In this document: piece by piece, positions 1 through 45,818 of the stretch
Position numbering within the stretch: the stretch's first letter is position 1
How the letters are laid out: every line of letters starts with the position of its first letter
Source of the DNA: Ignavibacteria bacterium
Lineage (GTDB): Bacteria > Bacteroidota > Ignavibacteria > Kapaibacteriales > Kapaibacteriaceae
Reading direction: 5' to 3'
Length of the DNA stretch: 45,818 nucleotides
NCBI GenBank assembly: GCA_013204605.1
Contig: JABMNI010000019.1
Coordinates: 1 to 45,818 of the forward strand
The notes under the pieces: model-generated
Seen by the model: only the letters and a program-made list of their open reading frames with translations
Database searches by the model: none
Told to the model about the DNA's origin: nothing
Position numbers and translations under genes: made by a program

Positions 1-15
1 CAAGGCAACAAAAAC

Positions 16-45
16 TTGACGACGCACGCAAAAATCGTATACTTG
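16..45 (+). promoter_or_regulatory. Promoter, TTG-N19-TAnnTTTG type
   Basis: TTGACG at 16-21 and TATACT at 38-43 are separated by 16 bases. Read as a Bacteroidota-type promoter this is TTG (16-18), a 19-base spacer, then TATACTTG (38-45), one base off TAnnTTTG. It points at the gene starting at 153 and would leave a leader of about 100 bases, in which I see nothing else. Activity is inferred from sequence only. Confidence 0.5.
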
Positions 46-152
46 TAAACAACAATATTTTAAACTCAGGTCACACCGAAAATTTGATTAATTCCAATTC
101 CGTTTTGTCCTATTTGACCTGAAGCACTACAAGAAGAGATTCGAGTTATGTA

Positions 153-977
153 ATGCGATACGACCTTGCGGTAGGTACAAGTTATTTGTATGACGTAATG
201 TCAGACCAACACGTTGTGAAAAACTCTGCAGTACGCCTGCAAACAAATCTAGCGATTGATGTTGTGGGATTGGATGCACGTGATAATTTCAAAATTAAAC
301 TTCGCGTCCGTGGCGACACCGTAAAGGACGAAGAAGGCAAGAACGTATACAAGCCCGCTGGTACAATGGATTTTAGTGGGCACAGACTCTTTTCGGATGC
401 CGGTAGATATAACGCAGCGCTTGATGCGCTTGGAAGAGTAATTTTGGGACAGAGTGTAATTGATGGTCCTGAAGCGCAACTTGAAATCCAAACTCAGTTC
501 GAACGGACTACCGATATCTCCGTTGCTGAGGCTGAAGGAACTAATAGTTCAACAATGTTGAATTTTACTGTTCCATCTTTGCCATTCCACACTTCACTTG
601 AAATAGGGAAACAGTATTTCGATACTACGTTTGTACCTTCTAGAGTGATTGACCTTCCAATATCATATGGTCCAGAAGCTAAGACCAAGCGAAACGAATT
701 TGTAGACAGTATTTTTAGAGCTTTTGTACTCGACTCAGTTGTTACTAGCGGTGCAAGCTCTGTTGGATACATGACAATTCATAGCAATAGGCATAATAGG
801 TTTGGAGCACGATTCACAAGCAGTTCTAAGATCAAACGCAATCTGCGCACGGGCATGGTAATAAACCTGTCGGAAACGTGCTATCGAGTTACCTCCATGG
901 GTCCTGAGTTGGAATATAGCGCCTCTGCCACGTTAACAGGAACTTCTCAACTCGCACCAACAAAAAGAAAACAGTAG
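153..977 (+). CDS. Conserved-looking hypothetical protein
   Basis: A 274-residue protein that I do not recognise with confidence. It has no signal peptide or membrane segment. It looks beta-rich, with alternating hydrophobic strands such as FKIKLRVRG near residue 47 and YMTIHSNRHNRFG near 206. The N-terminal part (YDLAVGTSYLYDVMSDQ) faintly resembles the start of DUF6263-like proteins of Bacteroidota; that is a guess. ATG 153 is the first possible start because an in-frame stop lies at 120-122. The stop is only 5 bases from the stop of the convergent kgd gene. A promoter lies at 16-45. Confidence 0.6.
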   Translation: MRYDLAVGTSYLYDVMSDQHVVKNSAVRLQTNLAIDVVGLDARDNFKIKLRVRGDTVKDEEGKNVYKPAGTMDFSGHRLFSDAGRYNAALDALGRVILGQSVIDGPEAQLEIQTQFERTTDISVAEAEGTNSSTMLNFTVPSLPFHTSLEIGKQYFDTTFVPSRVIDLPISYGPEAKTKRNEFVDSIFRAFVLDSVVTSGASSVGYMTIHSNRHNRFGARFTSSSKIKRNLRTGMVINLSETCYRVTSMGPELEYSASATLTGTSQLAPTKRKQ

Positions 978-982
978 CGTTG

Positions 983-3900
983 TTATTTCAAAGCATCTAC
1001 AAGCAAGGCGTTCTGTTCCATTTCATGCAGTTTACCTGATCCTGTAGCGGGACTGGCCGCAGCTGAACGTCCGGCATAGCGAAGTGTTTGACCAGGCATC
1101 AGTATATTTTGAATGTTAGGTTGAACTGTGTACCAAGCTCCCATGTTGTGAGGCTCTTCTTGACACCAAACAACCTCCTTGCAATTCACAAAAACAGACA
1201 AAATCTCTTCCATCAATTTTGAATGGAACGGGTAGATTTGCTCCAATCGTATCAACGCAGTATCCGTCAATCCTAACTCCTGCCGCATCTTCTGCAATTC
1301 GAAGTATACCTTTCCGGTCGAGATAACAATTCGCTTTACGTCTTTCACAGATGTGATAGAATCGTCCTGCAGTACCTCCTGATATTTACCAGTTGTCAAA
1401 TCTTCAACAGTCGACGACAAAATCCTCAGATATCCTTTCGGCGTCATTATAACTAATGGTTTACGCCATTCCGCTTTAACCTGTCTTCGAATTGCATGAA
1501 AATAATTCGCCGGCGAAGTAAAGTTGCAAACAATCATATTGTCCTGCGCACACATTTGTAAGAACCGCTCTAAACGAGCGCTGGAGTGTTCCGGACCCTG
1601 TCCGTCATATCCATGCGGCAGCAACAAAGTAATATTAGACCGCTGACCCCATTTTTCTTCAGCACTTGATACAAACTGGTCAAGAACGATTTGCGCCCCG
1701 TTCACAAAGTCACCAAATTGCGCCTCCCAAATCGTCAGACCACCTTTTGCAATTGTGCTATACCCGTACTCAAATCCTAGTACAGCATATTCACTTAACG
1801 GCGAATCGTATATATGGAAAGCCCCTTTACCATCAGCCATTCTACTAATAGGAATCATTCGTCGCTCATTTACAATGTCATTCTGTACAGCTTGCCGGTG
1901 ATTGAACGTGCCGCGTCCAGTGTCTTGACCCGTAATTCTAACAACGTGACCATCGTTTATCAAGGAAGAAAACGCCAATGCTTCGGCAATACCCCATTGT
2001 GCCAAGCCTTCGGCAAACTGAGCCTGACGCTTTGTAACTTCCGAGTGGACTTTGGGATGAATTGAGAAACCTTCGGGCACGTAGCTGAGCTGCTCAACAT
2101 ATTTCGAAAGTTTCGAGAGTGACACCTTTGTCTCGTACTGTTCAAACATGTCATACTCTAGCCGACTAACATTTGTAACATGCTCACCACCGCCGCGATT
2201 ATCGTACGCGTTTTGTAGTACCAGTTGTTCTTGATCTATTATCGAGTTTACCCCTTCGGTAGTCAAAACTTTTTCGGCTACTAACCTTTGTCCATACAGT
2301 TTTCTGACCGGCTTCATTTGCTTGATTCGCTTATACAACAGTGGTTGCGTAGCCGTTGGATCGTCTTGTTCGTTGTGACCGTATTTACGGTAACAATACA
2401 TATCGATCACCACATCGTCTTTAAACGCCTCTCTATACGCAAACGCGAATTCTGTGGCAGCTCTACAGGCTTCTGGATCGTCTCCGTTCACGTGCAAAAT
2501 TGGTACTTGGAGCATTTTTGCAATGCCAGTGGAATAATGCGTGGATCTTGAATCCTCAGGCGAGGTAGTAAAACCAATTTGATTATTAATTACAATGTGG
2601 ATAGTGCCGCCAGTAGAATACCCGCGCAAACGAGCCAAGTTTAGCGTCTCCATTACTACACCCTGGCCGGCAAAAGCCGCGTCACCATGTATCAAAATCG
2701 GCAGCACTTGCGAATGCGTTGCGTCTTCAATCTCATCTTGCAACGCCCTAGCAATTCCCTCAACCACGGGGTTTACCGCTTCAAGATGACTCGGATTTGG
2801 CGCGAGAAACATTGCAATTCGATTGTTAGATCTTGAAACATACGTTCCGCGAGCACCAAGATGATATTTCACATCGCCCGATCCCTGATAACTTTCCGGA
2901 TCAAACACTCCTTCAAATTCCTTGAATAATTTTTCAAGGGGCTTTCCAATCATGTTAACTAGAACGTTTAGTCTGCCGCGATGGGCCATGCCTAAAACCA
3001 CTCCTTGCAAGCCCGTTTCCGCAGCTTGTTCAAGTACGTGGTCCAAAATAATCAGGGCCGACTCTCCGCCCTCTATCGAAAATCTTTTTGCGCCTAAAAA
3101 TCTGGTTTGCAAAAAGTTCTCTAATAAATCTGCACGAGTTAATTTCTTAAACGTGTCAATCTTGACTTCTTCACTTGTGTTGACTTTTAGGTGAGTTTTT
3201 TCAGCGTACTTTCTTACCCATTCTTTTTTATCCGGGTCTTGTATATGCATGAATTCAAGACCGATCTGATCGCAATACGTATCTCTTAGCATGTCAACAA
3301 TGTCACGTAATGTGGCTCGAGTAACTCCCCCTAAGCCCCCTGTATCGAATTCCCTGTCTAGGTCCCAAATTGTAAAGCCGTAATGAGCCGGTTCTAGTTC
3401 AGGATAGTGATACGCTTCTAGTCCGAGTGGATTAACGTCGGCAAGTAAATGACCCCGCACTCGATAGGCGTGGATCATTTGAATGAGACGAACTTCCTTG
3501 TCTATTTCGTTGTGAACATTTTGAGGGTTGAACGGGTTCTTGCCCTTCTCAACCGTCCACCGAACTGGGTTGTACGGAATTTCAAATGCAGCGTAAATAA
3601 TGTCGTAAAACCTATGCTCACCCAAAAGGTATTGCGCCAGAGTTTGTAAGAACTCTCCCGATTCGGCACCCTGGATAATACGGTGATCATAGGTCGACGT
3701 TAGCGTAACAACCTTTGATACCGAAAGCATTGAAAGCACATCGGGCATCATTGCCTGAAACTCCGCCGGATAGTCTATGGAGCCTGCAGCGATTATAGTT
3801 CCCTGACCTTCCATTAGGCGCGGGACAGACATTACGGTACCAATCATTCCGGGGTTCGTAAGCGTTACTGTGGCGCCGGACAAATCATCGGGCGTTAGTT

Positions 3901-4576
3901 TATTCTTGCGAGCTTTGTCAATAAGATTGTCGTACGCTGTTACAAATTCAGCGAAGTTTAACGTGTTGGCGTTCTTGATTGAAGGAACTAGAAGTATTCG
4001 ACTTCCATCCTTGCGAATAGTGTCTACCGCAAGTCCTAAGTTCACCCTACCGCGTTGTACCTTTACATGAACACCGTCATGGAAACCGTATGTGTTATTC
4101 AAGTTTGGAAACTTGTCAAGCGCCTTAACTATAGACCACGCCAGGATATGCGTAAAGCTCAATTTCTTTTGGCGTCTTCGGGCCATAACAGAATTTAAGA
4201 TTCGACGATTTTCCTCGAGGGCTTTTACAGGAACCACTCGCGCCGAAGTTGCCGTAGGAACATTCAACGAATGTTGCATATTCTCGGCTATCAAACTACC
4301 AATCGACGACAACGGAATCAACTCATCGCCATCTAAGACCGAGGGCATGCGTGTGGATTCAGAAACAGACTCACGTTGCGGAGCCGCGGTAATACTATTG
4401 CTGGCAAGAACGTTTCCAACAGTTGCAGAAGCTGGCTTGCTTTCCTTGCCTATTCCCGTGGGATTTTCAGGAGTGTAGGTTTTGAAAAACGAATGCCATT
4501 CGGTCGAAACAGAATCAGGGTCGCGCAGATACTCGAAATACAATTCATCAATATATGCGCTGTTCATCGACATCAT
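983..4576 (-). CDS. kgd: Multifunctional 2-oxoglutarate dehydrogenase (fused E2 acyltransferase-E1)
   Basis: A 1197-residue TCA-cycle enzyme of the mycobacterial KGD type, which decarboxylates 2-oxoglutarate with thiamine diphosphate and carries a succinyltransferase domain on the same chain. In order: a short N-terminal OGDH segment (DELYFEYLRDPDSVSTEWHSFF, cited as residues 11-32 by key positions Y, F, W); a linker; an E2 catalytic domain at about 95-320 with the acyltransferase motif DHRIIQG near 296; the E1 region from about 370, with the TPP motif GDAAFAGQG near 630 and HNEQDDP downstream; and a C-terminal transketolase-like part ending near 1190. There is no lipoyl domain, as in the KGD family. 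It is the last gene of the comEC-pgeF-kgd group, 59 bases after pgeF. ATGs at 4576, 4573 and 4567 are all possible starts and no clear Shine-Dalgarno chooses between them. Confidence 0.93.
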   Translation of the reverse strand: MMSMNSAYIDELYFEYLRDPDSVSTEWHSFFKTYTPENPTGIGKESKPASATVGNVLASNSITAAPQRESVSESTRMPSVLDGDELIPLSSIGSLIAENMQHSLNVPTATSARVVPVKALEENRRILNSVMARRRQKKLSFTHILAWSIVKALDKFPNLNNTYGFHDGVHVKVQRGRVNLGLAVDTIRKDGSRILLVPSIKNANTLNFAEFVTAYDNLIDKARKNKLTPDDLSGATVTLTNPGMIGTVMSVPRLMEGQGTIIAAGSIDYPAEFQAMMPDVLSMLSVSKVVTLTSTYDHRIIQGAESGEFLQTLAQYLLGEHRFYDIIYAAFEIPYNPVRWTVEKGKNPFNPQNVHNEIDKEVRLIQMIHAYRVRGHLLADVNPLGLEAYHYPELEPAHYGFTIWDLDREFDTGGLGGVTRATLRDIVDMLRDTYCDQIGLEFMHIQDPDKKEWVRKYAEKTHLKVNTSEEVKIDTFKKLTRADLLENFLQTRFLGAKRFSIEGGESALIILDHVLEQAAETGLQGVVLGMAHRGRLNVLVNMIGKPLEKLFKEFEGVFDPESYQGSGDVKYHLGARGTYVSRSNNRIAMFLAPNPSHLEAVNPVVEGIARALQDEIEDATHSQVLPILIHGDAAFAGQGVVMETLNLARLRGYSTGGTIHIVINNQIGFTTSPEDSRSTHYSTGIAKMLQVPILHVNGDDPEACRAATEFAFAYREAFKDDVVIDMYCYRKYGHNEQDDPTATQPLLYKRIKQMKPVRKLYGQRLVAEKVLTTEGVNSIIDQEQLVLQNAYDNRGGGEHVTNVSRLEYDMFEQYETKVSLSKLSKYVEQLSYVPEGFSIHPKVHSEVTKRQAQFAEGLAQWGIAEALAFSSLINDGHVVRITGQDTGRGTFNHRQAVQNDIVNERRMIPISRMADGKGAFHIYDSPLSEYAVLGFEYGYSTIAKGGLTIWEAQFGDFVNGAQIVLDQFVSSAEEKWGQRSNITLLLPHGYDGQGPEHSSARLERFLQMCAQDNMIVCNFTSPANYFHAIRRQVKAEWRKPLVIMTPKGYLRILSSTVEDLTTGKYQEVLQDDSITSVKDVKRIVISTGKVYFELQKMRQELGLTDTALIRLEQIYPFHSKLMEEILSVFVNCKEVVWCQEEPHNMGAWYTVQPNIQNILMPGQTLRYAGRSAAASPATGSGKLHEMEQNALLVDALK

Positions 4577-4635
4577 AGGGAGGTACTTTTTCTAGTTGTA
4601 GACATAGCTGACAAAATTACGGATAATTCAGGTGA

Positions 4636-5379
4636 TCAATGGCGAAGACCAATGTACGCCAATCCCCTACCCGCTTGCCCTGAATCTCGCCGGTGCGAGT
4701 GAAAATCCAAATCGCAAATAGTACACGATTCACTGACCACAATCGAAGTTTTTGACAGCCCTATTTCAGTCAGCTGCTGGTGGATTGCCTGATTATTGCT
4801 AAACATCCATTTATCCGTTTTCCCATTTACAGGCACGCAATGTTCTACAAAATGTTGCGCAACGTCGAGGCCCACTTCATAGCAGCATGAATGCGCAGAG
4901 GGGCCAATAAACGCCAACAGTTGACCTACGTTACATCCAAACTCAACCTTCATTATGCCAACTGCTCTACTGCAAATATTCAGTAGCGATCCCCTCCAAC
5001 CACTATGCACCGCAGCAACTACGTTTCTCACCGGATCATAAAGTAACACCGGTGCACAATCTGCAACTCGCACTCCAATAATAATTCCCGGTACGGCGGT
5101 AACCATTGCATCTGCCTCGGTAGCCACAAAGCCCCTTTCAACAATTGCTACCTCGGTACCGTGCACCTGACGTACAACGTGAATTGAATTTCGGCCGACA
5201 TTTAAGAATTCTGAAAGTCGGTCGAAGCTTTCTTCCACCTGCGCTGGAGTAGATGCCGCAGAATTTGCGAACGTCATTCCGGGTGCGGAAAAAGTATGTA
5301 GATTTCTGCAAGTAACGCCACTAATAATTTCCTTTCGATTAAATGCACTAACTACCTTTATCATCGATGATTCGGACAT
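4636..5379 (-). CDS. pgeF: Peptidoglycan editing factor PgeF / YfiH (polyphenol oxidase family)
   Basis: A 247-residue member of the YfiH/COG1496 family, a Cu/Zn-binding laccase-like fold. In E. coli it acts as a purine-nucleoside/muropeptide-related editing enzyme in the cytoplasm. Visible family motifs are QVHGTEV near 63, VRVADCAPVLLYDP near 105, AAVHSGWRG near 121 (metal-ligand His), a Cys/His region SAHSCCYEVG, and a C-terminal CDLDFHSHRRDSGQAGR. Length is normal for the family. The start overlaps the 3' end of comEC by 32 bases; an internal ATG at codon 6 would reduce this to 17. It is co-directional with comEC and kgd, suggesting one transcript. Confidence 0.9.
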   Translation of the reverse strand: MSESSMIKVVSAFNRKEIISGVTCRNLHTFSAPGMTFANSAASTPAQVEESFDRLSEFLNVGRNSIHVVRQVHGTEVAIVERGFVATEADAMVTAVPGIIIGVRVADCAPVLLYDPVRNVVAAVHSGWRGSLLNICSRAVGIMKVEFGCNVGQLLAFIGPSAHSCCYEVGLDVAQHFVEHCVPVNGKTDKWMFSNNQAIHQQLTEIGLSKTSIVVSESCTICDLDFHSHRRDSGQAGRGLAYIGLRH

Positions 5380-6913
5380 TGAGAAATCCTTTTTTGTTTA
5401 CAAGAATTACTGTGATGTTCTTCTTGCTGCCATGTACCTTCATTTTGATTCCGTTTTGAATATAGCCACTTTGAATTGAAGGAACCGTTGCTGGTAGCAA
5501 AACTGCTGTCCAGGCTATATACGTAATACATAGTAGCAGCCGAAACATCAGTTGCGTCCAAGTTTTCGATATCAACGGCCACAAGCCCAATAGCGTCATT
5601 CCGAATGCCATTAAGAGCGTGTAGTTTCCTAGTTCAACAGGATTAACGCCGGCAGATACATTGGCTACATCGTTGGCACAGCGCAAACAGGTTTGAGCGG
5701 CAAAGCCAATTCCACCTGCTATGTATGGAACTAGGGGTGCGAAAAAAACGGTGCTGAGGCTGAGAATCATTCCAAGCGATAACAGCGGTACAACCACTAA
5801 ATTGGCCGCCGGGCTCACCACGCTCACAATCCCAAACAAGTAAGCAATAGGTACTACGGTTCCTACTGTAGCGGCAATATTTACTGACAGCGCGTCGTGG
5901 AAGTATCGGGCTGATGTAGATTTTTTAAAAGCACATCGGTCAAATAGTGCGGACCACTGCGGAGTAAGAATGAGTATCGCAGCCGTAGCACTTACTGACA
6001 ATACAAATCCTGGCGTCAGCAACGTATCTGTCTGAAAAACTAGGACCACCACAACAACTGCTGCCAAAATATTCAGCAGATCAACCGATCGTTCCCTTCG
6101 AAGTCCAAACACCGCAGCCGATGCCATAAGTGCCGCCCGCACCGATGCTGCCGGCATGTTTGATATCCACACGTATATCCAAAGTGCTACAAGAAATATC
6201 ATAATTTTTATCCAGCTCCTTGGAGGACCTCCCAGTAAAACAACCACCACCAAGGCCACAAGCGCAACGTGCGATCCACTCACCGAGAACATGTGCGCTG
6301 TACCACTCAAACTATACCAATGGTTTTGTTGCGCAGTGAGACGCGCTTTGTCGCCAATCAAAACCGCCATAGCAATAGGTGAGTATTCTGTACCAACAAA
6401 TCGGTCCAGTTGTGCCTCAATCCAACCGCAAATTTGTTTCCTCGTGCGCGAAACCAGTCCTGGTAACTCTTGAATCGCAATGTCCCTACCAAAACATCTT
6501 CCAACCAAGGTTGCACCCACGGCCGACGCATATTTTTCCTCATTGAATTCTCCGGCAATTGGCGGCGGATCAGGTTTTCTTGCTAAAATATTGGCAACAA
6601 CTCTGCATCCGGTCATATCCACTTCTAGGTGTTTTGTGCTATCGCGCTTGCCAAACGTGGTTTCGGAAACCCGCAGTAATACCGTCGTTTCATCCGCGGG
6701 AAGCCCCTTTACATGAATTTCTCCGTCAACAACTAACACCATTCCAGCTTTGTTCAGTGTCTGTTTGACTACTCTGCCGCATAGGCGCGCTGAACGCTCC
6801 CTGTGGATTGATAGGGGGCTTTGGGCTAGCTCAGGGGATGCAGTGTGGTTTTGCGTTATCCAATGGATGCTAAGGAGTAGGGCTGCTATAATTACGAAGG
6901 GGCGACGTTTCAT
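5348..6913 (-). CDS. comEC: ComEC/Rec2-family competence membrane protein (short form)
   Basis: A 521-residue polytopic membrane protein. ComEC forms the inner-membrane channel that passes single-stranded DNA during natural transformation. An N-terminal helix (FVIIAALLLSIHW) is followed by a soluble beta-rich DUF4131-like region (about 30-170). The competence domain follows, with the signature HMFSVSGSHVALVALV near 212 and about eight hydrophobic helices to residue 485. It ends soon afterwards with a short beta tail (KKNITVILVNKKG), so the C-terminal metallo-beta-lactamase-like nuclease domain found in many ComEC proteins is absent. It is divergent from recA across 158 bases. Two copies of the repeated G4 word (6702 exact, 6813 with five Gs) lie inside it. 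Confidence 0.88.
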   Translation of the reverse strand: MKRRPFVIIAALLLSIHWITQNHTASPELAQSPLSIHRERSARLCGRVVKQTLNKAGMVLVVDGEIHVKGLPADETTVLLRVSETTFGKRDSTKHLEVDMTGCRVVANILARKPDPPPIAGEFNEEKYASAVGATLVGRCFGRDIAIQELPGLVSRTRKQICGWIEAQLDRFVGTEYSPIAMAVLIGDKARLTAQQNHWYSLSGTAHMFSVSGSHVALVALVVVVLLGGPPRSWIKIMIFLVALWIYVWISNMPAASVRAALMASAAVFGLRRERSVDLLNILAAVVVVVLVFQTDTLLTPGFVLSVSATAAILILTPQWSALFDRCAFKKSTSARYFHDALSVNIAATVGTVVPIAYLFGIVSVVSPAANLVVVPLLSLGMILSLSTVFFAPLVPYIAGGIGFAAQTCLRCANDVANVSAGVNPVELGNYTLLMAFGMTLLGLWPLISKTWTQLMFRLLLCITYIAWTAVLLPATVPSIQSGYIQNGIKMKVHGSKKNITVILVNKKGFLNVRIIDDKGS

Positions 6914-7071
6914 TTAGCCCCAGTGGGAGTTGAACGGCAAAGTGTGACAAGTTGGTGTTGATAACTTGATTCGGGTCAATGCCCATAGAGTCGGTAATTT
7001 TCGGGTTGTGTCACGTTTTCATCGTCAACCAGCACGAGTGACATATACCCCAAAAACTTAAGGAATTCGAG

Positions 7072-8154
7072 ATGAGTACAGAAGCAAAAACTTCAAAAGC
7101 GGAAAGCAAAAATAGCAGCGCTGGAGAACCGAAAATTGATGCAGCGAAAATGAAAGCTGCTCAATTGGCGATTGAGCAAATTGAAAAGGCACATGGTAAG
7201 GGATCGATAATGCGTTTGAGTGACGAGAACGTTGCAAACGTTGAAGCGATTTCGACCGGATGTTTATCACTTGATGCCGCTATTGGCATAGGCGGAGTGC
7301 CGCGAGGTCGAATTGTGGAAATTTATGGTCCGGAGTCTTCAGGAAAGACAACAGTTTGTTTGCAAGTCATAGCCGAAGCACAACGTTCAGGTGGACTTGC
7401 CGCCTTTGTTGATACTGAGCATGCACTTGACATTCAGTATGCACAGCGTTTGGGTGTTGACCTAAATAATTTGCTTTTGTCTCAGCCCGAATTTGGTGAG
7501 CAAGCGTTGGAAATTGTTGAGACGCTGGTGCGATCTGGAGCAATTGACGTAGTTATTATTGACTCGGTGGCAGCTCTTACTCCGCGTGCGGAAATCGAGG
7601 GTGATATGGGCGACGCACAAATGGGCTCGCAGGCGCGTTTGATGAGTCAGGGTATGCGGAAATTGAATGCAGCAATTGGAAGGTCTAACACTACAGTAAT
7701 CTTTACCAATCAACTGCGGTCGAAGATTGGTGTTGTGTATGGAAATCCCGAAACCACTACCGGTGGTAATGCACTGAAGTACTACGCATCAGTGAGAATC
7801 GACGTTCGGCGTAAAGATGTAATTAAAGACGGAACGGAAATTATCGGAAACCGCGTTCGAGCAAAAATTGTTAAAAACAAGGTTGCTCCCCCATTCCGCG
7901 AAGCCGAGTTTGACATTTTGTATAACGAAGGCATTTCTCGACTTGGAGACATGATTGATATCGCCGTAGAGCATTCAGTTATTGCTAAGTCTGGGTCTTG
8001 GTTTACGTTCAAAGAGGAACGAGTTCAAGGTAGAGATGGAATGCGTAAGCTAATTTCTGAGAGTCCAGCACTAATGGCAGAGCTTGAAGCCGAAGTGAAA
8101 AATATTCTTCACATTCCGTCAAAGAGCTCGGGCTCCAAAAACGGCAAGGCTTAA
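7072..8154 (+). CDS. recA: Recombinase RecA
   Basis: A 360-residue RecA, the ATP-dependent strand-exchange protein for recombination, SOS induction and transformation. A short charged N-terminal tail (first 25 residues) precedes the core. Walker A GPESSGKT lies near residue 86, [21 protein letters not shown] near 158 contains Walker B (cited by its VIIDS), and the RecA signature is [14 protein letters not shown] near 235. AAGGA ends about seven bases before ATG 7072, a good ribosome site. No clear LexA-type box was recognised upstream. A frame encoding RecX follows 18 bases downstream. Confidence 0.98.
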
Positions 8155-8172
8155 TTCTTTAGCCTCACGATC

Positions 8173-10347
8173 ATGGCGAACGTAATTACGTCGATTAAGC
8201 AGAACGTTAAAAACAAAAACCGCTGCTCAGTTTATGTGGATGGAGAGTTTTTTCTAGCGTGCCATTTTGATGTTATGAATGCGTTCGGGTTGAAAACTGG
8301 GGTGGAGATTTCATCCGATGTTGAACGGGAGCTTCGGGCTGCCGATTACGCTATTAAACTCAAGCAAAGATTGTACGGCTTCGTGACGTATAAGCCTCGC
8401 ACTGAAAAACAAGTTCGAGATTATTTGTTAAAACACGAAGCCGCACCCGAAGAGTGTGAACGGCTAATTGCATGGTCGATAGAATTCAAGTTGCTCGATG
8501 ATGTGGCCTACGCCACGAATTTTATCGACGCCACAAAAAGCCAAAAGCCAATGTCAGCCGCTGCCATCCGTCAAAGGCTGCGCGGTAAAGGAATCCCCTC
8601 CGACATAATAGATGCAGCAATAGAAAATCAACTTACAAACGATGATGTATTTCATGCTGCACTGGCCGTTGCTGAACGAAAAATGAAGATTCTGAAGAAA
8701 ATGGAGAATAAGGATGTACAGATTAAGTTGAATCAATTTTTACGTTACCGTGGATTTGATTGGTCTACAATCAAACAAGTTGTTTCGCAGTTGTTTGTTT
8801 TTCTGTTTGTTTGTGTAGCACTGTTTTTTGGCGCGGCGCAAATTCTAGGGGCTCAGGTTCAGTCTCAATCCGCTTGCTTTAAAGTGCGACTCGACGAGTC
8901 CATTAACCGATATCAACCCACAACCATTCCAGTACTTTCTGCAGACGGAGTTTTGTATTTGGACAGAAAACTGCACCCGCAAAACCGAGATGGTACACAA
9001 GATGTTGATGAAATATGGTCATCAAGTTTGACTTCGAATGGTCGTCATTCCGAAGCTGCTATTGCGAATGTTTCATCTTTTCGACAACCGGACGTGCTGT
9101 TCAATTTTTCCTCCGACGGCTTGGAGGCTTTGGTTGTTGGTGACTATTCATACAATGGTAGCGATAGCGTGGCATGCTTTGCTATTATAAAAAGAACATC
9201 ATCGCAAGGAAAATTCGACAAGGTTGAACCGATCGTAATTCCTGGTATGTCGAGACTCTCATCGAACTACTACGGCAATTACAACAAGGAATTGAACGTA
9301 ATTATATTGGCGTTGGAAACCAAGAATGGACTTGGCGACTTGGATCTCTATTTCACCACGTTGTGCAATGGCAGATGGACCCCGCTATTGTCACTCGGCC
9401 CAAGCATCAACACGTCATTCTCGGATGCCTCACCGTGGTTGGCTCCCGATGGCAGGTCATTGTTCTTCGCGTCAAACGGGCGCAGTGATAAACGCGGCAA
9501 ACTTGACCTATATGTTTCCAAACGAATCGGCGAGGGTTTTCAGAGCTGGACAGCACCCGTTAATCTTGGGGCGTGCATTAATACTGTGGAAGACGACTCT
9601 TTCTTGTCCCTCTTTGGGAAGTCTGATTCGGCAATGATTACATCCTGGGACGCCGTATCAGGCCGACCCGGCGTGTACAAAATCTTAGTGCCATACGAGG
9701 TTCAACCGTTACCCACATGCAAATTCACCGCAAAAATCATTGATGCGCAAACCGGGAATCTCATTCCTCATGCCTATGTAACCTTGTCGGAAAAGAGAGA
9801 AAACAAGTCACCAATTCAATGTGAGTTGCCCAGATTTTCTATCGACGAAGCCACGACCTTTGCGTACTCCGTGCTACGTGAAAACAACACGTACTACATT
9901 GTCACACACGCCGACGGCTACGCTTCGCATAAGCAAACGGTAGGCGTGCGAAATCTAGATTCAACCACCGGAGTACATTTAACCATTAGACTGTTTAAAA
10001 CTGATGCACCACTTGGCTCAGTTTTTTTTGAAATGGGCTCGGCAGTCCCCTCTTCAGAACAAATAGAATTGCTTCGGAAATTGGTGGATAGTTATAAAAT
10101 TCGATCTGTGAAATTCAAAGTAACTGGTTACACAGATCAAATTGGAACCGTTCCGTTAAACTCAACTCTGTCATTTAAAAGGGCAGAAGCAATAAAACAG
10201 TTGCTGATAGCCTTTGGATTACCGTCGTCAAGTATAACAGCAGTTGGAAAAGGAATTGAGAATCCGGGCGTGTTTACAGGGCTGAAAGAAAACCCACAAA
10301 GCAGACGCGTAGACATTTTCCCCAGTTCCGCGTCGATCGAAGAATAG
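8173..10347 (+). CDS. RecX fused to an exported PD40/OmpA-like protein
   Basis: One continuous 724-residue frame with two unrelated halves. Residues 1-205 are a complete RecX, the small cytoplasmic RecA modulator, with the helical repeats YKPRTEKQVRDYL, FKLLDDVAYATNFID and the typical ending FLRYRGFDWSTI. It is in the classical position right after recA. The frame then runs without a stop into a hydrophobic stretch (VFLFVCVALFFGAAQILGAQ, about 207-226) that looks like a signal peptide. After it come PD40-type beta-propeller repeats (DASPWLAPDGRSLFFASNGR; TFAT-like repeats absent) at about 240-510 and a carboxypeptidase-like beta domain at about 520-610. An OmpA C-terminal peptidoglycan-binding domain fills 615-720 (GSVFFEMGSA, VTGYTDQIG, NPQSRRVDI). 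The second half would normally be a separate envelope protein. A separate TTG start near 8790 is possible, but no ribosome site is visible. Confidence 0.88.
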   Translation: MANVITSIKQNVKNKNRCSVYVDGEFFLACHFDVMNAFGLKTGVEISSDVERELRAADYAIKLKQRLYGFVTYKPRTEKQVRDYLLKHEAAPEECERLIAWSIEFKLLDDVAYATNFIDATKSQKPMSAAAIRQRLRGKGIPSDIIDAAIENQLTNDDVFHAALAVAERKMKILKKMENKDVQIKLNQFLRYRGFDWSTIKQVVSQLFVFLFVCVALFFGAAQILGAQVQSQSACFKVRLDESINRYQPTTIPVLSADGVLYLDRKLHPQNRDGTQDVDEIWSSSLTSNGRHSEAAIANVSSFRQPDVLFNFSSDGLEALVVGDYSYNGSDSVACFAIIKRTSSQGKFDKVEPIVIPGMSRLSSNYYGNYNKELNVIILALETKNGLGDLDLYFTTLCNGRWTPLLSLGPSINTSFSDASPWLAPDGRSLFFASNGRSDKRGKLDLYVSKRIGEGFQSWTAPVNLGACINTVEDDSFLSLFGKSDSAMITSWDAVSGRPGVYKILVPYEVQPLPTCKFTAKIIDAQTGNLIPHAYVTLSEKRENKSPIQCELPRFSIDEATTFAYSVLRENNTYYIVTHADGYASHKQTVGVRNLDSTTGVHLTIRLFKTDAPLGSVFFEMGSAVPSSEQIELLRKLVDSYKIRSVKFKVTGYTDQIGTVPLNSTLSFKRAEAIKQLLIAFGLPSSSITAVGKGIENPGVFTGLKENPQSRRVDIFPSSASIEE

Positions 10348-10382
10348 TCCGAGAAATAGATTCTGAGAGTTCAATATCAGAG

Positions 10383-12347
10383 CTACGAAATCTCTATACT
10401 GGCAACGGCCTTAAAGCCCCCACTGCGTTGCTCTTCCACTTTTATCTGCCACCATTCGGCTGCATGGACGTAAATAGATGCCTGCAATCTACTTCGCCAC
10501 TCAAACCCTTCGTTGTGGAACGTTGAGTTAATCATTCCGGCATCTGAAGTAATCATCACGTTTCGTTGCACGTTGCTATTATCTACTAGCAACAATAAAA
10601 TTTTCTCGTCATCCTTTAATTCCCTACGTAACCAAATTGTTATTCTTTGCCAATCATCCTGGGTTTCAATCTGAGCCTGGTTGCACGCCGCATTGGCATC
10701 GTGCATTGAACCCGTTGCAAAGACAATCGGAACAACATTGGCCGTGCTAACGTTGTTGTTTTCAGAAAGTGGATACTGAAGTGCTACACCAGGCATTATG
10801 CGAGTATTTTCGAAAATGAACCGCAAGTGGAGTCGGAACATTTCATCGAACTTGGTTTTATGTGGTGCTATATGTTGGTCATGATACCACCAAAACCAAT
10901 CCGAAGCTTCTAGAATCATTAGTCTGGTATGTAGTTCATCTAACAACGGACTCTTCGTGGATGAAACGGCAAGACCTGCCACTGCATCATGGGCTTCCTT
11001 CAATAAACTCCAGGCAACATTCTTTACCTCCGTACCTATCCATACTCCAAAGTCGCCATTAATCCACGAGCCAGGGACTATCTTACGCAGCTGACGTTTT
11101 GCGTTCGAGTTCACAGCTTCAGAACAAGTAACTGTCTGAAATCGTGCGTTGTTGGACAAGCGTTCAAACAACGAGCGCAAGAATGGTTCACCATTCCCTT
11201 CATAAAATTCCCAGCAATTTTCACCGTCCAGAAAAATCGGAACCACTGCATCAGAAAGCACACTCTCGCCGTAATTCATAACCAGAATTCTACGCCGCTC
11301 TTCTAACCTTCGTATAAAATCGTCCGCCGCTACCTCCGAATCCCAACCCGAATATTCAAATCCAATTGCATCGCTCAAAGAATGATCCCTGAATAACAAT
11401 GCAATATCTCCGTGTTCAGTTGAATGCACATATGGAAAGTAGGTGCTGGTTTCATCCCATTCATCACCTAGTGACTTTCGCAAAACAGCTTCATCGCTCG
11501 CCGTCCACTTTATACCGTGCTCCGCAAGTAAACCAACCGACGCAGAACTAATAGCACCTTCGGCGCTCCACATGCCAGCAGCCGGTTTCGGGGAATGCTC
11601 GTTCCAAAACTCTATGGCCTTACCAACTTGCCTACGCGCGGCCTTGGGATTGCGGAGCGGCGGCTGAGGAGCTGTTGACAATGGATTCGACTCAATTGCA
11701 GCATCAGTATCAATCAACAACGGAAGTATAGGATGGTTATACGGCGTTATACTCACTTCCACATTTTCAGTTTTCTGAACATCATTCAGCGCCGGCATAA
11801 AACTCTTGCACAAACGCAGATGTTCGTCAAGAATCAACGCCACATCGCTTGCAGTAAAGTCTTTCGTTTGCAAAAGCATTTTTGAAAGGGGCTTACTTGC
11901 ACGCCTAGCAATCGGGCCAATCCAAGCAAGGTTGAACATTGCCTTAAGGTTAGTGACATCCTGGGTTGTTAACGTTACGCTAGGCGCTTCCAAACAGTCC
12001 GACCAAATAGATCGCAGTTTTGGAAAGGGGCTCACCATGGTTTTGAATTGCAATGTCCGGCACCACTCCAACAACTCATCTTGCAAATCCAAGGTGAAGT
12101 GCTCGGAAGGAATTGCACACAATTCTTGTACCCGATCCATAAAGCCCCTTTCATAACTTTCAAGTTGTGAAATGAGGGTTGGAACTACATTGATTGTGTG
12201 TTTGAGCGGGTAACTCTGGATTATGTGAAGGAGATCAGTGTAATCCTTGGCGGCATGCAACCGCACCCAGGGAAGAAAGAACTCTCCATCTACGCGATAG
12301 TCGGGCTGGTGCTGATGCCACAAGAAACAAATTCGCAGAGGTTGCAT
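10383..12347 (-). CDS. Glycoside hydrolase family 57 protein
   Basis: A 654-residue GH57 enzyme, a family of alpha-amylases, amylopullulanases and 4-alpha-glucanotransferases acting on starch or glycogen. No signal peptide is seen, so it is probably cytoplasmic and acts on glycogen or maltodextrins. GH57 marks are the N-terminal LWHQHQPDY near residue 9, GMWSAEGAIS near 258 (the nucleophile Glu region), and FLDGENCWEFYEGNGEPFL near 370. A C-terminal beta domain contains the end of the chain. Length fits the family. The substrate cannot be told from sequence alone. It lies between the RecX-OmpA gene (convergent, 35-base gap) and tmRNA. Confidence 0.9.
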   Translation of the reverse strand: MQPLRICFLWHQHQPDYRVDGEFFLPWVRLHAAKDYTDLLHIIQSYPLKHTINVVPTLISQLESYERGFMDRVQELCAIPSEHFTLDLQDELLEWCRTLQFKTMVSPFPKLRSIWSDCLEAPSVTLTTQDVTNLKAMFNLAWIGPIARRASKPLSKMLLQTKDFTASDVALILDEHLRLCKSFMPALNDVQKTENVEVSITPYNHPILPLLIDTDAAIESNPLSTAPQPPLRNPKAARRQVGKAIEFWNEHSPKPAAGMWSAEGAISSASVGLLAEHGIKWTASDEAVLRKSLGDEWDETSTYFPYVHSTEHGDIALLFRDHSLSDAIGFEYSGWDSEVAADDFIRRLEERRRILVMNYGESVLSDAVVPIFLDGENCWEFYEGNGEPFLRSLFERLSNNARFQTVTCSEAVNSNAKRQLRKIVPGSWINGDFGVWIGTEVKNVAWSLLKEAHDAVAGLAVSSTKSPLLDELHTRLMILEASDWFWWYHDQHIAPHKTKFDEMFRLHLRFIFENTRIMPGVALQYPLSENNNVSTANVVPIVFATGSMHDANAACNQAQIETQDDWQRITIWLRRELKDDEKILLLLVDNSNVQRNVMITSDAGMINSTFHNEGFEWRSRLQASIYVHAAEWWQIKVEEQRSGGFKAVASIEIS

Positions 12348-12420
12348 CGATTCGATCTCAATGATTAGGGCTGGTGGAATGGAAAATTACAGATAGAAAG
12401 GAAAATCTGGGTATAAACAA

Positions 12421-12448
12421 CTCAAGCGACACAAAAGCGCCGCTTGAG
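12421..12448 (-). terminator. Hairpin downstream of tmRNA
   Basis: CTCAAGCG at 12421-12428 pairs perfectly with CGCTTGAG at 12441-12448 around a 12-base loop, and on the minus strand the stem is followed by TTGTTTAT. It lies 10 bases beyond the tmRNA 3' end, so it is probably the tmRNA terminator, though the T tract is imperfect. Confidence 0.5.
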
Positions 12449-12457
12449 AAAAGTTTG

Positions 12458-12821
12458 TGGAGATGCCGGGAGTCGAACCCGGGTTCGAAGCAGAATCACC
12501 GAAGCTTACCACGTGTGTCTTCGATTTATAGGGTCTCGCCGAGGTGGTCACCAATCGATAGGTCATCCTCAGCCAGCGTCAGTGTTTTCTCGCGGTTAGT
12601 CCTGATGCACAACATCCCGCCAGCCTGTCAGAGAGCGTCACCGGGTAGAAGAACGACAGACAATTCTACGTCCGATGGCATGGTGCCTTAAGTTAGGCAG
12701 CCATGCGATAACCGAAGTTATCGCCAGTTGTTTTTTCGCCAGTTGTATTAACGAGCTCCACCAGCGTAGCTCGACACGCACCTTCGTGATCATCGTGCCC
12801 CGTCGAGACCGGTACATCCCC
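12458..12821 (-). ncRNA. ssrA: Transfer-messenger RNA (tmRNA)
   Basis: A 364-nucleotide tmRNA that rescues stalled ribosomes and tags their products for proteolysis. The 5' end GGGGATG (12821 downward) pairs with CATCTCC at the 3' end, forming the alanine-type acceptor. The 5' region has the conserved GGTCTCGACGGGG-like element and the 3' region the T-arm GGGTTCGACTCCC. CCA is not encoded (the next bases are CAA). The tag frame is 12752-12693: GTT as probable resume codon, giving VNTTGEKTTGDNFGYRMAA then TAA. The MAA ending is like Chlorobi tags as I recall them. The stop lies in the loop of a helix formed by GCATGG/CCATGC and GCCT/AGGC. An 11-base direct repeat (12721-12731 and 12736-12746) duplicates TTG(E/D) inside the tag. 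The choice of the first tag residue is inferred. Confidence 0.95.
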
Positions 12822-12853
12822 GAATCTGACTTGTTGGACGAGTCACTTATCTA

Positions 12854-12861
12854 CAAATATA
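12854..12861 (-). promoter_or_regulatory. Candidate -7 element of the ssrA promoter
   Basis: On the minus strand this reads TATATTTG, matching the Bacteroidota -7 consensus TAnnTTTG, 32 bases upstream of the mature tmRNA 5' end. No TTG is found at the expected -33 distance, so only half of the promoter is visible. It lies just past the ispH stop. Confidence 0.4.
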
Positions 12862-12869
12862 CGGGAATT

Positions 12870-13784
12870 TTAGATAGGAATTTGCATGGTTTCAGGCGTC
12901 AAACCCTCCATGTACTCTTGCACCTGCATCATGTACCAGTGCGGTGTAGAAGTAGCGCCGCTTATCCCCGCGGTGTTTGCCCCGTTAAACCATTCAGGAT
13001 TTATTTCGGTAATATCTTCAACAAAGTGCGTATTTGGATTTGCTTTTTTTGCAATGTCAAACAACACCTTGCCATTGCTCGACGCCCTACCTGCCACGAA
13101 CACTATTACATCATTCGATTTTGCATACGTGATCAGTTGGTTTTCTCGTCCACTTACCTGTCCACAAATCGTATCCTTAGCATGAAATTCCGAAGCGATG
13201 TTTTCCATCGAGTCGACAACTAAATCAGCAATTTTCTTTTTCAAAGCGTCGCGCACTTCATAAAATGTCGGACGGTCCATAGTGGTCTGCGAAAACAATA
13301 CGGTCGGTTTATCTAGCTGTACTAATTCCATTGCCTCGGCCACTGTTTGCACTACCACACATGAATCATGAACCACACCACGAACGCCTAATACCTCAGC
13401 ATGATCCTTCTTTCCAAAAATCACAATTTGAAATCCTTGGTCGTAAAATTTTCTTACTCGTTCTTGAAGTTTAGTTACCACTGGGCAGGTTGCATCTATA
13501 ATTTCAATCTTGTTATCCCACGCCGCTCGATACGTATCTGGCGGCTCTCCGTGTGCCCTAATAATAACCTTAGCACCGGAATTAGAAATAGATGGAAAGT
13601 CTTCAACCTGAATAGTGCGAAGCCCCTTTTCAGCCAGTCTTTCAATCTCTTTCGGATTGTGAATGATATTTCCCAGCACATACACATTGCGTTCGGTTTT
13701 ATCATTCAGCTGCTGCTCCGCAATCTGCACAGTTCTCACTACGCCCCAACAAAATCCGCTTTGTTTATCTATTGTTACCTTCAT
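12870..13784 (-). CDS. ispH: 4-hydroxy-3-methylbut-2-enyl diphosphate reductase
   Basis: A 304-residue IspH (LytB), the last enzyme of the MEP isoprenoid pathway, which reduces HMBPP to IPP and DMAPP with a 4Fe-4S cluster. The three cluster cysteines are in SGFCWGV (residue 12), DATCPVV (near 100) and TICGQVSGRENQ (near 200). The frame is open to an ATG at 13820, but I chose the ATG at 13782-13784: a strong AAGGAGG (13800-13794) lies 9 bases before it, and MKVTIDKQSGFCWGV is the usual N-terminus. That start also leaves 22 bases after the cmk stop instead of a 14-base overlap. It is co-transcribed with cmk. Confidence 0.95.
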   Translation of the reverse strand: MKVTIDKQSGFCWGVVRTVQIAEQQLNDKTERNVYVLGNIIHNPKEIERLAEKGLRTIQVEDFPSISNSGAKVIIRAHGEPPDTYRAAWDNKIEIIDATCPVVTKLQERVRKFYDQGFQIVIFGKKDHAEVLGVRGVVHDSCVVVQTVAEAMELVQLDKPTVLFSQTTMDRPTFYEVRDALKKKIADLVVDSMENIASEFHAKDTICGQVSGRENQLITYAKSNDVIVFVAGRASSNGKVLFDIAKKANPNTHFVEDITEINPEWFNGANTAGISGATSTPHWYMMQVQEYMEGLTPETMQIPI

Positions 13785-13806
13785 TTTGTTTGGCCTCCTT
13801 GGTAAG

Positions 13807-14511
13807 TCATATATCACCAAAGGCGGTAATCATATCATAGGTCTGTTGGTATTTACGTACGATTTCGAGTATAGCCTCCACTTGCTCATCGATGGTCAAG
13901 TTTGTAGTGTCTATTTCAATTGAACCCTCAGGTTTTATTAGGGGGCTTTCCTCACGCTCCGAATCGTATTTGTCACGCTTATCCAGTGCTTCAATCATTT
14001 CTGATGTTTCTACAGAGTTGCCGCCAGCCGCTAATTCGGCTGCACGACGTTGCGCTCGAACTTCAAGATCAGCAGAAAGAAACATTTTTATCTGCGCGAA
14101 TGGAAATACCACGCTGCCTATATCGCGTCCGTCCATCACAACACCACCATTCAATCCGTACTCTCTCTGAAGCTGCACCATAGCATTGCGGACGTTGTGA
14201 AATGAGCTCACTTCACTAACGTTCGCAGTAACCTGGGCTGATCGAATTTGTTCGGTCACATCAACAGTATCCAACAACACCCGTTGTCCACCAAACGAAG
14301 GTTCAAACCTAATACGAATTTTGCCGGCCAGTTGGCCTAATGCCTCGTTCGTGTACGGGACAAGATTTTGAATGGCTGCCAAAGTTACAACCCTGTACAT
14401 GGCGCCGGAATCAACGTGCTGATATCCAAGTCGTTCAGCAACCTTGCGTGCGGTAGTTGACTTACCAGCTCCCGCTGGACCGTCTAAAGTTATTATGAGA
14501 GGTTGAGCCAC
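13807..14511 (-). CDS. cmk: Cytidylate kinase
   Basis: A 234-residue CMP/dCMP kinase that makes CDP and dCDP from ATP. The P-loop GPAGAGKST is at residues 11-19, followed by YQHVDSGAMYRVVTLAA, typical of Cmk. MDGRDIGSVVFP (near 120) and AQRRAAELAAGG (lid region, near 147) are also family features. The start is GTG at 14511. A cmk-ispH pair is common in bacteria. No strong ribosome site is visible upstream. Confidence 0.95.
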   Translation of the reverse strand: MAQPLIITLDGPAGAGKSTTARKVAERLGYQHVDSGAMYRVVTLAAIQNLVPYTNEALGQLAGKIRIRFEPSFGGQRVLLDTVDVTEQIRSAQVTANVSEVSSFHNVRNAMVQLQREYGLNGGVVMDGRDIGSVVFPFAQIKMFLSADLEVRAQRRAAELAAGGNSVETSEMIEALDKRDKYDSEREESPLIKPEGSIEIDTTNLTIDEQVEAILEIVRKYQQTYDMITAFGDI

Positions 14512-14612
14512 CGTTAGATCGAATTAGTTTCAAATAGAATCACTCAATTTACAACTGTTCTAGGAAACCTATTTATGCTAACGGCGGCCAACCAAACCAA
14601 TTTCAAGACCTC

Positions 14613-15188
14613 TTATTTGTCTTTTTCAATTTTACGAACTATAATGTGGTACATGGCCAGACCAACACCACCCAAGGAAAGTGAACATCCTAGTGTAATG
14701 AAGAACTGCTGGCTCTCCTCTACTTGCGTTGCCCAAGCTATGTACCAGCCTATAAGTAAGCCCAAACCAATCCCGGCAATTAGTAGTCCAAGTCTCAGCG
14801 CCGAGAATTTTTTGGAGGACTCGTCATGCGGCTGCTTTAGTAAACTTGGATCCATCCCCTTTTCTACCATAGCTAGTTTCACCTTTCTTGAAGATACCAC
14901 AAGCTGCACCAGAACAATAGCCATTCCTATAAACAGAACGATGGGAACAAATACTCCCATTACTTGGACCGTATTATCGCCCCCGCCTATACCTTCGCGA
15001 ACTATTCGTAGGTGAGCGTCATTCTCTTGCTTCATCGAATCCAACTTGAATTGATAGTAACCCGAATCTTGCACAACCGCAATTCCCGAATCCAATGTGG
15101 CTGTTTTGGCGGGCGTATCCGCATTTAGAATTCCAATACTTAGCAATAACGCTAGAACTACTAAAACTGTTGTATTAAATAATTGCAT
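14613..15188 (-). CDS. DUF6249-like membrane protein
   Basis: A 191-residue protein with an N-terminal signal peptide (VLVVLALLLSIGILNADT), a short extracytoplasmic segment (about 25-75), then three hydrophobic helices: VQVMGVFVPIVLFIGMAIVL near 80, LGLLIAGIGLGLLIGWYIA near 130, and FFITLGCSLSLGGVGLAMY near 160. MVEKGMDPSLL between helices one and two is the hallmark of DUF6249-type proteins, of unknown function. GGAGAAAG immediately precedes the ATG. It diverges from an ECF sigma factor gene across 140 bases with large palindromes, so the two may be co-regulated. Confidence 0.75.
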   Translation of the reverse strand: MQLFNTTVLVVLALLLSIGILNADTPAKTATLDSGIAVVQDSGYYQFKLDSMKQENDAHLRIVREGIGGGDNTVQVMGVFVPIVLFIGMAIVLVQLVVSSRKVKLAMVEKGMDPSLLKQPHDESSKKFSALRLGLLIAGIGLGLLIGWYIAWATQVEESQQFFITLGCSLSLGGVGLAMYHIIVRKIEKDK

Positions 15189-15242
15189 ACTTTCTCCGAA
15201 TGAAAAATGGAAGTGATTTTGTTGTCATTCCCCAATACGCCC

Positions 15243-15306
15243 GTTTAGACAACACACAGTTTGTTTGGGTTTCATGAAACCCAAACTTTTTTTATGTTGT
15301 CTAAAC
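15243..15306. repeat. Nested inverted repeats between divergent genes
   Basis: Outer arms GTTTAGACAACA (15243-15254) and TGTTGTCTAAAC (15295-15306) are exact reverse complements 12 bases long. Between them is a perfect 24-base palindrome, arms GTTTGGGTTTCA (15263-15274) and TGAAACCCAAAC (15275-15286), followed by seven Ts (15287-15293). It lies 22 bases before the ECF sigma start. It could be an operator, a cruciform site, or a leader attenuator for plus-strand transcription. Confidence 0.85.
15263..15293 (+). terminator. Terminator-like palindrome plus T7 upstream of the ECF sigma gene
   Basis: The perfect inner palindrome followed by TTTTTTT has the form of an intrinsic terminator reading rightwards. 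No plus-strand gene ends upstream, because the neighbour at 14613-15188 points left. If functional it would act as an attenuator in the sigma leader, or block antisense transcription. Confidence 0.45.
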
Positions 15307-15328
15307 TGCTAGACACAGATTAACAAGA

Positions 15329-15925
15329 ATGCAACAAGAAGACCAGCTTTTAATAGATCGACTTAAGAACGGCGACGGAACAGCGTTAACGTTCCTCGTT
15401 GGTAAGTATCGTACAAAAGCTATTTCAACGGCACTTAGAATGGTAAAAGACAAGATGTTAGCCGAGGAAGTTGTTCAAGATTCGTTCAGTAAGGTGTATC
15501 GAAACATAAAATCGTTCAACGGTGAATCAAGTTTTTCAACTTGGTTTTTTCGAATTGTTTACACCACCTCGTTGAATTATTTACAACGGCAACGAAGAAT
15601 GCCATTGATCGAAACCTTCTCTGAAGACGAGACTGGCGAGTTCACAGAACCATCGGTGTTTACAAAACTCACGTCCGAAGAAATAGAAACAGCCATACAA
15701 TCGGAATTGAAATTAATGTCACCATTATATGCCGTCGTTATCGATCTCTTTTACGTTCAAGAATGCACCTACGACGAAATTGTGGCTATTACCGGAATGC
15801 CGTTGGGTACGGTGAAAACAAGACTGAACCGCGGGCGGAGTATTTTGAAAAACGCACTGTTACAGCAACATTCGGAACTTGTGAGTGAACACACCGATAT
15901 GAAATTGCTAGGAAGTATATCATGA
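15329..15925 (+). CDS. ECF-family RNA polymerase sigma factor
   Basis: A 198-residue group IV sigma factor that directs RNA polymerase to stress or envelope promoters. Region 2 spans about 20-90 (AEEVVQDSFSKVYRNIKSF, then STWFFRIVYTTSLNYLQR). Region 4 is at about 130-180 with the helix-turn-helix YDEIVAITGMPLGTVKTRL. There is no region 3. Its stop overlaps the next start by ATGA, so the downstream membrane protein is translationally coupled and may be its regulator. The leader carries the nested palindromes at 15243-15306. Confidence 0.93.
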   Translation: MQQEDQLLIDRLKNGDGTALTFLVGKYRTKAISTALRMVKDKMLAEEVVQDSFSKVYRNIKSFNGESSFSTWFFRIVYTTSLNYLQRQRRMPLIETFSEDETGEFTEPSVFTKLTSEEIETAIQSELKLMSPLYAVVIDLFYVQECTYDEIVAITGMPLGTVKTRLNRGRSILKNALLQQHSELVSEHTDMKLLGSIS

Positions 15926-16398
15926 AACTGACTCTACCTCAACTCTCGGATATTTTGCAAGCTGTGCAACTGGGAAAGCCCCTTACCGAATTCAATGCGC
16001 TATACGGATCCGATCTAGTACGGCAGGTTATTGAGGGTGATCAGGCTCTTAAAAAAGAAATCGTAGCTGCAACAATAGCAGAATTGGAGCTACAGGAAAC
16101 ATCAGAAAAAATTGCCGGATTGGTTTTGCAACGGAGTAAATCAGTGGAAACAAAAATACTTCGACTATCTCCCTGGATACTCTCATTCGGAGCTTTGATC
16201 TTTATCAGTGCCCTCGTGATAATTTTACCAACAGTTTCGTTCGAAGGCGTCGATGTGATTCGAAACGCACCGAACTCACTTTCCTTGGGCAGCATTCTTT
16301 CAGGTCAACAAAACCTAAGCCACCTTGCAATTCTCGTAGCCGTCGTGTTCACCATTTCATTAGCCATGTTAGCACTCGAAAAACGAAGCAACGCATGA
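15922..16398 (+). CDS. Small membrane protein coupled to the ECF sigma factor
   Basis: A 158-residue protein with a soluble N-terminal half (1-80, acidic and helical) and two hydrophobic helices, near 84-103 (ILSFGALIFISALVIILP) and 132-150 (LAILVAVVFTISLAMLAL). I recognise no domain. Position (ATGA overlap with the sigma gene) and topology suggest an anti-sigma-like or accessory role, but there is no HxxxCxxC zinc motif and this is inference. An exact copy of the repeated word lies at 15977. Confidence 0.75.
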   Translation: MKLTLPQLSDILQAVQLGKPLTEFNALYGSDLVRQVIEGDQALKKEIVAATIAELELQETSEKIAGLVLQRSKSVETKILRLSPWILSFGALIFISALVIILPTVSFEGVDVIRNAPNSLSLGSILSGQQNLSHLAILVAVVFTISLAMLALEKRSNA

Positions 16399-16429
16399 GG
16401 GATGTACCCGCCTCCCCTATCTTTGCCAG

Positions 16430-17197
16430 ATGGCATCCTTGATTGAAGTTAAAAATCTGTCGCACACGTATCCGAATGGCTTTACTGCCTTGAAAAACGT
16501 TTCCTTTTCTGTTGAAGAAGGCGAGTTTTTGGTAGTAATTGGCCTTAGTGGTAGTGGAAAGAGCACCCTGTTACGTATTCTTAACAGACTGATTGAACCC
16601 ACATCTGGCAACGTATTTTTTAAGGGGCTAGATGTAACCCGCATTGAGGGTGATGAGTTGCGTACACATCGAGGGCAAATTGGTATGATTTTTCAACACT
16701 TCAATTTGATTGGTCGGCACTCCGTGATAAGTAATGTTTTGTACGGATCACTTGGTCGCACAGGCACGCTGCAAAGTATTAGTGGTGGGTTCAGTAAACC
16801 AGACGTGCAGTTGGCGAAGGAGAGTTTGTTGCGAGTTGGGATTGCCGATAAGGCGGAAAACCGTGCCGACTCACTTTCCGGTGGACAGCAGCAACGCGTA
16901 GCCATAGCACGTGCGTTAATGCAACGTCCACGGATGTTACTAGCCGACGAGCCCGTTGCATCACTCGATCCGGCAACGTCTCATTCCGTAATGAACTATC
17001 TGGAACAGATTAATAAGGAGCAAGGAACTACCGTCATCTGCAATCTGCACTTCCTCTCGTTGGTGCGTAAATACGCTACGCGCGTGGTTGCACTAAAAGC
17101 CGGCGAGCTTGTGTTTGAAGGTAAGCCTGATGCAATTACGGAGGAGTGGTTCAAAGCGATTTATGGTGAAGATGCAATTGAAGTGGAGATCCGATGA
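16430..17197 (+). CDS. phnC: Phosphonate-type ABC transporter ATP-binding protein
   Basis: A 255-residue ABC ATPase of the PhnC type. Walker A GLSGSGKST is near residue 38; the Q-loop region MIFQHFNLIGRHSVISNVLYG near 86 (key residues QHFN, GRHSV) is characteristic of PhnC. The signature is SLSGGQQQRVA near 145, Walker B LLADEPVASLDP near 165, and the H-loop ICNLHFLSL near 202. It powers uptake of phosphonate or a related oxyanion. The stop overlaps the permease start by ATGA. No phnD binding-protein gene and no C-P lyase genes are in the window, so the substrate is uncertain. Confidence 0.9.
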   Translation: MASLIEVKNLSHTYPNGFTALKNVSFSVEEGEFLVVIGLSGSGKSTLLRILNRLIEPTSGNVFFKGLDVTRIEGDELRTHRGQIGMIFQHFNLIGRHSVISNVLYGSLGRTGTLQSISGGFSKPDVQLAKESLLRVGIADKAENRADSLSGGQQQRVAIARALMQRPRMLLADEPVASLDPATSHSVMNYLEQINKEQGTTVICNLHFLSLVRKYATRVVALKAGELVFEGKPDAITEEWFKAIYGEDAIEVEIR

Positions 17198-18234
17198 GAT
17201 CTGCCGATATGGTTGCAACTCCGAACTCCCTCTCAACTAAAGCTTTTGGATTTGTTGGCGATCTATTTATTGGCGCATACATCTTGAGTGTATTGGACCG
17301 CGTTGTTGTTCCAACCTTGGCCGACTACGTTGCATTTCCCCTGTCACCCGCTCACGCTATAGCTTACATTGTTTTCGCAATTCTATTCGCTTCCACAAGT
17401 TTGCTTATGGGGGTTTCTCTAAGCGCTGCCTTTGTTAGAAAGACTCTTCCCGACGGCATTTCGCGAAAAATCCTGACCCACATTGGATACTTTTTGTTGA
17501 GCATTAGCATCATTGCCGGTTGGATTATTACAGATGTTTCGCCTATTGAATTCTTTTCCGGTAAGGGGCTTGCTGGTGCAGGTAGAATATTTGGAGCATT
17601 GGTTACTCCTGAGTTCGACATTATTGGACAAGCCCTGGCTACCATGGTCGAGACCATTTACACGGCGTTAATGGCTACGTTGATTGCTGTACCAATTTCA
17701 TTCCTGCTTAGTTTTCCTGCAGCCCGAAATTTAATGGACGGATCGCGTCCGAAGCGTTTGATTTACTCATCGCTAAGAGTTGTGCTAAATGTTTCAAGAT
17801 CAATGGAACCAATTATTTGGGCTATTGTGTTTTCTGTTTGGGTAGGCATTGGTCCTTTTGCTGGAATGTTAGCACTGGTAGTGCATACCATAGCATCGCT
17901 CACAAAACAATACTCTGAGCAGATTGAAGATGTAGATAGTGGTCCTATCGAAGCAATTTCCGCTACTGGCGCAAATTCGATTCAAACAATTTGGTTTGCC
18001 ATTGTGCCGCAGTGCGTGATACCGTTTCTGAGTTTCACAATTTATCGTTGGGACATTAACGTACGCATGGCAACCATAATAGGGTTTGTTGGTGGTGGCG
18101 GAATAGGAACGTTATTAATTCAGTATCAGGGTCTAGCTAAATTTCACGAGGTTGGCACGTTAATAATAGTAATAACCTTTGTGGTTTGGATACTTGATGT
18201 CTTTTCAGCAAGAATTAGAGAGGCATTGAAATGA
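17194..18234 (+). CDS. phnE: Phosphonate-type ABC transporter permease
   Basis: A 346-residue inner-membrane permease. The C-terminal half holds the binding-protein-dependent transport domain with the EAA loop EAISATGANSIQTIWFAIVP (near 250) and GFVGGGGIGTLL near 290, as in PhnE. The N-terminal third has extra hydrophobic helices (near 25-45, 50-72 and 95-112). ATGA overlaps link it to phnC before it and the 99-residue protein after it. A copy of the repeated word is at 17563. No binding protein is adjacent. Confidence 0.9.
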   Translation: MRSADMVATPNSLSTKAFGFVGDLFIGAYILSVLDRVVVPTLADYVAFPLSPAHAIAYIVFAILFASTSLLMGVSLSAAFVRKTLPDGISRKILTHIGYFLLSISIIAGWIITDVSPIEFFSGKGLAGAGRIFGALVTPEFDIIGQALATMVETIYTALMATLIAVPISFLLSFPAARNLMDGSRPKRLIYSSLRVVLNVSRSMEPIIWAIVFSVWVGIGPFAGMLALVVHTIASLTKQYSEQIEDVDSGPIEAISATGANSIQTIWFAIVPQCVIPFLSFTIYRWDINVRMATIIGFVGGGGIGTLLIQYQGLAKFHEVGTLIIVITFVVWILDVFSARIREALK

Positions 18235-18530
18235 GTGAAGTTGTGTCGAAACATATTTCTCTTGAGCTACCAATTCCTGCTTCGGCAGTTGAAGCCAAGA
18301 AAATTATTACAAGTTCCGTTCTAACAAATCCAAGAAATACTTCTTTGTTTTCGAAGGCAGAATGGAATAATGATTTACTTGAAGTTGAGTCGGTTTTTGG
18401 CAAGGGAACACTTCAAGTAGCCGATGGTAAGCTGTTGCTAGAGATAACGTTAAGTGTAATGGGGTTGGCAGTTAAATCTACCATGATTTCTGAACTGAAA
18501 AAGCGAATGACCGAGCCATTCGTCAAATAG
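18231..18530 (+). CDS. Small PHA-granule-region-like protein
   Basis: A 99-residue soluble protein. The pattern AEWNNDLLEVESVFGKGTLQ, then a lysine-poor beta hairpin and VMGLAVKSTMISELKKRM, resembles PF09650 (putative polyhydroxyalkanoic acid system protein). I rate this match as moderate. It is coupled to phnE by an ATGA overlap and followed by an 80-base gap, with one copy of the repeated word at 18543, before dnaE. No PHA synthase or depolymerase gene is in the window. Confidence 0.6.
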   Translation: MSEVVSKHISLELPIPASAVEAKKIITSSVLTNPRNTSLFSKAEWNNDLLEVESVFGKGTLQVADGKLLLEITLSVMGLAVKSTMISELKKRMTEPFVK

Positions 18531-18610
18531 CGGGCAACCCCAAGCCCCTTTCAAAACGTATGTGGAAACCTTGTTCTTGATTGAGAACTTAGTTGTTCTG
18601 AACTTGTAAA

Positions 18611-21600
18611 ATGTCTGAGTTCGTTCACCTCCACAACCACACCTCATTTTCGCTGCTCGATGCGGCTTGCACTCCAAAACAACTCATCAATGCGGCTGTT
18701 GCCGATGGTCAGAAAGCGTTGGCATTAACTGATCATGGAGTAATGTTTGGGTGTTTTGAATTTTACAAATACGCAAAAAAGGTTGGGGTAAAACCTATAA
18801 TTGGCTGTGAAGTGTATTTGGCCGTGGGCAAAATGACAGATAAAGAGCGCGTAATGGCGTCGGGGAAAAAGCGCAATTACTACCACTTAGTTTTGCTCGC
18901 TAAAAACGAGGCCGGGTATAAAAATCTGATAAAGCTAACCTCAATTGGACACACTGCTGGGTACTACTACAAGCCGAGAATTGATTTCGATTTACTGCGG
19001 AAGCATCACGAAGGACTCATTGCAACTTCGGCTTGCCTAAGTGGGCCGATCAATGCGCCGTTACTTAATAACGATTACGATAAAGCACGCGAGAATGCCC
19101 TTACGCTGAAGGAAATATTTGGCGATGATTTTTACGTTGAACTTCAAGATCATGGTCTTCCCGAGGACAAAGTGGTACTGGAGCAAGCGCCGAGGCTTGC
19201 CAAAGAGCTGGGCATTAAAATCGTGGTGTCGAACGATGCGCATTATATCAAGCAGGAAAATGCAGCTGCTCACAATGTGTTGTTACACATCACTAGAGAT
19301 GCTTCGTTTGTAAAAGAAACCCACTTTGACGTTCGAAAGGATTTGCGTTACAGGGTGCCGGAAATGTACCTGAAGTCTCAAAACCAAATGGTGAAGCTCT
19401 TCAAAAAGTTTCCTGAGGGGATAGACTCTACGCTGGAGATCGCCGAGAAAATCGACCTTACTATTCCTACTACGCTGCAAATGCCCCAATTCCCTATTCC
19501 TGAGGATAGCGGCGCGGCAACGTTGGAAGACTATCTGGAGGAACTTACTCGTAAGGGGCTTGAGGCACGTTATCCGAACGTCACGCAAGATATTTTGGAC
19601 CGAGCATCGTTCGAGCTTTCTGTGATAAACAAAATGGGTTATGCCGGATACTTCTTAATTGTTGAAGACTTTATTCGCGCAGCTCGCGATATGAGCATTC
19701 GAGTGGGTCCGGGAAGGGGCTCAGCGGCTGGTTCGATAGTAGCATACGCACTTCGGATTACCGACATCGATCCAATAAAATTTGATCTACTCTTTGAGCG
19801 GTTTTTAAATCCTGAACGTGTGTCGATGCCCGATATCGACGTTGACTTCTCTGATGATAAACGGGATAAAGTAATTGATTACGTAAAGCGTAAGTATGGA
19901 TCGGATTCTGTAGCTCAGATAATTACGTTCGGTACGCTGTCATCAAGAGCAGTACTGAAGGATGTTGGTAGAGTGTTGGGAATAGAACTATCAGTGATTA
20001 ATTCTATTACCGACAAGATTCCAGTTGTGCTTGGCAAGGTTCCGGCATTAGCAGATGCGTTGGAATTGCCCGAGCTTAAGTGGGTGAAGGAAAGTCAGGA
20101 TAAACGAATTAAGGATCTGATTGAATTTTCGTTGACGTTGGAAGGACTCTCAAGAAACTCATCACTTCACGCCGCAGGTGTGGTTATTGCCCCTGGTCCG
20201 GTTTCGGATTTTGTGCCGGTGTATCAGACTCCAACTACCGAACCGGCTACCCAGTACGACATGAAAAATCTGGAGGAAGCCGGTCTGTTAAAGATGGACT
20301 TTCTCGGGCTGCGTACGCTTTCGATTATCGACAATACACTCTTGCAGATTAAGAATAACTACGGAGTGGATGTTGATCTTGACACCATCGACCAAGACCT
20401 GCCAGCAGTGTATGCAATGTTTTCGAAGGGCCAAACTACCGGTATATTTCAGTTCGAGTCCGACGGAATGCAGTCGGCACTAAGACGTTTGAAACCAACG
20501 TGTTTAGACGATTTAATTGCCATGAATGCGCTCTACCGGCCGGGTCCAATGGCCAATATAGATCTGTTTATCGACCGCAAGCACGGTATCTCAAAACCTG
20601 AGTACGCTCATCCGGCTATGGAGCCCATTTTAAACAAGACGTACGGCGTAATTGTGTACCAGGAACAGGTAATGCAACTAGTGCAAACGCTGGCCGGATT
20701 TTCACTCTCGCAGGCAGACATTATGCGCAGAGCTATGGGTAAAAAAGACACTAAAATTATGCAGCAGCAACAAGACCTATTTGTCGTTGGTGCCAAGAAA
20801 ACGTTGGATATCTCTGAAGAACTGGCGGCAGAAATTTTTGCCATGGTTGCAAAATTTGCCGACTACGGATTCAATAAATCTCACTCGGCCGCTTATGCAT
20901 ATCTAGCATTTCAAACAGCTTGGCTAAAGGTGCAATACCCGGCGGAGTTTTTAGCTGCCAACATGAGCGCGGAATTGAACGATCAGAAGAAAATAGTTTC
21001 GCTAATGGATGAGGCACGCCGATACGGAATATCAATACTTCCGCCCGACGTTAACAGGTCCATGGCTACGTTCGTTGCAGATAAGACTCAAATATACTTC
21101 GGAATGGCCGGAATAAAGGGTGTTGGTGTGAATGCTGTTGAAGGAATTATTACAGCGCGCAACCAAGCCCCTTTCAATTCAATCTTTGATTTCACTTTAC
21201 GAATTGATTCTAAGATCAGCAACAAAAGAGTGCTCGAAGCCTTAGTGTGCTCAGGTGCTTTCGATTCAATACAGAACGGCAATCGGGCACAGCTATTTGC
21301 CGCTATCGAGCCTGCAATGGAGTATTCTAGAAGAGTGCACAGTGGCGGGATGGCGCACATGGACTCTCTTTTTGGCGGCGGCGAGGAGTTAAAACCCGTC
21401 GAGCCTGAGCTGCCAAACATCCCGCAGTGGCCGGAAAACGAACGTCTTTCAAAGGAGCGCGAAGTATTAAATTTCTACGTGTCTGGACATCCACTTCAAC
21501 AGTATACAATGTCCGTCCGTTCTTTTTCATCGTTCAGCATTGGTAACGCGCCCGAGTTTCAATCCGGCAAACACGTAAAACTATGTGGGATGATTGTTGA

Positions 21601-22060
21601 CGTTCGCACCAGGTTGGACAAGCGCGACAACACCATTGCCTTTGTAAAAGCCGAGCAGTTTAACGGTTCGTTTGAGTGCGTTTTTTGGAACGACAAATAC
21701 AAATTATTCGGACACTTGCTTCGCCCAGAAGCCGTACTGGTGTTTTGCGGCAAGGTTGAAATTGCCGGCGATTCAACCAAAATGATAGTCGACGAAGTGT
21801 TCACTATCGACGATGCCCGCAAGAGATTAGCAAGGGGCTATGTGGTTGAGTTGGATGTCGAGACTGCCACCGAAGAGTCGTTGGTGTTGCTTAAAAACTC
21901 TATCCCGCAATCAAGCGGACAAACCAGCATAACTTTCCACGTGAAAAAGCCAGGTGGTGACGTGGATTATATAGCTACGGTAAATGGTGAAGTCTCAGAT
22001 CAAACCACAGTGGTGCTTTGTAAAATTTTCAGCGAAGGCAACGTTCACCTGCAAACTTGA
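18611..22060 (+). CDS. dnaE: DNA polymerase III subunit alpha
   Basis: A 1149-residue replicative polymerase catalytic subunit of the DnaE1 type. The PHP domain is at 1-270 (FVHLHNHTSFSLLDA, ALTDHGVMFG, VSNDAHY). The palm carries the catalytic aspartates in MPDIDVDFSD near 407, preceded by VGPGRGSAAGS near 365. ALYRPGPM near 640 and ADYGFNKSHSAAYA near 750 follow. A helix-hairpin-helix region lies near 830 and an OB fold near 985-1060 (KHVKLCGMIVDVR). No intein or split is present. Copies of the repeated word occur at 19553, 19714, 21166 and 21832; the one at 19714 encodes the conserved GRGS. Confidence 0.97.
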   Translation: MSEFVHLHNHTSFSLLDAACTPKQLINAAVADGQKALALTDHGVMFGCFEFYKYAKKVGVKPIIGCEVYLAVGKMTDKERVMASGKKRNYYHLVLLAKNEAGYKNLIKLTSIGHTAGYYYKPRIDFDLLRKHHEGLIATSACLSGPINAPLLNNDYDKARENALTLKEIFGDDFYVELQDHGLPEDKVVLEQAPRLAKELGIKIVVSNDAHYIKQENAAAHNVLLHITRDASFVKETHFDVRKDLRYRVPEMYLKSQNQMVKLFKKFPEGIDSTLEIAEKIDLTIPTTLQMPQFPIPEDSGAATLEDYLEELTRKGLEARYPNVTQDILDRASFELSVINKMGYAGYFLIVEDFIRAARDMSIRVGPGRGSAAGSIVAYALRITDIDPIKFDLLFERFLNPERVSMPDIDVDFSDDKRDKVIDYVKRKYGSDSVAQIITFGTLSSRAVLKDVGRVLGIELSVINSITDKIPVVLGKVPALADALELPELKWVKESQDKRIKDLIEFSLTLEGLSRNSSLHAAGVVIAPGPVSDFVPVYQTPTTEPATQYDMKNLEEAGLLKMDFLGLRTLSIIDNTLLQIKNNYGVDVDLDTIDQDLPAVYAMFSKGQTTGIFQFESDGMQSALRRLKPTCLDDLIAMNALYRPGPMANIDLFIDRKHGISKPEYAHPAMEPILNKTYGVIVYQEQVMQLVQTLAGFSLSQADIMRRAMGKKDTKIMQQQQDLFVVGAKKTLDISEELAAEIFAMVAKFADYGFNKSHSAAYAYLAFQTAWLKVQYPAEFLAANMSAELNDQKKIVSLMDEARRYGISILPPDVNRSMATFVADKTQIYFGMAGIKGVGVNAVEGIITARNQAPFNSIFDFTLRIDSKISNKRVLEALVCSGAFDSIQNGNRAQLFAAIEPAMEYSRRVHSGGMAHMDSLFGGGEELKPVEPELPNIPQWPENERLSKEREVLNFYVSGHPLQQYTMSVRSFSSFSIGNAPEFQSGKHVKLCGMIVDVRTRLDKRDNTIAFVKAEQFNGSFECVFWNDKYKLFGHLLRPEAVLVFCGKVEIAGDSTKMIVDEVFTIDDARKRLARGYVVELDVETATEESLVLLKNSIPQSSGQTSITFHVKKPGGDVDYIATVNGEVSDQTTVVLCKIFSEGNVHLQT

Positions 22061-22067
22061 CCATCAT

Positions 22068-22535
22068 CTAGTCTTGTTGTGGTCGAACTCGCTGCAAAAT
22101 CTTCTTCTGCAACTCTTCTTGGAAGTTTGTTTCGAATACTACGTATTTAGCGAGTTGTTGAACGTTCAAGATCGACCGGATGTTGGTAATTCTAGAGTGA
22201 ACCGCATCCTCGAAGGCTTTAGTTTTTTCCAATACCTCTGTTGTCAAGACTTGCAATTCCGAATCGGAAACTTTTTGCTCAATCGCGACTTTTAAACGGG
22301 TCGTAGCTTCCATTAAATTTTCTTTACTGGTCAGTACTTTTTCTTGAGCCTTCGCATACACGGCAAAAAAGGTTTGCACCTGATCGCCCTGCAGGTTTAG
22401 CACATCTAAAATCAGCACCCTTCGCAAGTCTTCTATTCGTTGGCGGAAAGCATTGGTATTGTGCTGCGCAGAAGTAATGGCAAACGATGTCAAAAGAATG
22501 ACAACGGTGCCGACAAATTTAATAACTGTATTCAT
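22068..22535 (-). CDS. Exported Spy/CpxP-like helical protein
   Basis: A 155-residue protein with a signal peptide (FVGTVVILLTSFAITSAQ). An all-helical, charged mature part follows (VLNLQGDQVQTFFAVYAKAQ, KENLMEATTRLKVAIEQKVS) with a coiled-coil pattern. It resembles the periplasmic Spy/CpxP or heavy-metal-sensor group often encoded with ECF sigma and anti-sigma genes, but no strict LTxxQ motif is seen. Its start overlaps the end of the anti-sigma gene by 17 bases. It is probably a periplasmic sensor or chaperone controlled by that sigma factor. Confidence 0.7.
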   Translation of the reverse strand: MNTVIKFVGTVVILLTSFAITSAQHNTNAFRQRIEDLRRVLILDVLNLQGDQVQTFFAVYAKAQEKVLTSKENLMEATTRLKVAIEQKVSDSELQVLTTEVLEKTKAFEDAVHSRITNIRSILNVQQLAKYVVFETNFQEELQKKILQRVRPQQD

Positions 22536-23223
22536 CGTACTCGCCTGTCAATAGAAACGTAATATCCGCCTCAGAAACCAGCTCCGATTCGTAATCAGTT
22601 GTAACACTAGCCAAGTATTCAACTCCGTCCTTCACATTGGACAAACGAATGTCTCCGTTTTTACCATTAACATTCTTTGCCCGACTGCCCGCCGCCCGAC
22701 TACTTACTGTTCCACTACCTACCGCTTGACTACCTACTGTTCCATTGCTAACTGCTCGACTATCCATAGCACGATTATCCTTGTCGGGGTCTACCGTGAT
22801 AGTGCGTCCATTAGGTTGGTCCGATACGATAGTTGAATTTGCTACATCAACTACCCGGGTTGACGGCGAAAAAATATCAGTGGTGAAATACGTAACCCCA
22901 ACAAGCAGCAAGAATATGGCAGCAACGGTTGTGACTATTCTATTGCCAAACAATCCACGCAACCAATCCGATGATTTTGCAGCGTTATCTAATGCTCCAA
23001 GCACGTTTACACTAATGTTTCGTGAATCCACATCCAATTGGTTTCTGTAGCCATCAATATCAAAACGTCTAAACAATGCTTTATCAGCTGCAACTCGGTT
23101 TTGCATTTCAGGATGTTGGTGCAGGTATAGTTCCACCGTCTCAATTTTTTCATTTGGTAACGTTCCTACGCAATATTCGGAGATCCAAACATCCATTTCC
23201 GTGACTAAATTTTTATCGTTCAT
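22519..23223 (-). CDS. Transmembrane anti-sigma factor
   Basis: A 234-residue single-pass protein. A cytoplasmic N-terminal part (1-90) has the anti-sigma-domain pattern ISEYCVGTLPNEKIETVELYL without a zinc-binding HxxxCxxC. One membrane helix (VTTVAAIFLLLVGVTYFTT) spans about 97-115 and the rest is periplasmic. Residues 155-184 are decapeptide repeats rich in Ser, Gly and Val, encoded by 30-base tandem repeats. It overlaps the ECF sigma gene by 11 bases and the Spy-like gene by 17, so the three are one operon. The role is inferred from position and topology. Confidence 0.8.
   Translation of the reverse strand: MNDKNLVTEMDVWISEYCVGTLPNEKIETVELYLHQHPEMQNRVAADKALFRRFDIDGYRNQLDVDSRNISVNVLGALDNAAKSSDWLRGLFGNRIVTTVAAIFLLLVGVTYFTTDIFSPSTRVVDVANSTIVSDQPNGRTITVDPDKDNRAMDSRAVSNGTVGSQAVGSGTVSSRAAGSRAKNVNGKNGDIRLSNVKDGVEYLASVTTDYESELVSEADITFLLTGEYDEYSY
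22672..22761 (-). repeat. 30-base tandem repeat inside the anti-sigma gene
   Basis: About 2.6 units of 30 bases encode SRAVSNGTVG, SQAVGSGTVS and SRAAGSRAKN. The first two units are the closest and the third diverges in its second half. It forms a flexible periplasmic linker. Copy number could vary between strains. Confidence 0.75.
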
Positions 23224-23836
23224 TTTCGCGCTCCTGAATCTGCCATTTTTCGTAATACTGAGTTTCCTTCAATGCGACCGCAATTTTCTTTACGGCCCAA
23301 TGATAGTTCGCCTTCAAAGCACCAACCGATGTATTTACCATTTCACTTATCTCTTCGTACGATAGTTCATCGAAGTACCGCAAGCAAAAAGTTTCACGTT
23401 GTTTTGCTGGCAACGTTAAAAGAATTGACTGAAAGATCGAGTTGAAATCTGCATTCACAACATCTTGTAATGGAGAAGCCCCCTGCCAAGGAATATTCAT
23501 TTCAGATTCACCCTCGCCGACTGGAACAAAAAAGCGTCCCTTGCCTTTGCGGACCATAGAATTGCAAACATTCATCGTGATTCTGTACAACCAAGTTTGA
23601 AGCGTGCTTTCACCTTTAAATCCGCGGATGGCCTTGATGGCTCGTAAAAAAACCTCCTGCGAAGCGTCTTGAGCATTTTCTTTCTGTTGTAGGTATCGAT
23701 AGGCAACACTATATACAAATCTCTGATGCGTTCGCACAAACTCATTCAGGGCACGCTCTTCCTCTCCATTTCGGAATGTATCTAAAATGTTGGCGTCAGA
23801 TTGATTCACTGTGTTTATGGTTGTTGCTGAGGTCAT
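23213..23836 (-). CDS. ECF-family RNA polymerase sigma factor
   Basis: A 207-residue ECF sigma factor, the second in the window. Region 2 is near 45-110 (AQDASQEVFLRAIKAIRGF, LQTWLYRITMNVCNSMVRK) and region 4 near 140-195 (LPAKQRETFCLRYFDELS, YEEISEMVNTSVGALKANY). The start is ATG 23836. It is followed by an overlapping anti-sigma gene, the classical sigma/anti-sigma arrangement. Two 20-base operator-like repeats lie 32-72 bases upstream and probably regulate it. Confidence 0.93.
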   Translation of the reverse strand: MTSATTINTVNQSDANILDTFRNGEEERALNEFVRTHQRFVYSVAYRYLQQKENAQDASQEVFLRAIKAIRGFKGESTLQTWLYRITMNVCNSMVRKGKGRFFVPVGEGESEMNIPWQGASPLQDVVNADFNSIFQSILLTLPAKQRETFCLRYFDELSYEEISEMVNTSVGALKANYHWAVKKIAVALKETQYYEKWQIQERENER

Positions 23837-23868
23837 TACTGATTTATCGGGACTTCGATTCAGAGCTT

Positions 23869-23908
23869 AACCGGTTGGTTTAATTTCTAACCGACTGGTT
23901 TAATTTCA
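23869..23908. promoter_or_regulatory. Two 20-base tandem repeats with AACC/GGTT palindromes
   Basis: Units 23869-23888 and 23889-23908 differ at three positions. The first starts with the palindrome AACCGGTT and the second with AACC-N4-GGTT; both continue GGTTTAATTTC. A 20-base period places both on the same DNA face, as for a dimeric regulator. The site is between the MATE stop and the ECF sigma start, on the sigma promoter side. Confidence 0.55.
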
Positions 23909-23910
23909 AC

Positions 23911-25284
23911 CTAAATCTTGGCGTGCTGCCATTTCCCCATTCTGTATGCAGTGTGAGATATTACGGCAAAAATGATGTAGCCGGTTACCAGCGCAGTCCA
24001 AACGCCGGTTGGACCCCATCCGACAATGTGCGAAAGGAAGTAAGCAAGCGGTAATTGAATTCCCAGAATTGAACCGGAGGTAATACCCATACTAAGAAAT
24101 GCTGCTCCTGCCCCGCTAATCACGCGGATCGAAACTACGCCAATACCGAAAAATATGTAACCTATAATTGAAATATGAAGATACTGCAGGGCCTCTTTAA
24201 TTGTATCGGGATCCGTCGTAAATATTCTCACAAAACTCTCACCCCCCAAATACACTACCAATGCAAAAGCCAGCATGAGCGTGCCTAGTTGCACAATGGC
24301 TGATTTGTAGTACCCGTGAATTCTATCAATTAGTCCTGCGCCCAAATTTTGACCCGTAGCTACTTCCACAGCCATCCCCATTGCAAACACAAACATGAAT
24401 ACAATCATGTCGGCATACAGTCCAAGCGTGTATCCGGCCACTACTGCTGTGCCGTACGTTCCCACTATCTTGAAAAGGAAAACTCTGTTGAGGGAAACGC
24501 TGACCATTTGCAAAGATGCCGGCAGACCCTGTTTGGCAATGCGTCGGATAATGTCGAAGTCTACTTTGAATCCCTTAAATGAAGGAACGATGTTGGCCTT
24601 CCCTGTTATCAATGCCCATAGTGATATTCCCGCACCCGATATTTGAGCCGTTGCGGTAGCCAGGCCCGCACCCATCATTCCCATCTCAGGAAACGGGCCC
24701 ATTCCAAAAATTAATAGCGGTGCCAAAACCGCATTCACAATGGTAGTCATGATCAAGATGACCATTGGAAATACTGAGTTGCCCGTCGAACGAATAATGG
24801 CGCTTATTTGAAACGTCAACAAATTTCCCACTACACCCAAAAACAACATCCCCATATAGTCTTTGGAATATTGTGCAACTTGAGGCTCTAAATTGAACAG
24901 TGCTGGGATATACGGAACTGCTACGTAAAGCATACCGGTAAAGATTAATCCAATCACTATCATGGCCGCAATAGCTTGGGTTGCTACCAAACCCGCATCT
25001 TCATAATTCCCCTCGCCAACTCTTCTGGCCACCAATATGCCCGTGCCTACGCCAAAACCACTTGCAAGCGTGAATACCAGAAAGGCGATCTGATCGCTAG
25101 CGCCAATAGCCGCAATAGCCTCAACACCCAATCTACTCACGTAAAAACGGTCGATTAGAGAATAAATGAACTGAACCAAAAAACTAAATGTTAATGGTAT
25201 GGCGAACATCCGAAGCGAGGTATCTATGGGATCTGCGAGTAGGTTTACTCGGAGTTTGTTACTCGTTAACGTTCTTTTAATCAT
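23911..25284 (-). CDS. MATE-family multidrug/Na+ antiporter
   Basis: A 457-residue membrane protein with about 12 hydrophobic helices in two homologous halves. The N-terminal FAIPLTFSFLVQFIYSLIDRF (membrane helix 1, with DRFYVSRLG after it), GFGVGTGILVARRVGEGNY near 77 and, in the second half, MGMAVEVATGQNLGAGL near 285 are MATE features. It exports drugs, dyes or metabolites using Na+ or H+. AGGAAATG sits at the start codon region. It is upstream of, and co-directional with, the ECF sigma operon but separated by 74 bases holding operator-like repeats. Confidence 0.92.
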   Translation of the reverse strand: MIKRTLTSNKLRVNLLADPIDTSLRMFAIPLTFSFLVQFIYSLIDRFYVSRLGVEAIAAIGASDQIAFLVFTLASGFGVGTGILVARRVGEGNYEDAGLVATQAIAAMIVIGLIFTGMLYVAVPYIPALFNLEPQVAQYSKDYMGMLFLGVVGNLLTFQISAIIRSTGNSVFPMVILIMTTIVNAVLAPLLIFGMGPFPEMGMMGAGLATATAQISGAGISLWALITGKANIVPSFKGFKVDFDIIRRIAKQGLPASLQMVSVSLNRVFLFKIVGTYGTAVVAGYTLGLYADMIVFMFVFAMGMAVEVATGQNLGAGLIDRIHGYYKSAIVQLGTLMLAFALVVYLGGESFVRIFTTDPDTIKEALQYLHISIIGYIFFGIGVVSIRVISGAGAAFLSMGITSGSILGIQLPLAYFLSHIVGWGPTGVWTALVTGYIIFAVISHTAYRMGKWQHAKI

Positions 25285-25329
25285 TTCCTGTTGCTCTGGC
25301 AGTTATTTTGCGGTGTAAAACTACGGTGA

Positions 25330-26445
25330 ATGTTCTTGACTCCAGATATTTTTCTCATTTTCAGCTCTCTACTCTATCTTTCAAGAGTAGCATTTTTTGT
25401 GACCGGCTTTCTAAAACAGCAGGCTCGCAAATTCAATACCATCCCCACTCCCTTTGTGTCTGTAATTGTTCCCGCACGAAATGAAGAAGGTTCAATTGAA
25501 AACTGCGTACGAGCCTTGGCTAATAGTGATTACCCTGCAGACAAGTTTGAGATAATTGTAGTGAATGATCGTAGCACCGATGCTACGCTTAAAGTTTTAC
25601 AAAAACTACAATCAGTGGTATCGCAGCTTAGGATCATTAATAAAGAATCAGTTTCTTCACTTGCAAACTTGCAGGGGAAACCGGGTGCTATTCAGGAGGG
25701 GGCTGATGTATCGCTCGGAGAAATACTACTAATGACAGATGCTGACTGCGTTGTACCTGAAGCATGGATTCGGATGCATGTAGCTGCTATCGAAACAGAC
25801 AATTGTGGGCTGGTGGCCGGTTTTACTGCCGTAGCCGGAAGCAAATTAACAGATAGGTTGCAAGATGTGGAATGGCTGTTCACCCAGGCTATGGCGGCAG
25901 GTGGAGTGGGCCACAACCTGCCACTAGGTTGCTTTGGGAACAACCTTTCTGTCAAGTCATCCGTTTTTAAAGAATTAGGTGGGTATCGGTCAATTCCGTT
26001 TAGTATCACCGAAGACATGGCACTTCAAAAGGCCGTGTTTGAGCGCGGATATTCTGTGCGTCATATATGCCAGCCGGGGTCGACCGTTGTTACGCAACCA
26101 TGCGCAACTGTCGCCGAATACATAAATCAACATCATCGTTGGGCGCGGGGCGGCATGGGACTTGGTGGAAAGGCTATCGGATTTGTGATTACAAGCTTGA
26201 TGCTTTGGACTTCACTCTTATACTCACTCCTATCTTCTCAGTACGAGTGGTTGGCAGTTTTGCTCGCGATAAAAATGCTTGGCGATGGAACGTTAACGGC
26301 TATGACTATTGTGTCGATGAAAAGAAAGGGAGTCCTTCTGTACGTCCTACCTTCATTATTCTTCTTGTTGCTTACAGAACTTTCGCTTCCAATGTTAATA
26401 CTCAGACGCAGCGTAACGTGGAAGAATCAAATTTTCAAGAACTAG
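25330..26445 (+). CDS. Membrane-anchored family 2 glycosyltransferase
   Basis: A 371-residue processive-type GT2. An N-terminal membrane helix (FLIFSSLLYLSRVAFFVTGF) is followed by the GT-A domain with VSVIVPARNEEGSIENC near 38, VVNDRSTDA near 77 and DADC near 140 (metal-binding DxD type). ITEDMAL near 230 and QHHRWARGG near 265 are the QxxRW-type acceptor motif. Two or three C-terminal membrane helices follow. It probably polymerises or adds a lipid-linked sugar; the substrate is unknown. Its 3' end overlaps the convergent dehydrogenase gene by 11 bases. Confidence 0.9.
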   Translation: MFLTPDIFLIFSSLLYLSRVAFFVTGFLKQQARKFNTIPTPFVSVIVPARNEEGSIENCVRALANSDYPADKFEIIVVNDRSTDATLKVLQKLQSVVSQLRIINKESVSSLANLQGKPGAIQEGADVSLGEILLMTDADCVVPEAWIRMHVAAIETDNCGLVAGFTAVAGSKLTDRLQDVEWLFTQAMAAGGVGHNLPLGCFGNNLSVKSSVFKELGGYRSIPFSITEDMALQKAVFERGYSVRHICQPGSTVVTQPCATVAEYINQHHRWARGGMGLGGKAIGFVITSLMLWTSLLYSLLSSQYEWLAVLLAIKMLGDGTLTAMTIVSMKRKGVLLYVLPSLFFLLLTELSLPMLILRRSVTWKNQIFKN

Positions 26446-29176
26446 TTGTTACCTTCAGAACCATGTCGGACAACGACATGAAAGGCTTACCAACAGCGTA
26501 GGAAAGGCCCGCTTGACACGTTGTGTTGCAGGTCACAAAATTTTCTTCGTCGACTATTTCTAACTCGAAGTTCTGGATAGCCCCCTTCAATATTTCAGGG
26601 TATCGAATTCCGTGATCGCCAGCCATCCCGCAACACGTTGCAGGCAGCACACGTACGTTCGTGCAACACGCATCTGCTAACGCGTACACGAGAGATTCCT
26701 CGTGACTCTTATTTACACCGCAACCCGTGTGTACCGTAATGCTAGGAAGTCTGTTTGCAACGTGTAGCTTCGGAAGTATGGAGTTTAGTAAAAACTCTGC
26801 CTCACTGATAAGCTTCAATTGGTATTCGTTGCTGAAGTGTTGCATGAGGTTTGAACACGTTGAAGTATCAACAACAATTACAGCGTTTGAGTTTTTAACA
26901 ACTTTTTGGATGTGACGCAGCGTGTTTTTCATAACCGTTTTGGCAGTCTCAGGGAAGCCCTTGCTGTCGAATGGTTGACCACAGCATAAACTTGGATCGG
27001 AAATGCGTGACATTCTCAGTCCGGCTTTTTCAGCAAGTAGCATTAGTTTGTTGCTCTCGGAAGTTCCGTTTTTCAAAGTAGAGTACCAGCGCGATGGACA
27101 TCCACTGAACAAATAGGCCTTAGGAGAATTTGTGTTAAATCTACTTGTCGATCTCGAAGATGGAGTGCCAATGAATTTTATGACCGGCGACGCCAGATTC
27201 GCCAGCAACGGAAGCTTATGCGCTAGCACAGCCGAGAACCTGCTTACTGCGTCGACAACACCATAATTATTGCCAAGCACGGATGCTATATTGTTACTAA
27301 CAATACCACGTTTTTCAGCACGGATACTCTTTACGTGCGCTCCTGTATCGATACCCACCGGACACACTAAGCTGCAAACAGAGTCGGCCGCGCATGAATC
27401 AACAACCGAATCATCGTAGTCTCGTAAAAATTCTTCTATTGGAGCGCCGGCATCATACATCATTTTCATCTCGCGTCGCAAAACAATTCGCTGACGTGGA
27501 GTAGTGTGTGTATTACGAGTTGGACATACATGTTCACAAAATCCGCACTCAATGCAGGCATCCACTTCAGCATCGATGGTTGGAAGGGGCTTAATGTTTT
27601 TCAAATGAATCTCAGAATCAGTCGAGAAAATCACATCAGGATTCAACACACAGTTGGGATCGACAAGTTGTTTTATTCTTTTCATCAGCGCATAGGCTTC
27701 ACTTCCCCACTCCATCTCCACAAACGGCGCCATGTTTCTGCCCGTGCCGTGTTCGGCTTTCAACGAGCCATTGTATTTCCCCACAACAATATCCGCAATG
27801 GCATGCATGAAACCATCGTACGTTTTCAACGCAGCAGGACTGTCTAATTTCTGATTGAGTACATAATGGATGTTGCCATCTTTTGCATGGCCAAATATTA
27901 TGGCTCCATGATACCCGAAATTTTCGAACTCTTTTTGTACGTCCTTAATCAACTCTGCTAAGTGCTGCGGCGGGACTGCTATGTCTTCGTTAATCATAGT
28001 GTCGCCGGGACTCCGCATAGCGCCAATCGTTGGCATCAATCCTTTTCGCAATTTCCAAAGTGACTGTTGCTCAATAAGATCCGTAGTCCACTCAACGTTG
28101 TTAAGTAATTCCAATTCGGCACAAATGCGCGTAGCTTGTTCATGCTTTTCCACACACTGGTCGCCAGTGGCACAATGAAACTCAACTAATAATGCAGCTA
28201 TACCTTTTTGCGTGAATCTAAATTTGTCAGGTGTCGTTATTAGAGTACTGAACGATGACAAACTGGCGTCGTCCATGAGCTCCACTGCAGCCGCTCCAGC
28301 CGACTTAAACGTGTCTACGACGGAACATGCTAAGTCTATACTTCCAAATACCATAAGTGCCGTCAGCTTATACAACGCATCGGGTATAGTATTATACGTA
28401 ACAGAGTTAACAAACCCCAACGTACCCTCGCTGCCAATCATTAATCTTCCAAGAATTTCACTTGGTAAATCTTGATCAAGAAATGCATTCAAGGAGTATC
28501 CAATTGTATTCTTAATTGAATACTTTCTACGAATTTTCTCAACCAGCATTTCACTACCTCGAACTTCGTTACGCAGTTGCAACAGTCCTTTGTACAATTC
28601 AATTCTATCCGACCTGAGCTTGTCATCTGAATTTTTGTCTGAAGTATCAACTGTGGTTCCATCCACTAACGTATATGTTAGTGCACTAACGGTATGATAT
28701 GAATTTTGCAAAGTACCGCAACACATTCCGCTAGCATTATTTGCAACAATTCCACCTATCATGGCAGCATTAATCGATGCGGGATCGGGTCCAAGTTTCC
28801 GTCCGTATTTCCGGAGTAACGCATTAACGCGTCCGCCGGTAACGCCCGGCTGCACCGTTACCTGCAATCCATCTTCGTTGATGTTTACGTTGGACCAGTT
28901 TCTTGAAATATCTATCAACACGCCATCTGTTACCGCTTGACCCGACAAACTTGTGCCCGCGGCTCGAAATGTAGCGTGATTATTATGTTGGTTGCACCAG
29001 CGGAGAGTTTCAATAACATCATGTGTGGTTTTAGGACGCACAACAACGGCGGGTACTAATCTGTACAGACTGGCATCGCGGCACAGAGCTAAACGGTCAA
29101 TCTGTTTTGTTGACACATTTTCAGCGCCTATCAAAGCGATTAACTCACTGATTGCTGCTGAAGAGTACGAACCCAC
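26435..29176 (-). CDS. FAD-linked oxidoreductase with Fe-S and CCG domains (D-lactate/2-hydroxyacid dehydrogenase-like)
   Basis: A 913-residue fusion of a GlcD-like flavin half and a GlcF-like iron-sulfur half, as in YdiJ and Dld-type D-2-hydroxyacid dehydrogenases. FAD-binding 4 is at about 40-210 (TFRAAGTSLSGQAVTDG, GPDPASINAAMIGGIVANNASG by key residues). FAD-oxidase C is at 240-500, with GHAKDGNIHY near 430 and AEHGTGRNM near 478. Two 4Fe-4S motifs are CIECGFCEHVCP near 545 and CAADSVCSLVCP near 600. CCG domains include SGCPSRWYS, CCGQPFDSKGFPE and TCCGMAGDHG. It feeds electrons from a 2-hydroxyacid to the quinone pool; the exact substrate is unknown. The start is GTG at 29176, with AAAGGGG of a repeated-word copy acting as the ribosome site. 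Confidence 0.92.
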   Translation of the reverse strand: MGSYSSAAISELIALIGAENVSTKQIDRLALCRDASLYRLVPAVVVRPKTTHDVIETLRWCNQHNNHATFRAAGTSLSGQAVTDGVLIDISRNWSNVNINEDGLQVTVQPGVTGGRVNALLRKYGRKLGPDPASINAAMIGGIVANNASGMCCGTLQNSYHTVSALTYTLVDGTTVDTSDKNSDDKLRSDRIELYKGLLQLRNEVRGSEMLVEKIRRKYSIKNTIGYSLNAFLDQDLPSEILGRLMIGSEGTLGFVNSVTYNTIPDALYKLTALMVFGSIDLACSVVDTFKSAGAAAVELMDDASLSSFSTLITTPDKFRFTQKGIAALLVEFHCATGDQCVEKHEQATRICAELELLNNVEWTTDLIEQQSLWKLRKGLMPTIGAMRSPGDTMINEDIAVPPQHLAELIKDVQKEFENFGYHGAIIFGHAKDGNIHYVLNQKLDSPAALKTYDGFMHAIADIVVGKYNGSLKAEHGTGRNMAPFVEMEWGSEAYALMKRIKQLVDPNCVLNPDVIFSTDSEIHLKNIKPLPTIDAEVDACIECGFCEHVCPTRNTHTTPRQRIVLRREMKMMYDAGAPIEEFLRDYDDSVVDSCAADSVCSLVCPVGIDTGAHVKSIRAEKRGIVSNNIASVLGNNYGVVDAVSRFSAVLAHKLPLLANLASPVIKFIGTPSSRSTSRFNTNSPKAYLFSGCPSRWYSTLKNGTSESNKLMLLAEKAGLRMSRISDPSLCCGQPFDSKGFPETAKTVMKNTLRHIQKVVKNSNAVIVVDTSTCSNLMQHFSNEYQLKLISEAEFLLNSILPKLHVANRLPSITVHTGCGVNKSHEESLVYALADACCTNVRVLPATCCGMAGDHGIRYPEILKGAIQNFELEIVDEENFVTCNTTCQAGLSYAVGKPFMSLSDMVLKVTTSS

Positions 29177-29193
29177 AAGCCCCTTTCAAGAAA

Positions 29194-30861
29194 TCAAACT
29201 TGAAAAACACCATTCCTCATTGGAGGAATTTCTAAGTTGTGCGAAGCCGCTAGAATACCCATCGAAATGGTTGCTCTTGTTTGAAGGGGGCTAATTATTC
29301 CGTCGACCCAAAGTTTCGAAGCAGCGTATAATGGCGTGGTGGTTTCAAAATATTTTGCTTGAATTTCCGCCAACATTTTCTGCTGAACTTCATCACTAAT
29401 CACCTCGCCCTGCCGTTTCAAACTAGCAACCTTAATTGATAGCAACGTATTAGCTGCCTGACTTCCACCCATCACGGCTATCTGCGCTGTGGGCCACGCG
29501 AAAATGAATCGCGGATCGTATGCTTTACCACACATTGCATAGTTGCCAGCGCCGTATGAGTTGCCAATTATTATTGTGAACTTTGGAACTACGCTGTTGG
29601 CCACAGCGTTTACCATCTTGGCACCGTCTTTAATTATTCCACCTTGCTCTGCCCGAGTTCCAACCATAAAGCCGGTTACATCCTGCAGAAAAACTAGCGG
29701 TACTCCACGTTGATTACAGTTCAAAATAAATCGAGCGGCTTTGTCGGCACTGTCACTATAAATCACGCCGCCAACCTGCATTTCGCCATTGCCGGATTTT
29801 ACTACCTCACGATTGTTTGCAACTATGCCAACAGCCCAACCATCAATGCGACCATATCCACAAATAATGGTACCGCCGTATCCGGCCTTGTATTCATTGA
29901 ATTGACTTCCATCTAGTAATCGTGCTAAAATTTGCCTCGTATCGTACGGTTTTGATCGCTCGGCTGGTAGAATGCCATAGATTTCTTCTTGATCAAACGC
30001 AGGCGGTTCGGCTTCAACGCGTGAGAATAGATTGTTAGGTCCCTTGGTAGGACTAAACTTATCAACCAAACTTCGAATAGTGGTAAGCGCCTCTTCGTCC
30101 GTTTCCACCTTATAATCAATAACGCCGCTCACTGTGCTGTGCATGGTTGCGCCACCCAGCGGCTCAATGCTCGTTCGTTCTCCAATTGCCGCTTCAACTA
30201 AAGCCGGACCGGCAAGGAAGACACTGCCAGTTTTGTTAACAATTATGGCCTCATCGCTCATGAGTGGCAGGTAAGCGCCCCCGGCCACGCACGGACCCAT
30301 TATGGCGGCAATTTGGGGTACTCCCATGGCACTTAGCAATGCATTGTTCCTAAACTGCCTGCCAAAATGCTCTTTGTCTGGAAATATCTCATCTTGCAAC
30401 GGAAGGAACACCCCAGCCGAGTCGACCAAGTAAATAATCGGCAACCTGTTCTCGATTGCAATTTCCTGAGCACGCATATTCTTTTTTGCCGTCATAGGAA
30501 ACCATGCGCCGGCCTTCACTGTAGCATCGTTAGCCACAATCATGCATAGTCTGCCGCTTATTTTCCCAACGCCGCAAACAACTCCCGCGGAAGGGGCTCC
30601 ACCAACATCCTCATACATCCCATGCGCGGTATGCAGTCCGATTTCGTGAAAGGGGCTTTCTGGATCAACAAGAAGTTCGATGCGTTCGCGGGCCGTTAAC
30701 TTACCCTTCGCCTTATGCCTATCGGTGGATTTTTTACCACCGCCCAATTTTGTGACTTCACCTTTGGCATCGAGAATTCGCTCAACCTGTGTATTAGCGT
30801 CGGCATTCGACTCATAATACAAGTCATGCTGAATTTCAGATCCGATGTTTTGCGTAGTCAT
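29194..30861 (-). CDS. Acyl-CoA carboxylase carboxyltransferase (beta) subunit, methylcrotonyl-CoA type
   Basis: A 555-residue carboxyltransferase that moves CO2 from carboxybiotin to an acyl-CoA. The crotonase-fold motifs YLVDSAGVFLPLQ, GPCVAGGAYLPLMSDE and IIGNSYGAGNYAMCGKAYDPRF, with PTAQIAVMGG, are closest to 3-methylcrotonyl-CoA or geranyl-CoA type subunits. That would imply leucine breakdown, but propionyl-CoA cannot be excluded. The frame is open to a TTG at 30903, but that codon lies inside the secG terminator; I chose ATG 30861. A TATATTTG box ends 5 bases before it. No biotin carboxylase gene is in the window; a biotin carrier is at 40924-41451. Confidence 0.93.
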   Translation of the reverse strand: MTTQNIGSEIQHDLYYESNADANTQVERILDAKGEVTKLGGGKKSTDRHKAKGKLTARERIELLVDPESPFHEIGLHTAHGMYEDVGGAPSAGVVCGVGKISGRLCMIVANDATVKAGAWFPMTAKKNMRAQEIAIENRLPIIYLVDSAGVFLPLQDEIFPDKEHFGRQFRNNALLSAMGVPQIAAIMGPCVAGGAYLPLMSDEAIIVNKTGSVFLAGPALVEAAIGERTSIEPLGGATMHSTVSGVIDYKVETDEEALTTIRSLVDKFSPTKGPNNLFSRVEAEPPAFDQEEIYGILPAERSKPYDTRQILARLLDGSQFNEYKAGYGGTIICGYGRIDGWAVGIVANNREVVKSGNGEMQVGGVIYSDSADKAARFILNCNQRGVPLVFLQDVTGFMVGTRAEQGGIIKDGAKMVNAVANSVVPKFTIIIGNSYGAGNYAMCGKAYDPRFIFAWPTAQIAVMGGSQAANTLLSIKVASLKRQGEVISDEVQQKMLAEIQAKYFETTTPLYAASKLWVDGIISPLQTRATISMGILAASHNLEIPPMRNGVFQV

Positions 30862-30866
30862 GTCGT

Positions 30867-30874
30867 CAAATATA
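30867..30874 (-). promoter_or_regulatory. Candidate -7 box 5 bases before the carboxyltransferase ATG
   Basis: Minus-strand TATATTTG matches TAnnTTTG, followed by ACGAC and the ATG. It lies between the secG terminator and the start. A -33 TTG at the standard distance is not visible. If used, the mRNA would be almost or fully leaderless. Confidence 0.35.
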
Positions 30875-30888
30875 TTCCTGTTTGAAAC

Positions 30889-30913
30889 AAAAAAGGCGTT
30901 CAAAGTGAACGCC
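30889..30913 (-). terminator. Intrinsic terminator of secG
   Basis: Minus-strand GGCGTTCA, loop CTT, TGAACGCC is a perfect 8-bp GC-rich stem followed by six Ts. It begins 27 bases after the secG stop and separates secG from the carboxyltransferase gene. Confidence 0.9.
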
Positions 30914-30940
30914 TAATATCAAATCAAATGATCTTCAAAA

Positions 30941-31309
30941 TTACTTACCTTGCGATGGCGCAGAAGCCGGTGCTTGTGCAGGGGTAGCTGTAGGCACTGA
31001 CTGAGTTGGAGGTGCGGATGGAGTTGTTGGAATGGCTGCACCCTGAGTTACCGGAGCTCGCTCACTCGATTCGCCGGTAGGCAGGAACACCTTATTTACC
31101 AGGATCGAGATAAGCATTATTGCCGCCGTTAGACCGATAGTTAAATTCTGTAAAAAGTTCCTGGATTGGCGCACTCCGAACATGTTCGAAAATTGACCAC
31201 CAATGCCACCCATACCAGAAATCATCTCGGCCTTACCCGGTTGGACAAGAACTACTAAGATGAGAAGTATTGATGCGAAGACTGCTAATAATACGAGTAT
31301 TGTTTCCAT
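30941..31309 (-). CDS. secG: Preprotein translocase subunit SecG
   Basis: A 122-residue SecG, the non-essential third subunit of the SecYEG channel. Two membrane helices (ILVLLAVFASILLILVVLVQ near 3-22 and LTIGLTAAIMLISILVNKV near 56-74) flank the cytoplasmic loop QPGKAEMISGMGGIGGQ, typical of SecG. The C-terminal 45 residues are a Pro/Ala/Thr-rich tail. I chose ATG 31309; the upstream in-frame TTG (31318) is part of the promoter box TATATTTG. A strong terminator follows. Confidence 0.93.
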   Translation of the reverse strand: METILVLLAVFASILLILVVLVQPGKAEMISGMGGIGGQFSNMFGVRQSRNFLQNLTIGLTAAIMLISILVNKVFLPTGESSERAPVTQGAAIPTTPSAPPTQSVPTATPAQAPASAPSQGK

Positions 31310-31315
31310 AGACGA

Positions 31316-31345
31316 CAAATATACGGCGATTGCTTTTATTTACAA
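31316..31345 (-). promoter_or_regulatory. secG promoter, TTG-N19-TAnnTTTG
   Basis: Minus strand: TTG (31345-31343), a 19-base spacer, TATATTTG (31323-31316), a perfect match to the Bacteroidota sigma-A consensus. The ATG of secG begins 6 bases after it, so the transcript should be nearly leaderless. The -33 part lies in the end of the TPR gene. Confidence 0.7.
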
Positions 31346-32451
31346 TCGTTTGTTACACACCACTTTTTTGAAATCGGCCTGCTGTTGCTTCCAAACCAAG
31401 CTAAAAACGTATCATACTTCTGTTCGTTGGCCTTGAAATAATCATTCATTTCCTTCACATCACCGTAACTGTACAACCACCACAGATACTCCTGAAATCG
31501 TCCTTCATCATTCAGATGAACATTCCACGCTAACAAATCGTTGGCGTATACCGTGTCTAGACCAGCCCCCTTCCACCCTTTAATAAACATCGTTCGGATA
31601 TCCACCAGATCGCTAACAGTCACATTTGTGTATGTGCCACTTGCCGGTGCCAAATGAAATGCCGCTAAGGCTATGTTGTATTCAAAAGCAGTGTAAAAGT
31701 TCATTGCAGATGGACCTTCAGGACTTATTTCACTAAGTAGCTCGTCGCTGCAAAAGTTAATGGGGTCATCAGGGTGGCCGGGCCTGATGGCTTGCTTCCA
31801 TACTTTAAAACAAAGACTACTTATTTCTCGGGTCCTCACAGAAGCAGACTCTAGATTTAGGAAGGCTTCGGCATAAAAAGCGCTGAATATTTTATTTGAC
31901 GTTTCGGCATAGGTTTTTGCAAGCCAATAGTAGTTGGTTGCGAACGATGGTTCTACCAAGGTTCCTTTCTTCCACCAATCTAAAGCCTCGACCACTCTTT
32001 TGTCAATAAAGGCTGCAGCCCCTTTTTCATAGTGGAGTCTGCCTGAGTTAGGGAAAGCCCCCAAACCCATATCATAGAAAATCATTGCGCTATCATTCAT
32101 CTGTAGGTAGTCGTAGCAATTTCCAATTAGCTGGTATCCCCTGTCGAACAGCGAAGTATCGCGATAAATAGGTTTTAAAAGCTCAATTGCATTGGCATAT
32201 CGTTTGGCCATTACGTTGCAAATGATGCGTTCATACTGGTACGGGATGTACTTCGGAGCCATAGCGATAACTTTGTCCCAGGCGTCGATGGCGGCATCGG
32301 GTAGGTTTCTGTCCATGAAATCGATGGCTTCACGCACTTGAACTGAAAGCGGATCGTTTTTACGTTGCGCCACGAGATTAACAGATCCCGCGACGAATGA
32401 AAAACAAACAACTAACAGAAAAAGATGTCTACTACTGATGTATCTTCTCAC
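31336..32451 (-). CDS. Exported TPR-repeat protein
   Basis: A 371-residue protein with a signal peptide (LFLLVVCFSFVAGSVNLVAQ). Tetratricopeptide-like helical repeats follow at about 38-190 (AIDAWDKVIAMAPKYIPYQY, YQLIGNCYDYLQMNDSAMIF, ALDWWKKGTLVEPSFATNYY). The C-terminal half (200-371) is not recognised and rich in aromatic residues. It is probably periplasmic or outer-membrane associated, in a binding or scaffolding role. The start is GTG at 32451, close to the divergent GumN-like gene. secG follows 26 bases downstream with its own promoter. Confidence 0.75.
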   Translation of the reverse strand: MRRYISSRHLFLLVVCFSFVAGSVNLVAQRKNDPLSVQVREAIDFMDRNLPDAAIDAWDKVIAMAPKYIPYQYERIICNVMAKRYANAIELLKPIYRDTSLFDRGYQLIGNCYDYLQMNDSAMIFYDMGLGAFPNSGRLHYEKGAAAFIDKRVVEALDWWKKGTLVEPSFATNYYWLAKTYAETSNKIFSAFYAEAFLNLESASVRTREISSLCFKVWKQAIRPGHPDDPINFCSDELLSEISPEGPSAMNFYTAFEYNIALAAFHLAPASGTYTNVTVSDLVDIRTMFIKGWKGAGLDTVYANDLLAWNVHLNDEGRFQEYLWWLYSYGDVKEMNDYFKANEQKYDTFLAWFGSNSRPISKKWCVTNDCK

Positions 32452-32529
32452 TTCTACCCATACTCAATTAATAAAACCAAAGGACCTGTGACGAATTCAC
32501 AAATCAACGAGTGCAGTGCAAATTATCGA

Positions 32530-33465
32530 ATGATTCGAAAGTACATGCATGGTGCCACCGTTTTTACTTGTCTGTTGGTCATGCTATTGTGTTTAAACCT
32601 GCCGGTTTATGCTCAAAAAAGTAAGAAGAGTTTGCCCACTGTTAAGAAGAATTCTAACAGTTTGATATGGGAAATTCGTACGCCAGAGGGTAAGGTTAAT
32701 CACGTATTTGGTACGATCCATTTACGCGATACAGCAGTTTTTTTTCAGCGCGACACTGTGCTGGTAATACTAAGCAAGGCGCATCAGTTCTTTGCGGAAT
32801 TGAATTTCGACTCAACTTCAGCCGGCGGCATGGATCCAAGTGTGATGATGATGCCGCCAGGCAAATCACTTGCAGATTACTTTACACCGGAACAACTGGT
32901 CGTTGTGAGAAAAGTACTTCGCGAAAAATTGGGTCCAATGTCTACAATGGCTGAGCGGCTAAAACCCGCCGCAATTGTACCCTTGTTAATGATTGATTCT
33001 TTTGAAGCCACGGCCACAGTAGCCGTTGATGAATTTCTGTGGAACTATGCCAAAGAATCGGGTCTGCTGGTAGATGGTGTAGAAACCATACTGGAGCAAC
33101 TTGAAGTAATGGACAAGATTCCTGCTTCTGCTTTGTATGACATGGTGACAGATCCGGAGTCACAGGATTCAATGGCTAGTGTTTTGGTTCAAGCATATGC
33201 AGATGAGAATCTCGGCTTGGTCTCGATACTGATTGAAGAAGCCGGTTCAATGGAGGGATTTATGGCAGCTCTTAATGATGACCGTAATGAGAAAATAGTG
33301 GAACGCATGGTTCCATTTTTCAAAACTGGAAAGACCTTCATTGCAGTGGGAGCTGCACATTTACCGGGCAAAAATGGATTACTGCAAAGATTTAGGAATC
33401 TGGGATACGAAGTAATTCCTGTCATGGGCGGACGAAGGACTAAATGGCTGCAGATGCAGCAATAG
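32530..33465 (+). CDS. TraB/GumN-family protein, exported
   Basis: A 311-residue member of the TraB/PrgY/GumN family (PF01963), probable metal-dependent peptidase-like proteins of uncertain function. After a signal peptide (FTCLLVMLLCLNLPVYAQ) the family motifs are IWEIRTPEGKVNHVFGTIHL near 50 (key GTxH) and, at the C-terminus, FIAVGAAHLPGKNGLL (GxxHL). I start it at ATG 32530, which directly precedes the signal peptide. The frame is open upstream to an ATG at 32425, but that would overlap the divergent TPR gene and add 35 uncharacteristic residues. Confidence 0.85.
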   Translation: MIRKYMHGATVFTCLLVMLLCLNLPVYAQKSKKSLPTVKKNSNSLIWEIRTPEGKVNHVFGTIHLRDTAVFFQRDTVLVILSKAHQFFAELNFDSTSAGGMDPSVMMMPPGKSLADYFTPEQLVVVRKVLREKLGPMSTMAERLKPAAIVPLLMIDSFEATATVAVDEFLWNYAKESGLLVDGVETILEQLEVMDKIPASALYDMVTDPESQDSMASVLVQAYADENLGLVSILIEEAGSMEGFMAALNDDRNEKIVERMVPFFKTGKTFIAVGAAHLPGKNGLLQRFRNLGYEVIPVMGGRRTKWLQMQQ

Positions 33466-33498
33466 TCTGAATATCCAAAATCAACCTAAACGATTATT

Positions 33499-34506
33499 CT
33501 AATCGACGTATGGACAGGCCGCCAGTGAACCATTTTTCTTTGTTTCCAAGAACGGAACTTGGTCGGCACATTCTTTTCTTGCAATCGGGCATCGAGTCCT
33601 AAATGCACATCCTGAAGGTTTATTAAGCGGTGTTGGAATGTCACCCTTAAGCACTGTTCTGTGTACACGTGTTTTATCCGGATCAGGCTCGGGTACGGCT
33701 GAAATTAAGGCCTTAGTGTATGGATGCGTGGGAGCGAAATACACCTGATCGGCAGTGCCAATCTCCACAATGTTACCTAGGTACATCACAGCAATTTTAT
33801 CTGAGATATGGTAGACTACTGAAAGGTCGTGCGCAATAAATAAATACGACATTCCAAACTCAGCCTTGAGGTCCATCATCAGATTTATCACTTGCGCTTG
33901 TACCGAAACATCCAACGCCGACACGGGCTCATCGCATACAATGAGATCTGGGTTTGTAGCTAGTGCACGGGCTATTCCAATCCTCTGACGCTGTCCACCA
34001 GAAAATTCATGGGGATATCTTGAAGCATACTCTGGTTGAAGTCCTACCTTTTCAAGCAACCAAAAAACTTTATCCGAAACCTCAGATTTGGACATTCCCA
34101 ACTGATGTATCTCAAGCGGTTCAGATACGATCTGTTTTACGGTCAAACGCTGGTTTAGAGAAGAATATGGGTCCTGAAAGATCATTTGAATCTTCTGGCG
34201 GTGCGGCCGCATATCAGACTGCGACAACGAAATCAAATCCGTTTCTTTGCCATTCTCGTCAACGTATTCAATAGAACCATCAATGTGAACATCAGAAGAA
34301 ACGTGCCGCAGCACATTCACTATAGCCCTGCCCACCGTGGTCTTTCCGCATCCCGACTCGCCTACCAAGCCCAACGTTTCACTTCTATTCATGGAGAACG
34401 TAATGCCATCAACAGCCTTTACCTCAGCAACCTTTCTTTGAAATACACCTCCAAAAACCGGAAAGTGAACTTCCAAATCTGTAACATCTAACAACAACTT
34501 GCTCAT
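33499..34506 (-). CDS. oppF: Oligopeptide ABC importer ATP-binding protein (OppF type)
   Basis: A 335-residue ABC ATPase. Walker A GESGCGKTTVGRA is near residue 47, QMIFQDPYSSLNQRLTV near 105 is typical of OppF/DppF, the signature is EFSGGQRQRIGIARAL near 165, and Walker B is IVCDEPVSALDV. The C-terminal cysteine cluster of the oligopeptide-ATPase extension is CAFRTRCPIARKEC. ATG 34506 is preferred over one at 34539: it has GGGGTGG upstream and overlaps the previous stop by ATGA. It is the last gene of the five-gene importer. Confidence 0.93.
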   Translation of the reverse strand: MSKLLLDVTDLEVHFPVFGGVFQRKVAEVKAVDGITFSMNRSETLGLVGESGCGKTTVGRAIVNVLRHVSSDVHIDGSIEYVDENGKETDLISLSQSDMRPHRQKIQMIFQDPYSSLNQRLTVKQIVSEPLEIHQLGMSKSEVSDKVFWLLEKVGLQPEYASRYPHEFSGGQRQRIGIARALATNPDLIVCDEPVSALDVSVQAQVINLMMDLKAEFGMSYLFIAHDLSVVYHISDKIAVMYLGNIVEIGTADQVYFAPTHPYTKALISAVPEPDPDKTRVHRTVLKGDIPTPLNKPSGCAFRTRCPIARKECADQVPFLETKKNGSLAACPYVD

Positions 34507-35504
34507 GCCGCCACCCCTTTCGCTTCCACAAGATGACATCTCACTAAATGTCCATCAGCTATTTCTATCAAAGGGGGCTCTTCCGTTTCACACTTATCAA
34601 TCTTCAAGGAACATCTGGTGCAAAATTTGCATCCAATCGGAAGATTCATAATTCCCGGAACATTACCTGGAATTGCTACCAGACGCTTACCTTTCGAAAC
34701 CCCTGTTTCAGGTCGAGGTATTGAAGAAAGTAAACCACGCGTGTATGGGTGCAATGGAGAGTTAAACAAATCTTTTATGTTCGCCACCTCTTGAATTTTT
34801 CCGCCGTACATAACTATTACTCTTGTGCAAGTCTCGGCTACAACAGCAAGATCGTGCGTAATTAAAATGATCGCTGAATCGCCGCGACGTTCCTGTAACG
34901 AAATCATCAGCTCAAGAATCTGCGCTTGTATAGTGACGTCCAAGGCCGTAGTAGGCTCATCGGCAATCAAGACTGCGGGATTACATGCCAACGCAATAGC
35001 GATCATCACCCGCTGACGCATTCCACCGGAGAACTGATGTGGGTATTCGTTTACACGTCTTTCCGGATCGGGAATTCCGACCTGTCGCAGCATTTCAACT
35101 GCCCGCTTCATCGCCTCTTTCTCGTCAACCTTATCATGCGTTTGTATTACCTCTGCTATTTGCATCCCAATCTTAAACACGGGATTCAATGACGTCATCG
35201 GCTCCTGAAAAATCATGGCGATTTCTTTGCCCCGAATTTCATACATATCATCGTAACTGAGCTTAACAATGTCACGACCTTTGAACAAAATCTCACCACC
35301 AACGATTTTTCCTGGCGGGTCGGGAATCAATTTCATCAAACTCAATGCTGTTACCGATTTTCCAGAGCCAGACTCGCCTACTATTCCAAGCACTTCACCG
35401 GCACTCAATTCAAATGAAACGTCATCGACAGCCTTAGCCCACCTTCCTTCGACCTGAAAATGCGTTCTAAGACTTTTAACAACTAATAATTTTTCTGAAT
35501 TCAC
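34503..35504 (-). CDS. oppD: Oligopeptide ABC importer ATP-binding protein (OppD type)
   Basis: A 333-residue ABC ATPase. Walker A GESGSGKS is near residue 43, MIFQEPMTSLNPVFKIG near 97, the signature QFSGGMRQRVMIAIAL near 158 and Walker B LIADEPTTALDVT near 178. The C-terminal extension has CKFCTRCSLKIDKC. It pairs with OppF as the heterodimeric motor of the importer. It is coupled to oppF by an ATGA overlap and lies 30 bases after the permease gene. Confidence 0.93.
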   Translation of the reverse strand: MNSEKLLVVKSLRTHFQVEGRWAKAVDDVSFELSAGEVLGIVGESGSGKSVTALSLMKLIPDPPGKIVGGEILFKGRDIVKLSYDDMYEIRGKEIAMIFQEPMTSLNPVFKIGMQIAEVIQTHDKVDEKEAMKRAVEMLRQVGIPDPERRVNEYPHQFSGGMRQRVMIAIALACNPAVLIADEPTTALDVTIQAQILELMISLQERRGDSAIILITHDLAVVAETCTRVIVMYGGKIQEVANIKDLFNSPLHPYTRGLLSSIPRPETGVSKGKRLVAIPGNVPGIMNLPIGCKFCTRCSLKIDKCETEEPPLIEIADGHLVRCHLVEAKGVAA

Positions 35505-35534
35505 TTGATGCTTGAATTGTGATTGTAAATATTT

Positions 35535-36650
35535 TTAACGCAAACGAGAAAAAGTCTTTGGATCAAACGCTTCCCGCACAGCCTCGCCAATAAAAACCGC
35601 TACGGACAATGTGAGGAACATTGCAAGCATCGGCGACATAACTAGCCACCACTTGTTTTGACTTATGTATTCGATACCTAATCGAAACATTTCACCCCAA
35701 CTAGGTGTGCCTGGGGGTAACCCGAATCCCAAAAAGTCTAGACTAACAAGCGAAATAATTCCCGCTACAATAGCAAATGGGAAATAGGTAATTATTGGAA
35801 CAAGTGAATTTGGTAAGATGTGTTTCAATATAACCTTATGCGTAGGCACTCCAATCGATATCGCCGCCGCCACGTAATCCTTCGATCGTTCTCGTAGAAA
35901 TTCCGCACGCATGTATAGTGCAATGCCTATCCAACTCACAAAGACTAACAACCCAAGTAATAAAAAGAAATTTGGAGCCGTTAGTGAAACCACAATAATG
36001 ATCAGAAACAAAACAGGAAGCGTGCTCCACATTTCCACAAAGCGTTGCAATATCAAATCGAACTTTCCACCAAAGTACCCCGATAATGCTCCTATGGGAA
36101 CGCCAATAATGTATTCCATTAAAGCTAGCAACAACGCAAACGAAAGCGACACGTTAAAGCCGTACGCCATTCGTACAAACACATCTCGGCCTCGGTCATC
36201 CGTTCCAAGAAGCCTACCTTCTATTCCGCTCATAGCAGTCATGGGAGGCATGAACTTTAGGTTTCCAGCTACATTAATATCTTCGCTCGGTCCGTACGGA
36301 TATAACGGCATAATTACATAACTACCGGATGCATCGTTAGAAAGCTTCTCGTTCAGTTTTCGATAGTTACACTCACTGGTTTCACCCACCACACCAAACT
36401 GTTCCCCGCTGTGAAACGACGGGATTCCGAACAAATCAGCAAAAGCAGGGAAATACGTTTCTCCCTTGTAGTTGACGACTAACGCCTTATTGTTTACCAA
36501 TATTGGCAACAAAAAAGAAAGTGCATACGCAACAACTAGGATGATAAATGAATAGTATCCACGCTTAAGTGTTTTAAATTTCCTCCACCGCCTTTGATTC
36601 ACGCTAAGTGGGGCTGCAATTTCTGTTGATGATTTCTTCTTGCTAAACAT
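35535..36650 (-). CDS. Peptide ABC importer permease (OppC/YejE type)
   Basis: A 371-residue permease. A basic cytoplasmic N-terminus and a first helix (SFIILVVAYALSFLLPILV) precede a roughly 110-residue periplasmic insert (about 58-150), the YejE-like arrangement. The transport domain follows with five helices and the loop AAAISIGVPTHKVILKHILP (EAA-like) near 275. It ends with a C-terminal helix and REAFDPK. CGGAG precedes the ATG. It sits between the second permease (11-base gap) and oppD. Confidence 0.9.
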   Translation of the reverse strand: MFSKKKSSTEIAAPLSVNQRRWRKFKTLKRGYYSFIILVVAYALSFLLPILVNNKALVVNYKGETYFPAFADLFGIPSFHSGEQFGVVGETSECNYRKLNEKLSNDASGSYVIMPLYPYGPSEDINVAGNLKFMPPMTAMSGIEGRLLGTDDRGRDVFVRMAYGFNVSLSFALLLALMEYIIGVPIGALSGYFGGKFDLILQRFVEMWSTLPVLFLIIIVVSLTAPNFFLLLGLLVFVSWIGIALYMRAEFLRERSKDYVAAAISIGVPTHKVILKHILPNSLVPIITYFPFAIVAGIISLVSLDFLGFGLPPGTPSWGEMFRLGIEYISQNKWWLVMSPMLAMFLTLSVAVFIGEAVREAFDPKTFSRLR

Positions 36651-36661
36651 GCTCCGCCCTA

Positions 36662-37912
36662 CTATTTAAACTTGATTCTAGGATCAACAAGTGCCAGTAT
36701 AAAGTCGCTCAAAATTGAGCCGACCAAAATAATAGCTACGTTGATTACAGTGAACGAAAACACAACAGGATAGTCTCTTTGTAAAATGGCATTAAAGCTC
36801 AATTTTCCCAAACCTTCAATGCTAAACACAATCTCTATCAAATACGATGCTGCCAGGAAAACTGAAATAATGTATCCGAATCTTGAAGCTATCGGGATAA
36901 TTGAATTTCGCATTGCATGTAGCCAAATCACTCGCTTTTCTTTAAGCCCCTTTGCAAATGCCGTCCTAACATAATCTTGACTCAAATTATCCAAAAGTGA
37001 ATTTTTCATCAGCATTGTCAGCGTTGCAAATCCACCAATGGTGTACGCAATTGTAGGAAGGATAAAGTGGACGGCTCTATCCATAATCTTCGATCCCATT
37101 TCCAGATCGGCATAATCCAAACTTTGAAATCCTCTTAACGGAAGCAAGTTGAATCCAGATTCGGTAGCAAATAGTACTAACAGAACAGCACCTAACGCCC
37201 AACCAGGGACAGAATACGCAACGAAAATTGCGGCCGAGGATACTACATCAAACTTCGATCCATGCCGCAATGCCTTTTGGATACCCAGATACACACAAAT
37301 CACATAGGTGAGAATCAAGCTGATCAAACCAAACTGCATTGAAATAGGTAACCTGGCCGCGACTAAATCCATAACGGGTTCTTGATACCTATTAGACATG
37401 CCAAAATATCCCGTAAGAATCCCGGCAAATTCAGTTTTAAATGCGCGCAATTGCGATTTACCGTCCTTCATGTCCTGAGATTCTACTTTCCAATCCGTTA
37501 GCAACTCATGGTTTCCATTAGCATTTCTGACCTCGTAATTGGATCCCGTTTGAGCAACTATAATCTCCAAACCTCCACCGGCTTTGCGTGCAGTGTTTAG
37601 CGTTACAGGCACATCAGCCGACGGCATTGGTCGTTCCCACAGCCCCAACCAAATCAGATACCGCTGCCACAGTGGTTTATCAAACTGATAATACCGTTCT
37701 AATTCCGCCATAGCAGTGGGTGGTATAAGTGCGTCGCCGGTGCCATTACCACCACCGCCGCCTTCACCCATTGCACCTGCGGCTTTTAGTTGCTGAATTT
37801 GTTGTTCTAAAGGTCCACCTGGTGCAAGTTGGACAATCGAGAAAACAATTACCGTGCAACCAAAAAAAGTCGGTATCGCCAATAAAATTCGTCGAATGAA
37901 ATATTGAAGCAT
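36662..37912 (-). CDS. Peptide ABC importer permease (OppB/YejB type)
   Basis: A 416-residue permease beginning with the OppB/YejB signature FIRRILLAIPTFFGCTVIVF and IVQLAPGGP. It has a Gly-rich periplasmic segment (GAMGEGGGGGNGTGDAL) near 46-62 and RYYQFDKPLWQRYLIWLG near 75. A long insert (about 100-175) precedes the five-helix transport domain, whose EAA-like loop is FAKGLKEKRVIWLHAMRNSI near 318. It is longer than typical OppB. The gap to the binding-protein gene is 6 bases. Confidence 0.92.
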   Translation of the reverse strand: MLQYFIRRILLAIPTFFGCTVIVFSIVQLAPGGPLEQQIQQLKAAGAMGEGGGGGNGTGDALIPPTAMAELERYYQFDKPLWQRYLIWLGLWERPMPSADVPVTLNTARKAGGGLEIIVAQTGSNYEVRNANGNHELLTDWKVESQDMKDGKSQLRAFKTEFAGILTGYFGMSNRYQEPVMDLVAARLPISMQFGLISLILTYVICVYLGIQKALRHGSKFDVVSSAAIFVAYSVPGWALGAVLLVLFATESGFNLLPLRGFQSLDYADLEMGSKIMDRAVHFILPTIAYTIGGFATLTMLMKNSLLDNLSQDYVRTAFAKGLKEKRVIWLHAMRNSIIPIASRFGYIISVFLAASYLIEIVFSIEGLGKLSFNAILQRDYPVVFSFTVINVAIILVGSILSDFILALVDPRIKFK

Positions 37913-37918
37913 ATACTC

Positions 37919-39877
37919 TTAGAATTTTTTCTGTTTCCAATACAACACATCGTGTACCTTGCCATCGCCCGGTAACGCAGAACCTGACTTTTTAGCCTTG
38001 CTTAGTGCTTCTGCTTTTTCGGCGTCAAACCACCACAGACTAATTATTGATAAATCATGATCGCCTGGTTGCGTTGTTCTAGTAAACACGTATTCTGGAA
38101 CACCAAACTTATTCCAATAACCAATCTTAATTCCCTTTGGATTCCAAATCAAAGCGGCAATCACAGTTTGACTCACAATTCCGTCAATCTCCTGAACAAT
38201 TTTTGCGCGTTCAGCTTGTGTAAAAGTCGTTTTGTAAATTTCAATTAGCTCATCAACTCTAGCATTTTTGAAACCGGTAATGTTATTGTTGTCCGTTTTA
38301 TCTGCAAGCTCTGAGCTTAATGAAGACTCAGGGTTCGGAAACGTTAGTCCTCCGTAATTGGCCCACGATAAAAAGTAATTTCGTTCAGCAATATTCTTTG
38401 TGATTGAATTACCATCTTCGAATTTCAACTTCAAATCAATGCCGGCCTGTTTCAATGTTTGTTGATATGGTGTTACAAACTTCTCTATAGGCTTTTGAAT
38501 ACTCATATCAACCACAAATGGACGGCCATTCTTTGTAAGAATTCCATTTGAATTCTTTTTAGACCAGCCCGCTTCGGCTAATAATTCAGCAGCTTTTTTA
38601 GGGTTGTAATCATACTTATTGTTACGAAGATTCTCATACATTCCATTTGAATAGAATGAATTGAATGGCTCGTACTCGTCATACAACAGCTTATCTACAA
38701 TACTTTTTCGATCGAACAAATAGAAGAAAGCTTTTCTTATATTGATATCATCAAAAGGGGCTTTCCGGGAGTTAAAATAAATTCCTGCAGAACCCATAGC
38801 TCCATCAGTTTTAACCCGAATCTTTTTAACCCAATTCTTTTGAATGGCCTCGTCCTTTGTATCGTTCACCCAATTCTCTATCGAGATTGAAGTATAGTAG
38901 AAAATATCTGATTCGCCACGTTTGAAAGTCTCATATTCAACAGTGTTATTATCGACAATTGATGTAAATACAATATGATCGAAGTTTCCTGAATACTTAC
39001 CCATCGAATCATCTTTAGCCCAAAAATCATCTCGCCGTGTAAACTTGTACGACTGTTCTTTCTTAATGTCGGAACTCAAAATAATGTACTCGCCCGAGCC
39101 AATGGGTTGCTCAAACTGGAACTTATCTACAAATTCTCTTCCTGTAAGCTTTTCAATTTGATCGGCCTGTAAAATGTTTAACGAGGCGCCGAAGCTCATG
39201 AATGATCGCCAGTTTTGTTCTTTAGCTTTCACCATAACTATGTATGGTGAAATTGCAACCGGTTCCTCATACTTGTTAAAGGTCTGCTGCATCGATGGCG
39301 ACAGGATCGTTGGGTCCATAACTAGTTTCCAAGTAGCAACAACATCCCTAGCCGTGAGTCTTTTCCCATCCCAAAATCTGGCTCTGGGGTCGATTCGGAA
39401 GTAGAACGTTTGCTTGTCCTCACTAATTTTCCAGTGAGTTGCTAGGGAGGGTATATACTCCGATGTCACCGGGTGAAGCGAGATCAATGCTTGGTAGCTC
39501 ATGCTCGACATAATCGAATTTTCTGTAAAGTTTGCATTTGGACCGAAGAAAAATGGTCGAAAACTCAATGGGTATCTTGAGCTCGTGAGTCTAATCTCAC
39601 CACCGGTTTTCGCGTTCGGATCGCCAAAATAAACTTCGTGTTCAGGCTTCATTATTTCTGTGGAATACCCCATTTGTTCCGCAATTGCTTCAAACCCATT
39701 TCCACCCAATGAATCAGGAACGCTAGGGTCAGCCCCCTCAGGCGTTTCGACAGTTTTCCATGTATTTACAATGCCGGATGACTCGCCTGCCCCATCTGAT
39801 TTCCGACCGCATCCGCTGAATAATAACGCCGCTACCGTGCAAGCGCACAAAAGACCTGTCAAGCTCATTCGCATCAT
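37919..39877 (-). CDS. Peptide ABC importer substrate-binding lipoprotein
   Basis: A 652-residue family 5 extracytoplasmic solute-binding protein. The lipoprotein signal VAALLFSGC (Cys near 22) should anchor it to the membrane. SBP_bac_5 features include a ligand-binding region with FYFRIDPRARFWDGKRLTARDV near 180 (key RFWDGK, ARDV) and, further on, DDINIRKAFFYLFDRKSIV. Its length and the YejB/YejE-like permeases suggest long peptides or peptide antibiotics rather than dipeptides. ATGs at 39877, 39874 and 39868 are close together; GGAGAA upstream supports the first ones. Confidence 0.92.
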   Translation of the reverse strand: MMRMSLTGLLCACTVAALLFSGCGRKSDGAGESSGIVNTWKTVETPEGADPSVPDSLGGNGFEAIAEQMGYSTEIMKPEHEVYFGDPNAKTGGEIRLTSSRYPLSFRPFFFGPNANFTENSIMSSMSYQALISLHPVTSEYIPSLATHWKISEDKQTFYFRIDPRARFWDGKRLTARDVVATWKLVMDPTILSPSMQQTFNKYEEPVAISPYIVMVKAKEQNWRSFMSFGASLNILQADQIEKLTGREFVDKFQFEQPIGSGEYIILSSDIKKEQSYKFTRRDDFWAKDDSMGKYSGNFDHIVFTSIVDNNTVEYETFKRGESDIFYYTSISIENWVNDTKDEAIQKNWVKKIRVKTDGAMGSAGIYFNSRKAPFDDINIRKAFFYLFDRKSIVDKLLYDEYEPFNSFYSNGMYENLRNNKYDYNPKKAAELLAEAGWSKKNSNGILTKNGRPFVVDMSIQKPIEKFVTPYQQTLKQAGIDLKLKFEDGNSITKNIAERNYFLSWANYGGLTFPNPESSLSSELADKTDNNNITGFKNARVDELIEIYKTTFTQAERAKIVQEIDGIVSQTVIAALIWNPKGIKIGYWNKFGVPEYVFTRTTQPGDHDLSIISLWWFDAEKAEALSKAKKSGSALPGDGKVHDVLYWKQKKF

Positions 39878-39920
39878 AAGAAACTGTTCTCCATTGGAAA
39901 TTGGTTTTTACATATCACAG

Positions 39921-39948
39921 CAAATATACATTCTAGGCACAACCTCAA
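39921..39948 (-). promoter_or_regulatory. Candidate promoter of the peptide importer operon
   Basis: Minus strand: TATATTTG (39928-39921), preceded by TTG 17 bases upstream. The -7 box matches TAnnTTTG exactly; the spacer is two bases short of the usual 19. It would give a leader of about 38 bases containing GGAGAA. Confidence 0.4.
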
Positions 39949-39990
39949 CATAATTTGGATGTCACTAGCATTACGTCCGAACTTTGCTGC

Positions 39991-40920
39991 ATGCAAAAAA
40001 TACTCCCGTCAGACTTATCTCATCGCGATCGTCATCAACTGTTGTTGAGTGGTGTTGCCCCGCGTCCGATAGCATTGGTATCCACTGTAGACGAAGCAGG
40101 CGTGGGTAACATCAGTCCGTTTTCGTTTTTTAACGCCTATGGCTCAAAACCACCTATTCTGGCTATCGGACCCGCAATTAGCGCTAAAACCGGAGCCACC
40201 AAGGATACCTGGCGGAACATAATGGCAACAAAGCAGTGTACGGTTAATGTTTGCACGTACTCGATGGTTGAAGCCATTAACTTGGCGAGCGCTGAATATC
40301 CACCTGATGTGGACGAGTTTGAGAAATGTGGACTCTCGCGTGTTAATGCATCGATTGTTACGCCGCCATTGGTCCGTGAGTCTCCGTATTCCATGGAATG
40401 TGTGCTTATGGAAAATATTGAACTTCGTCGGGACATCGGTGGCAACGGAAACATTATGTTACTTGAGGTAGTTTGTTTTCACGTGTCCGACTCCATTATG
40501 CACGATGGTCAAATTGATCCTCGTAGAATGGATCTCATTGCAAGAATGGGACACGACTATTACTGTAGAATTTCACCGCATTCAATTTTTGAGGTTCATA
40601 AACCCGGTGTTCCTGGCATTGGTGTGGACGCACTTCCGGAACATATTCGCACCAGCGTTGTCCTTACTGGCAACCATTTAGCAAAACTAGCTGGTGTCCA
40701 ATACCTGCCCATGCTAGACGGATCTTTCCCACAGTTCGCCAAAGACTTCCGGGCGGATTCAGTACAAATTGAATTGGAAGGGGGCCGACCAGACGCTGCG
40801 CTGTTTGTGTTGTTGAGTCAAGGTAAACAACGAGATCGTGGAATACGGCACAAAATCGCCGCTGCATTTTTAGACCAAAACAAAATATCAGAGGCTTGGC
40901 AAACCTTGCTTTTGGAATAA
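39991..40920 (+). CDS. Flavin reductase-like FMN-binding split-barrel protein
   Basis: A 309-residue protein. Residues 1-205 match the DIM6/NTAB flavin reductase-like family: GVAPRPIALVSTVDEAGVGN near 18, ISPFSFFNAYGSKPPILAIG near 38, and RESPYSMECVL near 130. It should bind FMN and may reduce flavin with NAD(P)H. The C-terminal 100 residues form a separate extension (HIRTSVVLTGNHLAKLAGVQ, then helical) that I do not recognise. I prefer ATG 39991; an in-frame TTG at 39955 would add 12 residues. The gene diverges from the peptide importer. Confidence 0.82.
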   Translation: MQKILPSDLSHRDRHQLLLSGVAPRPIALVSTVDEAGVGNISPFSFFNAYGSKPPILAIGPAISAKTGATKDTWRNIMATKQCTVNVCTYSMVEAINLASAEYPPDVDEFEKCGLSRVNASIVTPPLVRESPYSMECVLMENIELRRDIGGNGNIMLLEVVCFHVSDSIMHDGQIDPRRMDLIARMGHDYYCRISPHSIFEVHKPGVPGIGVDALPEHIRTSVVLTGNHLAKLAGVQYLPMLDGSFPQFAKDFRADSVQIELEGGRPDAALFVLLSQGKQRDRGIRHKIAAAFLDQNKISEAWQTLLLE

Positions 40921-40923
40921 TCC

Positions 40924-41451
40924 CTAGGCGGGACTTATCTCACACAACACAGCCCCTTTTTCATAGGCTTCACCTTCGCGAACGGAAAGGTGTTCAATCA
41001 CTCCTGTTATCGGTGATTTAATTGCGTTCTCCATTTTCATAGCCTCTAAAACAAAAAGTGTTTCGCTTTTTTTCACACTGTTTCCTTTGGCTGTATTAAT
41101 GGATTTCAACAACCCAGGCATTGGAGAAGTCACCTTAACTATTCGATTAGAAGCGAGTGGTGAGGATGCTAATACATTCAACAACGATTGCAAATGATCC
41201 GTTTGCACCTTGCACTCGTATGAATAACCACGCAGTGAAACCTTGACTTCACTAATACCATCGAACTCGATAAACACGGGAATATTTTTGCTGTTCAACG
41301 AAGTTGTGTATACGTTGGGAACATCAGTTGCGTAAAATTCCATTCCACTTATCGACAGTGAGCCGTCTGCCGTGACTGTTAAATCTGCCTTCAAAGGCTG
41401 TTCAATATCCAGTACTTTTACCGTGTACTTCTGTGGTGAATCATTTTTCAT
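40924..41451 (-). CDS. Biotin carboxyl carrier protein
   Basis: A 175-residue biotin/lipoyl-domain protein. The C-terminal 70 residues are the biotinyl domain with the modification site EAMKMENAI (Lys near 137), TSPMPGLLKSI before it and GVIEHLSVREGEAYEKGAVL after it. The N-terminal 100 residues are beta-rich, as in carrier subunits of acyl-CoA carboxylases. It probably serves the carboxyltransferase at 29194-30861. I chose ATG 41451; the upstream in-frame TTG (41460) belongs to the box TAAATTTG. Its stop is 3 bases from the convergent flavin reductase stop. Confidence 0.9.
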   Translation of the reverse strand: MKNDSPQKYTVKVLDIEQPLKADLTVTADGSLSISGMEFYATDVPNVYTTSLNSKNIPVFIEFDGISEVKVSLRGYSYECKVQTDHLQSLLNVLASSPLASNRIVKVTSPMPGLLKSINTAKGNSVKKSETLFVLEAMKMENAIKSPITGVIEHLSVREGEAYEKGAVLCEISPA

Positions 41452-41457
41452 AAGGGG

Positions 41458-41465
41458 CAAATTTA
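41458..41465 (-). promoter_or_regulatory. Candidate -7 box 6 bases before the biotin-carrier ATG
   Basis: Minus-strand TAAATTTG matches TAnnTTTG, then CCCCTT and ATG. No TTG at the -33 distance is seen. It is the third gene in the window with such a box against the start codon. Confidence 0.3.
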
Positions 41466-41467
41466 CA

Positions 41468-42685
41468 CTATCGCGGGATAGCCGTTAGTAGGTAAAGTCG
41501 GTTCGACACTTTGCCGAGTGCCATGAATGTATTTGAGGGTCGATGATAAACGGCATCGGTTACATCATCGCACATTTTTCCCATTTGTATGAAGTTGAAT
41601 TCTAGGTCAGCCAGAACAATTGTACTCTGGCTACTCCAGCAAGCTACCTCTCCGTTAGGCGTAACCGCAAATCCTCGACTTTTGGGAGCACTGCTCTTAA
41701 TTCGAATTTTCTTGCCGTTAATTGCAACGAACTGATCGCCGTCGAATCCTGAATACACCATAAACTCGCCATTGTTTGTGAAAAATGGATAGCCCGTTTC
41801 CCTACCAGCCGGATAAGCCGCACTGTTAAAGTATACTGAGAGTTGCGATCCAAACAAGCCCATGTAAGCGACCAAACCATCGGTTGGGCTTAACACAAGT
41901 TTGGATACCGAGTTTAGTACCGGGCCCTCCCAAGGCTCGGCAAAATCGTCTTTGTACATAAATGCTTTGGTGCCAACGTTACCAAGGTCACTTATCCACG
42001 CGCAAACATCCGCGGATGTATTCATCTGAAACTCTCGAACACTATTTAGCCCGTTATAAATCTCGCGGCTACCAATTAGTACTGACCATCGAGTACCATT
42101 CAGCCTGGCATACAATGGTTCGCCATTGTACCAAACGCCTACAAGTTGAATAGAATCGGCCGACCCAACAATGCTACCGTTGCTGTAAAGAATAGTTCCG
42201 CGCTGCGCTGCCTCCGTCCAGCAAACAACTCCACCCGTGAGGTCAGTATGCTTAGCTAGAACTTCAGTTTGAATAAAGTACGTTTTCGATCGACTTACAA
42301 TTCTTTTATCTGATCCATTTTGTTCTTGCCAGAACAACTGGTTGGACCGGAACTTATATGCTAGATTTTGAATCGCACTTTGCGAAACAATGGAGTCGGA
42401 CTCTGTGACAATCCTGTACTGCCTATTTCGCTCCGCTGCAAATGCCCAACTAGTACCATCAACAGAAAATATTGGCGGATCAATGGCATCGTAGGGTCCG
42501 TACAAATCTCCGTCTACCATGATGTTGATTCCTGTTTCGAAGGGCTTTATAATTGCCCACCAATGACCTGTGCTATCTATCCCGACTGATTTGAAAACAG
42601 GTGCAATAATCGGTAGCAATTCATCTTTGAATGATTGCGATTTCACCTGACCCGAAGTTGCAACCAGTAATACGACGAGTGACAT
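41468..42685 (-). CDS. Exported beta-propeller-like hypothetical protein
   Basis: About 405 residues. It begins with a signal peptide (MSLVVLLVATSGQVKSQS) and continues as short beta repeats with W and G (GTSWAFAAERNRQYRIV, SADVCAWISDLGNVGTKAF, NNGEFMVYSGFDGDQFV), suggesting a WD40/PD40-type propeller, probably periplasmic. I do not recognise a family. The frame is open to an ATG at 42901, but that codon sits in a hairpin terminating the upstream gene, and the extra 72 residues are low-complexity and partly repeat-encoded. So I place the start at 42685, with moderate certainty. Confidence 0.65.
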   Translation of the reverse strand: MSLVVLLVATSGQVKSQSFKDELLPIIAPVFKSVGIDSTGHWWAIIKPFETGINIMVDGDLYGPYDAIDPPIFSVDGTSWAFAAERNRQYRIVTESDSIVSQSAIQNLAYKFRSNQLFWQEQNGSDKRIVSRSKTYFIQTEVLAKHTDLTGGVVCWTEAAQRGTILYSNGSIVGSADSIQLVGVWYNGEPLYARLNGTRWSVLIGSREIYNGLNSVREFQMNTSADVCAWISDLGNVGTKAFMYKDDFAEPWEGPVLNSVSKLVLSPTDGLVAYMGLFGSQLSVYFNSAAYPAGRETGYPFFTNNGEFMVYSGFDGDQFVAINGKKIRIKSSAPKSRGFAVTPNGEVACWSSQSTIVLADLEFNFIQMGKMCDDVTDAVYHRPSNTFMALGKVSNRLYLLTAIPR

Positions 42686-42717
42686 TAGTGCAAACGTTAT
42701 TGGTAGTACCGACGTAG

Positions 42718-42734
42718 TTCGAATGACATTCGAA
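42718..42734. promoter_or_regulatory. 17-base perfect palindrome, possible operator
   Basis: TTCGAATG and CATTCGAA are exact inverted arms around a single central base. It lies 33 bases upstream of the probable start (42685) of the exported protein, a position fitting an operator. No regulator gene is adjacent. Confidence 0.45.
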
Positions 42735-42752
42735 ATCGGAAACAATCTCGCA

Positions 42753-42824
42753 GTTTGCGACGAAGATACAGTTCGCGATGCCGAAGCATTTCGTAACGCG
42801 GGCGATGTTCGCAACGCTAACATG
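42753..42824. repeat. Four degenerate 18-base tandem units
   Basis: Units at 42753, 42771, 42789 and 42807 share the pattern (G/T)TT(C/T)G(C/T)(G/A)A(C/T)G. In plus-strand translation they read VCDEDT, VRDAEA, FRNAGD and VRNANM. They lie upstream of the probable start of the minus-strand exported protein. Confidence 0.55.
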
Positions 42825-42891
42825 GCAGCTGCAGGAATTGACATTAAGGCTGTTTTTGTGGGAACTACGACCATTGTGGGTATGTGATGAT

Positions 42892-42912
42892 AAAAGCTCA
42901 TGAGGAGCTTTT
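42892..42912 (-). terminator. Hairpin at the end of the cyclo-ligase gene
   Basis: AAAAGCTC and GAGCTTTT form an 8-bp stem with loop ATGAG on the plus strand. On the minus strand it overlaps the last base pairs of the cyclo-ligase stop codon and ends in TTTT. It is a modest terminator, usable in either direction. Confidence 0.5.
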
Positions 42913-43477
42913 ACTGAACGTACAAGTGTCTCTCCGTTGCAATTACAGACATAGGTCTGTCATGCGGCTCTGACTGGATACTTGGTACCTTCTGACACTC
43001 AAAGGCCAAACCTATTGTCACTCCCGTAAAATTTTCGAGCAGTCTGTCGTAGAAACCCATCCCATACCCTACTCGAAAAAGGTTCGAGGAAAATGCAACG
43101 ATAGGTACAATCACAACAGTGTCATTAGGAAGACCCCAAACCACCTCGTAGCTAGAACTCACTTTAGGTTCTTTTATACCGAATTTTCCAGCTGACCATT
43201 GAGTATTTCTGTTAACTATAACGGAGCCAGGCTGATTATTTTGCAACTGCGTAAATGGTGCATAAACGGTTTTGTTCAAAGCCCAGGCATATTCAAAAAA
43301 AGAATCAGTATCTACTTCCTCATTCTTTGATTTGTAAATGTGAACGTTTTTGGCCAACAAAAAGGACTTCAATTTATGCGCACGCTCGAACACCAGTCGA
43401 TCAAAAAGCGACTTGTCTGCATTGGAGATTTCGTTTCTGCGCTTCAGCGCTTCAGTTCTAATTTCCGATTTTAACAT
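42911..43477 (-). CDS. 5-formyltetrahydrofolate cyclo-ligase
   Basis: A 188-residue cyclo-ligase (MTHFS) that converts 5-formyl-THF to 5,10-methenyl-THF with ATP. The N-terminal KSEIRTEALKRRNEIS and the C-terminal signature RVGYGMGFYDRLL near 136, with the substrate-binding loop just after it, are typical. Length matches the family. Its start overlaps the end of the EamA gene by 20 bases, so the two are co-transcribed. Confidence 0.93.
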   Translation of the reverse strand: MLKSEIRTEALKRRNEISNADKSLFDRLVFERAHKLKSFLLAKNVHIYKSKNEEVDTDSFFEYAWALNKTVYAPFTQLQNNQPGSVIVNRNTQWSAGKFGIKEPKVSSSYEVVWGLPNDTVVIVPIVAFSSNLFRVGYGMGFYDRLLENFTGVTIGLAFECQKVPSIQSEPHDRPMSVIATERHLYVQ

Positions 43478-44357
43478 TCTTACTCGTGCTGATAGTAATT
43501 ATTTCTGGAATCACTACTACACCAATTAGGATTAGTGCTCCAAAAAACTGACGTTGGTTCCAGATTTCTCCAATCGTTAAAAAAGCGACTACCGATGCCA
43601 CCAAGGGTTCCACTGAAAAGATAACGGCAGCTCGAACCGGGTGTGTGTATTGTTGAAATCTGGTTTGGAGCCAGGTTGTTAGAACTGCAGCAAATACACT
43701 GCAGTATATCAGACCATACACTACTCCCGAAGTTATGTTGTATCCGTAAAACGGTTCCTGATTGAACGTCAATACTATTAGAGCTAACAATACTGTAACT
43801 GCAAACTGCATCACAACCAAGAAGTTCATTGCATGTTTGTTTTCTTTCTCGCTCTTTGTCCAGATGTCCACGTACGTTAAGTATACAGACCATACAATCG
43901 CTCCGAGCAACGTAAGTACGTCTCCCAATTTGAAGCCATTCACTTCGGCTTCAGTGAATACCCATAGGCCAATTAGAACTACAACAACGCTAATTAAATG
44001 AAGAGTTCGAATTCTAGTTCGTACTACTAACCAATAAACGAAGGGGGCAAATACAACCATGGTGCCTGTTATGAAGGCAGACGACGACACCGAAGTATAA
44101 ACCAAACCTATAGTCTGTAAAACAAATCCGGTACCAAACACAGCTCCAAGTACAAAGCCTCTCCACACCAAGGTTTTGGTTGCGTATCGTAGTGACTTTC
44201 GCCAGACAAACAATCCAACAACTAGAGCAATAAGAAATCTATACAACACAAAAACTGACGGTGGAAGTTCAACTAATGCTGACTTCACAATAACAAATGT
44301 GCCCCCCCACAGAATAGTGGTTAGAAGCATCAACGCATCGGCGTTTACCTGTTTCAC
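43458..44357 (-). CDS. EamA/DMT-superfamily transporter
   Basis: A 299-residue membrane protein with about ten helices in two EamA repeats. The first repeat starts with ALMLLTTILWGGTFVIVKSA and the second with LLGAIVWSVYLTYVD. YTSVSSSAFITGTMVVFAPF near 88 and FSVEPLVASVVAFLTIGEIW near 247 are typical DMT loops. It probably exports amino acids or related metabolites; the substrate is unknown. Its start overlaps the dipeptidase stop by 4 bases (ATGA type). Confidence 0.92.
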   Translation of the reverse strand: MKQVNADALMLLTTILWGGTFVIVKSALVELPPSVFVLYRFLIALVVGLFVWRKSLRYATKTLVWRGFVLGAVFGTGFVLQTIGLVYTSVSSSAFITGTMVVFAPFVYWLVVRTRIRTLHLISVVVVLIGLWVFTEAEVNGFKLGDVLTLLGAIVWSVYLTYVDIWTKSEKENKHAMNFLVVMQFAVTVLLALIVLTFNQEPFYGYNITSGVVYGLIYCSVFAAVLTTWLQTRFQQYTHPVRAAVIFSVEPLVASVVAFLTIGEIWNQRQFFGALILIGVVVIPEIITISTSKNVKIGN

Positions 44358-45733
44358 TTAGGAGTACTTCTAGCAAAATACGTGTAGAAACGCACAGCAG
44401 CTTGGCTACCAAAATGGAAATTTTGAAGATCAAAATGTTCGTCTGGTGAATGCGCGTTTTCGTTATTTAATCCGAAACCCATAAGTACAGTTGGTGCATT
44501 CAGTATTTTTTCAAAAAGCAAAACAACGGGAATAGATCCACCTTCACGTTGAAACACCACATCTGTATCGAAAGTATCACGCAATGCTTTTACGGCAGCG
44601 TTCATTGCCTCGGTGTCGGTTGGCACCAGTACCGGATCGGCTCCATGAAGGTTGGTAACCGTAACCTTAACGCCAGGAATCTTCATCGATCCTATAAATT
44701 CTTCAACCTTCTTTGCAATATCAACGTGGCTCTGATTTGGCACCAGCCTCATGCTAATCTTTGCCATAGCCTTCGCGGGAAGTACTGTCTTAGCCCCCTC
44801 ACCAGTAAATCCGCCAAGTATTCCATTTACATCCAGCGTTGGTCGAGTCCAGAGTTTTTCCACGCTGGTAAATCCTTTTTCACCACCGAGACCAGTTACG
44901 CCAGCATCAACTTTTAGTCTCTCGTCAGACATTCCGAGCGCTAACAACTGGTCGAGTTCCTTCTTACTTATTTCCAAAACATCGTCGTAAAATCCGGGTA
45001 CCATGACATTCCCCGACTGATCTTTCAGTGCTGCCAATATCCACGCTAACGCATTGATTGGATTTTGAACAGGACCACCAAACGAACCACTGTGTAAATC
45101 TCTGTTGGGTCCTTGAACATCTAACTGCAGGTAGGCCATGCCACGCAGACCATACACCAACGAAGGCTTACCTGGGGCAAACATGGACGAATCAGAAACA
45201 ACCACGGCATCGCACTTCAACAAGGTTGTGTTCTCCTTTACGAATGAATCCAAGTGCTTGCTACCAACTTCTTCTTCACCCTCAATCAAGAATTTAATAT
45301 TTAGGGGAAGGGGCTTTCCAGACTTGTACATGGCTTCGATTGCCTTTATGTGTGCAAACACTTGACCCTTATCATCAGTTGCTCCCCTTGCATAAATCTT
45401 ACCGTTTCTGATTGACGGCGTAAACGGGTCAGATGTCCAGAGTTCAATTGGGTCTGCGGGCTGTACGTCGTAGTGTCCATAAAACAGTATAGTAGGAGCG
45501 CCATTCCCAGCAGCCAGATCCTCAGCATACACTATGGGATGACCCTTGGTTGGAAACACCGTCACTTTAGGAAAGCCAATTTCCTCCAAGTGGTCAAACA
45601 ACCACGTAGCGCAGTTGTCGACCTGTTGTTTTTGAGCAGGATCCGTGCTAACGCTCGGAATGGAAAGAAATGCTGAAAGCTGGTCGACAGCCTTTGCCTT
45701 ATTATCTGCCAAATATTCTAGTGCTGAATTCAT
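44354..45733 (-). CDS. M20-family dipeptidase
   Basis: A 459-residue zinc peptidase of the M20 family (CNDP/DapE-like). Metal and catalytic motifs in order: ILFYGHYDVQP (metal His, catalytic Asp) near 82, GATDDKGQ near 116 (bridging Asp), IEGEEEVGS near 150 (catalytic Glu plus ligand), DLHSGSFGG near 205 and ENAHSPDEHF near 435 (last His ligand). A lid/dimerisation domain occupies about 200-310. It cleaves dipeptides in the cytoplasm and would act on the products of the peptide importer. I chose ATG 45733, with GGAAAAC upstream, over an in-frame TTG at 45772. Confidence 0.93.
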   Translation of the reverse strand: MNSALEYLADNKAKAVDQLSAFLSIPSVSTDPAQKQQVDNCATWLFDHLEEIGFPKVTVFPTKGHPIVYAEDLAAGNGAPTILFYGHYDVQPADPIELWTSDPFTPSIRNGKIYARGATDDKGQVFAHIKAIEAMYKSGKPLPLNIKFLIEGEEEVGSKHLDSFVKENTTLLKCDAVVVSDSSMFAPGKPSLVYGLRGMAYLQLDVQGPNRDLHSGSFGGPVQNPINALAWILAALKDQSGNVMVPGFYDDVLEISKKELDQLLALGMSDERLKVDAGVTGLGGEKGFTSVEKLWTRPTLDVNGILGGFTGEGAKTVLPAKAMAKISMRLVPNQSHVDIAKKVEEFIGSMKIPGVKVTVTNLHGADPVLVPTDTEAMNAAVKALRDTFDTDVVFQREGGSIPVVLLFEKILNAPTVLMGFGLNNENAHSPDEHFDLQNFHFGSQAAVRFYTYFARSTPK

Positions 45734-45818
45734 TTTTTTTAGTTTTCCGTATCTGAAAAGGGTAGTGTCCAAATCTTAGTTGAAATATCACGAGGTTTTA
45801 CTACGCTTCGATTTACGA

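What the first reader, a model, noticed from the sequence alone, without database searches (positions are those of the whole stretch)
8173..10347. RecX and a PD40/OmpA envelope protein in one continuous frame
A full RecX (residues 1-205) directly after recA continues without a stop into a signal-like hydrophobic segment, propeller repeats and an OmpA peptidoglycan-binding domain. A cytoplasmic RecA regulator tethered to the cell wall would be new. It could place recombination control at the membrane near DNA entry, which is attractive given comEC and the repeated word. Otherwise it is a stop-codon loss or an unusual overlapping start.
Basis: partly seen in the sequence, partly recalled or inferred. 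Interest (0 to 1): 0.62.

Follow-up and report, generated by a model that had tools for sequence, protein, structure and literature searches.

The report
Conserved RecX–secreted OmpA protein fusion
In one family of uncultured Kapaibacterium-type bacteria, a protein that controls DNA recombination is made as the front end of a secreted cell-wall-binding protein; the joint between them looks like a cleavable export signal, so the cell probably makes two proteins from one chain in two compartments.

Summary
The frame 8173-10347 encodes RecX (residues 1-205), a hydrophobic segment, and a PorE-like propeller/CRD/OmpA protein. It is not a lost stop or sequencing error. All 23 family genomes held were searched: of 20 readable ones, 15 have the full fusion (relatives 36-46% identical to the window's) and 2 have it without the propeller. 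Two have recX and the OmpA gene adjacent but separate; one has RecX alone. A second, probably independent fusion occurs in a neighbouring family. No other C-terminal RecX fusion was found among the RecX frames listed for about 290 class and 158 phylum genomes. An internal start is not conserved: three fused genomes have no ATG/GTG/TTG in the usable stretch. Both halves are under purifying selection, and at least nine junction length changes all kept frame. In 14 of 18 fusions the joint has a signal-peptidase-I site followed by glutamine (controls 5-17%), the Bacteroidetes 'Q-rule'. I therefore favour a precursor cut by signal peptidase: RecX stays cytoplasmic, at least briefly with a membrane tail, and the PorE-like part goes to the periplasm. 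An uncut, wall-tethered RecX is not excluded but less likely. comEC adjacency is independent of fusion.

The parts
7072..8154 (+). recA (360 aa), upstream partner, 18 nt before the fusion gene
   Evidence: Pfam RecA E=2e-132
8173..10347 (+). recX-PD40-CRD-ompA fusion gene (724 aa)
8173..8787 (+). RecX domain, residues 1-205, cytoplasmic
   Evidence: Pfam RecX_HTH1-3; matches solved RecX 3d5l, 3e3v, 3c1d; fold match to 3d5l, TM-score 0.80 by target
8791..8838 (+). hydrophobic core, residues 207-222, of an internal signal sequence; continues the last RecX helix (197-218) in the model
   Evidence: (mean Kyte-Doolittle 3.3 over the best 12 residues)
8830..8856 (+). predicted signal peptidase I sites, GAA|Q (between 8838 and 8839) and LGA|Q (between 8853 and 8854); low-confidence stretch in the model (residues 216-233)
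   Evidence: 14 of 18 fusions have small-x-small|Q here
8878..9708 (+). beta-propeller (PD40 repeats), periplasmic
   Evidence: Pfam PD40 408-448, strands in the model; the exact domain limits are inferred
9715..9993 (+). carboxypeptidase-regulatory-like (CRD) beta-sandwich
   Evidence: strands at residues 515-607 in the model; weak CarboxypepD_reg match in the split homologue of G002 and in paralogues
9994..10320 (+). OmpA-like peptidoglycan-binding domain; D655, N663, R670 kept
   Evidence: Pfam OmpA; triad motif compared with PorE Asp576/Asn584/Arg591 (PMC7192894)
5348..6913 (-). comEC-like gene (PF03772), divergent from recA; conserved neighbour in the family, fused or not
10383..12347 (-). 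GH57 glycosyl hydrolase, convergent downstream; conserved neighbour in the family

Best explanation
The gene encodes a two-compartment precursor protein. Shown by sequence: RecX is translated without a stop into an internal signal sequence and a PorE-like propeller-CRD-OmpA protein, and this arrangement is old and conserved. Inferred: the RecX domain stays in the cytoplasm, the hydrophobic segment inserts into the Sec machinery with its N side in, and signal peptidase I cuts at a small-x-small|Gln site. The PorE-like peptidoglycan-binding protein is then released into the periplasm. RecX is left with a 15-20 residue hydrophobic C-terminal tail, so it is at least transiently anchored at the inner membrane, unless an intramembrane protease later frees it. 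The single frame fixes the ratio of the two products at 1:1 and ties RecX production to export. It probably arose from a recA-recX-ompA operon whose recX and ompA genes already overlapped or nearly touched.
For: One frame in 15 full fusions plus 2 without propeller, of 20 readable genomes among the 23 held in the family. Fused state inferred ancestral in the family on a RecA+RecX tree, by parsimony. Separate fusion in G300 of another family. No in-frame ATG/GTG/TTG between the last RecX helix and the hydrophobic core in L002, L005 and L008, and no conserved start or Shine-Dalgarno elsewhere. At least 9 junction length changes, all in frame, although the junction evolves fast. dN/dS about 0.1-0.26 in both halves where dS is not saturated. 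Small-x-small|Q site in 14 of 18 fusions against 5-9% elsewhere in the same proteins and 17% in shuffles. Other predicted exported proteins of this genome also show |Q, and the Q-rule paper gives a Q-value of 77% for Ignavibacterium album (PMC5837995). Split homologues have ordinary N-terminal signal peptides at the same place. The model gives well-folded RecX and OmpA domains with a low-confidence stretch at 216-233. Peptidoglycan-contact triad kept in the full-length fusions.
Against: No protein data exist; cleavage is inferred from sequence, and no dedicated signal-peptide predictor was available. Four of 18 fusions lack the |Q, though they have small-x-small sites. A 205-residue domain ahead of a signal peptide is unusual. 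The counts across relatives are not independent of ancestry. Non-canonical starts (ATT, ATC, CTG) cannot be excluded in single genomes. The 1/3-per-change figure used for frame keeping is a rough null.
Confidence: 0.62

Rival explanations
1. The fusion is not cut: RecX is a stable single-pass membrane protein with a peptidoglycan-binding periplasmic part, a ToxR- or PknB-like layout that holds RecA control at the envelope or lets the wall signal to it.
For: One frame with a hydrophobic segment and a kept peptidoglycan-binding triad; two genomes keep the fusion although the propeller is gone. B. subtilis RecX forms foci at cell poles as well as on the nucleoid in competent cells (PMC3527212).
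Against: The junction has signal-peptidase sites followed by Gln in 14 of 18; the split homologues have signal peptides there; in the two propeller-less fusions the OmpA part is degenerate yet the |Q site is kept.
Confidence: 0.22
2. Two separate proteins from one frame: an internal start just before the hydrophobic segment makes the exported protein, and the in-frame continuation of RecX is incidental.
For: The window has a TTG at 8791, and several relatives have GTG, TTG or ATG nearby.
Against: None of these codons is conserved, none has a consistent Shine-Dalgarno, and L002, L005 and L008 have no such codon at all. Ribosomes from RecX would still read through. At least nine length changes all kept frame.
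Confidence: 0.1
3. Neutral gene fusion: joining of two tightly spaced operon genes is tolerated because each part still folds and is sorted; the fusion adds no function. (This is about selection and can be true together with the precursor mechanism of the best explanation.)
For: The adjacent genes overlap or nearly touch in f2 relatives such as G240, G251, G272 and G340. The fusion was undone or lost in G002, G008 and G005.
Against: Kept in 17 of 20 readable family genomes across deep divergence, and probably arisen twice.
Confidence: 0.35
4. Sequencing or assembly error hiding a stop.
For: The window is a single MAG contig.
Against: Same frame in 14 other assemblies.
Confidence: 0.01

Closest known systems
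RecX (recombination regulator; NCBIfam NF001058/NF010733; PDB 3d5l, 3e3v, 3c1d)
   Same: All three RecX helical domains, position directly after recA, single copy
   Different: Known RecX proteins end about where the hydrophobic segment begins here; score 120 bits against the curated cut-off of 194
PorE (type IX secretion, NF052230) and CHU_0125-type OmpA proteins (NF053607)
   Same: Propeller-CRD-OmpA order and the peptidoglycan-contact residues
   Different: PorE has a TPR domain and is a lipoprotein (PMC7192894); here RecX precedes the propeller, no lipobox was seen by eye, and the score (74.5 bits) is far below the cut-off of 600
Bradyrhizobium FbcH (cytochrome b/c1 precursor cut by signal peptidase; from my own knowledge, not found in the library)
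   Same: One gene, internal signal sequence, two products by signal-peptidase cleavage
   Different: There both products are partners in one membrane complex; here a DNA-recombination regulator is joined to a periplasmic wall-binding protein
ToxR/CadC or PknB-PASTA type transmembrane proteins (own knowledge)
   Same: Cytoplasmic regulatory domain, one membrane segment, periplasmic domain
   Different: They are not cut by signal peptidase; here a cleavage site is predicted
Bacteroidetes Q-rule exported proteins (PMC5837995, PMC10653852)
   Same: Signal peptidase I site followed by Gln
   Different: Here the signal peptide is preceded by a folded 205-residue regulator domain

Membership tests
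RecX | Three RecX helical domains above the Pfam cut-offs | tested here: met
   fold match 3d5l
RecX | Adjacent to recA | tested here: met
   18 nt after recA
RecX | NCBIfam equivalog cut-off | tested here: not met
   119.7 bits against 194 for NF001058, aligned over residues 3-208; the Pfam models are the broader test
RecX | Binds RecA and dismantles or modulates filaments | not testable with these tools
   needs biochemistry
PorE / T9SS | Propeller-CRD-OmpA with peptidoglycan triad | tested here: met
PorE / T9SS | TPR domain and lipoprotein signal | tested here: not met
   no TPR among the Pfam matches; no lipobox seen at the junction (sequences)
Signal peptidase I substrate | Hydrophobic core then small-x-small | tested here: met
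   all 18 fusions have at least 2 such sites
Signal peptidase I substrate | Gln at +1 (Q-rule) | tested here: met
   14 of 18, window included
Signal peptidase I substrate | Cleavage in the cell | not testable with these tools
   needs N-terminal proteomics

The most novel reading that the evidence does not exclude
An uncut transmembrane RecX whose periplasmic domain binds peptidoglycan, placing or tuning RecA control at the envelope, conserved in one bacterial family.
Probability: 0.2. Interest if true: 0.82.

Novelty: new variant of a known kind. Interest (0 to 1): 0.58.

Why it matters
RecX is known as a soluble cytoplasmic regulator. A family in which the only RecX found is made as the front half of an exported protein either ties recombination control to the membrane or shows that a folded DNA-repair protein can serve as a 200-residue extension of a signal peptide. 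Either case is testable in laboratory strains and would extend what is known about bacterial precursor proteins. The repeated recX-ompA pairing also hints at an unrecognised link between recombination control and the cell envelope.

Tried and rejected
Sequencing error: rejected, since 14 other assemblies agree. Conserved internal start: rejected. Further fusions suggested by long open frames: G308 and G322 are split by stops in the DNA, and G081, G143, G204, G173, G242, G391, G443 and G343 have only longer upstream frames. Lipoprotein anchoring: no lipobox seen, and the conserved Cys235 lies too far into the mature part (inspection). comEC link as evidence for a competence role: adjacency is independent of fusion. 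No full-length copy on plasmids. Literature searches found no RecX-OmpA fusion; the library is open-access papers only. FbcH precedent not found in the library.

Full report
Observation. The frame at 8173-10347 is a single 724-residue ORF that begins 18 nt after recA. Pfam places RecX_HTH1-3 at residues 68-204, PD40 at 408-448 and OmpA at 618-700. By sequence, residues 11-202 match solved RecX structures and about 609-710 match OmpA-like domains (profile positions). The AlphaFold model (mean pLDDT 84.5) gives a RecX fold (3d5l, TM-score 0.80 by target) and an OmpA fold. Its last RecX helix (197-218) runs on into the hydrophobic segment, and residues 216-233 are of low confidence. It is the only RecX in the genome.

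Not an artefact. A search of relatives and reading of the DNA show the same frame in 14 other genomes of the family at 36-46% identity; most of the named records are Candidatus Kapaibacterium or Ignavibacteria MAGs. Of the 23 family genomes held, 15 have the full fusion. Two (G004, a single-contig genome, and G011) have RecX, the hydrophobic segment, a CRD-like region and a degenerate OmpA, without the propeller. Two (G002, G008) have recX and the OmpA gene adjacent but separate. One (G005) has RecX alone. Three could not be read: G018 and G022 end at contig edges, and no recX was found in G006.

Where it occurs. In about 290 genomes of the class and 158 of the phylum, long RecX frames among the listed matches were inspected. 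Only G300, of another family (f2) in the same order, is a second true fusion. The others had upstream open frame only. Both match lists are cut, so a rare further case could be missed. G308 and G322 were reported with long frames but carry stops between the genes. In f2, recX and the OmpA gene are adjacent in at least seven genomes, with overlap or near-overlap in G240, G251, G272 and G340. The gene pair is thus older than the fusion, or was joined repeatedly.

History. On the RecX tree G300 lies away from the family (several branches there are weak). On the RecA+RecX tree the window's genome branches first within the family and is fused. A single fusion followed by three reversions or losses is the shorter account, against about six separate fusions (parsimony by inspection).

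Translation. In L002, L005 and L008 there is no in-frame ATG, GTG or TTG between the last RecX helix and the hydrophobic core, and where such codons exist elsewhere they are not conserved and rarely have a Shine-Dalgarno-like sequence. Junction length changed at least nine times on the family tree, always in frame. If changes were free, that has a chance of roughly (1/3)^9, a rough null. In the pairs where dS is not saturated, dN/dS is about 0.1-0.26 for RecX and 0.11-0.12 for the second half, while the junction evolves fast, as signal peptides do.

Sorting. All 18 fusions have a hydrophobic core followed by small-x-small sites, and in 14 of 18 such a site is followed by Gln. The same pattern occurs in 5-9% of stretches elsewhere in these proteins and in 17% of shuffled segments. 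Predicted exported proteins of this genome show the same |Q. Q at +1 is the Bacteroidetes Q-rule, and Ignavibacterium album has a Q-value of 77% (PMC5837995). The split homologues of G002 and G008 have ordinary signal peptides at this point. Cleavage by signal peptidase I is therefore the likelier fate, but it is inference.

Second half. It has the propeller-CRD-OmpA order of PorE, whose OmpA domain binds peptidoglycan through Asp576, Asn584 and Arg591 (PMC7192894). The corresponding residues are kept in the full-length fusions. The NCBIfam PorE score is far below its cut-off, no TPR was found, and no lipobox was seen, so it is PorE-like, not PorE.

Neighbourhood. comEC (divergent, upstream of recA) and a GH57 gene (convergent, downstream) are conserved in the family, including in genomes where the fusion is split or lost, and are mostly absent from the f2 loci examined. 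They do not bear on the fusion.

Verdict. A real, old, conserved gene fusion, most likely a precursor that signal peptidase cuts into a cytoplasmic, possibly membrane-tailed RecX and a periplasmic PorE-like protein. The functional benefit is unknown, and a neutral origin is a serious rival.

Noticed in passing
window 983-4576 (-): 2-oxoglutarate dehydrogenase E1 carrying an E2 acyltransferase catalytic domain at its N-terminal side, the layout I know from actinobacterial Kgd/OdhA.
   Followed up: no
L052, L053: MAG records titled Bradyrhizobiaceae bacterium and Melioribacter roseus carry family f1-type recX genes, so the titles look wrong.
   Followed up: no
L083, L084: the genome search gave open frames of 733 and 770 aa for G308 and G322 although the DNA has stops between recX and the OmpA gene.
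   Followed up: yes
L035 2440-3747 (reverse complement); L024: Two fusions without the propeller, with a degenerate OmpA part, keep the membrane segment and the |Q site.
   Followed up: partly
window 15329-18231 (+): A sigma-70 family gene, a small gene without Pfam match, and an ABC transporter ATPase and permease in a row.
   Followed up: no

Follow-up and report, generated by a model that had tools for sequence, protein, structure and literature searches.

The window, by which we mean the whole 45,818-nucleotide stretch of Ignavibacteria DNA analysed here, carries a nested palindrome between two divergent genes, one encoding a DUF6249 membrane protein and the other an ECF sigma factor. The outer arms are perfect over 12 bp, with GTTTAGACAACA (15243-15254) the exact reverse complement of TGTTGTCTAAAC (15295-15306), and they enclose a perfect 24-bp palindrome, GTTTGGGTTTCATGAAACCCAAAC (15263-15286, centre at 15274/15275), directly followed by seven T residues (T7, 15287-15293). 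An earlier note on this DNA had described 12-base arms, a perfect 24-base palindrome and a T7 run between a DUF6249-like gene and an ECF sigma gene; re-reading the sequence finds the structure exactly as stated, and Pfam and NCBIfam profiles above cut-off confirm the identities of both genes. A repeat search returns arms and palindrome as a single 64-bp inverted repeat that is 81% complementary with a gapless centre, and the 24-bp palindrome is the longest perfect one in the window (45.8 kb), the runner-up measuring 16 bp. Folded as RNA, the element reaches z = -6.7 on the plus strand and z = -7.5 on the minus strand, with none of 200 shuffles of each strand folding as well. A sigma-70 promoter scan made no prediction at the nested palindrome, and an Rfam scan of the window returned only a tmRNA gene (12455-12821, minus strand; RF00023, 126.7 bits), with no RNA family above its gathering score at the element. 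The 16-bp runner-up palindrome (12473-12488) sits inside this tmRNA gene.

The genes on either side of the element are these:

14613-15188, minus strand: DUF6249 membrane-protein gene, presumably the left promoter's target (PF19762, 47.7 bits, cut-off 33)
15329-15925, plus strand: ECF sigma gene, whose product presumably reads both promoters and which would itself be served by the right one (Pfam regions 2 and 4; TIGR02937)
15922-16398, plus strand: gene for a 158-aa protein that overlaps the sigma gene at its end (position and sequence)

The sigma factor matches Pfam regions 2 and 4 above cut-off and scores 88.5 bits with TIGR02937 (cut-off 42.9); its best-scoring models are SigW and RpoE, and it falls below the equivalog cut-offs of both. 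The 158-aa protein has two hydrophobic stretches in its C-terminal half, as judged by eye, and had no match in Pfam or NCBIfam; its position and sequence make it a possible anti-sigma factor. In the window (13807-17197), and again at several family loci such as L003, L007, L012 and L014, the genes stand in the order cytidylate kinase-like, DUF6249, sigma, small membrane protein, ABC ATPase-like, the kinase and ATPase names being a reading of the sequences by eye.

Why should one palindrome be nested in another? Read outward from the centre, each half presents the same series on its own strand, namely TGAAACC, 17 nt and GTCTAA. The inner palindrome reads as two abutting -35 elements and the outer arms as two -10 elements; because the two putative promoters mirror each other, the pair of -35 elements would form the inner palindrome and the pair of -10 elements the outer arms. 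We propose, with a probability of roughly 0.92, that the nested palindrome consists of two mirror-image ECF-type promoters placed back to back and read by the neighbouring sigma factor. The predicted parts, from left to right, are:

15243-15306, no strand assigned: putative divergent back-to-back ECF-type promoter pair (repeat search; both half-sites in 8/8 divergent family genomes)
15237-15240, minus strand: predicted DUF6249 start region, leader of about 50 nt (placed from the -10 position)
15245-15250, minus strand: -10 element GTCTAA of the DUF6249-ward promoter (motif reading)
15267-15274, minus strand: -35 element TGAAACCC of the DUF6249-ward promoter (motif reading)
15275-15282, plus strand: -35 element TGAAACCC of the sigma-ward promoter (motif reading)
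15287-15293, plus strand: T7 run in the spacer of the sigma-ward promoter, without counterpart in the sigma-ward spacers of relatives
15299-15304, plus strand: -10 element GTCTAA of the sigma-ward promoter, 17 nt past TGAAACC (motif reading)
15309-15312, plus strand: predicted start region for the sigma operon, giving a leader of about 18 nt (placed from the -10 position)

The two -10 elements are separate, with 48 bp between them, and 24 nt lie between the sigma-ward -10 element and the sigma ATG. The hallmarks of ECF systems, in the portion of a review drawn on here, are AAC at -35, CGT at -10 and positive autoregulation (PMC8103513). In the window an AAC-bearing -35 and a GTC-bearing -10 stand at fixed spacing on both strands, and one of the two candidate promoters lies directly upstream of its own ECF sigma gene. 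The element thereby resembles the autoregulated promoters of the RpoE/SigW type, which combine an AAC-containing -35 with a GTC-type -10 upstream of the sigma's own gene, and differs from them in that the sigma factor scores below the SigW and RpoE equivalog cut-offs and that two promoters appear to be fused back to back. The SigW promoter likewise begins TGAAAC, on which the literature searched yielded nothing.

The same arrangement can be followed through the window's family. A sigma ortholog is present in 14 of 23 family genomes (E <= 1e-22), PF19762 occurs in exactly those 14, and both genes are absent from the same nine. The pair is divergent in eight genomes (the window, L004, L007, L012, L013, L014, L015 and L017), and all eight carry both half-sites, five with the strict motif and three with a variant pattern; the variant pattern, for L012, L014 and L017, was chosen after viewing these loci, and the strict motif gives 5/8. 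The variant elements are mirrored on both sides, with a -10 TTC in L012 and L014 and a -35 GCAACC in L017. Over 22 family half-sites the information content is 1.6-2.0 bits at TGAAACC and 1.3-2.0 bits at TGTCnAA (0.08 at n); in the spacer it is 0.03-0.76 bits, except at the first base, where it is 1.1. The distance between the -35 cores, from GNAAC to GNAAC, is 2-4 bp in seven of the eight divergent family genomes; the eighth, L004, has 14 bp. For this distance count the half-sites in L012 and L014 were picked by hand among overlapping matches.

The pairing of genes and sites extends across the phylum. A search of named genomes by sigma similarity gave 22 loci, mostly of Bacteroidia and Ignavibacteria; a DUF6249-like gene lies near each of them and is divergent from the sigma gene in 21, and GTAACC mostly replaces GAAACC there. 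Divergent loci chosen by sigma similarity (31 in all, made up of the 21 from named genomes, eight from the family, L016 and L018) carried both sites within a fixed 290-nt region in 25 cases, against 0.06 expected from shuffles; two spacings in this count are odd and probably due to chance, the DUF-ward 15 of L017 and the sigma-ward 14 of L032, which is counted in the 25. Starting from DUF6249, we took the best 30 of 45 matches in 148 genomes, two of them from genomes already sampled. An ECF sigma gene stands beside DUF6249 in 29 of these best 30 loci, 27 of them divergent, and both sites fall within the fixed region in 16 of the 27 (0.08 expected from shuffles). The half-site pattern behind the 31- and 27-locus counts was G[AT]AAC-N14-19-GTC; it was loosened after the family variants appeared.

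A larger comparison drew the searched regions from both genes at 65 loci, 56 divergent and nine co-oriented, with the pattern G[ACT]AAC-N17/18-[GT]TC, each pattern having its own shuffles; L106 and L116 were left out as coming from the genomes of L014 and L007, and L115 because its stretch yielded no sigma. Both candidate promoters are present at 51 of the 56 divergent loci, with 0.13 expected from shuffles; L016, L032 and L114 have one site only, and L018 and L112 have none. The spacer is 18 in 45 of the 56 loci on the sigma-ward side and in 39 on the DUF-ward side, and 17 in 10 and 14, respectively; a spacer of 15 also appears in 13 sigma-ward and 8 DUF-ward cases, some of which stem from GTCGTC ends. 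Over the 51 loci the -35 core distance ranges from 2 to 764 bp, with about half above 70 bp, and short distances are found outside the family too (7 bp in L046, 10 in L100, 12 in L113 and L117); where there were two DUF-ward matches, in L013, L034, L037 and L123, the farther was used, so that L013 enters with 197 although its nearer match gives 4. Because the core distances grade from 764 down to 2 bp, the palindrome is the limit of a continuous series, arising where the two predicted promoters abut. In L101, L107 and L110 the divergent genes are 722-916 bp apart, measured from domain to domain, and each gene has its own ECF-type site.

If the unit is the promoter and not the palindrome, a single half-site is predicted upstream of the first gene wherever the two genes are co-oriented, and this is what the six co-oriented family genomes have (L005, L006 and L008-L011). 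A strict TGAAACCC-N-GTCnAA site lies upstream of DUF6249 in all six, and the scanned region of each has neither a site before sigma nor a mirrored GGGTTTC; L005 has a second, looser DUF-ward match besides its strict site. In the 65-locus set the upstream site is present at seven of the nine co-oriented loci, L028 and L105 being without it. These loci bear on the earlier note's suggestion of a large cruciform operator shared by both divergent genes, of which the outline, a regulatory element common to the two, holds up. If both genes were controlled by a cruciform, or by a dimeric DNA-binding regulator at a palindromic operator, this would account for the perfect dyad symmetry, the position in an intergenic region common to both and the conservation of the arms in relatives. 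However, the lone half in 6/6 co-oriented family genomes is predicted by no dimer site, and the gap between the halves varies over the full 2-764 bp while the spacing between -35 and -10 mostly keeps to 17-18. We therefore consider an operator very improbable, and the element reads as two promoters instead.

The earlier note had also raised a leader attenuator or intrinsic terminator before the sigma gene, made of the hairpin and the T7 run. A terminator scan does flag 15263-15286 with T7 (two sites in the region against 0.6 expected), and the fold is very stable, but the comparison with relatives speaks against it in several ways. The start predicted for the sigma operon is downstream of the element. 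The T7 run is unique to the window among the 22 family half-sites, with no such run in the sigma-ward spacers of the seven other divergent family genomes; the others reach at most T5, which L012 and L014 have in their DUF-ward spacers. The sigma start codons of L007 and L017, assigned by hand, follow the -10 element after just 8 and 6 nt, so that no leader would hold the hairpin, and where the genes are co-oriented a single half-site is all that precedes the DUF6249-sigma pair. Relatives do show compensatory changes in the arms, which the note had proposed looking for, but these track the promoter elements: with the window excluded, and with the boundaries of -35, spacer and -10 set by hand, the two halves agree at 51/56 positions of the -35, 34/91 of the spacer and 56/70 of the -10. 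Such low spacer agreement fits promoters, since base pairing would keep the spacer complementary too. The window's own spacer is palindromic at 8/14 positions. A leader hairpin with a T run conserved in relatives was thus not found, and we regard an attenuator or terminator as highly improbable. The note's further thought of a mobile-element relic, here taken as a small REP- or MITE-like repeat, to which the inverted-repeat ends might point, has a negligible probability, as the check for other copies with a 91-bp query against both strands of the 2.69-Mb genome returned only the self-match, the outer arm with at most one mismatch showed no enrichment in the same genome (15 matches, both arms counted, against 29 for the reversed control), and relatives carry the element at the same locus, in orthologous position.

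For the two mirror-image promoters, the loci also offer a hint as to whether one sigma factor serves both sides. At 50 of 51 loci, L113 being the exception, the two sides have the same second base in the -35 core, and the rare combination C/C, with a -35 of GCAACC on both sides, occurs in L017 and L111. Sigma residue 164, in region 4.2 (window 15818-15820), is T in 17 of 19 loci with GAAAC and A in the other two; with GTAAC it is V in 38 of 40, the rest being one I and one gap, and with GCAAC it is A in both. The base labels were assigned by hand, L113 being labelled A from its sigma-ward site. This tracking of the -35 core base by residue 164 is suggestive of one reader for both sides, and it stays at that strength because three changes of base type suffice on the sigma tree; columns 148 and 160 of the 65-locus alignment are as strongly associated with the base.

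Whether the sigma factor has targets elsewhere appears to depend on the genome. In the window's own genome the strict motif gave six matches against three in the control, with no convincing target beyond the locus; predicted genes contain three of the four remaining matches, and the fourth is separated from the next ORF of at least 90 aa by about 450 bp. A one-mismatch search of that genome gave five matches against ten in the control, among them two further sites, C47 and C60:38669. Across the 23 family genomes TGAAACC-N17/18-GTCnAA matched 30 times and the reversed control 9 times; this spacing suits the window but exceeds that of most relatives' promoters by one base. With N16/17, the family spacing, there were 41 matches and 16 in the control, and the DUF6249/sigma locus itself accounts for 15 of the 41. 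Outside that locus, the N16/17 search found 18 matches against 1 in four genomes of one genus (G007, G010, G020 and G022), singled out after the counts were visible, and 4 against 10 in the other ten sigma-bearing genomes; in the nine family genomes without the sigma gene it found 4 against 5. These counts suggest a wider sigma regulon in the four genomes only, and its absence outside them slightly lowers our confidence in the best explanation. Recurrent neighbours of the motif in the four genomes are genes for peptidase S49 (SppA-like), LolA-like and homocysteine methyltransferase/MTHFR proteins, the loci of this candidate regulon being L072, L073, L083, L086, L088-L091 and L094. Pfam searches with one or two examples per protein place peptidase S49 above and the LolA-like protein below cut-off, and some of the candidate sites lie inside or antisense to another predicted ORF.

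Most likely, then, the sigma factor positively autoregulates itself and also DUF6249, this very sigma being the inferred reader of both promoters. Polymerase carrying it would start rightward about 18 nt before the sigma gene, near 15310 on the plus strand, giving positive autoregulation, and the same sigma would start transcription leftward about 50 nt before the DUF6249 gene, near 15238 on the minus strand. The stem-loop would not be transcribed as such, and hence would be no terminator, and the feedback loop that raises sigma would also make DUF6249. A comparable layout is known from the alphaproteobacterial general stress response, where, according to the part of the review used here, phyR diverges from nepR-ecfG, with promoters of that response driving both units (PMC8103513). 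There as here a gene diverges from an ECF sigma operon, with promoters of one response pointing both ways; the sigma and the phylum are different, and a DUF6249 membrane protein takes the place of PhyR.

Two polymerases would hardly fit on both abutting promoters at once. The sections of Warman et al. 2026 considered here describe E. coli bidirectional promoters that share a -10 element, with starts most commonly 18 bp apart, and that compete at high activity, while separate divergent promoters are unaffected by direct clashes (PMC12825309). Our element is like them in its pseudo-symmetrical DNA, its predicted divergent transcripts and the possibility of polymerase competition, and unlike them in having no shared element, -35 elements that abut and predicted starts about 70 bp apart; lacking one shared -10, it is not a bidirectional promoter in their sense. 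We speculate, though we find it rather doubtful, that in this family the promoters moved together until their -35 elements met and thereby became a self-limiting device, in which polymerases would exclude each other, rising sigma activity would be diverted to DUF6249 and the positive feedback would be capped. Within this scheme we propose DUF6249 as a third component of the sigma/anti-sigma circuit.

The literature searched, subscription journals and supplements aside, held no description of a phylum-wide DUF6249-ECF sigma circuit. Among work on divergent or palindromic ECF promoters and on the classification of Bacteroidetes ECF sigma factors, no title or opening of an abstract described the locus, and what the search gave for DUF6249 concerned bean kinase genes, by title. 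The element itself is of a known kind, in what appears to be an unusually compact arrangement.

Taken as two promoters, a puzzling hairpin becomes a readable regulatory circuit. It ties an uncharacterised family of membrane proteins, DUF6249, to an ECF sigma factor, given that the sigma gene stands beside 29 of the best 30 loci chosen by DUF6249 and that the two genes share the same 14 of 23 family genomes. Moreover, the series from spaced to touching promoters, with its mirrored changes, provides a natural data set for the co-change of sigma factors and their promoters, and the same series may be used for asking whether touching promoters compete.
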